Positions 1 through 64,000 of a stretch of 64,000 bases of DNA are shown here, in pieces. The DNA comes from an uncultured Pelagibacteraceae bacterium (GTDB taxonomy: Bacteria > Pseudomonadota > Alphaproteobacteria > Pelagibacterales > Pelagibacteraceae). Positions within the stretch are counted from its first letter, which is position 1. Each line of letters begins with the position of its first letter. The notes beneath the pieces were generated by a model. The model was not told where the DNA came from and searched no databases. It saw only the letters and a program-made list of their open reading frames with translations. Where the stretch lies: NCBI GenBank assembly GCA_902563575.1, contig CACEXV010000001.1:398354-462353 (forward strand), in the 5' to 3' direction. A program made the position numbers and the translations under genes.

Positions 1-541
1 TAACAATGCCTTCAAGTATATCTTCAATGCCCTCGCCTGTTTTACCTGAGCAACTTATAGCTTTTGAAGTCTCTATACCAATTACATCCTCTATTTCTTT
101 TTTTGTTTTATCAATATCTGACGCAGGTAAATCTATTTTATTCAAGATTGGTATTATTTCATGATTAATATCAAGCGCTTGATAAACATTTGCAAGCGTT
201 TGCGCCTCAACTCCTTGGGTGCTATCAACGATTAGTAGTGAACCTTCACAAGCTGATAGGGATCTACTAACTTCATAGCTAAAATCTACATGTCCCGGAG
301 TATCTATGATATTTAAATTGTACACCTTGCCATCTTTGGCTTTATAATTCAATTTAACTGTTTGAGCTTTAATAGTTATTCCTCGCTCTCTTTCTATTTC
401 CATTGAGTCAAGAACTTGCTCTTTCATCTCTCTTTCGGCTAATCCTCCACATTTTTGGATAATACGATCAGCAATAGTTGATTTACCGTGGTCAATGTGT
501 GCAATTATAGAAAAATTACGAATTCTATCTAGATCTGACAT
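1..541 (-). CDS. lepA: Elongation factor 4 (LepA), N-terminal part, truncated by window edge
   Basis: Reverse-strand translation from ATG at 541..539 reads [76 protein letters not shown], the GTPase G1-G3 motifs of LepA. Not in the ORF track. Confidence 0.95.
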
Positions 542-2940
542 TAGGTTCTTATTTTTCCACCAGTTTTGTTTTCAACTTCTTTAATTATTTTTTGACTAAT
601 TTGATTTAAATCTGAGTCTGACAGCGTTTTGTCTTGGGCTTGGATGGAAACACTTATCGCGACAGATTTTTTATCTTGAGGTAAATTTTGTCCCTCAAAT
701 ACATCAAAAATATTTACAGAGCGTATGTTGCTATCGACTACGAGAATTAGTTTTTCTAATTTTCCAACTTGATAATTTTTATCCATTATAAAAGCAAAAT
801 CTCTTTCTGATTTTTGGAAATCAGAAAATTTGAAGTTGTCTTTTGAAACTCTAAGTTTTTTCTTAGGCTCAGGAATATCTTTCAAATAAATTTCAAAACC
901 GTAAATATTTTTTTCTTTAAAATCTAGTTTTGAAATAATTGTCGGATGTATTTCGCCAAAAGTAGCAATACATTCGCCGGATTCCGTTTTAAAATTTATT
1001 GAACCTGACCTGCCAGGGTGATAATAATTTTTTGATTTATTTGTAATTATTAGATCTTCCTCTTTTATACCTATTTCAATTAAGGTTTTTATAACATCAC
1101 CTTTAACATCGAATATATCAATACTCCTAGTCTCTTCAGACCAACTCTTTTTAAAAAACTGTCCAGATCTCAAACCTCCAATAACGACTTGTTGATCACC
1201 AGGATTTTTACCATGAAATGTTGGCCCTATCTCAAAAAGAGAGATATCTCCGAAGCCTCTGTCTTGATTTTTTTTTAAATAAAAAAGTAAATTTGAAAAA
1301 ATTGATCTTCTTAGAACATTTAATTCGGTAGAAATGGGATTGTAAATAAAAATTGGTTTTTGATCTTGAACAACTAGTTGCTCTATTTTTTGATCTGTGA
1401 AAGACCAAGTTACTGCTTCAAGATAACCTTTATTTGATATAGCTCTTTGAATAAGATGAAATAATTTTTGCTTATAATCTAGTGTGTCATGCTCTCTAGT
1501 TTTCTTGGGTTCAATTAGGTCTATTTTGTCAAATCCTTTTATCCTTATTAGTTCTTCAATAAGATCTATGTCCTGCTCAACGTCAGGTCTCCATGACGGG
1601 ACTTGTGCCTTTATTGATTTTTTCCCCAATTTTAATTTAAATCCTAAAGAAGATAATATTTTTTTACATTCTTGATTTGAAATAGAAAATCCTATTGTTT
1701 TTTTAAATTTGTCGTTGTCTAATTCAATTGTTTTATTAATAAAATTTTTTTTTCCAACTATATTAAATTTGCTTGCCTCACCGCCACAAATTTGAAGAAT
1801 TAAACTTGTGGCTACATTTAAACCTTCAATCACCGAGTTTGGATCAATACCCCGTTCAAATCTGTATTTCGCATCAGTTTCTAAACCGAGTTTTTTTGCA
1901 GTTTTTCGTACAGATGACGGTAAAAAATAAGCTGACTCTAATAAAATATTTGAGGTACCAAATTTAGTTCCGGTCTTTGTACCTCCGATTATACCGCCAA
2001 GACCGAGAACTCCTTTTCTATCTGATATTACACACATATCTTTTTCAAGCTTATATTCTTTATCGTCCAAAGCCTTGAAGATCTCATTTGCTTTTGAATT
2101 TCTTACTATTATTTCACCCTCAATCTTGTCCGCGTCGTAAGCGTGTAACGGTCTATTCAAGTCAAACATTACATAATTTGTTATATCTACAACTGCTGAA
2201 ATAGGCTTTAATCCTAATGAGATAATTTTTTCACGTAACCATTTTGGACTTTCTTTATTCTGTATGTTTGTAATTAGGCAGCTACCAAAAACAAGACAGC
2301 CTTGATTTTTCTCTTTTGTGATCGAAACACTTATTTTTTGAACTTTTTTTTGTTTAAGTTTAATTTTTTTTAAATCTGTAAACTTTCCTAAGCCCGCAGC
2401 TGCCAAATCTCTAGCTACTCCTCGTATTCCTAAACAATCAGGTCTATTTGGGGTTATTGAAATATCTATAGACTTTTCACTGCTTGATTTAAAGAAGCTT
2501 TTTCCTAGCTTCGATGAACTGTTTTTCAATTCTACTATACCATTGCTATCCTTTGATAAACCTAATTCATACTCTGAACAAAGCATTCCTCTAGACTCAA
2601 TACCTCTTATTTTTGCAATTTTTAATTTCATTTTTGTTTTAGGTATTACAGCACCTGGCGGAGCGTAAACAGTTATAAGACCACTTCTTGCATTTTGTGC
2701 ACCGCAAACAACTTTAATATGTTCCTCTCCTCCAATGCTAACTTCACAAAGTTTTAATTTATCGGCATTAGGGTGTTTTTCAGATTTTATTATTTTTGCA
2801 ATTTTAAATGCGGAGTTTTCCCCCGATCCTTCACTAACACCTTCAACTTCTAAACCAATGTCTGTTAACTTTTCAATTATCTGATTTATGGATGCCGTTG
2901 TCTTTAAATGATCTTTAAGCCAAGACAGTGTAAGTATCAT
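541..2940 (-). CDS. pheT: Phenylalanyl-tRNA synthetase beta subunit
   Basis: 799 aa; EMAP/tRNA-binding N-terminus ([19 protein letters not shown]), B3/B4 and FDX-ACB-like C-terminus; adjacent to pheS. Confidence 0.98.
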
Positions 2941-4004
2941 CTGCTTAAACCTCTATAATTTGTCGGCACATCTAATGGATCAAATCCATAATGATTCAAC
3001 CACCTATAATCTGTTTCAAAAAATGCCCTGAGATCGTTAATTCCGTACTTCAACATGGCTAATCGATCTATACCCATTCCAAAAGCATAACCTTGAAATT
3101 GTTTTGAATTAACTTTAGCATTTCTTAGGACATTCGGATGAACCATTCCACAACCTAGTATCTCGAGCCATTTATTACCCTCACCGATAACAATTTTGTT
3201 ATCTTCTAATTTGTAACCTATGTCTACTTCTGCAGAAGGTTCCGTGAATGGAAAATGACTTGGTCTAAATCTCATTTTAATATTTTTAACTTCAAAGAAT
3301 TCCTTAATGAAATAATTTAAGCATCCCTTCAAATGAGCCATTGTTATATTCTTATCAATATGAAGGCCTTCTAATTGGTGAAACATAGGTGCGTGAGTTT
3401 GATCGCTATCACACCTGTAAGTTCTGCCTGGTACTATAATTTTAAAAGGTGGCTTACCATTTAACATTGTTCGGATTTGTACAGGAGAGGTATGGGTCCT
3501 TAATAAAGTTTTTTTGTTAGCATCTAAATAAAAAGTATCATGCATGTCTCTCGCTGGATGATTTTCCGGTGTATTTAAAGCTGTAAAATTATTATATTCA
3601 CTCTCTACATCTGGACCCTCGGCTACAGTGAAACCTATTTCAGAAAATATTGAAGATATCTCATCAATCACTTGTGAAACTGGATGAATTTTTCCACTTG
3701 CTTGAGATCTTATCGGGAGAGTTATATCAATCTTTTCATCTACTAGTTTTTGATTTATTTCTTCTTTCTCTATTAATTTAAATTTATTCTCAATTAAATT
3801 AGTTAAATCATCTTTTAATAAATTCAATTTTTTGGCAAAATCTTTTCTATGATTTTCATCTAGAGATCCCATTTTTTTAAATTCAGATGAAACTATTCCA
3901 TTTTTACCGAAATATTCAGACTTCAAGTTTTGTAAGTCATTTTTAGAATTAATTTTTACAAACTTTTCTTCAAACTCTTTTTTTATATAATTAAGATCAC
4001 TCAT
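2937..4004 (-). CDS. pheS: Phenylalanyl-tRNA synthetase alpha subunit
   Basis: 355 aa; class II motifs ([47 protein letters not shown]). Confidence 0.98.
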
Positions 4005-4049
4005 TTATTTGATTCTCTCTTTATATATAGGATAAATCAAAGACCTTGA

Positions 4050-4406
4050 TTAGTTAAGGGAGGATTGAACTTTTTTTACAATTGTTTTGAAAACTTCTGG
4101 GTTATTATATGCTAATTCAGCCAATACTTTTCGATCTAACTTGATTTTAGACTTTGCTAAGCCGTTAATAAATTTAGAATACGTTAATCCTTCGTCTCGA
4201 ACACCAGCATTAATTCTTTGTATCCATAAAGATCTAAATTCTCTTTTTTTAGCTTTACGATCTCTATAGGCATACTGCATTGCTTTTTCCATAGCTTGTC
4301 TTGCAATACGAATAGTATTTTTTCTTCTTCCGTATTGACCTTTAACTGCTTTAAAGACTTTTTTATGCTTTGCCCTACTTACGACTCCACGTTTTGTTCT
4401 AGCCAT
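4050..4406 (-). CDS. rplT: 50S ribosomal protein L20
   Basis: 118 aa; [31 protein letters not shown]..; rpmI-rplT order. Confidence 0.98.
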
Positions 4407-4407
4407 A

Positions 4408-4614
4408 TTAACCTCTCAAATTATAAGGCATGTAAGATTTTACAATTTTTGTATCTTGCGAAGACATAATTGTTGTGCCTCTTTGTTTACGAATTTGTGA
4501 ATTAGTTCTTTTAATCATTCCATGCCTTTTGTTTGCTTGAGGCATTTTAATTTTTCCTTTGCCAGTAAATCTAAACCTTTTTTTTGCTGAGCTTTTAGTT
4601 TTTAATTTTGGCAT
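4408..4614 (-). CDS. rpmI: 50S ribosomal protein L35
   Basis: 68 aa; [31 protein letters not shown]. Confidence 0.97.
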
Positions 4615-4669
4615 AACCCGGATTTTATATATACAATATCTAAAATTTACAAGTTCTTATTAGAATTAA

Positions 4670-5215
4670 TTAATTCGGCTGGATAATCATAACCATTTGT
4701 TTTCCCTCAAATTTAGGCTGAGTCTCAACTTTGGCGACATCCTTGGTATCTTCAATAATTCTTTGCATCAAGTTTTTACCTAATTCAATGTGTTGCATCT
4801 CTCTACCTTTAAACTTTACCGTAAATTTGACCTTATCACCTTTTGATATAAATTTTTTTGCATTTTTCAATTTAAAATTATAATCATGAATTTCTGTACC
4901 GGGTCTCAATTTGATTTCTTTTAAAGAAATAACTTTTTGTTTTTTTTTTGCTTGATTTGCTTTCTTTTGTAAATCGTATTTATATTTACCCATATCCATT
5001 ATTTTGCATACAGGCGGGTTGGCGTTTGGTGAAATTTCGATCAAATCTAATTCTTCTCCTTTGGCTATATCAATTGCCTTTTTGAGGGGGAGCACTCCCA
5101 AGTTTTTACCCTCGCTATCAATTACTTGAACATCAAGTGATCTGATTTTTTCATTGGCTCTTGGACCAAATCTTTTTTCTCTTCTTTGAAAGTAATTGGG
5201 TTTAAAGTTTGACAC
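4670..5215 (-). CDS. infC: Translation initiation factor IF-3
   Basis: 181 aa IF3 family; start codon is GTG (5215..5213), immediately after the thrS stop. Confidence 0.97.
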   Translation of the reverse strand: MSNFKPNYFQRREKRFGPRANEKIRSLDVQVIDSEGKNLGVLPLKKAIDIAKGEELDLIEISPNANPPVCKIMDMGKYKYDLQKKANQAKKKQKVISLKEIKLRPGTEIHDYNFKLKNAKKFISKGDKVKFTVKFKGREMQHIELGKNLMQRIIEDTKDVAKVETQPKFEGKQMVMIIQPN

Positions 5216-7135
5216 TTAATTTAATGGAAGCTTATTTAAAGATAACATATTTTTGATCAATGCATTTGTTTTTAAAGTTTCTTGTTTTTCTGAACCTAGT
5301 TTCCTTATTGTAATTGTTTTATTTTTTTCCTCTTTTTTTCCACAAATTAAAAGATAAGGTACTTTTGCTAAAGAGTGTTCTCTTATTTTATAATTAATTT
5401 TTTGATTTTTTAAATCCACTTCACATTTTATACCCTCTTTAAAAAGATCTTCAAATACCTTTTTTGCATATTTATTGTTATCTTCGGATATGGGGAGCAC
5501 CATAGCTTGTATTGGCGACAACCAGAAAGGTAATTTTCCAGCGTAATGTTCTATCAGTATACCAATAAATCTCTCTAGAGATCCAAATAAAGCTCTATGA
5601 AGCATTACTGGAACTTTTTTTCCACCATCTTTATCAACAAAAGTTGCTCCAAGTCTTCCCGGCAGATTAAGGTCAACCTGCAGTGTACCGCATTGCCAAT
5701 CTCTTCCAATCGCATCTCGTAAAACAAACTCAATTTTAGGTCCGTAAAAGGCTCCTTCACCTTTGTTAACAGTATACTTTAATTTTGATTTTTTAATTGC
5801 GGTTAACAAAGCGTTTTCAGATTTATCCCAAACTTTGTCATCTCCAACTCTTTTTTCAGGTCTATCTGAATACTTTAAAATAATATTTTTGAATCCCAAA
5901 CTTTTATAAATATCTATAATTAGATTCGTTACAGTCAAACACTCTTGAGTAATTTGATCCTCTGAGCAAAATATATGTGCATCATCTTGAGTGAAAGCCC
6001 TAACTCTTAATAATCCATGAAGTGCGCCTGAAGGTTCATATCTATGAACTTTACCAAATTCAGAGAGCTTTAAAGGCAGATCTCTGTAGCTTTTTAGACC
6101 TTGATTAAAAATTTGCACACAACCTGGACAATTCATAGGTTTTACTGCAAAAACTTTTTCATCAGGTGTTTCAGAAGTAAACATGTGTTCGCCAAACTTC
6201 TCCCAGTGTCCTGACTTTTCCCATAAAGTTTTATCTAATAATTCAGGTGTGTTTATTTCTTTATATCCAGCTAGTCTTTGTTTAGTTCTCATATAATCAA
6301 TGAGTCTTTGAAATAAATTCCACCCTTTTTCGTGCCAAAATACGGATCCGGGGCTTTCTTCTCTAAAGTGAAAAAGATCCATCTCTTTGCCAAGTTTTCT
6401 GTGATCTCTTTTTTCTGCCTCCTCGAGTCTATTAAGGTATTCATCTAGATCTTTTTTACTACTCCAGCATGTTCCATAAATTCTTTGGAGCATTTCATTA
6501 TTTGAATCGCCTCTCCAATAAGCACCTGAAACTTTTGTTAGTTTAAACGCTTTTCCTATTTTGCCTGATGACGCGAGATGAGGCCCTCTACATAAGTCAT
6601 GCCATGTGTCACCATGGTGGTAAACAGACAATTCCTCATTCTCTGGTATGCTCTCTATTATCTCAGCCTTGTACTTTTCACCAATTTGATTGAAATGATT
6701 AATTGCCCTTTCCCTTTCCCATACTTCTCTTCGGGTTTTTACATCCCTATCTATTATTTCTGACATCTTTTTTTCAATTTTTTTTAAATCTTCACTCGTA
6801 AATGGCTCTTTTCGAGCAAAATCATAGTAAAAACCGTTTTCAATAACTGGTCCAATTGTAACTTGTGTTCCAGGAAAAATTTCTTGAACTGCCATAGCCA
6901 TAATATGTGCAGCGTCGTGTCTTAGAACATCTAAGCCCTCTTGATCTTTAGAAGTAATTATTTTTACCTTAGAGTCTTCTAAAATATTATAACTTAAATC
7001 CCTTAATTTTCCATTTACTTCCATTATAAGTGCAGACTTCTCAAGGGATTTACTTATTTTCTTGGTTAGTTCAAACCCGCTTATAGATTTTTGAAATGAA
7101 ATTTTCTTTCCATCTAAAAGTTGTATATTAGGCAT
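5216..7135 (-). CDS. thrS: Threonyl-tRNA synthetase
   Basis: 639 aa; TGS, SAD (HDAAHIMAMAVQEIFP) and class II core with GEGAFYGPKIEF. Confidence 0.98.
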   Translation of the reverse strand: MPNIQLLDGKKISFQKSISGFELTKKISKSLEKSALIMEVNGKLRDLSYNILEDSKVKIITSKDQEGLDVLRHDAAHIMAMAVQEIFPGTQVTIGPVIENGFYYDFARKEPFTSEDLKKIEKKMSEIIDRDVKTRREVWERERAINHFNQIGEKYKAEIIESIPENEELSVYHHGDTWHDLCRGPHLASSGKIGKAFKLTKVSGAYWRGDSNNEMLQRIYGTCWSSKKDLDEYLNRLEEAEKRDHRKLGKEMDLFHFREESPGSVFWHEKGWNLFQRLIDYMRTKQRLAGYKEINTPELLDKTLWEKSGHWEKFGEHMFTSETPDEKVFAVKPMNCPGCVQIFNQGLKSYRDLPLKLSEFGKVHRYEPSGALHGLLRVRAFTQDDAHIFCSEDQITQECLTVTNLIIDIYKSLGFKNIILKYSDRPEKRVGDDKVWDKSENALLTAIKKSKLKYTVNKGEGAFYGPKIEFVLRDAIGRDWQCGTLQVDLNLPGRLGATFVDKDGGKKVPVMLHRALFGSLERFIGILIEHYAGKLPFWLSPIQAMVLPISEDNNKYAKKVFEDLFKEGIKCEVDLKNQKINYKIREHSLAKVPYLLICGKKEEKNKTITIRKLGSEKQETLKTNALIKNMLSLNKLPLN

Positions 7136-8293
7136 CTAAATATTTAAAATTTTTTTATAAGCATTGAATGTTGATTTACACATATTTTCAACGTCAAATT
7201 TTTTAGTTACGTTTTTTCTACCCTCGTTTCCAATTGAATTCAATGTTTCTTTATCAATATCCATTAAAGTATTTAATATTTTCCCCAATTCTCTTGGGTC
7301 ATCATGATTATATAAAAATCCTGATTTTTCATTTAAAATTGTTTCCTTTGATCCTCCAAGATCGCTAGCAACTATTGGTTTTTTCATTGATTGGGCCTCA
7401 ACAGCGACTCTACCAAAGGCCTCAGGTTTAATCGATGAGGAAACAACAACATCAGAGATTGAATAAGCTACAGGCATATTTCTACATCTGTCAACAAAAG
7501 TTATCTTTTTATTCAGATTATATCTCAAAACTAGATCTTTTAGTTTTTTGGAATAAACATTTCTACCTTGATCATCGCCTAAGATTATGCCATGAAAATT
7601 TGTTTTATTATAGTCGACCGAGAGAATATTAAGTGCTTCAATAAACTTCTCTTGGCCTTTCCAAGATGTAAGTCTACCGGGAAGCAAAATATTAAAATTT
7701 TCTTCTTTTAATTTCCACTCTGATATCAATTTATTTTTTTTAAATTCAGAAATATTTTTGGGGTTATAATAGTCTACATTAATCCCCCTAAAAATCACCA
7801 TTAATTTATTTTTTGGATTAATATGATCTTTGTAATTTTCATTTATATGATCAAAAATAAAATTTGATCCAGCGATTGTTAATTTTGATTTTAACATAAC
7901 GCTATTATAAATTTTCTTAAATCTTCCACTTATAGAATAAGTTCCGTGAAAGGTTGTTACAAATTTACGACCTGTAAGTAAGCAACTCAAATAACATGAC
8001 CATGCTGGTGCTCTACTTCTGGCATGAACAATATTGATATTTAATATTAAGATTAAAAAGAATAATATTATTGAATTGAAAATTATAAGTAATGGATTTT
8101 TAGATTGGACGGGCAGCCTTATAATTTTTACTTTATCTTTTTTGACAAACTTTAATAATTCTCCTCCGCTTGTAACGATATAAGACTTGCAGTCGTTCTC
8201 GGCAAGAAAATGTGCTAAATCATAGCAACCAGTTTCCGCTCCACCATAACCGAGCTTTGGGATTACCTGTAATACTTTAATATCAGTAGGCAT
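7136..8293 (-). CDS. Glycosyltransferase, GT4-like
   Basis: 385 aa; N-terminal VLQVIPKLGYGGAETGCYDLAHFL and C-terminal SSSIKPEAFGRVAVEAQSMKKPIVASDLGGSKE typical of GT4. Confidence 0.85.
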   Translation of the reverse strand: MPTDIKVLQVIPKLGYGGAETGCYDLAHFLAENDCKSYIVTSGGELLKFVKKDKVKIIRLPVQSKNPLLIIFNSIILFFLILILNINIVHARSRAPAWSCYLSCLLTGRKFVTTFHGTYSISGRFKKIYNSVMLKSKLTIAGSNFIFDHINENYKDHINPKNKLMVIFRGINVDYYNPKNISEFKKNKLISEWKLKEENFNILLPGRLTSWKGQEKFIEALNILSVDYNKTNFHGIILGDDQGRNVYSKKLKDLVLRYNLNKKITFVDRCRNMPVAYSISDVVVSSSIKPEAFGRVAVEAQSMKKPIVASDLGGSKETILNEKSGFLYNHDDPRELGKILNTLMDIDKETLNSIGNEGRKNVTKKFDVENMCKSTFNAYKKILNI

Positions 8294-8335
8294 ATGATAA
8301 GATATAATAGTATCAGATCAGTTACAAAATTTTAT

Positions 8336-9112
8336 ATGAAAAAAAATAAGTATCTAAAAATATCTAAAGGGAAAAAACTGAGGTATTTGCACAATTATTA
8401 CAAAAAAAAACTGTATATAATTTTTCTTCCTGGCTTCATGTCCGACATTAATGGCGAAAAACCAAAATTATTTAAAAAGTATGCTAAAAAAAATAAATTG
8501 GGTTTTTTAGCTATAGAATATTCTGGTCATGGTAAATCTTCGGGAAAATTTACTGAAGGTAATATAACTAAATGGTCTCTTGATACGAAAATATCTATAA
8601 AAAAAATTGTTAAAAAGAATAACTTCATTTTAATCGGCTCAAGCATGGGGGCATGGATTTCTTTAAATCAATTTAAGTACTTTAAAAAACAAATTAAAGG
8701 TTTTATTGGAATTGGTTCAGCACCAGAATTTTTAGACAGATTGATGTGGAAAAAATTCCCAAATAAAATAAAAAATGAGATAAAGAGAAAGGGCGTGAGT
8801 ATTATAAAACATGGGGACTCAAAATTGCGTCAGAGGCAGTATGAATATCCCATAACCTATCAATTAATAAAAGATGGTAGGGCAAATAAAGTTTTATCTA
8901 AAACAATTAATCTCAAAATAAATATAACAATGTTTCATGGTCAAAAAGATGAGGTAGTACCAGTTTCTTTTTCAAGAAAAGTTTTGTCTGTTTTTCCAAA
9001 TGCAAAAAAGAATTTAATTATCATTAAAAATGGAGATCATAGTTTATCCCAAAAAAAAAATTTAAAGAAAATGACTAAGGAGTTAAGTAATTTAATATCT
9101 AAGGTCTCTTAA
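8336..9112 (+). CDS. Alpha/beta hydrolase
   Basis: ORF track starts at 8294, directly abutting the divergent GT start; ATG at 8336 (MKKNKYLKISKGKK) is more plausible. Nucleophile elbow LIGSSMGAW, lipase-type IIFLPGFMSD, terminal NGDHSLS. Confidence 0.8.
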   Translation: MKKNKYLKISKGKKLRYLHNYYKKKLYIIFLPGFMSDINGEKPKLFKKYAKKNKLGFLAIEYSGHGKSSGKFTEGNITKWSLDTKISIKKIVKKNNFILIGSSMGAWISLNQFKYFKKQIKGFIGIGSAPEFLDRLMWKKFPNKIKNEIKRKGVSIIKHGDSKLRQRQYEYPITYQLIKDGRANKVLSKTINLKINITMFHGQKDEVVPVSFSRKVLSVFPNAKKNLIIIKNGDHSLSQKKNLKKMTKELSNLISKVS

Positions 9113-9958
9113 GCCTTGTTTATAAGTGGAATATTTCAAGTTAACTTTTAAAACTCTCTTTATCTTAGAATTTTTAATTTTTTTGCTATCTTTGTAAAAA
9201 TTTTTTATCATATTTCCTTTTAAATCTTTTACATCGATCTGTTTTAAGTTTTTTATTTTTAAGATCTTAGCTGCATATTTGTTTAAAATCTCACTAGACG
9301 CAGGTAAATCATCGGCTACATTGAAAGTTTCATATTTAACGCTTTTATTTCTAAATACTTTGTAGATCACTTGGGCAATATCTTCTACACGTATCCTTGA
9401 AAAAAAATGATTTTTTTTTCTTACAAAAACTTTTGGCCCAAGTTTAAGTCTCTTTAATGCATTTGACTCTCTGGAATAAATACCGGCAATTCTTAAGATA
9501 TTTAAATTTAATTTATTTTTTTTACAAAATACAGTCCATTGTTTCTCGGCTCTTAGTCTATTTTTACCCTGCTTACTTGTGGGCTTACATTTTGATTTTT
9601 CATTTACCCATCTCCCTTTATGATCGCCATAAACATTTGTTGCTGAGAGATAGATTATCTTTTTTATATTTTTACTTTTAAGATCTTTTTTAAAATTTCT
9701 TAAAACTAAATCTCCTTTCGTATCTGGTGGTATAGATATCAAAATATAGCTTGTAGATTTTAAAATTTTGGATATTTTTTTATCAAATTTTCGACCATTA
9801 AATTTTAATGACAAATAATTTTTATTATTTAGTCTTTTTGATTTGGTGCCAGAGGTTGTGGAAATGTTAAAAGAAAATTTAGTTTTTTTTTTAAATAGGT
9901 AGTTTATGTAATATCTTCCTACTTGACCAAAACCAAAAAAAAAATATTTCTCATCCAT
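9092..9958 (-). CDS. NAD(P)-binding epimerase/dehydratase-like (SDR) protein
   Basis: 288 aa; FFFGFGQVGRYYINYL nucleotide-binding start, IIYLSATNVYGDHKGRWVNE as in extended SDRs. Confidence 0.7.
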   Translation of the reverse strand: MDEKYFFFGFGQVGRYYINYLFKKKTKFSFNISTTSGTKSKRLNNKNYLSLKFNGRKFDKKISKILKSTSYILISIPPDTKGDLVLRNFKKDLKSKNIKKIIYLSATNVYGDHKGRWVNEKSKCKPTSKQGKNRLRAEKQWTVFCKKNKLNLNILRIAGIYSRESNALKRLKLGPKVFVRKKNHFFSRIRVEDIAQVIYKVFRNKSVKYETFNVADDLPASSEILNKYAAKILKIKNLKQIDVKDLKGNMIKNFYKDSKKIKNSKIKRVLKVNLKYSTYKQGLRDLRY

Positions 9959-12900
9959 TAAGCAGACTTCGATCTTAGATTTTTTAATGTGATTGGATTT
10001 TTTAATTTATCTAACATTTCCTTAGGACAAACTTGTTTAAAATTCTTAACCTCTTTTTCATAATTATCTATTAATTTTTGGCCAATTATTGAAGATGTAT
10101 CTTTTACAAATTCTATCAAATTAGATTTTAAATAATCTCTCCAATAATCAGTTTCGGGGATTTGCCAAACGACCGTCTGTGGATTTACATAATTTTCAAA
10201 TTTGTTTTTAGGATCATAAACAAATGCCATTCCTCCGGTCATACCGGCGGCAAAATTGTCTCCGACATCTCCTAAAATAACTACTGCACCTCCTGTCATG
10301 TACTCGCATCCATTTGATCCGCAACCCTCGACAATACCTATTGATCCAGAGTTTCTCACTGCAAACCTCTCTCCAGCCTTACCTGATGCAAACATTTTAC
10401 CGCTCGTTGATCCATAAAGAACTGTATTTCCAATGATTACGTTATTATTCGATATTAAATTACTTTTTTTAGAAGTCCTGACAATAATCTTTCCACCAGA
10501 CAAACCTTTACCGACATAATCGTTAGAGTCTCCAAAAACTTTTAATGTGATTCCTTTTGCTAAGAAGGCACCTAATGATTGGCCAGCTGACCCTTCAAGA
10601 TTAATATTTATTGAGTCATTTGCTAAGGCGTTATTACCAAATTTTTTATATACATAATGAGACAATCTAGTTCCTATCGCTCTTTGTGTATTTTGTACTT
10701 TGTAATTAACATCAATTTTTTTATCCTTGTTAAAACTATCTTTAATATCTGCCCAAATTTTTTCATCTAGTGTGTTAGGTACTGGGTTTATAATTTTGTC
10801 CTTGCAATATCTTGGATTATCGCCTGGATCAGTTTGAACTAAAAGTGGATTTAAGTCTAGATCGTCAAGATTCGGAGAACCTCTGCTCACTTGAGAAAGT
10901 AAATCTGTTCTACCAATAATTTCATTAAGTGATTTATAACCTAAGGAAGCTAGAATTTCTCTCACCTCTCTTGCAACAAACTTAAAAAAGTTTTCTACTT
11001 TATCAGGAGTGCCACTAAATTTTTTTCTTAATTCTTCATCTTGAGTGCAAACTCCCACGGGACAAGTATTCGAGTGACACTGTCTTACCATGATACATCC
11101 CATGGCAATTAGTGATGAGGTGCCCATACCAAATTCCTCTGCGCCCATCATCGCTGCCATTACAACATCTCTTCCAGTTTTTAAGCCACCATCAGTTCTT
11201 AAAGTTACTTTGTGTCTAAGATTATTTAATGTTAAAATCTGGTGCGCCTCAGTCAAACCCATTTCCCAAGGTATACCGGCATACTTAACACTAGTTTGTG
11301 GGCTTGCTCCTGTGCCCCCTGAATGTCCTGATATTAGAATTACATCAGCCTTCGCTTTCGCTACACCTGCTGCAATTGTTCCAATACCTGTTGAGGCCAC
11401 CAATTTTACTCCTATTCTTGCGCCAGGATTTATTTGTTTCAAGTCATATATAAGTTGAGCTAAATCCTCTATTGAATAAATATCATGATGCGGTGGAGGC
11501 GAAATCAAAGTTACTCCAGGAGTTGAATGCCTTAATCTTGCTATGTCTTTTGTTACCTTAAACCCTGGAAGCTGACCGCCCTCACCTGGTTTAGCACCCT
11601 GAGCGATTTTGATCTCTATCTCATTGCAATTGTTTAAATAATCAACTGTCACTCCGAATCTTGCTGATGCCACTTGTTTCACTCTTGAGTTTGCTGTGTC
11701 ACCATTTTCTAAAACTTTAAAACGTCTAGCATCTTCACCTCCTTCACCGCTACAAGAGGCTCCTTTTATTCTATTCATTCCAATTGCAAGTGTTTCATGA
11801 GCCTCTTCTGACAAAGCTCCGTGTGACATGCTTCCGCTCCCAAAGCGTTTCGTTAACTCCTGAATGGGCTCAACATCTTTTACATCGATTTCTTCTTTAT
11901 CTTTCCTAAAATCTAAAAGATCCCTAAGATTGATGGGTTTAAGACCATGAATACCGTCAGAATACTTTTTATAAGTTTCGTAAGAACCTGAGCCAACTGC
12001 ATGCTGTAATGTATGAATAAGTTTTCCTTGAAATTGATGTTCTTCACCAGATTTTCTATATTTATAAATTCCGCCAATAGGCAAAATGTATACATCTTTC
12101 TTAAATGCCTTCTCGTGCAATTCTTTAATTTTTTCTTCAATTCCTTTAATCCCGATACCCGAAATTCTTGATACCATTCCTGGAAAATAGTCTGAAACTA
12201 GGGCTCGACTTAACCCGACGGTTTCAAAATTACATCCCCCTCTATAAGCGCTGATTACAGATATTCCCATTTTAGACATTATCTTCAGTAATCCGTTTTC
12301 AATAGATTTTTTAAATCTCAACACACAGTCATTAAAACTCAATTCCCCGAAAAGTTTTTTTTCAAATCTCTGAAAAATACTATCGATTGTTAAGTAGGGA
12401 TTAATAGTTGTGGCTCCCACACCAATTAATACTGCAAATGAATGGGTGTCTAATGTTTCAGATGTTTCAACGTTTATAGAACAATATCCTCTTAACCCCA
12501 GATTTACCAGATGAGAGTTAATCGCCCCGACAGCTAAAACCATAGGAATATTTGCTCTTGTGGCTCCAATATTTTTGTCACTAAGAACTAAAGTGGTAGA
12601 GCCCTCTCTAACTGAAATTTCAGCATCGTTTTTTATTTTTTCCAAACCCTCTTTCAAGGTCTCGGTTGTTTTAAAAGTGCAGTCAATGGTTCTTATTTTG
12701 CTCGCAAATAATTTTTTGAATTTCTTAATTTGTGAATTTGATAGTATAGGACTATCCAGCACATATATTGTCTCCTCCGTCAAATTATCAAAATCAAGAA
12801 TGTTTCCTAAATTGCCAAATCTTGTTTTTAGACTCATAACTTTGTTTTCTCTCAGTGAGTCGATTGGGGGATTGGTAACTTGACTAAAATTCTGCCTAAA

Positions 12901-14457
12901 ATAATGTGAGAGAGGTCTAAAGTGACTCGACAGAACAGCAACTGGGGTATCATCACCCATAGAGCCTGTTGCCTCTTTGCTATCCTCTACCATTGGATGA
13001 AGAATTAACTCAAGGTCTTCAATGCTATAACCTGATAAATATTGTCTTCTTCGTAGATCATTTCCGGAAAAAGACGTAACTTCTTTTGATGAGGATAATT
13101 TTTTGTCTAAATCGACTATTTGGCTATTAAATTTTTTATATTCGTTAGAAATATAATCTTTAATTTCTTTATCATGATAAAACTTCCCTTCCTTCAAGTC
13201 TACCGCAATAAGTTCTCCGGGGCCTAACCTTCCTTTTTTTATTATTTTTTCTTCCGGTAAATCTATCATGCCTGTTTCTGATCCAGCAAAAATAAGATCA
13301 TCAGAAGTTATCGTATACCTTAATGGTCTCAAACCATTCCTATCAACTGATGCAAGAACCCATTTAGAATCGGTTGCGCAAATTGCTGCTGGTCCATCCC
13401 ACGGCTCAATAGCACTATTTAAAAAATTAAATAGCTGCTGGTGATTTTGTGGCACTGTCTTACTTCTCTTAGACCACGCGTCTGGGATCATCATTAATTT
13501 TATTAAAGGGGCCAATTTTCCTGAATGTGTAAGTAACTCAAATACATTATCTAATGACGCAGAATCTGAATTACCAGGGATAATTACAGGCTTCAAATCT
13601 TCAATATTTTCAAAAAGATCATTGGACATATCTTGCTCATGAACCTTCATCCAATTAACATTGCCTTTCAAAGTGTTGATCTCGCCGTTATGAGCTAACG
13701 TTCTAAACGGCTGAGCGAGATCCCAACTCGGAAAAGTATTTGTGGAGTATCTTTGATGAAAAATTGCAAATCTCGATTTAAAATTTTTATCTTTCAAATC
13801 AGGGTAAAAATCGGCTAAAGCCTCAGCCAAAAACATTCCTTTATAAACGATCGATCTTGAGCTTAAAGAACATAAATAAAGTTCATTTAATTGATTTTCT
13901 CTGGCGATTTTTTCAATTTTTTTTCTTGCCTCAAATAGATCTCTCTCTAACGCGTTAGTTTTAATGTCAGTATTTTTTCTAAATAAAACTTGTGCGATTT
14001 CGGGCCTATTCGTCTCTGCGGTTGTACCTAAAACTTTTGGGTTTACTGGAACCTGTCTCCATCCATAAATGTAATAATCTTTATTTAGTAAAATAGTTTC
14101 AATTATTGATCTACATTTCTCCTGTTTTGCATAGTCGTTTCTCGGCATAAAGACCATGCCTACACAGATTCTTTTTGTATCATCATGAGTATGACCAGTT
14201 TTGTTAATTTTATCTTTGAAAAAGTCTGGTGAAATTTCCAATTTTATGCCAGCTCCATCTCCTGACTTGCCGTCAGCGTCTACTGCGCCTCGATGCCATA
14301 CAGCTTTGAGCGCTTTGATTCCATGTTCAACTACTTCTCTACTTTTTTGACCATTTGTAGTTGCAATCAATCCTACGCCGCAAGCCTCGTGCTCCATACT
14401 TGGATCGTATACTTTACCTTCAATAAGTTTTTTTTTATTTTTTTTATAGATTTTCAT
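9958..14457 (-). CDS. gltB: Glutamate synthase large subunit
   Basis: 1499 aa; N-terminal glutaminase (EACGVGLIA), FMN/Fe-S domain (CIMVRQCHSNTCPVGVCTQ), GXGXG C-terminus (GNTVLYGSTSGKMFASGKAGERF). Confidence 0.98.
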   Translation of the reverse strand: MKIYKKNKKKLIEGKVYDPSMEHEACGVGLIATTNGQKSREVVEHGIKALKAVWHRGAVDADGKSGDGAGIKLEISPDFFKDKINKTGHTHDDTKRICVGMVFMPRNDYAKQEKCRSIIETILLNKDYYIYGWRQVPVNPKVLGTTAETNRPEIAQVLFRKNTDIKTNALERDLFEARKKIEKIARENQLNELYLCSLSSRSIVYKGMFLAEALADFYPDLKDKNFKSRFAIFHQRYSTNTFPSWDLAQPFRTLAHNGEINTLKGNVNWMKVHEQDMSNDLFENIEDLKPVIIPGNSDSASLDNVFELLTHSGKLAPLIKLMMIPDAWSKRSKTVPQNHQQLFNFLNSAIEPWDGPAAICATDSKWVLASVDRNGLRPLRYTITSDDLIFAGSETGMIDLPEEKIIKKGRLGPGELIAVDLKEGKFYHDKEIKDYISNEYKKFNSQIVDLDKKLSSSKEVTSFSGNDLRRRQYLSGYSIEDLELILHPMVEDSKEATGSMGDDTPVAVLSSHFRPLSHYFRQNFSQVTNPPIDSLRENKVMSLKTRFGNLGNILDFDNLTEETIYVLDSPILSNSQIKKFKKLFASKIRTIDCTFKTTETLKEGLEKIKNDAEISVREGSTTLVLSDKNIGATRANIPMVLAVGAINSHLVNLGLRGYCSINVETSETLDTHSFAVLIGVGATTINPYLTIDSIFQRFEKKLFGELSFNDCVLRFKKSIENGLLKIMSKMGISVISAYRGGCNFETVGLSRALVSDYFPGMVSRISGIGIKGIEEKIKELHEKAFKKDVYILPIGGIYKYRKSGEEHQFQGKLIHTLQHAVGSGSYETYKKYSDGIHGLKPINLRDLLDFRKDKEEIDVKDVEPIQELTKRFGSGSMSHGALSEEAHETLAIGMNRIKGASCSGEGGEDARRFKVLENGDTANSRVKQVASARFGVTVDYLNNCNEIEIKIAQGAKPGEGGQLPGFKVTKDIARLRHSTPGVTLISPPPHHDIYSIEDLAQLIYDLKQINPGARIGVKLVASTGIGTIAAGVAKAKADVILISGHSGGTGASPQTSVKYAGIPWEMGLTEAHQILTLNNLRHKVTLRTDGGLKTGRDVVMAAMMGAEEFGMGTSSLIAMGCIMVRQCHSNTCPVGVCTQDEELRKKFSGTPDKVENFFKFVAREVREILASLGYKSLNEIIGRTDLLSQVSRGSPNLDDLDLNPLLVQTDPGDNPRYCKDKIINPVPNTLDEKIWADIKDSFNKDKKIDVNYKVQNTQRAIGTRLSHYVYKKFGNNALANDSININLEGSAGQSLGAFLAKGITLKVFGDSNDYVGKGLSGGKIIVRTSKKSNLISNNNVIIGNTVLYGSTSGKMFASGKAGERFAVRNSGSIGIVEGCGSNGCEYMTGGAVVILGDVGDNFAAGMTGGMAFVYDPKNKFENYVNPQTVVWQIPETDYWRDYLKSNLIEFVKDTSSIIGQKLIDNYEKEVKNFKQVCPKEMLDKLKNPITLKNLRSKSA

Positions 14458-15902
14458 TACGCAGCAAAGTCTTTTTTTAATTTTTTTCTTTTATCTGAAA
14501 TAAATTTTTCTATTTGGACCGCTGCATCTCTACCATCTCTTATGGCCCATACAACTAGAGAAGCTCCTCTTACTATATCGCCTGCTGCGAAAACACCCTC
14601 AAGATTTGTTTGCATAGAGCGTAAATCGATTTTAATAGTGCCCCATTTAGAAACTGCTAGTTCTTCAGCTCCAAATAAATTTGGAATATCTTCTGGATCA
14701 AAACCTAGTGATTTTATAACTAAATCAGCCGGCATTTTAAATTCTGAGCCGTCTTGAGAAATTGGTTTTCTACGACCCGATTGATCTGGTTCACCTAAAA
14801 TCATTTTATTAACTTCTACTTCTTCGACTTTGTCTTTACCTAAAAACTTTTTTGGACTAGTTAACCAAACAAAATCTACACCTTCTTCTATCGCATTTCC
14901 AACTTCTCTTGCTGAACCTGGCATGTTCTCTTTGTCTCTCCTGTATAAACACTTTACAGATTTAGCTTTCTGTCTAACAGCTGTTCTAACACAATCCATA
15001 GCAGTGTCACCTCCACCTATAACAACTATATCTTTCCCCTCCGCATTAAGTGTACCGTTGTCAAAAAGATCGACTTTATCTCCCAGTCCTTTTTTATTTG
15101 ATGCAGTTAAAAAATCCATAGCTGGAAAAATATTTTTTAAATTTGATCCTGGGACCTCAATCTCTCTCGCCTTATATACCCCGGTCGCAATTAGTATGGC
15201 ATCGTGTTTTTTCTTAAGTTCATATAAACTTTTGTTTTTCCCGACTTCAAAATTAAGAACAAAATTGATACCTGAGTCTTTTAACAATTTCGTTCTCCGT
15301 TCAACAATGTTTTTCTCTAGTTTAAAATTAGGAATACCGTAAATTAGTAAGCCACCTGGCCTATCGTATCTGTCATAAATCGTTACTTGAAAACCAAATT
15401 TTCTTAACTCTTCTGCGCATGCAAGTCCTGCTGGTCCAGATCCAATTATCCCGACTGACTCTTTAAGTTCTTTTTTTACAACAACCGGTTTCACCCATCC
15501 CTTTTCCCAGGCAGTATCAGTAATGTATTTTTCTATAGATCCAATAGTAACAGTACCGTGACCAGATTGTTCAATAACGCAATTGCCCTCGCAGAGTCTA
15601 TCTTGCGGACAAATCCTTCCACAAACTTCCGGCATGTTATTTGTACTTTGAGATAACTTATATGCATCCTCCAAACGCCCCTCGGCAGTAAGTTTTAACC
15701 AATCAGGAATATTGTTGCTCAATGGACAGTGTATTTGGCAAAAAGGTACGCCGCATTGCGAACACCTACTAGATTGCTCTTTAGCTTTGGTTTCGATGTA
15801 CTCATCATAAATTTCTGAGAAATCCTTTTTCCTTTTAATGGTCTCTCTCTTCGGCGGAGTCTCTTGACTTATATCGGTAAATTTTAACATTTTATCTGTC
15901 AT
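14457..15902 (-). CDS. gltD: Glutamate synthase small subunit
   Basis: 481 aa; Fe-S cysteines (CSQCGVPFCQIHCPLSNNIPDW), dinucleotide motifs (VGIIGSGPAGLACAEEL, IVVIGGGDTAMDCVRTA). Confidence 0.98.
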   Translation of the reverse strand: MTDKMLKFTDISQETPPKRETIKRKKDFSEIYDEYIETKAKEQSSRCSQCGVPFCQIHCPLSNNIPDWLKLTAEGRLEDAYKLSQSTNNMPEVCGRICPQDRLCEGNCVIEQSGHGTVTIGSIEKYITDTAWEKGWVKPVVVKKELKESVGIIGSGPAGLACAEELRKFGFQVTIYDRYDRPGGLLIYGIPNFKLEKNIVERRTKLLKDSGINFVLNFEVGKNKSLYELKKKHDAILIATGVYKAREIEVPGSNLKNIFPAMDFLTASNKKGLGDKVDLFDNGTLNAEGKDIVVIGGGDTAMDCVRTAVRQKAKSVKCLYRRDKENMPGSAREVGNAIEEGVDFVWLTSPKKFLGKDKVEEVEVNKMILGEPDQSGRRKPISQDGSEFKMPADLVIKSLGFDPEDIPNLFGAEELAVSKWGTIKIDLRSMQTNLEGVFAAGDIVRGASLVVWAIRDGRDAAVQIEKFISDKRKKLKKDFAA

Positions 15903-15947
15903 AATCTGACTGACTTAAATCAAATTTTATAACAAATAAAGTAAAAA

Positions 15948-15968
15948 TAGGTAATTATTATTTACCTA
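15948..15968. promoter_or_regulatory. 21-bp inverted repeat TAGGTAA-N7-TTACCTA between divergent gltD and uppP
   Basis: Perfect 7-bp arms read directly from sequence; function inferred. Confidence 0.4.
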
Positions 15969-15990
15969 AATGTGAAAAACTCCACAAAGT

Positions 15991-16020
15991 TTGACATTTC
16001 TTGGAGCATATCAGATATGC
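15991..16020 (+). promoter_or_regulatory. Possible uppP promoter: TTGACA at 15991..15996, with 15-bp palindrome GCATATCaGATATGC (16006..16020) where a -10 would lie
   Basis: Consensus -35 hexamer and perfect 7-bp-arm palindrome; -10 assignment uncertain. Confidence 0.4.
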
Positions 16021-16070
16021 AAAAATATAATATCTTTGGAAATCAACTTAAAGTTTTATAAAAAGATTAT

Positions 16071-16826
16071 ATGGTTGAAGTTATTGTTCTATCTTTAATT
16101 CAAGGAATTACAGAATTCATACCCGTTTCATCCTCCTCGCATTTGATAATATTCACAAAATTAAGCTCATACAATGAGGGCGGGCTTTTACTTGATGTAA
16201 GCCTACATATCGGATCTTTTCTGGCAGTGGTATTATTTTTTAGAAAAGAATTAATTATGTTTATTCTGGATAAAAGAATATTTTGTCTTTTATTGTTAGC
16301 TTCAATTCCAATATTGATTTCAGGTTACTATTTAACAAAAACAAATTTAATAAATGATTTAAGAACCTTGAGGATTATTGGTTGGATGACGATAATCTTT
16401 GCGTTATATTTATATTTTTCGGACAAAAATAAAGGTAATTTTATTATCAAAAATCATTTAAATTTACGCTATTCACTCATTATAGGTTTAATTCATATAA
16501 TTGCTCTGATACCAGGAGTAAGTCGATCAGGTATCGTAATATCGATATCGAGAAATCTTGGATTTAGCAGAGTAGACTCAGCTAAGATTTCATTTTTGCT
16601 TTCTATACCAGTTTTAGCTGGAGTAAGTTTTTATGGATTATATGAAACTTTGCATATTTCTTCAGAAAGGATTACAAGTTTGAATTTAATGAGTGTAGGT
16701 TTTTCTTTTATTGTATCTTATTTAACTATAAAATTTTTTTTAATATATATTCAGAGGTTTAATATGAATATTTTTGTTATCTATAGGTTAATACTCGGAA
16801 TATTAATTCTTTTATATGCTTACTAA
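16071..16826 (+). CDS. uppP: Undecaprenyl-diphosphatase (BacA/UppP)
   Basis: 251 aa; GITEFIPVSSSSHLII and ALIPGVSRSGIVI motifs. Confidence 0.95.
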   Translation: MVEVIVLSLIQGITEFIPVSSSSHLIIFTKLSSYNEGGLLLDVSLHIGSFLAVVLFFRKELIMFILDKRIFCLLLLASIPILISGYYLTKTNLINDLRTLRIIGWMTIIFALYLYFSDKNKGNFIIKNHLNLRYSLIIGLIHIIALIPGVSRSGIVISISRNLGFSRVDSAKISFLLSIPVLAGVSFYGLYETLHISSERITSLNLMSVGFSFIVSYLTIKFFLIYIQRFNMNIFVIYRLILGILILLYAY

Positions 16827-18099
16827 AATATTTAAAAATAATTATGATATAATAAATATTTTAATCGCATTAATTCCTATTTCTTATGCATTAGGTAATC
16901 TTATTTTAAGTTTAAACACGTTATTAATTGTGGTAATAGGAATTTTTTTATTCAAATTTGAAGTATTTGCAACAAAACAGAAGATTTTAAATTATCTTAT
17001 TTATTTTTTCTTTTTTTACATAATTTTTGTAACAATTTTCAATAATATTGACTCTATAAGTGAAAATGAACTTTATAAGAAGCATATAATTAAATCTTTT
17101 CTTTATTTAAGATACTTATTATTATTTTTAGTGGTTGCTAAATTAACTGAAACTGGAAACTTTAACGTAAAATATTTATTTTTTACATCAGCGTTTATGT
17201 CATTATTTTTAGCAATTGATATAATAGTTCAGTATTCTTTCGGGCAAGATTTATTTGGTATAGTTTCAGTAGATGAGATTAGAAGAGCCGGATTTTTTGG
17301 TGACGAATTTATTGCAGGAGGTTATCTCCAAATTTTTTCTTTCTTCTTAATTTTTTCTTCAGTTTTATTTTCAAAAAACAGAAAAATATTTGTTCTTACT
17401 TTTTTACTTTCTTGTGTTTTATTATTAAGCTCAATAATTCTAACAGGAAATAGAATGCCGCTCATGCTTTTCTTGATGGGATTAGTGCTTTTTGCTTTTT
17501 TAGAAAGAAGATTTAGAAAACATATAATCACACTCTCATTTATTTTTTTAGTAATATCCGCTGTTTTAATTAATAATTATAAACCTGCAAAAAATTTTGT
17601 AAAACTTTATTACACGCATTCTTACGAAATAGTTTTTACCTCAATGGATTTGTTTAATAATAAAATCGACTATGAGGTAAAAAGTCATCACCTTAAAACT
17701 TTTAACGCGGGAATTGACCTGTGGAAACAAAAAAAGGTTTTTGGTTCAGGTCTCAAGTCTTTTAGAATTAATTGTGAATTTGATTTTAACAAATTGTGTA
17801 ATACACATCCACACAACTATTATATAGAATTATTACTTGATATCGGCTTAGTTGGAACTTTTAGTATGATTTTAATCTTTTTAATTCCAATAGTTTCTTT
17901 TATAAAAAACAACTACATTTCTTATAATAAAAATTTATTTGAAAGAATTACCGTTTTACCCTTTTTCTTAACTACTTTCGCCTATGCTTTTCCAATTAAA
18001 AGCTCTGGAAGCTTTTTTACAACGACAGTATCTACTTTTATTTTTTTATTCTTGGCTATTTTAATTAATTCTGAAAAAATAAAGTTAAATAAAAATTGA
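16816..18099 (+). CDS. O-antigen ligase/polymerase-like membrane protein (Wzy_C type)
   Basis: 427 aa polytopic protein with large loop and GNRMPLMLFLMGL..HPHNYYIELLLDIGLVG. Confidence 0.8.
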   Translation: MLTKIFKNNYDIINILIALIPISYALGNLILSLNTLLIVVIGIFLFKFEVFATKQKILNYLIYFFFFYIIFVTIFNNIDSISENELYKKHIIKSFLYLRYLLLFLVVAKLTETGNFNVKYLFFTSAFMSLFLAIDIIVQYSFGQDLFGIVSVDEIRRAGFFGDEFIAGGYLQIFSFFLIFSSVLFSKNRKIFVLTFLLSCVLLLSSIILTGNRMPLMLFLMGLVLFAFLERRFRKHIITLSFIFLVISAVLINNYKPAKNFVKLYYTHSYEIVFTSMDLFNNKIDYEVKSHHLKTFNAGIDLWKQKKVFGSGLKSFRINCEFDFNKLCNTHPHNYYIELLLDIGLVGTFSMILIFLIPIVSFIKNNYISYNKNLFERITVLPFFLTTFAYAFPIKSSGSFFTTTVSTFIFLFLAILINSEKIKLNKN

Positions 18100-18191
18100 A
18101 ATTAAAAATAATATAAAAAAAACTACAATAAAGAAGACTGGTACAGCTTTAGAAAGAGATATATTAAACATTATTACTTGTATCAAATTTT

Positions 18192-18268
18192 TGGTGCGCC
18201 TGCTAGGATTTGAACCCAGAGCCTCCTGGTCCGTAGCCAAGCGCTCTATCCAGTTGAGCTACAGGCGC
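18192..18268 (-). tRNA. tRNA-Arg (anticodon ACG), encoded CCA
   Basis: Reverse complement GCGCCTGTAGCTCAACTGGATAGAGCGCTTGGCTACGGACCAGGAGGCTCTGGGTTCAAATCCTAGCAGGCGCACCA folds as a cloverleaf; loop CTACGGA. Confidence 0.97.
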
Positions 18269-18330
18269 ATAATTACCAATTATCAAAGAAAATGTTGTAT
18301 TTAAAGACTTAACATCTATATATTATATTT

Positions 18331-19509
18331 ATGTCAAATAAGTCAGTAGTAATTACATCTGCAGTAAGAACTGCAGTAGGTTCATTAAATAAAAGCTTAA
18401 AAAATGTTCCGGGATATGAACTGGGATCAGCTGTGATTAAAGGTTCATTAGACCAATCAAAAATAAAAAAAGAAGATATTGATGAAATTATTATGGGACA
18501 AGTTTTAACTGGTGGAGCTGGTCAAAACCCAGCCAGACAAGCATCTATTCACTCTGGTATCCCAAAAGAAAAACCGGCCTACGTTGTCAATCAAGTTTGT
18601 GGTTCTGGAATAAGGTCAGTGGCCTCTGGCTATCAAAGCATTAAGTCTGGGGATAGTAAAATTATTATTGCTGGTGGGCAAGAGAGTATGTCTCTTGCAC
18701 CTCATGCAATTCATCTACGGGATGGAAAAAAACTTGGTGATACAGAAATGACTGACACAATGATTAAAGATGGATTGTGGGACGCCTTTCATGGATACCA
18801 TATGGGTGTAACTGCTGAGAATGTAGCAACAAAATTTCAAGTCACAAGAGATCAGCAAGATAAATTTGCTCTCAACTCTCAAGAAAAAGCTTTAAATGCG
18901 CAAAAAGGAAATAAATTTAAAGACGAAATAATTAATTTTAAAATTAAATCAAAAAAAGCAGAAGTTGACTTTAAAATTGATGAACATCCAAGAGAAGGTA
19001 TTAATTTAGATGCACTGAAAAGATTAAAACCAGTTTTTAAAAAAGACGGTACTGTTACAGCAGGAAATGCTTCAGGTATCAATGATGGAGCTGCAGCTGT
19101 AACGCTAATGTCCTCTGATGAGGCTGAAAAAAGAAATCTAAAAAAATTGGCAACTATTAAATCTTGGGCTAGTTGTGGAGTTGATCCTGCGCTTATGGGC
19201 ACAGGTCCTATACCTTCTTCAAAAAAAGCTTTGGATCTTGCAGGCTGGACTGTAAAAGATTTAGATTTACTTGAGATTAATGAAGCTTTTGCAGCGCAAA
19301 GCATTGCAGTAATAAAAACTCTTGGAGTTCCCCAAGAAAAGGTAAATGTCAATGGTGGTGCAATAGCAATTGGTCATCCAATAGGAGCATCCGGTACGAG
19401 AATACTAGTAACGCTAATACATGAAATGATTAAAAGAGACTCAAAAAAAGGCTTAGCAACATTATGTATAGGTGGTGGCATGGGGATTGCCATGTGTATT
19501 GAAAGATAA
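18331..19509 (+). CDS. Acetyl-CoA C-acetyltransferase (thiolase)
   Basis: 392 aa; VNQVCGSGIRSV, NVNGGAIAIGHPIGASGTRI, CIGGGMGIAMCIE. Confidence 0.96.
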   Translation: MSNKSVVITSAVRTAVGSLNKSLKNVPGYELGSAVIKGSLDQSKIKKEDIDEIIMGQVLTGGAGQNPARQASIHSGIPKEKPAYVVNQVCGSGIRSVASGYQSIKSGDSKIIIAGGQESMSLAPHAIHLRDGKKLGDTEMTDTMIKDGLWDAFHGYHMGVTAENVATKFQVTRDQQDKFALNSQEKALNAQKGNKFKDEIINFKIKSKKAEVDFKIDEHPREGINLDALKRLKPVFKKDGTVTAGNASGINDGAAAVTLMSSDEAEKRNLKKLATIKSWASCGVDPALMGTGPIPSSKKALDLAGWTVKDLDLLEINEAFAAQSIAVIKTLGVPQEKVNVNGGAIAIGHPIGASGTRILVTLIHEMIKRDSKKGLATLCIGGGMGIAMCIER

Positions 19510-19643
19510 TGGAAATATCAAAACCATATAAGGGAAAAGGTAAAAGAAAACTTAAAAAGATGCCTTTTACCGTAAAAGGGTATTTATATTATTATTTGTT
19601 TTTTTGGATTTTGATACTCTGTATTTATTTTTCCTATAATTAA
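19509..19643 (+). CDS. Small single-TM protein, 44 aa (MEISKPYKGKGKRKLKKMPFTVKGYLYYYLFFWILILCIYFSYN)
   Basis: Translated manually; start overlaps thiolase stop (TAATG); basic N-terminus and hydrophobic C-terminus. Absent from ORF track. Confidence 0.55.
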   Translation: MEISKPYKGKGKRKLKKMPFTVKGYLYYYLFFWILILCIYFSYN

Positions 19644-19676
19644 AATTTCTTTGAAAGTGATTATCATTCTCTAAAT

Positions 19677-20570
19677 ATGGAACTTCCAATAATAAATCAT
19701 CCAGATTACGTAGCAAAAATAAATGATGACAATAAATTTCCGATTAAGAAATTTGGCGCTCTAGCAAATCATTTATTAGAAAAAAGAGTTGTTAAAACTT
19801 TTTATGTTCCCGAACCATGTTCTGTTGAAACTATGAAAACATCTCATTCGCTTGAATATATTAACCATATAAAGAATAAGACTCTTGATCTTAAATATCA
19901 AAAAAAAATCGGCTTTCCAATCAATGATAGTGTTGTTAGAAGATCATTTGTTGCAACTGGTGGAACCGTTCTCGCTAGTAAATTAGCTTTAGATGCCAAG
20001 TTGGCTTGTAATACTGCAGGTGGTAGTCATCATGCAACCTTTGAAATGGGAGCAGGTTATTGTGTATTTAATGACGTAGCTGTAGCGGCAAATTATTTAA
20101 AGAATAAAAAATATGCAAAAAAGATACTAATTCTTGATTTAGACGTTCATCAAGGTAATGGAAATTCTGAAATATTTAAAAAAGATCGAGACGTATTAAC
20201 TTTTAGTATGCACTGTGCCTCAAATTATCCAGCAAAAAAATCAAAAAGTGATATTGATATTGAGCTCAAAGATAATACTGAAGATACAGAATACCTTAAG
20301 ATATTAAATGGAAATCTTAAAGAACTTAACAAAAACAGTTATGATTTTGTGTTCTACGTTGCTGGAGTTGATATTCATCACGAAGATAGATTAGGTAAAC
20401 TTAAGATTACTGATGAAGGAATAAATATCAGAGATAAAACAGTAATTGAAAATTTTTATTCTAAAAAAATTCCATTATGTGGAGTTTTAGGCGGAGGGTA
20501 CAACAAAAGTTTCGATAAGCTCATAGAATTGCATTCAATGCTTCATAAGAATTGTGCATCATATTTTTAA
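19677..20570 (+). CDS. Histone deacetylase-family (HDAC/AcuC/AphA-like) hydrolase
   Basis: 297 aa; GGSHHATFEMGAGYCVFNDVAVAANYL, ILDLDVHQGNGN, GVLGGGYNKS. Confidence 0.93.
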   Translation: MELPIINHPDYVAKINDDNKFPIKKFGALANHLLEKRVVKTFYVPEPCSVETMKTSHSLEYINHIKNKTLDLKYQKKIGFPINDSVVRRSFVATGGTVLASKLALDAKLACNTAGGSHHATFEMGAGYCVFNDVAVAANYLKNKKYAKKILILDLDVHQGNGNSEIFKKDRDVLTFSMHCASNYPAKKSKSDIDIELKDNTEDTEYLKILNGNLKELNKNSYDFVFYVAGVDIHHEDRLGKLKITDEGINIRDKTVIENFYSKKIPLCGVLGGGYNKSFDKLIELHSMLHKNCASYF

Positions 20571-22484
20571 TTCTGGTAAATTTTCAAAATACTTTAGACT
20601 TTCGGGATTAGATATTGCTTCTTTATTATTTATTTTGTCTCCATTAATTATTTTTTTAACTGCTAATTCAACAATTTTTCCACTTTTAGTTTTTGGTATC
20701 TCGGGAACTTTGATTATAATATTGGGTACGTGTTTTGGAGAACAATTTTTTCTGATTTTTGATTTAATCAATTTTATTTTTTCTTCATCCAATTTTTGAT
20801 TTTTTTTAGTCGTAACAAATAATATTATTCTTACATCGTCGTTAAAGTCTTGTCCTACTACTAAGCCTTCAGTAATAAAATCAATATCTTCAACTTGTTG
20901 ATAAATTTCAGCTGTTCCTATTCTTACGCCGCCGGGATTTAATGTGGCATCTGATCTACCTCGCATGATAAATCCATTATTTTTAGTTTTTTCTATAAAA
21001 TCGCCATGATGCCAAATATTTTTAAATCGATTGAAGTATGCATTATGATACTTTTCACCATTCTTATCACCCCAAAACTTTATTGGCATTGATGGAAATG
21101 GTTTTTTTACAACAAGTTCACCTTTTTCGTTATGTAAGGCACTTTTTCCCTCATCAGTGAAGACATCAACTTCAATCCCTAAGCTTTGTCCTTGTATTTC
21201 TCCTTTATGAACTTTAGAAAATAAGTTTCCTAACACTAAGCAACCAACAAGATCTGTCCCTCCCGCAATAGATGCTAGGTGCACGTCTTCTTTAATATTT
21301 TGATAAACATATCTAAAACTTTCCTCTGCTAGCGGTGAGCCTGTTGAAGTAATAATTTTTATAAAGCTTAAATCTAAATTAGTGTTTTTATAATTTTCAT
21401 TTTTCAAATGATCAATATATTTTGCGCTAACACCAAAAAGATTTATTCTTTTATTTTGGCAGTATTCTAAAAGCACATCTATTTTTGGATAAACTGGAGC
21501 TCCATCAAAAAGAAAAATTGTAGCGCCTGTTGCAAGTCCACCAACTAACCAATTCCACATCATCCATCCAGTTGTTGTATAATAAAATATTTTTTCATTA
21601 TCCCTAATATCACAATGCAACATAAATTCTTTATTGTGCTCGATGAGAACATTACCAGCACCATGCGTTATACATTTTGGTTTCCCGGTTGTACCACTTG
21701 AATAAAGAATATAAAGAGGATAATCAAATTCAAACCTTTCAAAAATTTCGTCTAATTCGGTTTGAAGTGCTTCTTTGAAATTAATAAAATTTTCAGCTTC
21801 TGTTGAATTTTTTAAGTCATAATTAAAGAAAATAATTTTTTCTATAGTTGGTATGTTTTTCTTAATTTCTTTTACTTTTTCTAAAATATCTATTTTTTTT
21901 CCATTATAAAAATAGTAATCACAGGTTATTAAGATCTTTGGTTCAATTTGTTTAAAGCGATCAACCACTCCTTGAATACCAAAATCAGGTGAACACGAAG
22001 ACCAAATGAGTCCATTTTTAGCACATGCGAGAAAACAAATAACAGACTCAATTTTATTTGGAACATAAGCTGCAACTCTGTCGCCTTTTTTCAAATTTAA
22101 TTTTTTAAGGTATGCGGAAAAACGACAAACCTTTTCGTAAAGATCTTCCCAGCAGATTTTTTCTTCAAAACCCTTTTCTGAAAGAAAATTAATAGCAATA
22201 TCTTTGGTTCTTTTTTTTATCAGATTTTCTGAGTAATTGATTTTAGAATTGGGGAAGAATTTTGTTTTATTAAAAATTTTATCTTTTCTTATTACTTCGT
22301 TCCCTTTGTCCCCAACTATTTTAGAAAAATCCCAAAATTTAGACCAAAAAATTTGAGGATTTTTAACACTCCATTCCCAAAGTTTTTTAAAATCATAATT
22401 AAAGTCTTTACCTATATATTTGGTAAATTCATTTAATTTAGATTCCTCTGCTAATTTAGTCGACGGTTTCCAAAGAAAATTCAT
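20559..22484 (-). CDS. Acetoacetyl-CoA synthetase
   Basis: 641 aa AMP-forming ligase; LYSSGTTGKPKCITHGAGNVLIEHNKE, YYTTTGWMMWNWLVGGLA, IPKTKSGKIVELAVK. Confidence 0.92.
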   Translation of the reverse strand: MNFLWKPSTKLAEESKLNEFTKYIGKDFNYDFKKLWEWSVKNPQIFWSKFWDFSKIVGDKGNEVIRKDKIFNKTKFFPNSKINYSENLIKKRTKDIAINFLSEKGFEEKICWEDLYEKVCRFSAYLKKLNLKKGDRVAAYVPNKIESVICFLACAKNGLIWSSCSPDFGIQGVVDRFKQIEPKILITCDYYFYNGKKIDILEKVKEIKKNIPTIEKIIFFNYDLKNSTEAENFINFKEALQTELDEIFERFEFDYPLYILYSSGTTGKPKCITHGAGNVLIEHNKEFMLHCDIRDNEKIFYYTTTGWMMWNWLVGGLATGATIFLFDGAPVYPKIDVLLEYCQNKRINLFGVSAKYIDHLKNENYKNTNLDLSFIKIITSTGSPLAEESFRYVYQNIKEDVHLASIAGGTDLVGCLVLGNLFSKVHKGEIQGQSLGIEVDVFTDEGKSALHNEKGELVVKKPFPSMPIKFWGDKNGEKYHNAYFNRFKNIWHHGDFIEKTKNNGFIMRGRSDATLNPGGVRIGTAEIYQQVEDIDFITEGLVVGQDFNDDVRIILFVTTKKNQKLDEEKIKLIKSKIRKNCSPKHVPNIIIKVPEIPKTKSGKIVELAVKKIINGDKINNKEAISNPESLKYFENLPELKI

Positions 22485-22750
22485 AAAGCTTAAGCTTTAA
22501 GAACTTATCTCAATAGATATTTTTTTAATAGGATTTTTTGAACTATAGGATCGTTATCTAGTTTTAGTTCTTTCTTCTTGAAAATTAAGTTTATTAACCA
22601 ATTCATAATCTCTATTATTAATTTTTAGATGTCCAAAAATAGGGATAAATATGTCTAAAATTGAGCTTATTAGAGCAAATTGCTTCATTTTTAACATTTA
22701 TTAATGAATGAATTTTTAATAAATTCCATTCCAGTTTATAATAAGAAATT

Positions 22751-25700
22751 ATGGCTCAAAACATTTCAGTCCCGGACATAGGTGATTTTAAGGACGTAGA
22801 AGTTATTGAAATTTTGGTAAAGCCTGGAGACAAAATCAAAAAGAACGATCCGATCGTAACGATTGAAAGCGATAAATCAAGTGTTGAAATACCTTCACCC
22901 TCTGAAGGTCAGATAAAGGATTTAAAAGTGAAAATTGGTGATAAAGTATCAGAGGGAAGTGTACTTGCGACTATTGAAAATGGCCAAGCAGCAAGTTCTG
23001 AAAAATTAACAGAAAAGAAAGTGGTAGAGAAAGAAATACCCCAAAAGAAAATAGAGGAGCCTAAAAAAAATGGTAATTTAAGTAATGGGGCTGGAATTCA
23101 ACAAGTTAAGAAAGTTTTTGCAGAACCAGCTTCAAAAGATGACATTGATCCGATCGAAACAAATGAATGGATAGAATCGTTAAATTCAGTGATTGAGTCT
23201 GATGGAGCACCAAGAGCAAGTTACCTACTAAATAAAGTAATTGATCAAGCTTATAAATCAGGACTAGTTTTGCCTGATACTAGAACAACTCCATATATAA
23301 ATACTATTCCGCCAGAAGCAGAAGCTAAATCCCCAGGGGACCAAAATATTGAAAAAAAATTAAGAGCAATCATTAGATGGAATGCGGCTGCAATGGTCGT
23401 TAAAGCGAACAAGAAAAGTTCTGAACTAGGTGGGCACATAGGTACTTTTGCATCCGCAGCAACGCTATATGACATTGGTATGAATCATTTTTGGAGAGCA
23501 AAAAATAATAAGTTTGGAGGGGACTTAATTTATTTTCAAGGTCACTCAGCTCCAGGTATGTACGCAAGAGCTTTTTTAGAAGGAAGACTTTCAGCCAAAC
23601 AATTGGATGGTTTCAGACAAGAAGTTGGTAAAGATGGACTTTCCTCTTATCCTCACCCTTGGTTGATGCCTGACTTTTGGCAGTTTCCAACTGTATCAAT
23701 GGGTCTTGGTCCTATCATGGCAATTTATCAGGCACGGTTCTTAAAATATTTAATCAACAGAGGTTTAGTCAAAGATGAAGGAAGGAAGATTTGGGTATTC
23801 TTAGGAGACGGAGAAATGGATGAGCCAGAGTCTATGGGAGCAATCGGTTTAGCTGCAAGAGAAAAATTAGATAACTTGATATTTGTAATTAATTGTAATC
23901 TTCAAAGGCTTGATGGGCCTGTAAGAGGTAATGGGAAAATTATTCAAGAACTCGAAGGAAGTTTTAGAGGAACCGGGTGGAACGTAATTAAAGTTATTTG
24001 GGGATCTTATTGGGATAAACTTCTGATGAAAGATAAGTCTGGCCTTCTTGTGAAAAGAATGAATGAATGTGTTGATGGAGAGTACCAAGCTTTTAAAGCG
24101 AAGGATGGTTTGTATGTAAGAGAAAAATTCTTTGGTAAATATCCTGAACTAAAAGAAATGGTATCTACTATGACAGACAAAGATATTTGGAGACTAAATA
24201 GAGGTGGTCACGATCCACATAAAGTTTATGCTGCCTACCATTCAGCAATGCAACATACTGGTTCTCCGACTGTTATTCTAGCAAAAACAATAAAAGGTTA
24301 CGGTATGGGAAAATCTGGTGAAAGTATAAATACAACTCACCAACAAAAAAAATTAGATGAGGAGGATTTACTCTATTACAGAGATCGTTTCGGTGTGCCT
24401 CTTACCGATAAACAAGTAAAAAATATTGAGTATTACAAACCAGATGAAAACTCTGAAGAAATTAAATATCTAAAAGCTCAAAGAATAAAACTTGGTGGTT
24501 TTATTCCAGAGAGAACCTCACTTGCAAAGCAAATCAAAGCTCCGCCTAAAGAAATTTTCGATAATTTTATGAAATCTACAGGAGATAAAGAAATGTCAAC
24601 TACGATGGCGTTAGTTAGAATGCTTACTGCACTACTAAGAGATAAAAATATATCACCAAGATTAGTTCCTATTATTCCAGACGAAGCAAGAACTTTTGGT
24701 ATGGAGGGATTCTTTCAAAAGATAGGAATATATGCGCATGAAGGTCAAAAATATGAGCCTGTGGACTCAGAACAATTAAGTTCTTACAGGGAAGATAAAA
24801 GTGGTCAAGTTTTAGAAGAGGGTATAAACGAGTCGGGAGCAATGTCATCTTGGATTGCAGCTGGTACATCTTACACAAATCATGATTTAGAAATGATACC
24901 TATTTATATCTTTTACTCTATGTTTGGTTTTCAGAGAGTTGGTGACTTAGCCTGGGCTGCTGGAGACTCACAAGCAAGAGGTTTTTTAATCGGAGCTACT
25001 GCTGGTAGAACAACTTTAGCAGGTGAAGGCCTTCAACACCAAGATGGTCATAGTCATTTATTAGCTTCAAATATTCCTAACTGTATAAGTTATGATCCTA
25101 CTTTTGCTTATGAGATGGCTGTAATATTTAGAGATGGACTAAAAAGAATGCATGAGAAAAAAGAAAATATTTTCTACTACATCACTGCAATGAATGAAAA
25201 TTACTCTCACCCAGAAAAGCCAAAGGGTTCCGATGAAGGAATTCTAAAGGGAATGTATTTATTGAAAGAAAACAATAACAAGAATAAAACTAAAGTGCAG
25301 CTTTTAGGTTCGGGGACAATTTTAAGAGAAATAATTGCTGCTGCAGAAATTCTATCTAAAGATTACGGTATCGACTCTGATGTTTGGAGCGTTACAAGTT
25401 TTAATGAATTAAGAAGAGACGGAATGGAGACAGAAAGATGGAATCTTCTTAATCCAGATGAAAAAAGAAAAAAATCTTATGTGCAAAAATGTCTATCAAA
25501 AAGAGATGGTCCTATTGTTGCTGCATCTGATTATACAAGATCATTTTCTGATCAGATAAGACCATATGTTGAAAAACCGTTTTACTCTTTAGGTACAGAT
25601 GGTTATGGAAGAAGTGACACGAGAAAAAATCTAAGAAAATTCTTCGAAGTAGATAAAGAACACATAGTTGCTTATACTTTAAGCGCCTTAGCAAAAGAAC

Positions 25701-25783
25701 AATTAATTGAAACTAAAAAAGCGGAGAAAGCGATAAAAAAATTTCAGATTGATAAAGATAGAGATTTTCCATCTAATTTATAA
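22751..25783 (+). CDS. aceE: Pyruvate dehydrogenase E1 (homodimeric AceE type) with N-terminal lipoyl domain
   Basis: 1010 aa; N-terminal lipoyl domain (VTIESDKSSVEIPSP), then AceE core (IDPIETNEWIESLNSVIESDGAPRASYLL, ELGGHIGTFASAATLYDIGMNHFWRA). Confidence 0.95.
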   Translation: MAQNISVPDIGDFKDVEVIEILVKPGDKIKKNDPIVTIESDKSSVEIPSPSEGQIKDLKVKIGDKVSEGSVLATIENGQAASSEKLTEKKVVEKEIPQKKIEEPKKNGNLSNGAGIQQVKKVFAEPASKDDIDPIETNEWIESLNSVIESDGAPRASYLLNKVIDQAYKSGLVLPDTRTTPYINTIPPEAEAKSPGDQNIEKKLRAIIRWNAAAMVVKANKKSSELGGHIGTFASAATLYDIGMNHFWRAKNNKFGGDLIYFQGHSAPGMYARAFLEGRLSAKQLDGFRQEVGKDGLSSYPHPWLMPDFWQFPTVSMGLGPIMAIYQARFLKYLINRGLVKDEGRKIWVFLGDGEMDEPESMGAIGLAAREKLDNLIFVINCNLQRLDGPVRGNGKIIQELEGSFRGTGWNVIKVIWGSYWDKLLMKDKSGLLVKRMNECVDGEYQAFKAKDGLYVREKFFGKYPELKEMVSTMTDKDIWRLNRGGHDPHKVYAAYHSAMQHTGSPTVILAKTIKGYGMGKSGESINTTHQQKKLDEEDLLYYRDRFGVPLTDKQVKNIEYYKPDENSEEIKYLKAQRIKLGGFIPERTSLAKQIKAPPKEIFDNFMKSTGDKEMSTTMALVRMLTALLRDKNISPRLVPIIPDEARTFGMEGFFQKIGIYAHEGQKYEPVDSEQLSSYREDKSGQVLEEGINESGAMSSWIAAGTSYTNHDLEMIPIYIFYSMFGFQRVGDLAWAAGDSQARGFLIGATAGRTTLAGEGLQHQDGHSHLLASNIPNCISYDPTFAYEMAVIFRDGLKRMHEKKENIFYYITAMNENYSHPEKPKGSDEGILKGMYLLKENNNKNKTKVQLLGSGTILREIIAAAEILSKDYGIDSDVWSVTSFNELRRDGMETERWNLLNPDEKRKKSYVQKCLSKRDGPIVAASDYTRSFSDQIRPYVEKPFYSLGTDGYGRSDTRKNLRKFFEVDKEHIVAYTLSALAKEQLIETKKAEKAIKKFQIDKDRDFPSNL

Positions 25784-25785
25784 AT

Positions 25786-27048
25786 ATGGCTAGTACAAAA
25801 ATTTTAGTTCCAGATATGGGTGACTTCAAGGATGTAGAGATTATTGAAGTTCTAGTCAAAGAGGGTCAACAAATAAAAAAAAATGATTCTCTTATTACAT
25901 TGGAGAGTGACAAATCAAGTGTTGAGGTACCCTCCACTCACGAAGGAGTTATTGAAAAAATAAATATTAAAGTAGGCGATAAAGTTAACAAGGGAGACTT
26001 AATTCTTAGTCTGAATGCAGAGAGTGCTACTGAGAAAAAAAAAGAAGTAGTCAGTGAGCAAAAAAAAGTAGAAAAGACAGAAATAAAAGAAATAAAAACT
26101 CAGAAACCAAAAGAAATAATTCCTATAGCGCCTACATCACAATCAGGTAGTAAGTCAGCTAGTCCAAAAGTTAGGAAATTTGCTCGAGAGGTTGGAGCCA
26201 ATATCAAAAATATTTCTGGTTCTCAGAGAGCGGGACGGGTAACTGAGGAAGATATAAAAAAACATATAAAAGACAAGTTGACTTCTGACACTGTTAAAAA
26301 AGAAACTCAGAAAAAATATAAAGACGAATATGATCACGCCGAATTTGGTAAAGTGGAGGTAAAAGATATTCCTAGGGTAAAGAGATTATCTGGTCCACAA
26401 TTAGTTAGGTCTTGGACTGAAATTCCTCATGTAACTCAACATGATGAAATAGATATAACTGAAATGGAAATATTCAGAAAATCTTTAAGGGATGTTTTTA
26501 CAGGGGAAAAAATTGCGATTACTCCATTAGCTTTTATAACAAGAGCGGTGGTAAATGCTCTAAAAACATATCCTAATTTTAATAGTTCTATTGATACAGA
26601 GTCAAATAAAATTACTTATAAAAAATATTTTCACATTGGTTTTGCAGTAGATACACCTCATGGCTTAATGGTACCTAAAATAAGAAATGTAGAGACAATG
26701 GGAATAAAAAAAATTTCAGATGAACTAAGAAAGGTTAGCAAATTATGTAGAGAGTTAAAAATCGATAAAAAGGAATTTTTTGGTGGATCTATGACGATTT
26801 CCAGTCTTGGGGGGATCGGAGGAAATTTTTTCACACCGATAATTAATCCGCCTGAAGTAGCTATCCTTGGTGTGGGAAAGGCCTTTGATAAAATATCTCG
26901 AATAGACGGTAAGTTTATTATTCGTAAAATGCTACCTATTTCATTATCTTACGATCATCGAATAATTGATGGAGCAGAAGCAGCGAGATTTTGTGTTCAT
27001 CTCGGTCAAAGTCTAGGTGAAGATTTTGCTTTCAAGCTTGCTGTTTAA
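25786..27048 (+). CDS. aceF: Dihydrolipoamide acetyltransferase (E2) of pyruvate dehydrogenase
   Basis: 420 aa; lipoyl domain (TLESDKSSVEVPST), E1/E3-binding domain (SPKVRKFAREVGANI), catalytic DHRIIDGAEAARF. Confidence 0.95.
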   Translation: MASTKILVPDMGDFKDVEIIEVLVKEGQQIKKNDSLITLESDKSSVEVPSTHEGVIEKINIKVGDKVNKGDLILSLNAESATEKKKEVVSEQKKVEKTEIKEIKTQKPKEIIPIAPTSQSGSKSASPKVRKFAREVGANIKNISGSQRAGRVTEEDIKKHIKDKLTSDTVKKETQKKYKDEYDHAEFGKVEVKDIPRVKRLSGPQLVRSWTEIPHVTQHDEIDITEMEIFRKSLRDVFTGEKIAITPLAFITRAVVNALKTYPNFNSSIDTESNKITYKKYFHIGFAVDTPHGLMVPKIRNVETMGIKKISDELRKVSKLCRELKIDKKEFFGGSMTISSLGGIGGNFFTPIINPPEVAILGVGKAFDKISRIDGKFIIRKMLPISLSYDHRIIDGAEAARFCVHLGQSLGEDFAFKLAV

Positions 27049-27071
27049 ATAATTTTCAATTAACTAATCTA

Positions 27072-27968
27072 ATGAATAAAAAAGTATTTTCCTTAATTTG
27101 TGCTATTTCCTGTTCCTTCATTTGGGGAACCGCATTTGTTGCTCAAGATATGGGTATGGATCACATTGGTCCTTTCACATTCACTGCGGTAAGATTATTT
27201 TTAGGATTTCTAACTTTACTTCCAATTATGTTGATACAGGGTCATCATTTAAAGAAAATAAATTTAAATCAAAATGCAAAAATTTTTTATTACCTTATTT
27301 TAGTAGGTTTCATGTTGTCTTTTGGTAATTCTTTTCAACAGTTAGCTTTGTTATACACCGATGTTGCTAACACTGCAGTGTTTACTGCTTTTTATGTAAT
27401 ATTAGTGCCTATGATAGCTTATTATTATTTTTCAAAAAATATTCACTGGTCTATATGGCCTTCGGCTCTTTTTTGTTTATTAGGCGGATTTCTTCTGACT
27501 AATCTTGAGAGTTTAAGTGTTAAAATTGGAGACAGTATCGCTGTCCTGAATGCATTTATGTGGGCTTTTCATATTGTGTTCATTTCGAAACTAATAAAAA
27601 TTTATAATTATCCGGTTATAGTTGCTTGCTTACAATGTTTAATTGGATCTTTTTTTGCTTTCATTCCAGCTATAATTTTTGAAACAATTATTTTTTCTAA
27701 TATTCTTTTAGAATATAAAGAACTATTGTATGCTGGCGTACTGTCAAGTGGATTGGCATTTTTACTCCAAGTATATAGTCAACAAAATCTTCCGCCTGCA
27801 CCGGTAACAATAATATTTTCTTTGGAAGGTGTTTTTGCATCCATATTTGGATGGATTATTTTAGACCAATTTTTAACGGAAATTAAAATTTTTGGCATAA
27901 TTATAATACTTTCATCTGTAATTTTTTCACAACTAGTTCCAATTTATGGTAAAAAAAAATATGGATGA
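27072..27968 (+). CDS. EamA/DMT-family transporter
   Basis: 298 aa; about 10 hydrophobic segments; CSFIWGTAFVAQDMGMDHIGPFTFTAVRLFLG. Confidence 0.9.
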   Translation: MNKKVFSLICAISCSFIWGTAFVAQDMGMDHIGPFTFTAVRLFLGFLTLLPIMLIQGHHLKKINLNQNAKIFYYLILVGFMLSFGNSFQQLALLYTDVANTAVFTAFYVILVPMIAYYYFSKNIHWSIWPSALFCLLGGFLLTNLESLSVKIGDSIAVLNAFMWAFHIVFISKLIKIYNYPVIVACLQCLIGSFFAFIPAIIFETIIFSNILLEYKELLYAGVLSSGLAFLLQVYSQQNLPPAPVTIIFSLEGVFASIFGWIILDQFLTEIKIFGIIIILSSVIFSQLVPIYGKKKYG

Positions 27969-28338
27969 GTCAAAAAAAGGATTTATAAAACATCTCGGAG
28001 GTTTGTCGTTTAGAAAAATCGACGACAATAATTATGAATTTTCTGGAAAAATTCAAGATATGCACTTAAATACTGGAGGTATTGCTCATGGCGGTTACCT
28101 TGCGACTATAGCAGATGCTGGGATGGGAACTGCCGCACATATGATAGCTTCTGGTAAAAGATGTGTAACAATCAATTTAGATTTAAAATTTATCTCTGCA
28201 GGCAAACCTGGAGATTTATTAGTTGGTAAAGTAAAAATATTAAAGAAAACAAAAACATTAGTATTCATAACTTGTGAAATAAATAGTTCCACAGAAATTG
28301 TAGTATCTGCAAATGGTACATGGAAAATTTTGAATTAG
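27961..28338 (+). CDS. PaaI-type hotdog thioesterase
   Basis: MDESKKGFIKHLGGLSF..LNTGGIAHGGYLATIADAGMGTAAH; ATG at 27961 preferred over track start 27946. Confidence 0.85.
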   Translation: MDESKKGFIKHLGGLSFRKIDDNNYEFSGKIQDMHLNTGGIAHGGYLATIADAGMGTAAHMIASGKRCVTINLDLKFISAGKPGDLLVGKVKILKKTKTLVFITCEINSSTEIVVSANGTWKILN

Positions 28339-28784
28339 TTAGGAATAAAAATTAAACACAAACCGTTGTTACAATATCTTTTCCCACTTTTACCTGGACC
28401 ATCATTAAATACGTGACCATGGTGGGCTCCACACTTTGCGCAGTGATATTCAGTTCTTTTCATGCCAAAAGAGTAATCGATCTTGGTTTTAAAAGCTCCT
28501 GGCAAAGCTTCTGTGAACGATGGCCAGCCAGTCCCGCTATCGAATTTAGCAGTAGAGTCAAATAATTTAGCGTTACAATTTGCACAATGATATGACCCAT
28601 CTCTTTTTTCATAATTCAATATGCTGCTACCTGCTCGCTCAGTCCCCTCCTTAAACATGATATCTTTTTGTTCTTCGGTAAGATTTGGATTAATTATCTT
28701 TTTTTCAATAGCTAATATTTTGAATGGAAATACTAGGTAGAGTATCCCATATAGAAATGCTTTTATAAATTTTCTTTTACTCAT
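28335..28784 (-). CDS. msrB: Peptide-methionine (R)-S-oxide reductase with N-terminal signal/anchor
   Basis: 149 aa; CxxC pairs (CANCNAKLF, CAKCGAHHGHVFNDGPG), RYCNNGLCLIFIP. Confidence 0.95.
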   Translation of the reverse strand: MSKRKFIKAFLYGILYLVFPFKILAIEKKIINPNLTEEQKDIMFKEGTERAGSSILNYEKRDGSYHCANCNAKLFDSTAKFDSGTGWPSFTEALPGAFKTKIDYSFGMKRTEYHCAKCGAHHGHVFNDGPGKSGKRYCNNGLCLIFIPN

Positions 28785-28934
28785 TTATTTTTTTTGTCTT
28801 ATCTTAGTTATACCACAATCTTTACACTTTACAGTCTCGGTAGAACCAGCTGCTCCGAAACCAAACTTCGTATCAATTATATCGTATCTATGTAAACCAA
28901 TATAGCAGAACCATTTATAAATCTGCTTCAGCAT
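28785..28934 (-). CDS. Small CxxC protein, 49 aa (MLKQIYKWFCYIGLHRYDIIDTKFGFGAAGSTETVKCKDCGITKIRQKK)
   Basis: Manual reverse-strand translation; stop directly abuts msrB start (TAAATG) and start is 6 bp from the TRAP permease stop. Absent from ORF track. Confidence 0.65.
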   Translation of the reverse strand: MLKQIYKWFCYIGLHRYDIIDTKFGFGAAGSTETVKCKDCGITKIRQKK

Positions 28935-28939
28935 AATAA

Positions 28940-31285
28940 TTACTCAAATTTTCTTCTGTAATTATTATATCCAAAAATGAAAATTAACAAAAAAGAAAAA
29001 GGATAAATTATTGCTTTATTTGGCCTGTCTACGTTTTCAATTTTAAATTCTGTAATAACATCGTCAGTTTCAATGCCGGCTTTTTTTGCTAGACCATTCC
29101 ATTTTAAAGTATCCACTGTTAATCTTCCTTCTTTATCAACTAAATTAATACCGTATTCCTCTAGGTTATATTTTTTAATAAAGCTATCCTTTTTAATAAC
29201 AAATAATTTATATCTATCTCCATACTCTGTTCGTCTTGTTACTTTAATATGTACCTCTTTATCAGGATTAAATTGAAGATTAATTATTTTATCTGCCTGA
29301 AGGGATTGTTTTTCAAATTTAGGGTAGAACTTATCTAGAATATAACCGGGTCTAAATAGCGACATAGAAATTAAAAGGAAAACGACTATCTCGTACCATT
29401 TTAGTTTATTTACAAACCATCCTTGTGTTGCTGCAGTAAATATTAAAATTGCGGCCAAGGACGTTAGGACAACGGTTATACCATGCCAAAAATTTTCGAT
29501 ACCAATCAATAAAAGTTCTGGGTTAAAAATAAATACGATAGGCAAGATTCCAGTTCTTAAACTATACCAAAAAGCCTGAACGCCTGTTTTAATTGGATCT
29601 GCCTTTGAAATTGCAGCGGCTGCATATGAAGCAAGCCCTACTGGAGGAGTAACATCTGCCATTAAACCGTAATAGAAAACATATAAATGAATAGCTATAA
29701 GAGGAAAAACGTAACCAGAGGCACTTCCCACTTCTACAACAACTTGAGCCATCAAAGCCGCAACTACGAGATAATTGGCTGTCGTCGGTAACCCCATTCC
29801 TAATATAATACAAAGCACAGCGGTTAATAAAAGAAGTGTAATTACATTTCCTCCAGAAATTGCCTCAACAATTACAATTAGATTATTACTTAAACCAGTT
29901 GATGCTACCGCTCCTACTATTATTCCAGCAGTCGCAATTGCTATCGCGACACTGATCATATTTAGAGCTCCCTTTTCTAATCCGGTTATAACTTTGTTGT
30001 ATCCCCCACGTAATCCATTTAAAAAACCCTCATTTAATTGAATGGCAGTAAGAACTTCTTTGACAATGATGATCAAAAATAAAGATAAAATTGAGTAAAA
30101 TACTGCGGATGCTGCAGTCCAACGCTCTACTAATAATAAGTATACTAAAATAAATATTGGTATTAAAAAGTGGATACCACTTAAAAATGTTTTTCCAAGT
30201 GGTGGTATTTGATCTTCTGGTAATCCCTTTATGTTTAATTTTACAGATTCTAAATGTGAAATATAAAATAAAGCAATATAGGAGATAATAGCTGGTAAAA
30301 ATGCATGGGTTATAACCGTAAAATATGAGATCCCTAGCAATTCAGCCATTACAAATGCAGCAGCACCCATAATTGGCGGCATGATCTGACCGTTAACTGA
30401 TGCAGCAACTTCAATGGCACCGGCTTTAGTAGGCGTAAGACCAGTTCTTTTCATTATCGGAATTGTGAAAGTTCCAGTGGTAACAGTATTTGCGACTGAA
30501 GATCCAGAAATCAATCCAGTTAATCCAGAAGCTAAAATTGCAGCTTTAGCGGGACCCCCTCTCATTTTACCGACTAATGCAAAAGCTAAATTTAGGAAAT
30601 ACTTTCCACCTCCTGCTGCATCTAGAGTAGCACCAAACAAAACAAAAAGAAAAATAAAACTTACTGATACACTTATAGGTATTCCAAAAATTGCTTCCCC
30701 GCCAAACCAATGGTAGCCAACAAGTCTTGTTATCGATAAACCTTGGTGGGAGATTAAATCAGGCATTTTCTGACCAAAAACAGAAAAGAATAAAAATATT
30801 AAAGCTATTGCAACTAAAGGGAGCCCAATAGCTCTTCTAGTGGCCTCTAAAAGAAGTAATATGCCAAAACTTCCAAGTATTAACTCATAAGGAATCCTCA
30901 ATCCAAAAAAATCAAATGATGCAAGTATACCTTGCCTATAAACTAAACCTTCATACTCTATTACAAGATAAAACGTAGCTACAAGAGAAATTAAAGCTAA
31001 AACAAAGTCATAACTATTTATAGGGGAATTTCTTTTTGATTTTAAAGTAGGGTAAGCTAAAAAGCAAAGACCCATACCAAATGCAAGATGGATTGCTCTT
31101 GCGGGTACATCAATAAACTTTCCGAAGTCTAATAAAAATGGTAACGGCGAAGCATACCATAACTGGAACAATGACCATGAAATTGCTAATAATCCGACTA
31201 GTTTAAGATTCCAACTTTTTAGTATTCTTCTAGAACCACCTTCTTCATCGTGTTGTTTAAAAAAACTTTCATTTACTTGTGACAT
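28940..31285 (-). CDS. TRAP transporter fused small/large permease (TAXI-associated, C-terminal DUF3394-like PDZ-type region)
   Basis: 781 aa; ASGLTGLISGSSVANTVTTGTFTIPIMKRTG, GLPTTANYLVVAALMA; C-terminal GLAKKAGIETDDVITEFKIENVDRPNK. Confidence 0.92.
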   Translation of the reverse strand: MSQVNESFFKQHDEEGGSRRILKSWNLKLVGLLAISWSLFQLWYASPLPFLLDFGKFIDVPARAIHLAFGMGLCFLAYPTLKSKRNSPINSYDFVLALISLVATFYLVIEYEGLVYRQGILASFDFFGLRIPYELILGSFGILLLLEATRRAIGLPLVAIALIFLFFSVFGQKMPDLISHQGLSITRLVGYHWFGGEAIFGIPISVSVSFIFLFVLFGATLDAAGGGKYFLNLAFALVGKMRGGPAKAAILASGLTGLISGSSVANTVTTGTFTIPIMKRTGLTPTKAGAIEVAASVNGQIMPPIMGAAAFVMAELLGISYFTVITHAFLPAIISYIALFYISHLESVKLNIKGLPEDQIPPLGKTFLSGIHFLIPIFILVYLLLVERWTAASAVFYSILSLFLIIIVKEVLTAIQLNEGFLNGLRGGYNKVITGLEKGALNMISVAIAIATAGIIVGAVASTGLSNNLIVIVEAISGGNVITLLLLTAVLCIILGMGLPTTANYLVVAALMAQVVVEVGSASGYVFPLIAIHLYVFYYGLMADVTPPVGLASYAAAAISKADPIKTGVQAFWYSLRTGILPIVFIFNPELLLIGIENFWHGITVVLTSLAAILIFTAATQGWFVNKLKWYEIVVFLLISMSLFRPGYILDKFYPKFEKQSLQADKIINLQFNPDKEVHIKVTRRTEYGDRYKLFVIKKDSFIKKYNLEEYGINLVDKEGRLTVDTLKWNGLAKKAGIETDDVITEFKIENVDRPNKAIIYPFSFLLIFIFGYNNYRRKFE

Positions 31286-31296
31286 TTAAAGAGCAT

Positions 31297-31329
31297 AAAA
31301 AAAAAGGCCCAGTTTTTCAACTGGGCCTT
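31297..31329 (-). terminator. Intercistronic intrinsic terminator/attenuator between TAXI receptor and permease genes
   Basis: Perfect 11-bp stem AAGGCCCAGTT-TTTC-AACTGGGCCTT; followed on the minus strand by a 9-nt T run. Confidence 0.8.
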
Positions 31330-31342
31330 AAATTTATTAAGC

Positions 31343-32341
31343 TTACATTAAGCCTTTTTCTTTATAATATTTAACTGCACCTGGGTGTAACGGGGCAGAA
31401 AGACCGTCAACGATCATTTTTTTAGGATCTAAGTTAGCAAATGCAGGGTGTTGTTTTCTAAAATCATCAAGATTTTCAAAAACAGCTTTTGTTACTGCAT
31501 AAACTAAGTCTTCAGAAACATCTGCACTTGTTACAAATGATGCCATAACACCAAAAGTAGTTACATCTTTTTTTGAAGTTTTGTAAGTACCTTTTGGAAT
31601 CGTCGCGAATGCATAAAAAGGATTATCAGCCACTAGCTTCTTAACTGCATCTGTATTCAAGTTTATTATACTTGCGCCGCATCCATCAGTAGATTGTGCA
31701 ACTCCAGCATTTGGTACACCAACTGTGTAACCAAAAGCATCGATTTTTTTATCACAAAGAGCACCTGATTGTTCAGACGAAGTTAGCTCAGACGTTGATC
31801 CAAAATATCCAGTGTCAACCCCGTGTGCTTCCATTAGAACTTCAAAAGTTCCTCTTTGTCCTGATCCAGGGTTACCAATATTTACTTTTTTACCTTTCAA
31901 AGACTTCCAATCTTTTATTTTGGAACCTTTTCTAGCTATAATTTGAAATGGCTCTGGATGAGCAGAGAAAACTGCTCTTAATTTATCGTAAGGTTTTACT
32001 TTATCAGGTCTTGTTCCATTATATGCATGGTATTGCCAGTCTGACTGAGCTACACCAAATTGTAACTCACCTTGCATGATCTGTCCTATGTTGTAAGTAG
32101 AACCTCCAGTTGAAGGAGCAGAGCATCTTAATGCCTTATCTGTTCCTTTTTTTCTTCCATGCTCCGCAGATTGTATTTTTGCAACCATTTTACATACAGC
32201 ATTTCCTACTTGAAAATAAACACCAGTAGGTCCACCAGTTCCTATTGAAAAAAACTCAGCAGATTTTGCTATTGAAGTAATTGGGCTTGATATCGCAAAT
32301 AATACTAATGCAGCAGAGATTGTTGATATTAGTTTTTTCAT
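31343..32341 (-). CDS. TAXI-family TRAP transporter solute receptor
   Basis: 332 aa; signal peptide, FFSIGTGGPTGVYFQVGNAVCKMV. Confidence 0.93.
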   Translation of the reverse strand: MKKLISTISAALVLFAISSPITSIAKSAEFFSIGTGGPTGVYFQVGNAVCKMVAKIQSAEHGRKKGTDKALRCSAPSTGGSTYNIGQIMQGELQFGVAQSDWQYHAYNGTRPDKVKPYDKLRAVFSAHPEPFQIIARKGSKIKDWKSLKGKKVNIGNPGSGQRGTFEVLMEAHGVDTGYFGSTSELTSSEQSGALCDKKIDAFGYTVGVPNAGVAQSTDGCGASIINLNTDAVKKLVADNPFYAFATIPKGTYKTSKKDVTTFGVMASFVTSADVSEDLVYAVTKAVFENLDDFRKQHPAFANLDPKKMIVDGLSAPLHPGAVKYYKEKGLM

Positions 32342-32405
32342 CGTATCCCCCTTGTTTAAGTTTTAAGATTTAACTACTTTGTTAGTTCAAGGTCAAAGGG
32401 ATTCT

Positions 32406-33644
32406 TTATAATTTTTTTGCCCAATTTGATAGCTTTTCAACTCCCTCAACTACATTTGGTGCATATTTCATTATCAAGGTGTCGTCGATTACAGTATTAA
32501 CATTTGTATTATTAAGAAATTCCGATCCGTCAAAATCTGTATAACTTAGTCTTGCTAACATTTTTTTAGGCTTGAAACCAAAATCTGAACCAGGCAATAA
32601 AGCAACACCAGTATCCTCTAAAATCTTCTGACACAATTGTGATGAAGATTTAAATTTTTTGTTTGTAAACTCTGGCATTAAATAAAATCCACCTTGAGGT
32701 TTATTTATTAAAATTTTATTAGATTTTAACTTGTTGTAAACGTAATCGCCTATTGATCCTAAAATATTTGTAGTTTTATGTAAATAATCTTTGTGGTCTC
32801 CTTGATAAGCTTCGACAGCTGCATACTGAGTTGGAGTATTCACTGTACTATAAGTTTCACTAGCAAGAGTTTTTAAATTTTTCAAAAACTCTTCATATTT
32901 ATTAGGCACTGCAAAAAAGCCTAATCTCCATCCACCTGCACCACACCATTTACTGAGGCCGCTGCTAATAAATGTTCCTTCAGGATAATACTTGGAAATT
33001 GACTCATAAGAATTTTTAAAAGTTAAATCTGTATAAATTTCATCAGATAAAATCAATATATCTTTCTTTTTCGCAATATCGGCTATTTCTTTTAAATTTT
33101 TACAAGTTGTTCCTGACGGATTGTTTGGAGAATTTAATATTAAAATTAATTTCTTCTTATTTATACCTTGTATTTTTTTCTTTAGCTCAGTAGCAGTTGG
33201 AAACCAGTTATTATCCCTAGATGTCTGGATCCAATGTACTTTGTTGTCTGCAATCTCTGCCTGTGGTGAGTAGGAGACCCAGCTTGGTGCTGGCAATATT
33301 ATATCTCCATCAAAGGCGACATGCATCAAGTACATTGCCTCTTTAGATCCTGGCGTAATTATAATATTATTCTTAGAGTAACTCACACCAGTTTTTTTTG
33401 TTAAATATTTTGAGATTGCTTCCCTCAATTCAGGAAGGCCCTGCATAGGTAAATAATTTTTTCTGTTAGCATTATTTTTTAAACAATTAACAATACTTTG
33501 TGGTATCGGAAATGGAGATTGGCCAAATCCAAATTTGTAAATTTTTTTACCAGATGCGGTGAGTTCTTTGCATTTTTCATTTATTGCTAAAGTGGATGAC
33601 GGTTTTAAACTAGCTAACTTTTTTTTTACTGGAATTTTTTTCAT
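32406..33644 (-). CDS. Class I/II pyridoxal-phosphate aminotransferase
   Basis: 412 aa; LILNSPNNPSGTTCKNL, ILSDEIYTDLTF, SSGLSKWCGAGGWRLGFF. Confidence 0.92.
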   Translation of the reverse strand: MKKIPVKKKLASLKPSSTLAINEKCKELTASGKKIYKFGFGQSPFPIPQSIVNCLKNNANRKNYLPMQGLPELREAISKYLTKKTGVSYSKNNIIITPGSKEAMYLMHVAFDGDIILPAPSWVSYSPQAEIADNKVHWIQTSRDNNWFPTATELKKKIQGINKKKLILILNSPNNPSGTTCKNLKEIADIAKKKDILILSDEIYTDLTFKNSYESISKYYPEGTFISSGLSKWCGAGGWRLGFFAVPNKYEEFLKNLKTLASETYSTVNTPTQYAAVEAYQGDHKDYLHKTTNILGSIGDYVYNKLKSNKILINKPQGGFYLMPEFTNKKFKSSSQLCQKILEDTGVALLPGSDFGFKPKKMLARLSYTDFDGSEFLNNTNVNTVIDDTLIMKYAPNVVEGVEKLSNWAKKL

Positions 33645-33692
33645 ATTGAAAATTAAACACTTTCATTGATTTAAATCACAAAATTAGAACAT

Positions 33693-33721
33693 TTGACATA
33701 TTGATTCGGTCATGTTTTAAT
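33693..33721 (+). promoter_or_regulatory. Sigma70-like promoter TTGACA-N17-TTTAAT upstream of helicase cluster
   Basis: Read directly; 60 nt before ATG at 33781. Confidence 0.5.
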
Positions 33722-33780
33722 CATACTTTGTTCTCAATGGTTATCTATATATAGTATTAGAAAAAAAATCTGGCACAATT

Positions 33781-36243
33781 ATGGAAAATTCAGAAATTAA
33801 AATCAAAGCTCTTTTAGGTCCAACAAACACAGGTAAAACGTATCTTGCAATTGAAGAAATGTTAAAACATGATTCTGGTATATTTGGGCTACCGTTAAGA
33901 CTTTTAGCAAAAGAAGTTTATGACAAGTGTGTTAAAAAAGTTGGAGTAAATTCAGTTGCTCTTATCACAGGTGAAGAAAAAATAATTCCAGGAAATGCGC
34001 ATTACTTTATATGCACGGTTGAGTCTATGCCTTTAGACAAAAAGGTTGATTTTGTTGCCGTTGATGAAATCCAAATGTGCGGGGATAAAGAGAGAGGACA
34101 TATATTTACTGATAGACTTTTAAATTTTAGAGGTCAAAAAATGACAATATTTCTTGGATCTCAAGTTATGAAAAATATAATTTCACAGTTAATTAATGAA
34201 GTTGAATACGTGAAAAAAGAGAGATTTTCAAAAATAAGCTATGGAGGATATAAAAAGATTTCAAGATTAGATAGAAAAGTAGCAATAATAGCTTTTTCTA
34301 TTGAAGAAGTTTACGCTTTAGCTGAACTTGTAAGAAGGCAAAAAGGTGGGGCTGCTGTGATTATGGGTTCACTGAGTCCAAAAACCCGAAATTCACAAGT
34401 TGACTTATATCAGTCTGGTGATGTTGATTATCTTGTTGCTACTGATGCTATTGGTATGGGGCTTAATATGGATATCAATGAAATTTATTTTTCAAATTTA
34501 AAAAAATTTGATGGAAAAAAAACTAGAAGACTTAATACTATTGAAATTTCACAGATAGCAGGAAGAGCAGGGAGATACAAAAATGATGGAATATTTGGAA
34601 CTACTGGAGACTGCAGTAATTTAAATTCAGATGAAATAGAAAATATTGAGTCACACAACTTGCCGGAAAGTAAGATAATTTATTGGAGGAATAATAATTT
34701 AGATTTTACAAACCCTGAAAAATTAATAAATTCTTTGGAGTTGAAGCCTAAAAAAAGTTGTTTGATTAGAACACAAGACTCTTTAGATGAAAACGTACTA
34801 AGACATTTTTTAAAAAAAGGTGCTAATAATTTACTATATTATAAAAATCTTGAACTTTTATGGGAGTGTTGTCAAATACCTGACTTTGAAAAAAAAGCAT
34901 ATGGTCAACACTTAAATATTGTAGATAAAGTTTTTAAATTTTTAACTACAAGAAAAAGAAGAATACCTAATGATTATATGAAAGAGCAACTAAAAGGTTT
35001 GGAGAGAGAGCATGGAAACATTGATGTTCTTTCTCATAGAATTTCAAACGTAAGAACTTGGTCATACGTTGCAAATAAAAAAAATTGGGTTGAAAACTCT
35101 GATTACTGGGTCCAAATTACCAAAAATATTGAAGATAAATTGTCAGATAAATTACACGAAGAACTCACTAGAAGCTTTATTGATAAAAAGATTAGTCTCC
35201 TCTCTAGAAGTCTTAAACAAGATCTAATACTTAATACTGAAATAAATTCGGAAAATCAGATTATAATTGATGGGCAATTAATTGGGGAACTCAAAGGGCT
35301 TAAATTTAACATTGCACTAACGCCCAAAACTTTAGACAGCGATATAAAATCCATTAAAAAAGCTACACGAAAAGGAATAAATAATGAATTAACTAAAAGA
35401 GTAAATGAAATAATTGAAAAAAAAGAAATTGAACTAGGTGAAAAAAATAGCATAATTTGGAAAGGAAACTCAATTGCTAGATTAAAAAAAGGGTATGATT
35501 ATTTAAATCCTCTTATTGAAATTATAGCTGATGACTCCTTAGAAATAGGTTTAAAAAATAAGTTAGAGTTTTTCCTTAAAGATTGGTTTTACAGCTACAC
35601 AAATGAGGTCCTTGGTGATTTGATAAACCTAAAAAAGGTCAAAATTGAAAATCAATACCTTAGAGCTCTGGCTTTTCGATTATTTGAGAATAATGGTGTT
35701 CTTAAAAGAGAGAATGTGAATGATATTATAAAAATGGTACCTGATAACGAGAGGAAAAAATTATGGGGTATGGGAATTAAAATTGGCAGGTATCATGTTT
35801 ATCTGCCTAAAATGTTAAAACCTAAAGCAGTGACTTTTAGAATAAAGCTCTGGGGCATTTACAACAGTCTTTTAAAAGATAATGGCATTCCAAAATTTGG
35901 GTTAAACTTCATCTCTAATAAGCAACTAGACCAAAAGTTTTTACTATTATGTGGTTTTGAAAAATTTAAAGAGTTTTTTGTAAGAATTGATATTTTAGAA
36001 AAATTATTTATAAAAATACTTGAAAAAACAAAAGATAGAAAATTTGAAGTTGACTCTGAAATGATGAATTTACTAGGTTGTTCAAAAGATAATTTTTTAA
36101 AATTGATGTTATATATGAATTATAAAAAAGATAAGACAGAGAATACTTACATTTTTAAGGGTGATAGGAAGAGCAAGTTAAAAAAGGTGCAAATTAAAGA
36201 AAACCCATTTAGCAAACTTTTAACAATGAAATTAAATAGATGA
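33781..36243 (+). CDS. SUV3-like superfamily II helicase
   Basis: 820 aa; Walker A LLGPTNTGKTYLA, VDEIQMCGD, VATDAIGMGLNM, QIAGRAGRY as in SUV3/MgpS-like helicases. Confidence 0.92.
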   Translation: MENSEIKIKALLGPTNTGKTYLAIEEMLKHDSGIFGLPLRLLAKEVYDKCVKKVGVNSVALITGEEKIIPGNAHYFICTVESMPLDKKVDFVAVDEIQMCGDKERGHIFTDRLLNFRGQKMTIFLGSQVMKNIISQLINEVEYVKKERFSKISYGGYKKISRLDRKVAIIAFSIEEVYALAELVRRQKGGAAVIMGSLSPKTRNSQVDLYQSGDVDYLVATDAIGMGLNMDINEIYFSNLKKFDGKKTRRLNTIEISQIAGRAGRYKNDGIFGTTGDCSNLNSDEIENIESHNLPESKIIYWRNNNLDFTNPEKLINSLELKPKKSCLIRTQDSLDENVLRHFLKKGANNLLYYKNLELLWECCQIPDFEKKAYGQHLNIVDKVFKFLTTRKRRIPNDYMKEQLKGLEREHGNIDVLSHRISNVRTWSYVANKKNWVENSDYWVQITKNIEDKLSDKLHEELTRSFIDKKISLLSRSLKQDLILNTEINSENQIIIDGQLIGELKGLKFNIALTPKTLDSDIKSIKKATRKGINNELTKRVNEIIEKKEIELGEKNSIIWKGNSIARLKKGYDYLNPLIEIIADDSLEIGLKNKLEFFLKDWFYSYTNEVLGDLINLKKVKIENQYLRALAFRLFENNGVLKRENVNDIIKMVPDNERKKLWGMGIKIGRYHVYLPKMLKPKAVTFRIKLWGIYNSLLKDNGIPKFGLNFISNKQLDQKFLLLCGFEKFKEFFVRIDILEKLFIKILEKTKDRKFEVDSEMMNLLGCSKDNFLKLMLYMNYKKDKTENTYIFKGDRKSKLKKVQIKENPFSKLLTMKLNR

Positions 36244-36632
36244 AATCTTTCATTGAAGATAGCGAAATAGTTGGAGTTGTTGCATTACTTGTGCATGCTT
36301 CAAAGTTAGATGAAAATTACACTAATGATGAAAAAATAATTATTAAAAACTTCATTAGTAACATCTCAAAAGACAATGATCCTGAAAAAATACTAAATGA
36401 TGCTGAAAAATTAGAGGGAAACTCTAACCAAATTTTGAATTTTACCAAATTAATTAAAAATAAGCCTATTGAATTTAAAAAAAAAATAATTAAAGAGTTA
36501 TGGAAACTGTTAATATCTGATAAGAACATTGATCAATACGAAGCAAACTTAATGAGAAGAATATCTGGACTTATTTACATTGATGATAAAACTACTGGAG
36601 AGCTTAAACTTCAAGTGCTTAAAACTAATTAA
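36240..36632 (+). CDS. TerB-like (tellurite resistance TerB family) protein
   Basis: 130 aa alpha-helical; [48 protein letters not shown]. Confidence 0.75.
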
Positions 36633-36970
36633 TGACTTATATAGTTAAAGATGAATGTATAAAATGCAAACTTACCGATTGTGTAGAAGTATGCCCGGTT
36701 GATTGTTTTTATGAGGGAGAAAATATGTTAGTTATAAATCCAGATGAATGTATTGATTGTGGAGTTTGTGAGCCTGAGTGTCCGATTGATGCGATTAAAC
36801 CGGACACAGACGAAAGTCCTGATAAAGACAAATGGGTTGAATTAAATAAAAAGTATTCAGCCATTTGGCCAAATATATCAAAAAAAAAGGAGCCAATGGT
36901 AGATCATGAAAAATTTAAAAACATGAAAAACAAGCTCGAAGAGCATTTTTCAGAAAAACCCGGAGATTAA
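36632..36970 (+). CDS. fdxA: 7Fe-type ferredoxin
   Basis: 112 aa; [41 protein letters not shown]. Confidence 0.97.
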
Positions 36971-36974
36971 ATTT

Positions 36975-37652
36975 ATGCCAAAAAGAAAGAAAAAAGTAAA
37001 AAAAGTCAAAAAAGTAAAAAAAGTTAAAAAAGTAAAAAAAAATAAATCTAATACAAAATCTTTTGTAAATGAGACAAACTTTAAATCTACAGGCTCATCA
37101 CAAGATGAAAAGCCAGAAATCAAAAAAATTAAAAAACAACCTACTGAAAAAAGAGTTTACAATTTAAAAGATTATGTGGTTTATCCAAAGCACGGTGTAG
37201 GAAAAATTGTATCTATTGAAAAGGCAACTATTGGACAAATCGATATTCAGTTTTATAAGATTTTGGTTGAAAAAGAAAAATTGACTCTTACTGTTCCAAT
37301 CAATCAACAATCTAACTTGAGACCAATTTCCACTATAAATCAAATAAATAAATGTGTTTCAATTCTAAAATCTAAACCAAAAATAAAAAGAACTATGTGG
37401 AGTAGAAGAGCTCAGGAATATGACCAAAAAATAAATTCTGGAAAAATTTATGAATTAGCTGAAGTTGTAAAAGATTTAAATAAAAACACTGATATCATAG
37501 CGGATCAATCCTATTCAGAACGCCAACTTTTTGAAAAAGCTTATGAGAGGCTAAAATCTGAATTCGAGGCAGTCTTGAAAGTCAGTCCAGAGGAAGTTAA
37601 GAAAAAAATGGATAAAGCTCTTGGTCGAAATCAAGTTACAGAATTGCAATAA
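36975..37652 (+). CDS. CarD-family transcriptional regulator with Lys-rich N-terminal repeat tail
   Basis: 225 aa; KDYVVYPKHGVGKIVSIEKATIGQIDIQFYKILVEKEKLTLTVPI; N-terminus MPKRKKKVKKVKKVKKVKKVKKNK. Confidence 0.93.
   Translation: MPKRKKKVKKVKKVKKVKKVKKNKSNTKSFVNETNFKSTGSSQDEKPEIKKIKKQPTEKRVYNLKDYVVYPKHGVGKIVSIEKATIGQIDIQFYKILVEKEKLTLTVPINQQSNLRPISTINQINKCVSILKSKPKIKRTMWSRRAQEYDQKINSGKIYELAEVVKDLNKNTDIIADQSYSERQLFEKAYERLKSEFEAVLKVSPEEVKKKMDKALGRNQVTELQ
36994..37041 (+). repeat. Imperfect tandem repeat of 9-nt unit AAAGTnAAA inside the CarD gene (approximate bounds)
   Basis: Repeating aaagtaaaa/aaagtcaaa/aaagtaaaa/aaagttaaa/aaagtaaaa. Confidence 0.8.
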
Positions 37653-37689
37653 AAAAACGCCCTTTTTAGGGTTATTAAAAAGGGCGTTT
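37651..37689 (-). terminator. Intrinsic terminator, possibly bidirectional, between carD and the convergent mini-gene
   Basis: 13-bp stem AAACGCCCTTTTT / AAAAAGGGCGTTT with 9-nt loop; minus strand followed by T run. Confidence 0.8.
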
Positions 37690-37709
37690 AAATAAAAGAA
37701 TTTAAAGAA

Positions 37710-37775
37710 CTATCTTCTTCTTCTTCTTTTTTTAGCTTTTTTTTTCTTTTTAGCTTTTTTTCTTCTTTTAGCCAT
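37710..37775 (-). CDS. 21-aa Lys/Arg-rich mini-protein MAKRRKKAKKKKKAKKRRRRR
   Basis: Manual reverse-strand translation ATG..TAG; RBS-like AGGGAG then ATAAG before ATG; terminator hairpin downstream. Absent from ORF track. Confidence 0.7.
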   Translation of the reverse strand: MAKRRKKAKKKKKAKKRRRRR

Positions 37776-37983
37776 CTTATCTCCCTGTTTATAAACAAAT
37801 CTTTATGATTCGTTTGTTAATTAAACATTAAATATTAAAAGTTTCATGTCAAACATAAATTAATTTGCAAATTTGATTCAAAATTTAATTTTTTTAATTA
37901 TTTTTTAATTTTTTTATAAAATTTAAAAAAGTTAGTAATATCAATGTTTTTTTAAGCAAATTAATTAAGTTTATATTTGATTA

Positions 37984-39660
37984 TTAGTAAAGATTTTCAA
38001 GTTGTTGTTTATAATTTTTAATTATTTCTTTTCTTTTTAACTTTAAAGTTGGTGTAAGCATTCCGTTTTCAATTGTAAATTCTTCGTTAATCAAAACGAA
38101 TTTTTTTATTTTTTCTATTAAAGTTAAACTTTTATTTATATTTTCAATTATAAGTTTAATTTTTTCTTTATTATTTTCTTTTTCACTGACAATTAATGCA
38201 ACTAAATAATTTTTTTTGTCTCCGTAAACAAATGATTGTTTAATATTTTCATCCAAACATAAAATATTTTCTATTTTGCTAGGAGAAATATTATCTCCGC
38301 CGAGATTTACAATAATATCTTTTTTTCTATCAGTAATTTTTAAATAATTATTATTATCAAATTCTCCTATGTCCCCAGTATGAAGCCATCCATCTTTAAT
38401 TACTTTTTCGGTGTCCTCTTTCAAATTCCAATATCCCAACATAATGTTTTCACCCTTGATGAGAATTTCTCCATCTTCTGCTATTCTAACTTTATTAGTC
38501 CTAAAGGGAGGTCCTACTGTTTCGACTTTAACTAAATCTGGTAAATTACAGCTGACGACTGGAGAAGCTTCGGTTAAGCCATATCCTTGTAGCGTAGGTA
38601 AGCCGACAGCATTTAAAAATTCTCCAATATTTTGATCTAAAGCCCCTCCTCCAGATACGAAGGCTTGAAGATTACCGCCGAACTGATTTCTAATTTTTTT
38701 TCTGACTAATTTTTCACACAAAAAATTTGTGATTTTTTCACTAAATTTCAACTCCTCTTTTTTGAGTATTTTTTTACCTAGGTTTAAAGTCTGATTTATT
38801 ATTTTTCGTTTTAACCCAGATTGTTTTTCAAAATTCATATTTATTTTTGTAAAAAGATTTTGATAAAATCTTGGAACAGCCGTCATGATTGTAGGTTTTG
38901 CAATTCCCATATTAGAAATCAGTTTTTCTAAACTTTCTGCATAAAAAACTTTTGCTCCAACTATAATTTGTATAAATTGAACTGTATGTTCATAAGAATG
39001 CGATAAAGGTAACCAAGTTAAAAAAACTGGACTCTTTTTTCTTGTTAAGGTTTCTAATAGTTCAACTGCACCCTCGCAGTTAGATAAAATACCACCATGA
39101 CTCAAGATGACTCCTTTAGGATTTCCTGATGTACCTGAAGTATAAATTATACAAGCAGGCATATTCCTTTTTAAATCTTTATTTACTATTTTTTCATTAA
39201 TTTCTTCATCTAATATTTCTTCAATTAATAAACTTTCTGATTCTATTTTTTCAAAGGATATTATTTTTTTTACATCACTTTTAATAAACTTTTTAATTTT
39301 ATTGAATTGATCTTGATTTGAAACAAATATTAATGAGGGCTTACAATCATTTAAAATATATTCATAATCGTTTTCAGAATAAGTTGTGAAAATTGGCACT
39401 GAAATACCTCCAGCATTCATAATGGCGATATCGGTCATCAACCAGTAAGGTCTGTTTTCAGATAAGATTAAACATCTATCCCCTTGTCTAATTAACGATT
39501 TGATTTTTGTGGTTAGTTTATAAATTCTTTCAGTAACATCTTCCCAATTATAAGTTTGTTTACCAGGTTTTAACCACTTTAAAAATGATCTTTTACCGTC
39601 AACCTCTTCTGTTTTTTTAAAATAAAGATCAACTAAACTATTTAATTTTCTTATATCCAT
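37984..39660 (-). CDS. AMP-dependent long-chain acyl-CoA synthetase-like ligase
   Basis: 558 aa; IIYTSGTSGNPKGVILSHGGIL, LQGYGLTEASPVVSC, GWLHTGDIGEFD. Confidence 0.93.
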   Translation of the reverse strand: MDIRKLNSLVDLYFKKTEEVDGKRSFLKWLKPGKQTYNWEDVTERIYKLTTKIKSLIRQGDRCLILSENRPYWLMTDIAIMNAGGISVPIFTTYSENDYEYILNDCKPSLIFVSNQDQFNKIKKFIKSDVKKIISFEKIESESLLIEEILDEEINEKIVNKDLKRNMPACIIYTSGTSGNPKGVILSHGGILSNCEGAVELLETLTRKKSPVFLTWLPLSHSYEHTVQFIQIIVGAKVFYAESLEKLISNMGIAKPTIMTAVPRFYQNLFTKINMNFEKQSGLKRKIINQTLNLGKKILKKEELKFSEKITNFLCEKLVRKKIRNQFGGNLQAFVSGGGALDQNIGEFLNAVGLPTLQGYGLTEASPVVSCNLPDLVKVETVGPPFRTNKVRIAEDGEILIKGENIMLGYWNLKEDTEKVIKDGWLHTGDIGEFDNNNYLKITDRKKDIIVNLGGDNISPSKIENILCLDENIKQSFVYGDKKNYLVALIVSEKENNKEKIKLIIENINKSLTLIEKIKKFVLINEEFTIENGMLTPTLKLKRKEIIKNYKQQLENLY

Positions 39661-39664
39661 AACT

Positions 39665-39751
39665 TGGTGGGCGAAGAGAGACTCGAACTCTCAAGGTATT
39701 GCTACCACCGGATTTTGAGTCCGGCGCGTCTACCAGTTCCACCATTCGCCC
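39665..39751 (-). tRNA. tRNA-Leu (anticodon CAA), encoded CCA
   Basis: Reverse complement GGGCGAATGGTGGAACTGGTAGACGCGCCGGACTCAAAATCCGGTGGTAGCAATACCTTGAGAGTTCGAGTCTCTCTTCGCCCACCA; long variable arm; loop CTCAAAA. Confidence 0.96.
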
Positions 39752-39792
39752 TTAAATTAAATATAATATATTTTATAGAAAAAAATAAAGAA

Positions 39793-40869
39793 CTATTTCG
39801 CTTGCGGTAATTGAGCTTTATTCTTGTAAAGTTCAAAGAAGGTTCCAATAAATTTATATGTCCTTTGCTGAATTGTTGAGGCAATTTTTGCAAATTCTTT
39901 CATTTTCACCGGAGAAAGTTTTTTAATCACGTAAAGTTGATTTTTATCACGTGCCAGCAAACCAAATTTCGATGCGTATTTTAATTTTCTTATAACGGTT
40001 GCTCTGGGTATACCAGTGATTTCTGCTATTGAAGATGCATTAACACCTACTATTTTGTCACTATTTGAAAATATAAACTCGTATACGCTCTTAAATTTAT
40101 CTTCATTGGTCATCGTATTTAAATCCAAAGTAATTCCTTTTCCTTTGAAAAGGTCTCTTAATTTCAACGATTGATGAACTAATACTACTCCGGTAACCAC
40201 CCAAGTCTCTAAATCTCCATAATACCTTCTCCATTCTATCATGGTAGGTATTTGTGTTTTAAAGTAAAATCTCCAAATTAAAGTAAAATGTGATCTTATG
40301 AAAGACTCGATATTTTCTTTTGATACCGAGGTTAATAAATTACTTTCACTCGATATCAAATTAGAACATATTGCAAGAAAAGAGGCCAATGTCTTCACTG
40401 TTTTAACCGGTCTTTGTTTTTGAAAAGCATTAACTTTTAAAATTATTCTTTTACCTAAACGCTCAAGTATACCATCTTTATTTAATTCGTTTATTTTTCG
40501 TCTAACCGTTTCTTTTGGAATGCCTAATTCTTCTGATATTTCTATTAAATTGATTTTATCGATTTCAAATGTGTCTTGGGCGTACATTGTTTCTTCTGAT
40601 ATAATTACCATTAAGTCAGTATAATGAATAAATGTCTTTTGAATTAAGTAAACAAGAATTAAATATTTATCTAAGTCTTTCATAGATTGATAAGCGTTAT
40701 AAGTCCATTCGGATTGAAATCTAAACCAAGCTGATTGAACCTGAGGTATATTATTAATTAATATATTCTCAATGTCAGCACTATTTATAAACTTATCTGA
40801 AAAGCCTCTGTTTACTTTTAAATTATCAAAATTTATCTCTTTTATATTTGTTACTTTTTTTTCAGACAT
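39793..40869 (-). CDS. Uncharacterised protein with two winged-HTH-like segments
   Basis: 358 aa; LIEISEELGIPKETVRRKINELNKDGILERLGKRIIL and ASSIAEITGIPRATVIRKLKYASKFGLLARDKNQLYVI. Confidence 0.75.
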   Translation of the reverse strand: MSEKKVTNIKEINFDNLKVNRGFSDKFINSADIENILINNIPQVQSAWFRFQSEWTYNAYQSMKDLDKYLILVYLIQKTFIHYTDLMVIISEETMYAQDTFEIDKINLIEISEELGIPKETVRRKINELNKDGILERLGKRIILKVNAFQKQRPVKTVKTLASFLAICSNLISSESNLLTSVSKENIESFIRSHFTLIWRFYFKTQIPTMIEWRRYYGDLETWVVTGVVLVHQSLKLRDLFKGKGITLDLNTMTNEDKFKSVYEFIFSNSDKIVGVNASSIAEITGIPRATVIRKLKYASKFGLLARDKNQLYVIKKLSPVKMKEFAKIASTIQQRTYKFIGTFFELYKNKAQLPQAK

Positions 40870-41055
40870 CTATTTATTCCAAGTCACTGATTGGTTGATT
40901 AATATAGCCATTAAAATCCATATAATAAAAGTTTCTGCTGGAGAAAAACCGTAATTAGCACCGAATATGCCAGCAACTATAACGATAGCGTATATGGCGA
41001 CAGTGGATAATATTAAACTTGCCAGATACCTTAGGATTGTGCATTTTAAATTCAT
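40870..41055 (-). CDS. Small membrane protein, 61 aa (two hydrophobic segments)
   Basis: ORF track starts upstream at 41160 but internal ATG at 41055 gives MNLKCTILRYLASLILSTVAIYAIVIVAGIFGANYGFSPAETFIIWILMAILINQSVTWNK and avoids deep divergent overlap. Confidence 0.6.
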   Translation of the reverse strand: MNLKCTILRYLASLILSTVAIYAIVIVAGIFGANYGFSPAETFIIWILMAILINQSVTWNK

Positions 41056-41662
41056 GATTTTAAGAAAATTATATGACAGATGTGTCGAGCTGGCTAGACA
41101 TAAATTTTCTAAGCATTTTTTAGGTTTTATCTCATTTATTGAGAGTTCTTTCTTTCCCATTCCGCCAGATGTAATGATAGTGCCAATGGTCGTAGCTAAA
41201 AGGCGTGATTATCTGGTTATTGCTTCAGTTGCTACAATTTTTTCTGCGTTAGGAGCCTTGTTTGGTTATATGATAGGTGTCTTGTTTTTTAATGAAGTTG
41301 GCATAAAGATTTTTGAGCTCTATGGATATGAAAATCTTAATTTTATCAAAGATAAGTTTTCTGAAGGAAGGGGGATGTTTCCATTTATTGTAACTCTATT
41401 TATCGCCGGCTTTACACCTGTCCCTTTCAAATTACTAACAATCACCAGCGGCTTTATACAGTTTAATTTAGTAGTATTTATTATAACATGTGTGTTTACT
41501 AGAGGTTTGAGATTTTTTTTAGTAGCTTATCTTACTAACAAATTTGGAGCTGCTATTGGCCCATTCATTGAAAGAAAAGGTGCTAAGTACTCAATAATAC
41601 TTGCGGCAATTATCATAATATTTGCACTAATCATTTATCTTATAATTAAGAACTATGTTTAA
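41054..41662 (+). CDS. YqaA/DedA-like VTT-domain membrane protein
   Basis: ATG at 41054 (MILRKLYDRCVELARHKFSKHFLGFISFIESSFFPIPPDVMIVPM) preferred over track start 40967. Confidence 0.85.
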   Translation: MILRKLYDRCVELARHKFSKHFLGFISFIESSFFPIPPDVMIVPMVVAKRRDYLVIASVATIFSALGALFGYMIGVLFFNEVGIKIFELYGYENLNFIKDKFSEGRGMFPFIVTLFIAGFTPVPFKLLTITSGFIQFNLVVFIITCVFTRGLRFFLVAYLTNKFGAAIGPFIERKGAKYSIILAAIIIIFALIIYLIIKNYV

Positions 41663-42131
41663 CGTTAAAAATTATTTTTTTTTTTTAATTAGTATTAGTC
41701 TTATTTCGTTATTCGGAGCTTATTTTATTGAATTTATCTTGGGTCATAAGCCATGCAATCTCTGTTTAATACAAAGGTTGCCTTTTTTTCTTTGCTTAAT
41801 AGTATCGTCAATTTTTCTTATAACTAATAAAAATGAAAAAATTTTTATGATTTTGAATTTATTTATTTTTGTTTTCGCTTTTATCCTGTCTGCTTATCAT
41901 GTCGGTATAGAGAATGAAATATTTAAAGAATCGTCTCTATGCTCAACATCTACTAAATCTTTTGATAGTACAACTGAGCTATTAGATAATCTCGATTTAC
42001 TTCAAATCAGCTGCAAAACCGTAAATTTTAAACTATTTGGCCTCTCACTTGCTACAATTAATCTTATTTTTTCGCTATTAATAATTGCTATAACGAGTGT
42101 GTTAATAAAAAAGAATGAAGAAAACAAATAA
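41655..42131 (+). CDS. dsbB: Disulfide bond formation protein B-like
   Basis: 158 aa; four TM segments; GHKPCNLCLIQRLPFFLC and a second cysteine pair (SLCSTST..LLQISCKT). Confidence 0.88.
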   Translation: MFNVKNYFFFLISISLISLFGAYFIEFILGHKPCNLCLIQRLPFFLCLIVSSIFLITNKNEKIFMILNLFIFVFAFILSAYHVGIENEIFKESSLCSTSTKSFDSTTELLDNLDLLQISCKTVNFKLFGLSLATINLIFSLLIIAITSVLIKKNEENK

Positions 42132-42648
42132 AAATGAGCTCGAAGAGATTATCAGAGTAGATCATGCTGGTGAAAGAGGCGCTATCAAGATCTATGAAGG
42201 TCAACTTTTAGCGCTCAAAACATTTAAGCAAGATGAAGAGCTGAAAAGAAAAATAGAAGACATGAAGGTTCATGAAACTGAGCATTATGAATTCTTTGAT
42301 AGTGAAATAAAAAAAAGAAATATTAAACCAACTAGGTTCCTACCTGTATGGGATTTATTAGGAATAACGTTAGGTTTTGGAACCGCAATGTTAGGTAAAA
42401 AAGCTGCAATGTTATGTACTGCATCCGTAGAGGAAGTAATTGATGATCATTACAAGAGCCAAACTTATAAATTAGGTGATGATGAAAAAGATTTAAAATC
42501 AAAAATAGTTAAGTTTAGACAGGATGAGTTAGACCACAAGGATATTGCTTATGAGGAAGGTGCCACTAAAAAAGGAGTTTACAAAGTTTTAGATAAGGTA
42601 ATTAAAACATCTTCCAGGATCGCAATAGCGATCTCAGAAAAGTACTAA
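42115..42648 (+). CDS. coq7: Demethoxyubiquinone hydroxylase
   Basis: 177 aa; IIRVDHAGERGAIKIYEGQL, ASVEEVIDDHY, FRQDELDHKDIA di-iron motifs. Confidence 0.95.
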   Translation: MKKTNKNELEEIIRVDHAGERGAIKIYEGQLLALKTFKQDEELKRKIEDMKVHETEHYEFFDSEIKKRNIKPTRFLPVWDLLGITLGFGTAMLGKKAAMLCTASVEEVIDDHYKSQTYKLGDDEKDLKSKIVKFRQDELDHKDIAYEEGATKKGVYKVLDKVIKTSSRIAIAISEKY

Positions 42649-43218
42649 TTAAGGTTCAAGTTCTATATCCCAATAAAGATAATCCATCCAACTTTCATGT
42701 AAAAAATTCGGAGGAAAATTTCTGCCATTTCTATGAAGGTCATCCACTGTTGGTCTGTAAGGTTTATTAGAAAGCTTCATTCCACTCTTTTCATAAAGCT
42801 TTCCACCTTTTTTTACGTTGCAAGTTGAACAAGCTGTTACAACATTCTCCCAATCAGTTATACCTCCTTTAGACTTCGGCAATAAGTGATCGAAAGTTAA
42901 ATCTTTTTTATCTCCACAATATTGGCATGCAAACTTATCTCTTAAAAAAACGTTGAACCTTGTAAAATTCGGATTATCTGAAGGTTTTATAAAATTTTTT
43001 AATGCTATAACACTCGGTAAATTCATTTCAAAGGATGGGCTTCTGATTTTTCTTTTGTAGTTTGAAACAATACTTACTCGATCTAAAAAAACTGACTTAA
43101 CAGCATCCTGCCAACACCACAATGAAAGTGGGTAGTAACTTAAAGGTCTAAAGTCCGCATTCAATACTAAAGCGGGACATTTTTCTAAAGGTACTCGATC
43201 ATTAGAAGAAATAATCAT
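42649..43218 (-). CDS. HNH endonuclease family protein
   Basis: 189 aa; CQYCGDKKDLTFDHLLPKSKGGITDWENVVTACSTCNVKKGGK. Confidence 0.92.
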   Translation of the reverse strand: MIISSNDRVPLEKCPALVLNADFRPLSYYPLSLWCWQDAVKSVFLDRVSIVSNYKRKIRSPSFEMNLPSVIALKNFIKPSDNPNFTRFNVFLRDKFACQYCGDKKDLTFDHLLPKSKGGITDWENVVTACSTCNVKKGGKLYEKSGMKLSNKPYRPTVDDLHRNGRNFPPNFLHESWMDYLYWDIELEP

Positions 43219-43269
43219 AATTAAAAGTTATCTGAAACTTAAAACTATATCAAGATGTAATTTTGGCAA

Positions 43270-43923
43270 TTAATATAAATTTTTTTTTATAAACTCCAAC
43301 CCTAAGCTTGATCCTTCTTGAGGTATCCTATGTTCGCAATTTTTAAAGGATTTTAGCTCAACTGGATAATTATTTTTAATGAAAAATTCTTTTGCCTCTA
43401 GAAAAAAATTTATTGGTACAATTTCGTCTTTATCCCCATGCATCAAAATGACTTTTGGTCTTGATACAATATTTTTAGATAAGTGCTCAGTATCAATTAT
43501 TTTTCCTGAATAACCTATTATAGAATTAATTTTATCTTTTCTTTTGATGCCTGTCTGTAAAGATATCATACATCCTTGACTGAATCCTCCTAATATTATT
43601 TTGTTAGCATCTAAATTATTTCTAACTTTCACTTCATCAATTAATTCATTAAGTTTCATCTCCGCAACAAGAGATTTAGTTAAAATTTGTTGTTTGCTCT
43701 GATCCATTAAATCAAACCATTGATAACCGACTGAACTGACAGCACACTTTTCTGGAGCATTAGGGCATAGAAATATAGTATCCGGTAAATAATTTTTCCA
43801 ATAATTCGCCAATATTGAAATATCGTTACCATCACCACCATAACCATGACAAAGTATCACTGCATTTTTTGGTTTTTGTTTTGAAATAGGATTAATAATT
43901 GTTGTATTCAACGAGTAGCTCAT
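43270..43923 (-). CDS. Carboxylesterase/phospholipase-like alpha/beta hydrolase (abhydrolase_2)
   Basis: 217 aa; VILCHGYGGDGNDI, ILGGFSQGCMISLQTG, MHGDKDEIVP. Confidence 0.9.
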   Translation of the reverse strand: MSYSLNTTIINPISKQKPKNAVILCHGYGGDGNDISILANYWKNYLPDTIFLCPNAPEKCAVSSVGYQWFDLMDQSKQQILTKSLVAEMKLNELIDEVKVRNNLDANKIILGGFSQGCMISLQTGIKRKDKINSIIGYSGKIIDTEHLSKNIVSRPKVILMHGDKDEIVPINFFLEAKEFFIKNNYPVELKSFKNCEHRIPQEGSSLGLEFIKKNLY

Positions 43924-43938
43924 GATAGTAAGCTTATT

Positions 43939-44139
43939 ATGTCGGAGTTTATTTTTAATCTAATTGGTTTCACATTATTAGGTGCTGTTGCCATTGTTTT
44001 AATTTTGGGTATTTATACTTTATTTAAAGGTGGAAGTACCAGCAAAAAATACTCAAATAAGTTAATGCAATTAAGGGTGCTTTTACAATTTATAGCAATA
44101 ATTATTCTTGTAATTTTGGCTTATTTTTTCAAAGATTAA
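43939..44139 (+). CDS. HIG1-domain/twin-TM small protein
   Basis: 66 aa; two TM segments flanking GIYTLFKGGSTSKKYSNKLMQLRVLLQ. Confidence 0.75.
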   Translation: MSEFIFNLIGFTLLGAVAIVLILGIYTLFKGGSTSKKYSNKLMQLRVLLQFIAIIILVILAYFFKD

Positions 44140-44662
44140 TTTTTTTTTCTAGCAACTCAATTAATTTTTTAGAATTAAAATCAATTTCTCCGATAGCTCT
44201 TGCAAACTCATTTCCAGATTTGTCTATAAAAATAGTTGTTGGAAGACCTCGCATTCTAAATTTTTTTGCTAAATTAAATTCGGGATCAAAGTAAATTTTG
44301 ATATTATTAATTTTCAAATCATTATAAAAATTTTGCACCTTTTTAATATTCGGTTTTTCCATATTTATTGCATATACTTTTAAATTAGGTAATTTTCTTG
44401 ATAATTCGCTTAAAGATGGCATTTCTTTTTTGCATGGAGCACACCAAGTAGCCCAAAAATTTAATACCACGATGTTGCCTTTATTTTGATTTAGATCCAC
44501 GTCTTGGAGATTGAAATCTTTGAATTTTATATTCTTAATAAGAATAGGACTTTCGTGAACACTAAAATTCTTGATAATTTGTTGATCTGCATACGAATAA
44601 GAGCAGATAAATGTAATTAACAAAGTGTGAATATAGGCTTTAAAAGATTTACTAATTTTCAT
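44129..44662 (-). CDS. TlpA/ResA-like periplasmic thioredoxin-fold protein
   Basis: 177 aa; signal peptide, VLNFWATWCAPCKKEMPSL, MRGLPTTIFIDKSG. Confidence 0.93.
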   Translation of the reverse strand: MKISKSFKAYIHTLLITFICSYSYADQQIIKNFSVHESPILIKNIKFKDFNLQDVDLNQNKGNIVVLNFWATWCAPCKKEMPSLSELSRKLPNLKVYAINMEKPNIKKVQNFYNDLKINNIKIYFDPEFNLAKKFRMRGLPTTIFIDKSGNEFARAIGEIDFNSKKLIELLEKKINL

Positions 44663-44690
44663 ATTAATTTAAATTGAATAACATACTAAA

Positions 44691-46076
44691 ATGAAAAATA
44701 AAAATAAAACCGTATGGTCAAAAAGACTTAAAGGATCACCTTCAAAGTTATTTGAAAGAATAGGTGCGTCAGTTCATATTGATAAAAGGTTGTATAAGCA
44801 AGATATTTTTGCTTCAAAAGTGCATACTCAAATGCTTATAAAACAAAAAATTATTCCGATTAAAGATGGAAATAAAATTATAGCTGGATTAAAAAAAATT
44901 GAAAAACTTATTGATAATAAAAAATTTCAGTTTGAAGCTAAGTATGAAGATATTCATTTAAATATTGAAAAAAAACTTTTTGAAATTATTGGCCCCTCTG
45001 CAGGCTTTCTTCATACCGCTAGATCCAGAAATGATCAAGTAGTAACAGATTTTAAATTATGGGTTAAAAAGTCAACTAACGAAATTATTTATGAGATTAG
45101 TAAATTAATGAAATCTATTCTTTTAAAATCAGAAAAGAATATAGATACTGTAATGCCAGGGTTTACTCATTTGAAAAATGCTCAGCCAGTGTCTTTTGCT
45201 CATTATCTCTTAGCTTATTTTGAAATGTTAAAAAGAGATAGAAAGAGATTTAATAATAATTTAGATTTATTAGATGAGTCACCGCTAGGAGTCGCGGCAT
45301 TATCAGGTACATCTTACAACATAGATAGATTTTATACCTCCCAAAAACTTGGTTTTAAGCAACCGACTTCTAATTCTATTGATACGGTTTCGGATAGGGA
45401 TTTTGCTATAGATTTTCTTTATGCTTGTGCAGTTTGTGCGATGCATTTATCTAGGTTGGCAGAAGACTTTATCATATTGAATTCAGACGCTTATAAATTA
45501 ATTGATTTTAATGATAAAATGTTAACTGGATCATCAATTATGCCACAAAAAAAGAACCCTGATCCAGCTGAATTAATCAGAGGAAGAACCGGGATTAATT
45601 ACGGAAAACTTAATTCTATGCTTACTATTATGAAAGGTTTGCCAATATCTTATTTCAAAGATTTGCAAGATGACAAATCTTTGGTTTTCGATGGATTTGA
45701 CACATTGAAAGATACCCTTTCATTAAGTTCTGAATTAATTAAAAATCTTAAACCCAATAAAAAAAGAATGTTAAATATGGCAAATAGTGGTTTTACTACT
45801 GCAACCGATTTTGCAGATTATTTAGTAAAACAAAAAAAGATTCCGTTCAGGGAATCATACAACATTTCCTCAAAATTAGTAAACTACGCAGAAAAAAAAG
45901 ATAAGAATCTGAGCGAACTTAGTTTTGATGAAGTAAAAAAGTTTTATAAGAATTTAGATAAAAAGATATTACAAATATTTGAGGTAAAAAATTCAATGAA
46001 CTCCAAAAAATCATATGGAGGAACTTCGAGCAAAAATGTAAGAAACATGATCAAAAGATATAAAAAAGATCTATGA
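44691..46076 (+). CDS. argH: Argininosuccinate lyase
   Basis: 461 aa; TARSRNDQVVTDFKLW, MPGFTHLKNAQPVSFAHYL, GSSIMPQKKNPDPAELIRG. Confidence 0.98.
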   Translation: MKNKNKTVWSKRLKGSPSKLFERIGASVHIDKRLYKQDIFASKVHTQMLIKQKIIPIKDGNKIIAGLKKIEKLIDNKKFQFEAKYEDIHLNIEKKLFEIIGPSAGFLHTARSRNDQVVTDFKLWVKKSTNEIIYEISKLMKSILLKSEKNIDTVMPGFTHLKNAQPVSFAHYLLAYFEMLKRDRKRFNNNLDLLDESPLGVAALSGTSYNIDRFYTSQKLGFKQPTSNSIDTVSDRDFAIDFLYACAVCAMHLSRLAEDFIILNSDAYKLIDFNDKMLTGSSIMPQKKNPDPAELIRGRTGINYGKLNSMLTIMKGLPISYFKDLQDDKSLVFDGFDTLKDTLSLSSELIKNLKPNKKRMLNMANSGFTTATDFADYLVKQKKIPFRESYNISSKLVNYAEKKDKNLSELSFDEVKKFYKNLDKKILQIFEVKNSMNSKKSYGGTSSKNVRNMIKRYKKDL

Positions 46077-46195
46077 AAAATTTAATATTGTCCATAATTA
46101 TTTTTTTTCTTTTTATTTCTTCATGTGGAAAAAAGTCAGATCCAAAGTTTAGTGAAAAAAAAGAAAAATATAACTATATTGAGCTACAATTATGA
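46073..46195 (+). CDS. lptM: LptM-like small lipoprotein, 40 aa (MKNLILSIIIFFLFISSCGKKSDPKFSEKKEKYNYIELQL)
   Basis: Manual translation; signal plus lipobox-like FISSC then GKKSDP; overlaps argH stop and lysA start. Absent from ORF track. Confidence 0.8.
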   Translation: MKNLILSIIIFFLFISSCGKKSDPKFSEKKEKYNYIELQL

Positions 46196-47415
46196 TTAAT
46201 TATAAAAGAAATAAATTATCAGTTGAAAATAAATATGTTTTGAAAATTGCAAAAAATAATCAAACACCATTTTATTTATATTCCGCTAAAGCTATAAAAG
46301 ATAATTTTGAACAGTTTTGTAGAGTATTTAAAAAAATAAATCCTTTGATTTGCTTCTCAGTCAAATCGAATTCTAACCCAAAAATATTGAGAATGCTTAA
46401 AGGTCTCGGCGCTGGAGCTGATGTTGTCTCTGGTGGGGAGTTATTAAAAGTTTTAAATGCTGGAATAAGCCCTAAAAAGATAGTTTTTTCTGGTGTTGGA
46501 AAAAGCACTGATGAATTAAAGATGGCAATTAAAAGAAAAATTTTGTTGATTAATGCAGAGTCATATAGTGAAATTGCTTTGATAAATAAATTATCTAAAT
46601 CAAGTAAAAGAAAAACATCTATTGGTTTAAGATTAAACCCTGATATAGACGCAAAAACTCTTGGAAAAATTTCAACAGGCAGAGCAGAGGATAAGTTCGG
46701 GTTATCGAGAAAAAAACTATTAGAAGTATGTAAAAATTTAAAAGAATTTAAACATATTGAATTAAATTCTTTGAGTGTACATATTGGTAGTCAAATACTA
46801 ACAGATGTTCCTTTTAAAAAAACTTTAAAAGTAATAGAGGAAATAATTAGAAAAACAAAAACTCATTTTAAATTTATTGATTTAGGTGGCGGTTTTGGTA
46901 TTTCCTATAGTTCTAAAGAAAAAAGGATTAAATTAGATAAATATTCTAATCTAGTTGATAAGTTTAAGAAAAAGTATAATTGCAATATCATTTTTGAGCC
47001 CGGTAGAGCAATTATCGGGAATACAGGTATATTGGTTTCAAAAATACAATACATCAAAAATTCTAATTCAAAATCTTTTGTTATTATTGATGCCGGAATG
47101 AATGATTTTATGCGGCCAGCACTTTACGGCGCATATCATTCTATAGTTCCTTTAATAAAATCGAAAGGTCGAAGCATGAAAAATTTAGAATTTGTTGGTC
47201 CAATATGCGAAACAAGCTGTAAATTTTCAAGTTACAAAAAATATTATAAAATAAAAGAAGAAGATTATGTGGCTATATTGGATGTTGGTGCATATGGGTC
47301 AGTATTATCTTCTAATTACAATACAAAACCACTTCCCGCTGAAATCTTAATCGATAACAATCATGTGAAAATAATCAGGAAGAGACAAACTTTATCTGAA
47401 ATTATAAAAAACTAA
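46192..47415 (+). CDS. lysA: Diaminopimelate decarboxylase
   Basis: 407 aa; TPFYLYSAKAIKDNF, CFSVKSNSNPKIL, FVGPICETSCKF. Confidence 0.97.
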   Translation: MINYKRNKLSVENKYVLKIAKNNQTPFYLYSAKAIKDNFEQFCRVFKKINPLICFSVKSNSNPKILRMLKGLGAGADVVSGGELLKVLNAGISPKKIVFSGVGKSTDELKMAIKRKILLINAESYSEIALINKLSKSSKRKTSIGLRLNPDIDAKTLGKISTGRAEDKFGLSRKKLLEVCKNLKEFKHIELNSLSVHIGSQILTDVPFKKTLKVIEEIIRKTKTHFKFIDLGGGFGISYSSKEKRIKLDKYSNLVDKFKKKYNCNIIFEPGRAIIGNTGILVSKIQYIKNSNSKSFVIIDAGMNDFMRPALYGAYHSIVPLIKSKGRSMKNLEFVGPICETSCKFSSYKKYYKIKEEDYVAILDVGAYGSVLSSNYNTKPLPAEILIDNNHVKIIRKRQTLSEIIKN

Positions 47416-48122
47416 TGCAGTTTTTAAAATCATTGATATTCAATTTTTTTTTGTTCTTTGGTATTGCCTTAGTTTTAATAATTGCGTTCCCCACTTTAGC
47501 ACTCCCAAAAAAAAGCACCTTATCGTTTGGAAAGTTTTTAGCTCACTATGTAATATTTCTTGTGGAAAATATTTTGAGATCAAAAGTAATTTTTAATGGT
47601 TTAGAAAATTTAAAAAAAAAGGAAAAATTCTTCATTGCTTCTGCACACCAATCCATGTTCGAAACATTCGCACTTCAAGCGCCAATAAATTATCCAATTT
47701 TTATCTTGAAGAGGGAACTTCTTAGAATTCCTTTATTTGGTTGGTATTTAAGAAAAATTAATTCAATTGAAATAATAAGAGATACAACTACAAAAGAAAA
47801 TTTAGGTTTCTTTGAAAAAATTAAAAATACTTTATCTGTAGAGAAAAGGCCATTACTGATCTTTCCTCAGGGAACAAGAGTCAAATTAGGTGAAAGAGTT
47901 CCATTTAAAAAAGGTGTCGGTAAAATTTATGAAACTTTAAATATGGCCTGTGTGCCGGTAGCTTTAAACTCTGGCAAAGTGTGGCCAAAAAATAGTTTCC
48001 TAAAATATAATGGAGATATTATAATCACCTTCTTAGAGCCTATCGAACCTGGGAAAGACCGCAAAGAATTTATGGAAGAATTGGAAAACAAAATCTATAT
48101 GGAGTCAGAAAAATTAATTTAA
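47415..48122 (+). CDS. plsC: 1-acyl-sn-glycerol-3-phosphate acyltransferase
   Basis: 235 aa; SAHQSMFETFAL (HX4D-like, Glu variant), IFPQGTRVKLGE. Confidence 0.9.
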   Translation: MQFLKSLIFNFFLFFGIALVLIIAFPTLALPKKSTLSFGKFLAHYVIFLVENILRSKVIFNGLENLKKKEKFFIASAHQSMFETFALQAPINYPIFILKRELLRIPLFGWYLRKINSIEIIRDTTTKENLGFFEKIKNTLSVEKRPLLIFPQGTRVKLGERVPFKKGVGKIYETLNMACVPVALNSGKVWPKNSFLKYNGDIIITFLEPIEPGKDRKEFMEELENKIYMESEKLI

Positions 48123-49024
48123 CTTTTTTTTCTGCCAAAATCTGGTTTATCAGTATCCTGCCCAGCTTTAATAATATCTTCCCTTACAGTTTTTGTTAAT
48201 TTAAAAATATTAAGTAATTTCGTACTATCTCCTCTACGAATTGCATTTTTAAATTTATTTATATTTTTAACAAACAAGCTTAGAATCTTAACCATATTGT
48301 CTGAATTATCCAAAAATATATCCTTCCACATTATTGGATTAGACGAAGCTATTCTGGTAAAATCTCTTAAGCCGCCAGCGCTATATTTTACAATTTCTTT
48401 TTTAGATTTATTGTCATTTTGAATTGCAGTAATTACTAAATTATATGCTATCGCATGAGGTAAATGACTTGTCAGAGATAAGATGTGGTCATGTTCTGAG
48501 AAGCTCATAATTTTAACTTTGCTTCCTAATTTCATCCAAAATTTTTCTAATTTTATAAGGTCATTCTTTTTTGATTTTTTTGATGGAGATAAAACGCACC
48601 ATCGTCCCTTAAAAAGATTTAGGTCACCAGCTTCTGGTCCACTCTCCTCAGTTCCTGCAATTGGATGGGAAGCGATCCAGGATACGTTCTTAATTTTTAG
48701 TTTTTTTGTGACATCGTTAATTTTTCTTTTAACTGACCCTGTGTCTGTAAGTATTGTACCCACTTTGAGATTATCTTTTATCGCCCTTAATATTCCATCA
48801 TATGCACTTAATGGAGAGGCGATAATAACTAAATCCGCTCCAATAACTGATTTTTTTAAATTTGCTGAAATATTATTGCATAAATTTTTTCTTTTTAAAT
48901 ACCTTCTAACAGATATTGACTTATCAAAGACAGTTATTTTCTTTGATAATTTCTTTTTTTTTACAGACCTTAAAATTGAAGAGCCAATTAATCCGCAACC
49001 TATTATGCAAATATTTTTAAACAT
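48119..49024 (-). CDS. tyrA: Prephenate/arogenate dehydrogenase
   Basis: 301 aa; ICIIGCGLIGSSILR, ASHPIAGTEESGPEAG, SLTSHLPHAIAY. Confidence 0.93.
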   Translation of the reverse strand: MFKNICIIGCGLIGSSILRSVKKKKLSKKITVFDKSISVRRYLKRKNLCNNISANLKKSVIGADLVIIASPLSAYDGILRAIKDNLKVGTILTDTGSVKRKINDVTKKLKIKNVSWIASHPIAGTEESGPEAGDLNLFKGRWCVLSPSKKSKKNDLIKLEKFWMKLGSKVKIMSFSEHDHILSLTSHLPHAIAYNLVITAIQNDNKSKKEIVKYSAGGLRDFTRIASSNPIMWKDIFLDNSDNMVKILSLFVKNINKFKNAIRRGDSTKLLNIFKLTKTVREDIIKAGQDTDKPDFGRKKS

Positions 49025-50101
49025 TTACTGCCTTTTTAAGAGCTTTTAAAAATTTAATATTTTCTTTAGAACTTCCAATGGTTACACGTAATGAGTTTTT
49101 AATTTTATAAACTTCCATCTTTCTAACTAAAATACCGGCGTTAGCTAATCTAAGAAAAATTTTTTTCGAGTTTTTTTTAACCTTGTCAAAATTTATTAGC
49201 ATAAAATTCGCGTGACCATAGTTAGTCTCTATATTTAGGCTTTGAAATATTTTAAAAAACTTTTTTGCCCACTTACTGACGTGTTTAATTTCTTTTCTTA
49301 ACCATTTGGTATCTTTAACAGATGCTGATGCAGCGAATAATGCAGCCCTATTTACATTAAAAGGAGGTTTTAACATATTTAAAGATTTAATGATTTCATT
49401 CGAGGAATATCCCCAACCTACTCGTAATCCAGCCAAGCCATATATTTTGGAAAAAGTTCTAGTAACTAAAACATTTTTATAATTTTTGAAAAGATTAAGA
49501 CCGGACTCAAAGTTTTTATTAATTTGAGCATATTCGAAGTATGCATCGTCAACCACAAGCAAAATATTTTTTCTTAATTTTTTTCTTAGTTTTAAAATAT
49601 CTTTCTTTGAAATATAAGTTCCCGTTGGGTTATTAGGATTTGCCAAAAATACTAGCTTAGTTTTATTTGTTACTTTAGCTAAGATATTTGCAACAGATAC
49701 CTTTAAATCTTTTTCTTTAGCATAAACAATTTTGCTCCGTTTATTTTACTGTAAATTCTATATATTATAAAACTAAATTGAGGAACAATTACTTCATCTC
49801 CTTTTCTAATAAAAGCTTTGCATATTAATTCAAATATTTGATCTGATCCTGAACCTAAAATAATTCTTTTGAAATCTAAATGAAACTTTTTTGCTAATAA
49901 TTTTCTCAAAAACGTACCGTCAGAATCTGGGTATCTTTTAAAATTATTTGCTACTTTTTTATACTCTTGGATTGCTTTTGGGCTTGGTCCTAAAGCAGAC
50001 TCGTTGGCTGACAATTTTACTTTGGCTACCTTTTGCTTAAATAAGCTTAACCCAGCCACGTATTTTTCTGCATTTATCTTGTTTGCTTTTGGAAAACTCA
50101 T
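49017..50101 (-). pseudogene. hisC: Histidinol-phosphate aminotransferase, reading frame split by one-base deletion (or sequence error)
   Basis: Two ORFs (49703..50101 and 49017..49646) are consecutive parts of one HisC; adding one A at the run 49730..49733 gives continuous [43 protein letters not shown]. Confidence 0.88.
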
Positions 50102-50191
50102 AATTAGTATTTTTTTATATAAAAAATATCAATATTGCTATAACTCTTTGCATACTAATTTGACAAGTTTAAGACGATTTAGTACTAATTC

Positions 50192-50245
50192 GAAGCGCTG
50201 ATTTAACCAAATTGCAAGCGCAGAATAAATTTTGCTAAAAAGGGT
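50192..50245 (+). ncRNA. SAM-II-like (metA-type) riboswitch
   Basis: AAGCGCTGATTTAACCAAATTGCAAGCGCAGAATAAATTTTGCTAAAAAGGG carries the SAM-II core; P1 GCGCT/AGCGC pairs; located upstream of metX. Confidence 0.85.
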
Positions 50246-50249
50246 AGAT

Positions 50250-50275
50250 GCCCAGTTTAGCTGGGCTTTTTTTTT
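50250..50275 (+). terminator. Intrinsic terminator in metX leader
   Basis: GCCCAG-TTTAG-CTGGGC followed by nine T; ends 2 nt before metX ATG. Confidence 0.85.
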
Positions 50276-50277
50276 GG

Positions 50278-51411
50278 ATGAATATAAAACTTGAAAATAT
50301 TAGAAAACTTGAAGTTTCAAAACCACTAAAACTAGATTGTGGAAAAACAATAAATAATTTTCCTCTTGCATATGAAACCTATGGAAAATTAAACGCAGAC
50401 AAAAATAATGCGATACTCGTTTTCCATGCTCTTACTGGTGATCAATATGTTACAGGAACCAACCCTATTACCAATAAAGAAGGATGGTGGGTTACTGCCG
50501 TGGGTCCTGGCAAAGCAATAGATACAAACAAATATTTTGTTATTTGTGCTAATGTAATAGGAGGCTGTATGGGTTCACTAGGTCCCAGAAATATTAACCC
50601 TGAAACTAATCAGCCTTATGGATTAAATTTTCCAGTAATTACTATAAGAGACATGGTCAGAGCGCAAGAAACTTTACTTGAAAATCTTGGTATTAAAAAA
50701 CTACTTTGTGCTACAGGTGGCTCTATGGGCGGGATGCAATTACTTCAATTCTGCTCAACTTTTCCTGATAAAACTTTTTCAGCTATTCCAATTGCTTGTA
50801 GCGCAAGTCATAGTGCACAAAACATTGCCTTAAATGAATTGGCTCGTCAATCAATAATGGCTGACCCTGTGTGGGATAACGGAAAATATTTTCTTAAGAA
50901 TGTTCAGCCAAAGAATGGTTTAGCGGTAGCAAGGATGGTTGGGCATATAAGTTATTTATCCGAAAAAGGTATGCAGGAAAAATTTGGACGTAAACTACAA
51001 GAAAAGGCTGATTACGAATTTAGTTTTAATGCAGATTTCCAAGTCGAAAGCTATTTGAGACATCAGGGTTACGCATTTGTTGAAAGGTTCGATGCAAATT
51101 CAATTTTGTATATAACCAGAGCCATGGATTATTTTGATCTATCAAAACAATTTAAGGGAGGCTTAGTTGAAGCTTTCAAAAATCAGAGAACAAAATTTTT
51201 GGTAATATCTTTCTCGTCTGATTGGCTTTACACAACTAAGGATAATAAAGATATAGTTATTGCCTTAAATGCATCTGGTGCAGATGTCTCATATTCTGAG
51301 ATAGTTACAGATAAAGGGCACGACTCTTTCTTACTAGATGAACCAGATTTTTTAAAAACATTGAAGGGTTTTATAGACTCTATGTATGAGAAATTTAAAA
51401 ATGAAAAGTGA
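50278..51411 (+). CDS. metX: Homoserine O-acetyl/succinyltransferase (MetX type)
   Basis: KPLKLDCGKTINNFPLAYETYGKLN, CATGGSMGGMQLLQF. Track start 50248 lies within the leader terminator; ATG at 50278 chosen. Confidence 0.93.
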   Translation: MNIKLENIRKLEVSKPLKLDCGKTINNFPLAYETYGKLNADKNNAILVFHALTGDQYVTGTNPITNKEGWWVTAVGPGKAIDTNKYFVICANVIGGCMGSLGPRNINPETNQPYGLNFPVITIRDMVRAQETLLENLGIKKLLCATGGSMGGMQLLQFCSTFPDKTFSAIPIACSASHSAQNIALNELARQSIMADPVWDNGKYFLKNVQPKNGLAVARMVGHISYLSEKGMQEKFGRKLQEKADYEFSFNADFQVESYLRHQGYAFVERFDANSILYITRAMDYFDLSKQFKGGLVEAFKNQRTKFLVISFSSDWLYTTKDNKDIVIALNASGADVSYSEIVTDKGHDSFLLDEPDFLKTLKGFIDSMYEKFKNEK

Positions 51412-51994
51412 ATTTAAAGTAATCGCAAATTTGTTGCCTGACAATACTAGAGTATTAGATGTAGGTTGTGGGGACGGATCCTTAATGAGTTTGCTTAGGA
51501 AAGATAAAAACATAGAAGTTAGAGGTTTAGAGCTTAATCAAAATAATGTACAGCAATGTATTCATAAAGGTCTACCTGTTATTCAAGGTGATGCAGAAAC
51601 AGAACTTCACCAATTTCCTAATCAATCTTTTGATTACGTAATTTTGAGTCAAACACTTCAAGCTTTTTATGATCCGAACAAAGTTATGAGGGAACTTTTG
51701 AGAATTGGCAAATCAGTTATAGTTTCAATACCAAATTTTGGATTCTGGAAAGTAAGAATAAATCTTCTTTTTTTTGGAAAAATGCCAGTAACAAAAACTT
51801 TACCAAACACTTGGTATAATACTCCCAATTTGCATATGTGCACCATTAAAGATTTATTTAATTATTGCGAGGAGAAAAAAATAAAAATAAAAAAAGTTAT
51901 AGGTATAAATAATGATAAAACTTCTCTCATAAAAAATAGCAACCTGGAAATTAAGAATCTTTTTTCAGAAATAGGAATTTTTTTAATTGGATAA
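51401..51994 (+). CDS. metW: MetW methyltransferase-like protein
   Basis: VLDVGCGDGSLMSLLRKD, QTLQAFYDPNKVMRELLRIGK; ATG at 51401 (MKSEFKVIANLLPDN) preferred. Confidence 0.93.
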   Translation: MKSEFKVIANLLPDNTRVLDVGCGDGSLMSLLRKDKNIEVRGLELNQNNVQQCIHKGLPVIQGDAETELHQFPNQSFDYVILSQTLQAFYDPNKVMRELLRIGKSVIVSIPNFGFWKVRINLLFFGKMPVTKTLPNTWYNTPNLHMCTIKDLFNYCEEKKIKIKKVIGINNDKTSLIKNSNLEIKNLFSEIGIFLIG

Positions 51995-51995
51995 T

Positions 51996-52754
51996 ATGAA
52001 AATAGAAATTATTTCTTGCTTAAGTGACAATTATAGTTATTTAATTCATGAAGAAAAATCAAATATTGTTTCTATAGTTGATCCATCAGAATTTAATGCT
52101 TGCGACAAAGTTATAAAAAAATATAAAAAATTAGATAATATTTTAAATACCCATCATCACGCAGATCATGTTGATGGGAACTTAAGATTAAAGGAAAAAT
52201 ACAATTCAAAAATATTTGGCTTTGAAAAAGATAAAAATCGTATACCAGGAATTGATATTCTTTTATCCGACAATGGTTTCTATAAAATAGGAAATTTAGT
52301 ATTTAAAGTAATCTTCGTTCCTGGTCACACTAGTGGGCATATAGCTTTTCATTTTGAAAAGGAAAAAATCGTTTTCACAGGAGATACCTTATTTTCTTTG
52401 GGTTGCGGTAGAGTTTTTGAGGGTACACATGAGCAGATGTTTAATTCTATAAATAAACTCAAAAATCTCAATCCAGAAACAAGTCTATACTGTGGTCATG
52501 AATATACAAAAAAAAATTTAGAATTTTGTTTAGATATTGATACTCATAACTCTTTTTTAAAGGAAAAAGCGCTAATGATAAATTCTAAATTAAGTAATCG
52601 CCAACCAACTGTACCTACAACTATAGAAGAAGAATTAAAAACTAATATCTTTTTGAGATGTAATGATACAATAATAAAAAAAGCTTTAAAACTTGAGAAT
52701 TCTTCAGATCAGGAAATATTTAGTAAATTAAGGGATTTAAAGGATAATTTTTAA
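51996..52754 (+). CDS. gloB: Hydroxyacylglutathione hydrolase (glyoxalase II)
   Basis: THHHADHVDGNLRL, FVPGHTSGHIAFHF, TGDTLFSLGCGRVFEGT; ATG at 51996 preferred over TTG at 51987. Confidence 0.95.
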   Translation: MKIEIISCLSDNYSYLIHEEKSNIVSIVDPSEFNACDKVIKKYKKLDNILNTHHHADHVDGNLRLKEKYNSKIFGFEKDKNRIPGIDILLSDNGFYKIGNLVFKVIFVPGHTSGHIAFHFEKEKIVFTGDTLFSLGCGRVFEGTHEQMFNSINKLKNLNPETSLYCGHEYTKKNLEFCLDIDTHNSFLKEKALMINSKLSNRQPTVPTTIEEELKTNIFLRCNDTIIKKALKLENSSDQEIFSKLRDLKDNF

Positions 52755-52765
52755 CGTCAATAATC

Positions 52766-52793
52766 TTGACTTGATGTAATTGAGAGCTATATT
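52766..52793 (+). promoter_or_regulatory. Sigma70-like promoter TTGACT-N16-TATATT before rplU
   Basis: Read directly, 27 nt before rplU ATG. Confidence 0.5.
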
Positions 52794-52819
52794 GCCTCAA
52801 AACTTAAGAAAGAAATTTT

Positions 52820-53227
52820 ATGTCATTTGCTATAATTGAGACTGGTGGAAAACAATACAAAGTTTCTACAAGTAAAATACTAGAGGTCGAAAAACTCGAT
52901 GCAAAAAAAGGTGAAACAATTAAGTTTGAAAAAGTTTTGCTTTTGAATGATAACCAGAACACTGAAATTGGAAACCCAAGTATTGAAGGTGCATCTGTGG
53001 AAGCCAAACTTTTAGACAATGTAAAGGATAGAACAATTTTAGTTTTCCATAAAAGAAGAAGAAAACATTCTAGAAAAAAAAATGGCCATCGGCAAAGGCA
53101 TTCAAAAATTCAAATAACAAAAATTTTAGCAAAAAACGGTAAAGTTATTGATGAAGCTAATATAATTAATGAAAAGAAGACTGTGAAAACAGAAAAAAAA
53201 GAGATAAAAAAGAAAGTAAAAAAATAG
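52820..53227 (+). CDS. rplU: 50S ribosomal protein L21
   Basis: 135 aa; MSFAIIETGGKQYKVSTSKILEVEKL; RRRKHSRKKNGHRQRHSKIQI. Confidence 0.97.
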   Translation: MSFAIIETGGKQYKVSTSKILEVEKLDAKKGETIKFEKVLLLNDNQNTEIGNPSIEGASVEAKLLDNVKDRTILVFHKRRRKHSRKKNGHRQRHSKIQITKILAKNGKVIDEANIINEKKTVKTEKKEIKKKVKK

Positions 53228-53236
53228 GATAACAAG

Positions 53237-53491
53237 ATGGCAACAAAAAAAGCAGGTGGATCATCGCGAAACGGCCGAGATAGTAAGGGTCGTAGGCTTG
53301 GAGTTAAAAAATTTGGTGATCAATTTGTTATACCTGGCAATATAATAGTAAGGCAAAGAGGCACAAAAATTCATCCAGGAAATAACGTTGGGATGGGAAG
53401 AGATCACTCAATTTTTTCTCTTATCAAAGGTAAAGTTAAGTTCAAAAAATCAAAATTAAACAGAACTTTTGTTTCTGTAATCCCCAATTAA
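53237..53491 (+). CDS. rpmA: 50S ribosomal protein L27
   Basis: 84 aa; [29 protein letters not shown]. Confidence 0.98.
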
Positions 53492-53527
53492 GTTTATAAA
53501 TAACTTAAGTTATTTAAAATTATTAAA

Positions 53528-54511
53528 ATGAAATTCTTGGATCAAGCAAAAATATTTATAAAAGCAGGCAATGGTGGCTCTGGATCAGCTAGCTTTCGTC
53601 GAGAAAAGTTTGTTGAATTTGGAGGGCCAGATGGTGGTGATGGTGGTGATGGAGGATCAATAGTTTTTGAGTCAGATAGAAATTTAAATACATTAATTGA
53701 TTACAGATATACGCAACACTTTAAAGCAAGCCATGGGTCGCCTGGAAGTAAAAGAAATAAATCGGGTGCCAAAGGCAAAGATCTAATTCTTAAGGTGCCA
53801 GTAGGTACTCAAATATACGAAGAGGACAACAACACTTTAATATATGATTTTACAAAGACCAAAGATAGATTTTTAGTAGCCAGTGGAGGTGAAGGTGGTT
53901 TAGGAAATGTAAGATTTAAGAGCTCAGTTAATAGAGCGCCAAGAAAAAAAACTAATGGGAGGGTTGGTGAAGAGTTTTGGATTTGGTTACAACTTAAAGT
54001 AATTGCTGATATTGGTATTGTTGGTTTGCCGAATGCTGGTAAATCAAGTTTGCTAGCAGCCTTAACGAGAGCAAAACCTAAAATTGCGGATTATCCATTT
54101 ACAACCTTAAATCCAAATCTAGGAGTTTGTTTTTATAAGAATAGGGAGGTTACTTTAGCGGATATACCTGGTTTAATTGAGGGAGCTCATAAAGGAGTGG
54201 GATTAGGAGACAAATTTCTAAGACATATAGAAAGATGTAAGGTTCTTATCCACTTAATAGATTTGACTGCAGACAATCTATTTTCAAACTACAAAAAAAT
54301 AAGGTCTGAACTAGCATCTTATGATAAATCTTTGGTAAAAAAAAAGGAGATTATATTTTTTAATAAATCAGATTGTATGGATAAAAAGACAGTTGATGTA
54401 AAATTACGAAATTTTAAATTTAAAAATAAATCAAATTATTCAATAATATCTACCTACAACAAGACAGACTTGGATAAAGTAAAAAAAATTTTATTAAAAA
54501 ATGTTAGTTAA
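53528..54511 (+). CDS. obgE: GTPase Obg/CgtA
   Basis: 327 aa; KFLDQAKIFIKAGNGGSGSASFRREKFV, GLPNAGKSSLLAAL. Confidence 0.97.
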   Translation: MKFLDQAKIFIKAGNGGSGSASFRREKFVEFGGPDGGDGGDGGSIVFESDRNLNTLIDYRYTQHFKASHGSPGSKRNKSGAKGKDLILKVPVGTQIYEEDNNTLIYDFTKTKDRFLVASGGEGGLGNVRFKSSVNRAPRKKTNGRVGEEFWIWLQLKVIADIGIVGLPNAGKSSLLAALTRAKPKIADYPFTTLNPNLGVCFYKNREVTLADIPGLIEGAHKGVGLGDKFLRHIERCKVLIHLIDLTADNLFSNYKKIRSELASYDKSLVKKKEIIFFNKSDCMDKKTVDVKLRNFKFKNKSNYSIISTYNKTDLDKVKKILLKNVS

Positions 54512-55586
54512 AAACTCAAAAAAAATAGTAATAAAACTAGGTTCATCAACTGTTGTTGATAAAAATGGAAAATTCAAATCTGATTGGGTAAATAGTTTGA
54601 TAAAAGACATAAAGAAATATTATAAAAATCTCTCTATCGTTATAGTTTCATCGGGGGCGATAGCTTTGGGGCAGAGCTACTTAAAAATAAAACAAAAAAA
54701 AATAAAAATCGACATGAGTCAAGCTATTGCAGCAGTTGGCCAGATTCATTTGGCTGAAAAATTCCAAAAAATTTTTCGTAAAAATAATTTCGAAACAGCT
54801 CAAATATTAATTTCATTATCTGACACAGAACAAAGGCGTAGAGCACTTAATGTTAGAAGAACATTTGAAAATTTATTTAAAATGGGCGTAATTCCTGTGG
54901 TAAATGAAAACGATACTACAGCAACTACTGAAATTAAATATGGAGACAATGATAGATTAGCGGCTAGAGTAGCGCAAATTATTGGAGCGGACACTCTAAT
55001 ATTGTACTCTGATACAGATGGCTTATACGATAAATCAAAAAAATTAATATCTAAAATTGATAATATCGATGATAAAGTTTTAAGTTTAGCGGGAAAAAAC
55101 ACTAATAGTTACGGATCTGGGGGTATGATTACTAAAATTGAAGCTGCAAAGATTTGTATGAATGCGGGATGCAATATGTTCATCGCAAATGGAAAGAAAA
55201 AAAATCCCATAAAAAGAATGATTAACACCGGTTTATACACAAGGTTTAATCCAAAAATTTCAACTTTAGACGCAAGAAAAAAATGGATAGTGAGTTCTCT
55301 TTCATCCTCAGGTAAAATTTGCATAGACACTGGCGCCATGGTTGCAATATCGAATGGGAAAAGTTTACTTGCGGCAGGTGTTAAAAAAGTTGTTGGAACA
55401 TTTTCAAAAGGTGAAAATGTATTAGTAATTAATGAAAACAATAAGGAATTAGCAAGAGGATTATCCTCATTTTCGTCGGATGAAATAAATAAAATTAAAG
55501 GTAAACAGAGCAGTGACATTGAAAAAATTTTAGGCTATCCAAGTAAGTCTGAAATAATTCATAAAGATGATATGGTAGATATATAA
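54501..55586 (+). CDS. proB: Glutamate 5-kinase
   Basis: 361 aa; KIVIKLGSSTVV, SSGAIALGQ, PUA C-terminus. Confidence 0.97.
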   Translation: MLVKNSKKIVIKLGSSTVVDKNGKFKSDWVNSLIKDIKKYYKNLSIVIVSSGAIALGQSYLKIKQKKIKIDMSQAIAAVGQIHLAEKFQKIFRKNNFETAQILISLSDTEQRRRALNVRRTFENLFKMGVIPVVNENDTTATTEIKYGDNDRLAARVAQIIGADTLILYSDTDGLYDKSKKLISKIDNIDDKVLSLAGKNTNSYGSGGMITKIEAAKICMNAGCNMFIANGKKKNPIKRMINTGLYTRFNPKISTLDARKKWIVSSLSSSGKICIDTGAMVAISNGKSLLAAGVKKVVGTFSKGENVLVINENNKELARGLSSFSSDEINKIKGKQSSDIEKILGYPSKSEIIHKDDMVDI

Positions 55587-56827
55587 TGATTTATTTAAAA
55601 AAAATTGGGGCCAGAGCAAAAAAATCTTTTGAAAAACTCAAGAAAGTTGACCATAAAATTATTAAAAAAGTTTTAGAGGATTACAATAAAAAGCTTCGAG
55701 ATAATAAATTTTTGATAATAAAAAACAATCAAAGAGATGTTAAAAATGTAATTAGAAAAAGTCTGGTTGATAGGTTGGTGCTAAATGAGGGTAGATTAGA
55801 AGCTATTAGGTCTTCTATTAATCAAATAGCAAAATTTGAGAATCCGGTAGGAAAAACTTTAGCTAAATGGAAACAGCCTAATAAATTGTTGATAAAAAGA
55901 GTCACTACACCGATTGGGGTTATTGGTGTAATTTATGAGAGCAGGCCAAATGTTACAGCTGATGTTGCAGCTCTTTGTCTTAAATCTGGTAATTGTGCAA
56001 TCTTGAGAGGTGGAAGCGAAGCATTTTACTCAAACAAAATTCTATCAGATCTGTTTAGAGAGAGTCTAAGATCAAAAAATATAGATCAAAATTGTGTCCA
56101 GTTTATTGAAAAAAAGAATAGATCAATTGTAGACTACATGCTCTCAAGCATGAATAATTATATTGATGTTATAGTGCCTAGAGGTGGGAAAGGTCTAGTA
56201 AAAAAAGTTCAAGAAATTTCAAAAGTTCATGTCATTGGTCATTTGGAGGGACTTTGCCATACGTATGTTGAAAAATCCTCGAAAATTCAAATGGCCAAAA
56301 GTCTAGTCTTGAATTCTAAATTGAGAAGAACAAGCATTTGTGGGGCTTTGGAGACACTCTTAATTCAAGAGTCAGCGCTTCAATCACATGGTATCCCAAT
56401 AATTGAGTCTTTGATCAAAAAAGGATGTGAAGTTAGAGTTGATAAAAAGATAAATAAAATATTTAAAGGTGAACTTAAATTAGCTAGTAACAAGGATTGG
56501 AGCACTGAGTATTTGGATAAAATTTTATCTGTAAAATCTGTTGCCAACGTTAAAGAAGCTGTAGAACATATTCTCAAATATGGAACTATGCATACCGACT
56601 CTATTATTACAAAGAGTCAAAGCTCTTCTGATTATTTTTTAAAAAATGTTAATAGCTCAATTGCAATGCATAATGTCTCTACACAATTTGCGGATGGAGG
56701 TGAATTCGGATTTGGTGGTGAGATCGGAATATCAACAAATAAACTACCGCCAAGAGGGCCGGTTGGAATAAATCAGCTTACATCTTATAAATATGAAGTT
56801 TATGGTAAAGGAATTACTAGATCTTAG
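55586..56827 (+). CDS. proA: Glutamate-5-semialdehyde dehydrogenase
   Basis: 413 aa; GVIGVIYESRPNVTADVAALCLKSGNCAILRGGSEA. Confidence 0.97.
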   Translation: MIYLKKIGARAKKSFEKLKKVDHKIIKKVLEDYNKKLRDNKFLIIKNNQRDVKNVIRKSLVDRLVLNEGRLEAIRSSINQIAKFENPVGKTLAKWKQPNKLLIKRVTTPIGVIGVIYESRPNVTADVAALCLKSGNCAILRGGSEAFYSNKILSDLFRESLRSKNIDQNCVQFIEKKNRSIVDYMLSSMNNYIDVIVPRGGKGLVKKVQEISKVHVIGHLEGLCHTYVEKSSKIQMAKSLVLNSKLRRTSICGALETLLIQESALQSHGIPIIESLIKKGCEVRVDKKINKIFKGELKLASNKDWSTEYLDKILSVKSVANVKEAVEHILKYGTMHTDSIITKSQSSSDYFLKNVNSSIAMHNVSTQFADGGEFGFGGEIGISTNKLPPRGPVGINQLTSYKYEVYGKGITRS

Positions 56828-56830
56828 GTA

Positions 56831-57364
56831 ATGAGAATTCCAAAAACTTATTCAATTGCACTATTAGGAGGTTCATTTGATCCTCCCCATATAGGACACT
56901 TAAAAATTTCTAAACAGGCTCTTAAAATTCTACCAATAAAGAAATTGTATTGGGTAGTAACAAAAAAAAATCCGTTTAAAAATAGACCTTTTTACAATTT
57001 GAAAAATCGAATTAGAAAATGCGTTAAAATAGTTAAGAAAGTAAAAAAGATCGAAGTGGTATACTTGGATGAAAAAATAAAATCTTCTAGAACTGTAAAT
57101 GTAATTACTTTTTTTAAAAGTAGAGTAAGATCAAACAAAATTTTTTTTATAATGGGTTCGGATACTTTAATAAACTTTCATAAATGGCAAAATTACAGAA
57201 AAATTATAAATAATTGTAAATTGGTAGTTTTTTCCCGTACCGGATATGACCAAAAAGCTTTAAAATCTTTTGTAGCAAAAAAATGGGAGAAAAATATTAT
57301 TTTTTTGAAAAATAAGAGGTTTAATATATCTTCTACTATGATAAGAAATAAGTTATCTGACTAA
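56831..57364 (+). CDS. nadD: Nicotinate-nucleotide adenylyltransferase
   Basis: 177 aa; ALLGGSFDPPHIGHLKIS; C-terminal NISSTMIRNKL. Confidence 0.95.
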   Translation: MRIPKTYSIALLGGSFDPPHIGHLKISKQALKILPIKKLYWVVTKKNPFKNRPFYNLKNRIRKCVKIVKKVKKIEVVYLDEKIKSSRTVNVITFFKSRVRSNKIFFIMGSDTLINFHKWQNYRKIINNCKLVVFSRTGYDQKALKSFVAKKWEKNIIFLKNKRFNISSTMIRNKLSD

Positions 57365-57711
57365 TGGAAATTTTAAAAATTAAGAAACTAATAGAGAAAA
57401 TACTAGACAATAATAAAGCGATAAACATTATTTCAATAGATTTGAAAAACAAAACGTATATTGCGGATTATATGATTGTTGCATCAGGCACCTCATCGAG
57501 ACATATACAATCTTTGTCAGAAATCTTATGCGCCGAATTAAAAAAAAGTGGCATAAATGATTGTAAAATTGAGGGAAAAGACAGTCCAGACTGGAAACTG
57601 GTTGATGCTTTAGACGTAATTGTTCATATTTTTCACCCAGAAAAAAGAAGTTTCTATGACTTAGAAAAAATGTGGCAAGAGCAAATACCCAAAGAAAAGG
57701 CACAAATATGA
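57364..57711 (+). CDS. rsfS: Ribosomal silencing factor RsfS
   Basis: 115 aa; ADYMIVASGTSSRHIQSL, GKDSPDWKLVDALDVIVHIFHPEKRSFYDLEKMW. Confidence 0.95.
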   Translation: MEILKIKKLIEKILDNNKAINIISIDLKNKTYIADYMIVASGTSSRHIQSLSEILCAELKKSGINDCKIEGKDSPDWKLVDALDVIVHIFHPEKRSFYDLEKMWQEQIPKEKAQI

Positions 57712-58847
57712 TAAAAAAAATTTTTCTTATAATATTAATTTTAAACTTTCAAAATTTTGCTAATGCTAACAAGTATGATGAGCTCTATGGTAAAATAGAT
57801 CTATTTGGAGAAGTTTTAGAAAAAATTGATAAAGAATATATTGATGAAATAGATCAAGCAGATGTGATGGACTCTGCAATAAACGGAGTTCTGCAATCAT
57901 TAGACCCTTACTCCTCTTACATGAGCCCGGAACTTTTTAGGGACATGCAAACCGATACTCGGGGAGAGTTCGGTGGTCTTGGGATAGAGATAGGAATGGA
58001 GGCTGGAGTTGTAAAAGTAATAAGCCCTATCGATGGAACGCCCGCTGATGAAGCTGGCATAAAAGCCGGAGATTTCATTGTTAAAATTGATGGTGAACAA
58101 GTTCAAGGCAAAACTCTTATGGAGTCTGTAAAACTAATGCGGGGCCCAGTAGGAACTTCAATAAAACTCACCATTAGAAGAAAAAATGTAAAAAAAGCTT
58201 TAGAATTTGAAGTGGAGAGAAAAATCATTGAAGTAAAGTCGGTAAAAGCAAAATTGATAGGTAAGAGAAAGAACATTGCATATGTCAGGCTTAAGTCTTT
58301 TAATGAGAATAGTGATAATCAACTCATCGACAATATTAAGATATTTGAAAATAAAAATAATCCATTAGGTTATGTGATTGATGTGAGAAACAACCCTGGA
58401 GGATTATTAGCGCAGGCAATTAGAATCACAGACTTTTTTTTAGATGACGGTGAAATTGTTTCAACAAAAGGAAGAAAAAGATCAGAGACAAGAAAATTTT
58501 TTGCAAAATCTGGTGACGGCATCTCTGGCAAACCAATAATAATATTAATAAATAATGGGTCAGCGTCTGCTTCAGAAATTTTAGCTGGAGCATTAAAAGA
58601 TCACAAAAGAGCTATTTTAATCGGAGAAACTTCATATGGAAAAGGGTCAGTCCAATCAATTATACCACTTAAAAATGGTGGTGGAATGAGATTAACAATT
58701 TCAAAATATTATCTTCCGTCTGGAAAATCTATTTCCGAAGTAGGTGTAGAACCAGATATTTTCGTTGAAGAGGTGGAGTCGAATTTTAAGATTGATACTG
58801 AAACTGATAATCAGCTCGATTATGCAATTAAATTGCTTCAATCGTAA
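57708..58847 (+). CDS. ctpA: Carboxy-terminal processing protease (S41)
   Basis: ATG at 57708 begins a signal peptide (MIKKIFLIILILNFQNFANA); PDZ and NNGSASASEILAGALKDHKRAILIGETSYGKGSVQ. Confidence 0.95.
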   Translation: MIKKIFLIILILNFQNFANANKYDELYGKIDLFGEVLEKIDKEYIDEIDQADVMDSAINGVLQSLDPYSSYMSPELFRDMQTDTRGEFGGLGIEIGMEAGVVKVISPIDGTPADEAGIKAGDFIVKIDGEQVQGKTLMESVKLMRGPVGTSIKLTIRRKNVKKALEFEVERKIIEVKSVKAKLIGKRKNIAYVRLKSFNENSDNQLIDNIKIFENKNNPLGYVIDVRNNPGGLLAQAIRITDFFLDDGEIVSTKGRKRSETRKFFAKSGDGISGKPIIILINNGSASASEILAGALKDHKRAILIGETSYGKGSVQSIIPLKNGGGMRLTISKYYLPSGKSISEVGVEPDIFVEEVESNFKIDTETDNQLDYAIKLLQS

Positions 58848-59318
58848 ATGAGTAAAAAGACTCTTCCTTTAAGAATTGGGGTAGGCGCAGTATTATTAAA
58901 TAGAAATAATCAGGTATTTGTGGGTAAGAGAAAAGATAATCCAATAAATAAATGGCAAATGCCACAAGGAGGAGTTGATAATAAGGAAAAGCTGGTTGAT
59001 GCGCTAAAACGAGAACTATACGAGGAAACGAGTGTAAAAAGTTACAAAATTATTCATGAATTAGACAGATGGCTGACATATGAACTGCCTGAAAACTTGT
59101 TAGGGAAAATATGGAGAGGAAAATATAGAGGTCAAAAACAAAAGTGGTTCATACTAAGATTTTCTGGAGAAGAAAGTGAAATAAACGTTAATACAAAAAA
59201 ACCTGAATTTTTAGAATGGAAATGGGTCGATATTGAAAGTCTACCAGATATAATCGTTGATTTTAAAAAAAAAGTTTACGAAGAATTATTAATAGAAATT
59301 AAAAAAACTATTTTCTAA
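58848..59318 (+). CDS. rppH: RNA pyrophosphohydrolase / Nudix hydrolase
   Basis: 156 aa; Nudix-box-like GGVDNKEKLVDALKRELYEETSV. Confidence 0.94.
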   Translation: MSKKTLPLRIGVGAVLLNRNNQVFVGKRKDNPINKWQMPQGGVDNKEKLVDALKRELYEETSVKSYKIIHELDRWLTYELPENLLGKIWRGKYRGQKQKWFILRFSGEESEINVNTKKPEFLEWKWVDIESLPDIIVDFKKKVYEELLIEIKKTIF

Positions 59319-59697
59319 TCGCCTCTAAAGCATCTGCTTTATGAGACAATATGTATTTCTCTTTATCACTTAAATTTGATTTGCCTAGTCCCACATTTAC
59401 TTCTTTTAGTAAAGCCGCTATTTCATTGTTACTAAATTCCTTTAAGTTCCTTGCTGAAGTTGTAAGTATCAAAAGAATGTTATCTGAGAACTCTACAATT
59501 CCATCATCCAAGTAAAAATTTTCTAAATCTTTCTCCCCGATTTTAATTATTCCTGGTCTTAAAAAGGTGACTAAAGCAATATGATCTTTTAAGATTGTCA
59601 TTTCCCCTTCATAAGATGGTATAGTTACTTGATCAACTTCTGAGGTAAAAATAGTTTTTTCTGGAGTGACAATTTCTAATTTAAAATTTGAAGCCAT
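59308..59697 (-). CDS. atpC: F-type ATP synthase epsilon subunit
   Basis: 129 aa; FKLEIVTPEKTIFTSEVDQVTIPSYEGEMTIL. Confidence 0.97.
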   Translation of the reverse strand: MASNFKLEIVTPEKTIFTSEVDQVTIPSYEGEMTILKDHIALVTFLRPGIIKIGEKDLENFYLDDGIVEFSDNILLILTTSARNLKEFSNNEIAALLKEVNVGLGKSNLSDKEKYILSHKADALEAIRK

Positions 59698-59700
59698 TTA

Positions 59701-61999
<2,299 letters not shown>

Positions 62000-62002
62000 G
62001 AT

Positions 62003-63526
62003 CTATTTTTTTAAATCCTCAATTATTTTTGTCAAAATTATTTCATTGTTTTCATCAAGTTTACCTGTAGTATCAATTGAATTTAATAGTTCCATATTAT
62101 CTGCCTTTATTTTATCTAAAAGTTTATTTTCAAATTCCTTAATTTTATTTAGGTCTATATTGTCCAAAAATCCTTTCACACCTGAAAAAATAACGACCAC
62201 TTGTTCAGCAACGGTTAGGGGAGAATATTGATTTTGTTTCAATAATTCAGTTAGTTTTGAACCTCTATTTAGTAATTTTTGTGTCGATGCGTCCAAGTCA
62301 GATCCGAATTGTGCAAAAGCTGCCATTTCTCTATACTGAGCTAATTCAAGCTTGATAGATCCTGCGACTTTTTTCATTGCTTTAGTCTGTGCAGCAGAGC
62401 CAACTCTCGAAACAGATAAACCAACGTTCACAGCTGGTCTGATACCTTGATTGAAAAGTTCGGTCTCTAAAAAAATTTGACCATCAGTAATTGAAATTAC
62501 ATTTGTAGGAATATATGCTGATACGTCACCAGCTTGTGTTTCAATAATTGGAAGAGCCGTTAAAGAGCCGCCGCCTTCATTTTCGTTAAGTTTAGCCGCT
62601 CTTTCCAAAAGTCGACTATGTAAGTAAAATACGTCACCTGGATAAGCTTCCCTTCCTGGTGGTCTCCTTAATAAAAGGGACATCTGTCTGTAAGCAACTG
62701 CTTGCTTGGATAAATCGTCGTATATTATTAAAGCATGCATTCCATTATCTCTGAAATATTCACCAATAGTACACCCAGTATATGGCGCTAAAAATTGAAG
62801 TGGAGCTGAGTCTGACGCCGTAGCTGAAACGACAGTTGTATATTTCATGGCGCCGGCATCTTCAAGTGTTTTTACTATTTGTGCAACCGTTGATCTTTTT
62901 TGCCCGATGGCCACATAAACACAGTAAAGTTTCTTTTTTTCATCATTAGTTTCATTAATTTTTTTTTGATTAATTATAGTATCAACTGCTACAGCAGTTT
63001 TCCCGGTTTGTCTGTCGCCAATAATTAACTCCCTCTGTCCTCTACCAATTGGGATCAAACTATCAATAGCTTTCAATCCTGTTTGCATAGGTTCATTAAC
63101 TGATTTTCTTGGTATTATTCCTGGAGCTTTTACTTCAACTCTTTTCCTCTTAATTGATTTATCCAAACTTCCTTTGCCATCAATCGGATTGCCAAGCCCG
63201 TCCAAAACCCTACCTAATAATTCTTTGCCTACTGGCACGTCAACAATTGCTTTTGTTCTTTTTACAGTGTCACCTTCTTTGATTTGCCTATCATCTCCAA
63301 ATATCACTATACCAACATTGTCATTTTCCAAATTCAGAGCCATTCCTTTAGAGCCATCATTAAATTCAACCATCTCACCGGCTTGAACATGGTCCAATCC
63401 GTAAACTCTTGCGATACCGTCACCTACTGATAAAACTTTACCAACTTCAGATACTTCAGCAGATTTACCAAAGTTTTTTATTTGTTCTTTCAATATTTTA
63501 GTAATTTCAGAGGGATTGATTTCCAT
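62003..63526 (-). CDS. atpA: F-type ATP synthase alpha subunit
   Basis: 507 aa; [15 protein letters not shown]. Confidence 0.99.
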
Positions 63527-63999
63527 TATTGCTCCATCATTGCTTTTTCATATTTTTTTAATTTGTTTTTTATTGACGTATCTATCATCAAGCTACCAAG
63601 TTGTATCTTCAAGCCTCCTATTAAACTTTCATCGACTTTATATTTGAATTTTATAGTGCTTTTTAAAACTTGAGACAGTTCTGTGTTGATATTGTTTATC
63701 TCATTGTCATCGAGTTTCTTTGCTGAAGTTAACGATGCATCAATCTCGTTTTTATCTTTAGATAGCAATTTGAAGAAACTATCTATTATCTTTCGTAAAT
63801 AAAATAATCTACTTTTTTTTATCAATAATAAAAGAAAGTTTTTTAAGGTTAAATCGAATTTCATCAGATCTGATAAACTATTTACAATTTCATTTTGTTG
63901 ATTTTTTAAATAAGTTGGATTTTTAACGAAACTTACAAAGTCGGTATTGGTATCATATAAACTTTTTACTAACGTAAGATTTTTTGATAATTTTTCCAA
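63526..63999 (-). CDS. atpH: F-type ATP synthase delta subunit, probably truncated by window edge
   Basis: Upstream of atpA; C-terminal [33 protein letters not shown]; apparent start is TTG at the edge. Confidence 0.93.
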
Positions 64000-64000
64000 A

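Follow-up and report, generated by a model that had tools for sequence, protein, structure and literature searches.

A conserved micro-gene for a Lys/Arg peptide convergent with carD in SAR11 bacteria, with a putative histone-H1-like orthologue and a candidate methylation-type promoter element

Background

The histone-H1-like proteins of bacteria, such as HctA and HctB of Chlamydia and AlgP of Pseudomonas, are disordered, very basic proteins built of Lys/Ala/Pro repeats, and the protamines of eukaryotic sperm are short, nearly purely basic proteins with a cluster of Arg residues. CarD (CdnL) serves as an rRNA-transcription factor in other bacteria, and the GANTC methylation motif times cell-cycle genes in bacteria related to the SAR11 group, whose members rank with the most numerous cells of the ocean. 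HctA has been characterized as a bacterial histone-H1-like protein (PMC8343073), protamine is known to loop DNA (PMC7293030), and the CarD protein of Myxococcus xanthus functions with an H1 tail replacing its HMGA-like tail (PMC8156234). As for small genes in SAR11 itself, an intergenic survey of strain HIMB5 reports at least three stand-alone sORFs, unnamed and with no function assigned (PMC6429828), and the gene described below may be one of them. The main text of the same study (PMC6429828) makes no mention of carD, of a likeness to histones or of GANTC for its sORFs, and the mini-gene is not mentioned in the SAR11 section of a Red Sea TSS study.

Here we follow up a short Lys/Arg ORF lying next to carD in a SAR11 genome. 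Two results extend the original prediction of this ORF, namely a long, H1-like orthologue in a sister family and, as the main addition, a near-invariant CGAATCA/TGATTCG element in the promoter.

The mini-gene and its neighbourhood

The window, i.e. the whole 64,000-nt stretch of DNA that was analysed, belongs to an uncultured member of the Pelagibacteraceae with a genome of 0.97 Mb (84% complete). The mini-gene found in it (table 1) starts with the ATG at 37775, ends with the TAG at 37710 and encodes the peptide MAKRRKKAKKKKKAKKRRRRR, which has a pI of 12 and a net charge of about +17. The original prediction described a minus-strand Lys/Arg ORF of 21 codons with a Shine-Dalgarno (SD) sequence 5 nt before its ATG, a TTGACA box further upstream and a hairpin with a T-run downstream; the ORF has the sequence claimed, and all of these parts are indeed present. 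The -10 region of the promoter is weak and poorly defined. The terminator hairpin stands between an A-run and a T-run and could end both convergent transcripts; folding of the 60 nt downstream of the mini-gene stop codon gives a median MFE of -20.8 kcal/mol across homologues. No second copy of the mini-gene was found in the window's genome.

Table 1. Position of the mini-gene, its predicted control elements and neighbouring features in the window.
Feature	Coordinates	Strand	Remarks
Mini-gene, 21 codons + TAG	37710..37775	-	Conserved in 118/119 loci; codon-level selection
Shine-Dalgarno AGGGAG, 5 nt before ATG	37781..37786	-	GGGAG/GGAG retained among homologues
Leader hairpin AACGAATC-ATAAA-GATTTGTT, predicted mRNA 5' end	37794..37814	-	Present in every homologous leader listed; displaced in g5, g7, g9, g12
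CGAATCA (+ strand: TGATTCG), GANTC site in extended GcrA context	37806..37812	-	Motif from PMC7987155
-35 box TTGACA	37848..37853	-	Box end 34 nt from CGAATCA
Terminator hairpin common to mini-gene and carD	37656..37689		Between both stop codons
carD/cdnL, convergent neighbour, Lys-rich N-terminal tail	36975..37652	+	Pfam CarD_TRCF_RID, CarD_C
Second TGATTCG in window, in -35/-10 spacer of helicase-terB-fdxA-carD promoter	33702..33708	+	

The convergent neighbour, carD, closes a tightly packed series of genes, helicase-terB-fdxA-carD, and the 43 closest named relatives of its product all come from Pelagibacteraceae/SAR11. The convergence was rightly predicted, as was a Lys-rich tail in CarD, with the specification that this tail is situated at the N-terminus. 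The tail is a low-complexity region of SAR11 CarD/CdnL (36975..37140 in the window), and the part preceding the CarD motif comprises 56-74 residues in the genera g1, g2, g3, g7, g8 and g13, and 93-125 residues in g4, g5, g9, g12 and the sister family f2. It mirrors the basic C-terminal tail of Myxococcus CarD, a protein that also works with an H1 tail, so that a basic-tail theme recurs around CarD.

Conservation across two SAR11 families

Regions downstream of carD were sampled from 11 genera of the window's family (f1) and from f2, a sister family within that order; CarD itself was found in 164 of the 197 genomes of the window's family. An intact, convergent, SD-led Lys/Arg ORF occupies the same place in 118 of the 119 distinct carD-downstream sequences from the two families. 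This number comprises 116 sequences recognized by an automatic test for SD-led Lys/Arg-rich ORFs and two (L068 and L178) accepted on inspection: the former has an intact mini-gene with the SD GGAACGGAG, and the latter (genome G028) has an intact ORF with the sole GTG start among the homologues. The only broken copy (L065, genome G006) contains an extra A in an A-run, which may be a true frameshift or a fault of the assembly; the gene is intact in L176 and L177, which belong to the same genus. The mini-gene is likewise present in 46 of 48 named SAR11 records, a set partly overlapping the 119 loci, with both misses falling at contig ends. The gap between the stop codons of the mini-gene and carD measures 34-70 nt among homologues, and the CarD domains of the two families carrying the mini-gene slot are 52% identical.

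The codons tell a consistent story. Comparison of closely related copies yielded 125 synonymous vs 53 nonsynonymous single-nucleotide codon differences (from pairs that are not independent), against an expected synonymous share of 19% (all changes) to 33% (transitions only), and 52 of the 53 nonsynonymous changes are exchanges between Lys and Arg. The ORF varies in length in whole codons only, with the leader of the same genes varying modulo 3. Selection keeps the charge of the peptide and not merely the purine content of the gene, a direction that is clear despite the non-independence of the pairs. The two checks put forward with the original prediction, conservation of start, frame and ribosome-binding site in relatives and selection at the codon level, have thus come out in its favour, and the mini-gene, predicted there as a stand-alone gene, is almost certainly a real, if small, SAR11 gene passed on by vertical descent.

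Long forms of the peptide

In the family f2, the slot of the mini-gene is occupied by an 80-99-residue Lys/Ala/Pro-repeat protein, MEELKVIFAKARKKAKKKAAPKKKRKAAKRKPAKKKAAPKKKK...KKRR, whose gene is convergent with carD, lies near the carD stop codon and has a GGGGGAG-type SD. These long forms consist of 60% Lys+Arg, have a pI of 12 and exhibit AAPKKK repeats, and a segment AKARKKAKKK in the long form can be aligned with the AKRRKKAKKK near the beginning of the window peptide. Other genera have peptides of 34-58 residues (g12, MAKKRKKAAKKKVAKKPAKRKVAKKKPAAKKRKP...), 35-38 (g9), 31 (g5), 29-32 (g7), 22-35 (g4) or 20-24 (g1, g2, g3, g8 and g13), and these lengths group by clade on a CarD tree. Since the lengths grade into each other and cluster on this tree, we take the long, intermediate and short forms for one gene, and the 21-mer of the window is very probably a short orthologue of the H1-like long form of f2. 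A 40-residue version occurs within f2 (L141, genome G202) where its relatives have 80-99 residues, which suggests that a single clade may lose its repeat region in some members.

Searches of Pfam and NCBIfam with the window form and the long forms gave no family match, histone-H1-like or ribosomal, and the H1 label is therefore based on composition and synteny. The composition typical of Hc1/Hc2 (Lys/Ala/Pro repeats and a high pI) is found in the f2 orthologues; the window form shares the charge only. A class-wide protein search with the long form returned no match, but this carries no weight for so low-complexity a sequence, as even the window's own genome went unmatched. In 68 loci sampled from other alphaproteobacteria, no Lys/Arg gene adjoins carD. 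A known structured RNA was rejected as an explanation of the mini-gene region, which has no Rfam match above the gathering score and shows sub-threshold noise mostly on the terminator.

The promoter element

The sequence CGAATC is found upstream of every copy of the mini-gene with enough sequence, nearly always extended to CGAATCA (the exception, L052, has CGAATCG). A spaced motif, TTGACA-N33..35-CGAATCA, is present in 142 of 144 distinct promoter/peptide combinations, the other two being off by 1 nt. It matches in 38 of 60 genomes of the family, once in each save for one duplicated stretch, vs three hits for a reversed control, and the mini-gene is the sole place with the looser TTGACA-N28..40-CGAATCA in each of four genomes (G000, G003, G040 and G197). 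A perfect CGAATCA/TGATTCG palindrome was rejected as the conserved unit, near-invariance being limited to the first arm.

Read from the other strand, the element places a GANTC site of the mini-gene promoter in the extended context TGATTCG/YGAKTCK, and this context is reported for GcrA-activated promoters of Caulobacter (PMC7987155). Both GcrA (PF07750) and a CcrM-type methylase with a RAMA domain (PF18755) are encoded in the window's genome; CcrM is known to be present in SAR11 (PMC3973325), and GANTC in Pelagibacter is methylated in a replication-linked pattern (PMC9516812). On these grounds the chances appear evenly balanced that transcription of the mini-gene is under GcrA/CcrM control and gated by GANTC methylation. 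The weakest point of such a reading is the position of the element: provided that the -35 box is correctly assigned, CGAATCA would span roughly +4 to +10, an unusual location for an activator site. GcrA of B. subvibrioides showed no preference for the extended motif, and few conserved GcrA targets have been predicted (PMC7987155).

CGAATCA could alternatively be chiefly an RNA element, i.e. part of a 5'-terminal stem-loop that stabilizes or regulates the mRNA, in which case the gene would be free of GcrA/CcrM control. In keeping with this, the hairpin is found in every leader listed (mean z -3.0 vs shuffles), and the second arm in g1, GATTTG, still pairs by G-U though its own GANTC has been lost. 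However, CGAATCA keeps a fixed spacing of 33-35 nt from the -35 box, whereas its distance from the ATG is free to vary between 35 and 63 nt, and the heptamer is unchanged in g5, g7, g9 and g12, where the hairpin is displaced and ACGAATC mostly unpaired; for these two reasons we favour a role at the DNA level. The distribution of TGATTCG over the genome also speaks against the RNA element: the heptamer is rare (12 copies in 970 kb vs 51 for the reversed control) and enriched between genes, with six of the 12 copies being intergenic vs about 5% of the sequence (binomial P about 1e-5, and P 5e-4 even if 10% were intergenic). A primarily RNA-level function consequently strikes us as doubtful, though it keeps a real share of the probability, and a dual role of CGAATCA in both DNA and RNA is possible.

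To return to the GcrA/CcrM reading, a predicted GcrA-type site, TTGACA-N3-TGATTCG, is situated in the promoter of the helicase-terB-fdxA-carD run (33690..33720 in the window) and is found again some 3.3 kb upstream of carD in five further genomes of g1 and g2 (G024, G027, G033, G041 and G058). With TGATTCG standing both before the carD run and before the mini-gene, the two convergent transcription units thus each carry the motif in the window's group (g1/g2). Four more intergenic copies of TGATTCG are found in the window's genome (L165, L168, L173 and L175), one of them between clpP and clpX, and are candidate members of a small SAR11 GcrA regulon. GANTC as such is depleted in the whole window (118 sites vs 192 expected), a depletion also reported for CcrM-bearing alphaproteobacteria (PMC3973325).

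Possible role of the peptide

Our best explanation of the locus as a whole, to which we give an even chance of being correct, is that the mini-gene encodes a protamine/H1-like, nucleic-acid-binding microprotein whose expression is gated by GANTC methylation. The mini-gene would be transcribed alone from its sigma-70-type promoter; the downstream CGAATCA (TGATTCG) would be methylated by CcrM and recognized by GcrA, so that expression would depend on how far the chromosome has been replicated and methylated. Translation, which we infer from the sequence, would yield an intrinsically disordered polycation resembling a protamine or a histone-H1 tail. In line with the binding to nucleic acid or ribosomes proposed in the original prediction, such a polycation may attach to the phosphate backbone of a nucleic acid, chromosomal DNA being the likeliest, and help to neutralize or compact it, and so contribute to nucleoid compaction. 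We lean slightly towards DNA rather than RNA as the main target of the peptide. The fullest version of the scenario, in which a nucleoid peptide of 20-24 residues has been reduced stepwise from an H1-like protein and is switched by CcrM via the promoter GANTC, is an attractive but rather unlikely one; if true, few known nucleoid proteins would be as small as this peptide, which would couple chromosome replication to DNA packaging.

Another conceivable role is that of a cofactor bound to RNA or the ribosome, i.e. a small basic ribosomal protein or an rRNA chaperone. The size, the charge and the near-universal single-copy presence of the peptide resemble those of small ribosomal proteins, the role would fit the CarD/CdnL neighbourhood, and the best PDB match of the long form is to the tail of ribosomal protein L29, at an insignificant E of 0.52. 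However, the long orthologue is made of AAPKKK repeats, whereas ribosomal proteins have fixed sequences, the length of the peptide ranges from 20 to 99 residues among the homologues, and the domain searches mentioned above retrieved no ribosomal family, so that we consider this role unlikely, if still worth keeping in mind. Runs of Lys/Arg codons can slow ribosomes. It might therefore be the transcript rather than the peptide that matters, as a ribosome-stalling poly-Lys/Arg frame or as an antisense or terminator device acting on carD, with which the mini-gene converges and shares its terminator; yet no same-strand gene follows the mini-gene, a strong terminator stands between it and carD in every homologue, no Rfam family matches, and it is the charge and not the nucleotide sequence that is conserved, which makes such a device very improbable. 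Lys-rich frames are common in AT-rich DNA, but a chance ORF in an A-rich stretch was rejected with near certainty on account of the synonymous excess and of a start, SD, frame and stop conserved across two families.

Comparison with known systems

The mini-gene, nearly universal, encoding an H1-related micro-polycation and having a promoter of the methylation type, would make a concrete target for further study, and it illustrates how gene callers can miss a gene of 20-odd codons in spite of its strong conservation. Of the systems described so far, the GcrA/CcrM-controlled promoters of Caulobacter (PMC7987155, PMC3708114) are similar in having TGATTCG by a sigma-70-type promoter, with both regulators encoded in the genome; they differ in that the candidate SAR11 site lies downstream of the predicted start and is accompanied by a hairpin. 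With CarD of Myxococcus xanthus (PMC8156234) the SAR11 locus shares the pairing of a CarD-type protein with a basic, disordered, H1-like part, but the tail of the Myxococcus protein is C-terminal and HMGA-like, whereas that of SAR11 CarD is N-terminal and the H1-like part is encoded by a separate, convergent gene. The window peptide is like the protamines in being short, almost wholly basic and terminated by an Arg cluster, but Lys exceeds Arg in it, and the protamines are proteins of eukaryotic sperm. The f2 orthologue resembles HctA/HctB and AlgP in its Lys/Ala/Pro repeats, its presumed disorder and its strong basicity, whereas the window form, with 21 residues only, lacks the Ala/Pro repeats; neither form has a Pfam/NCBIfam match.
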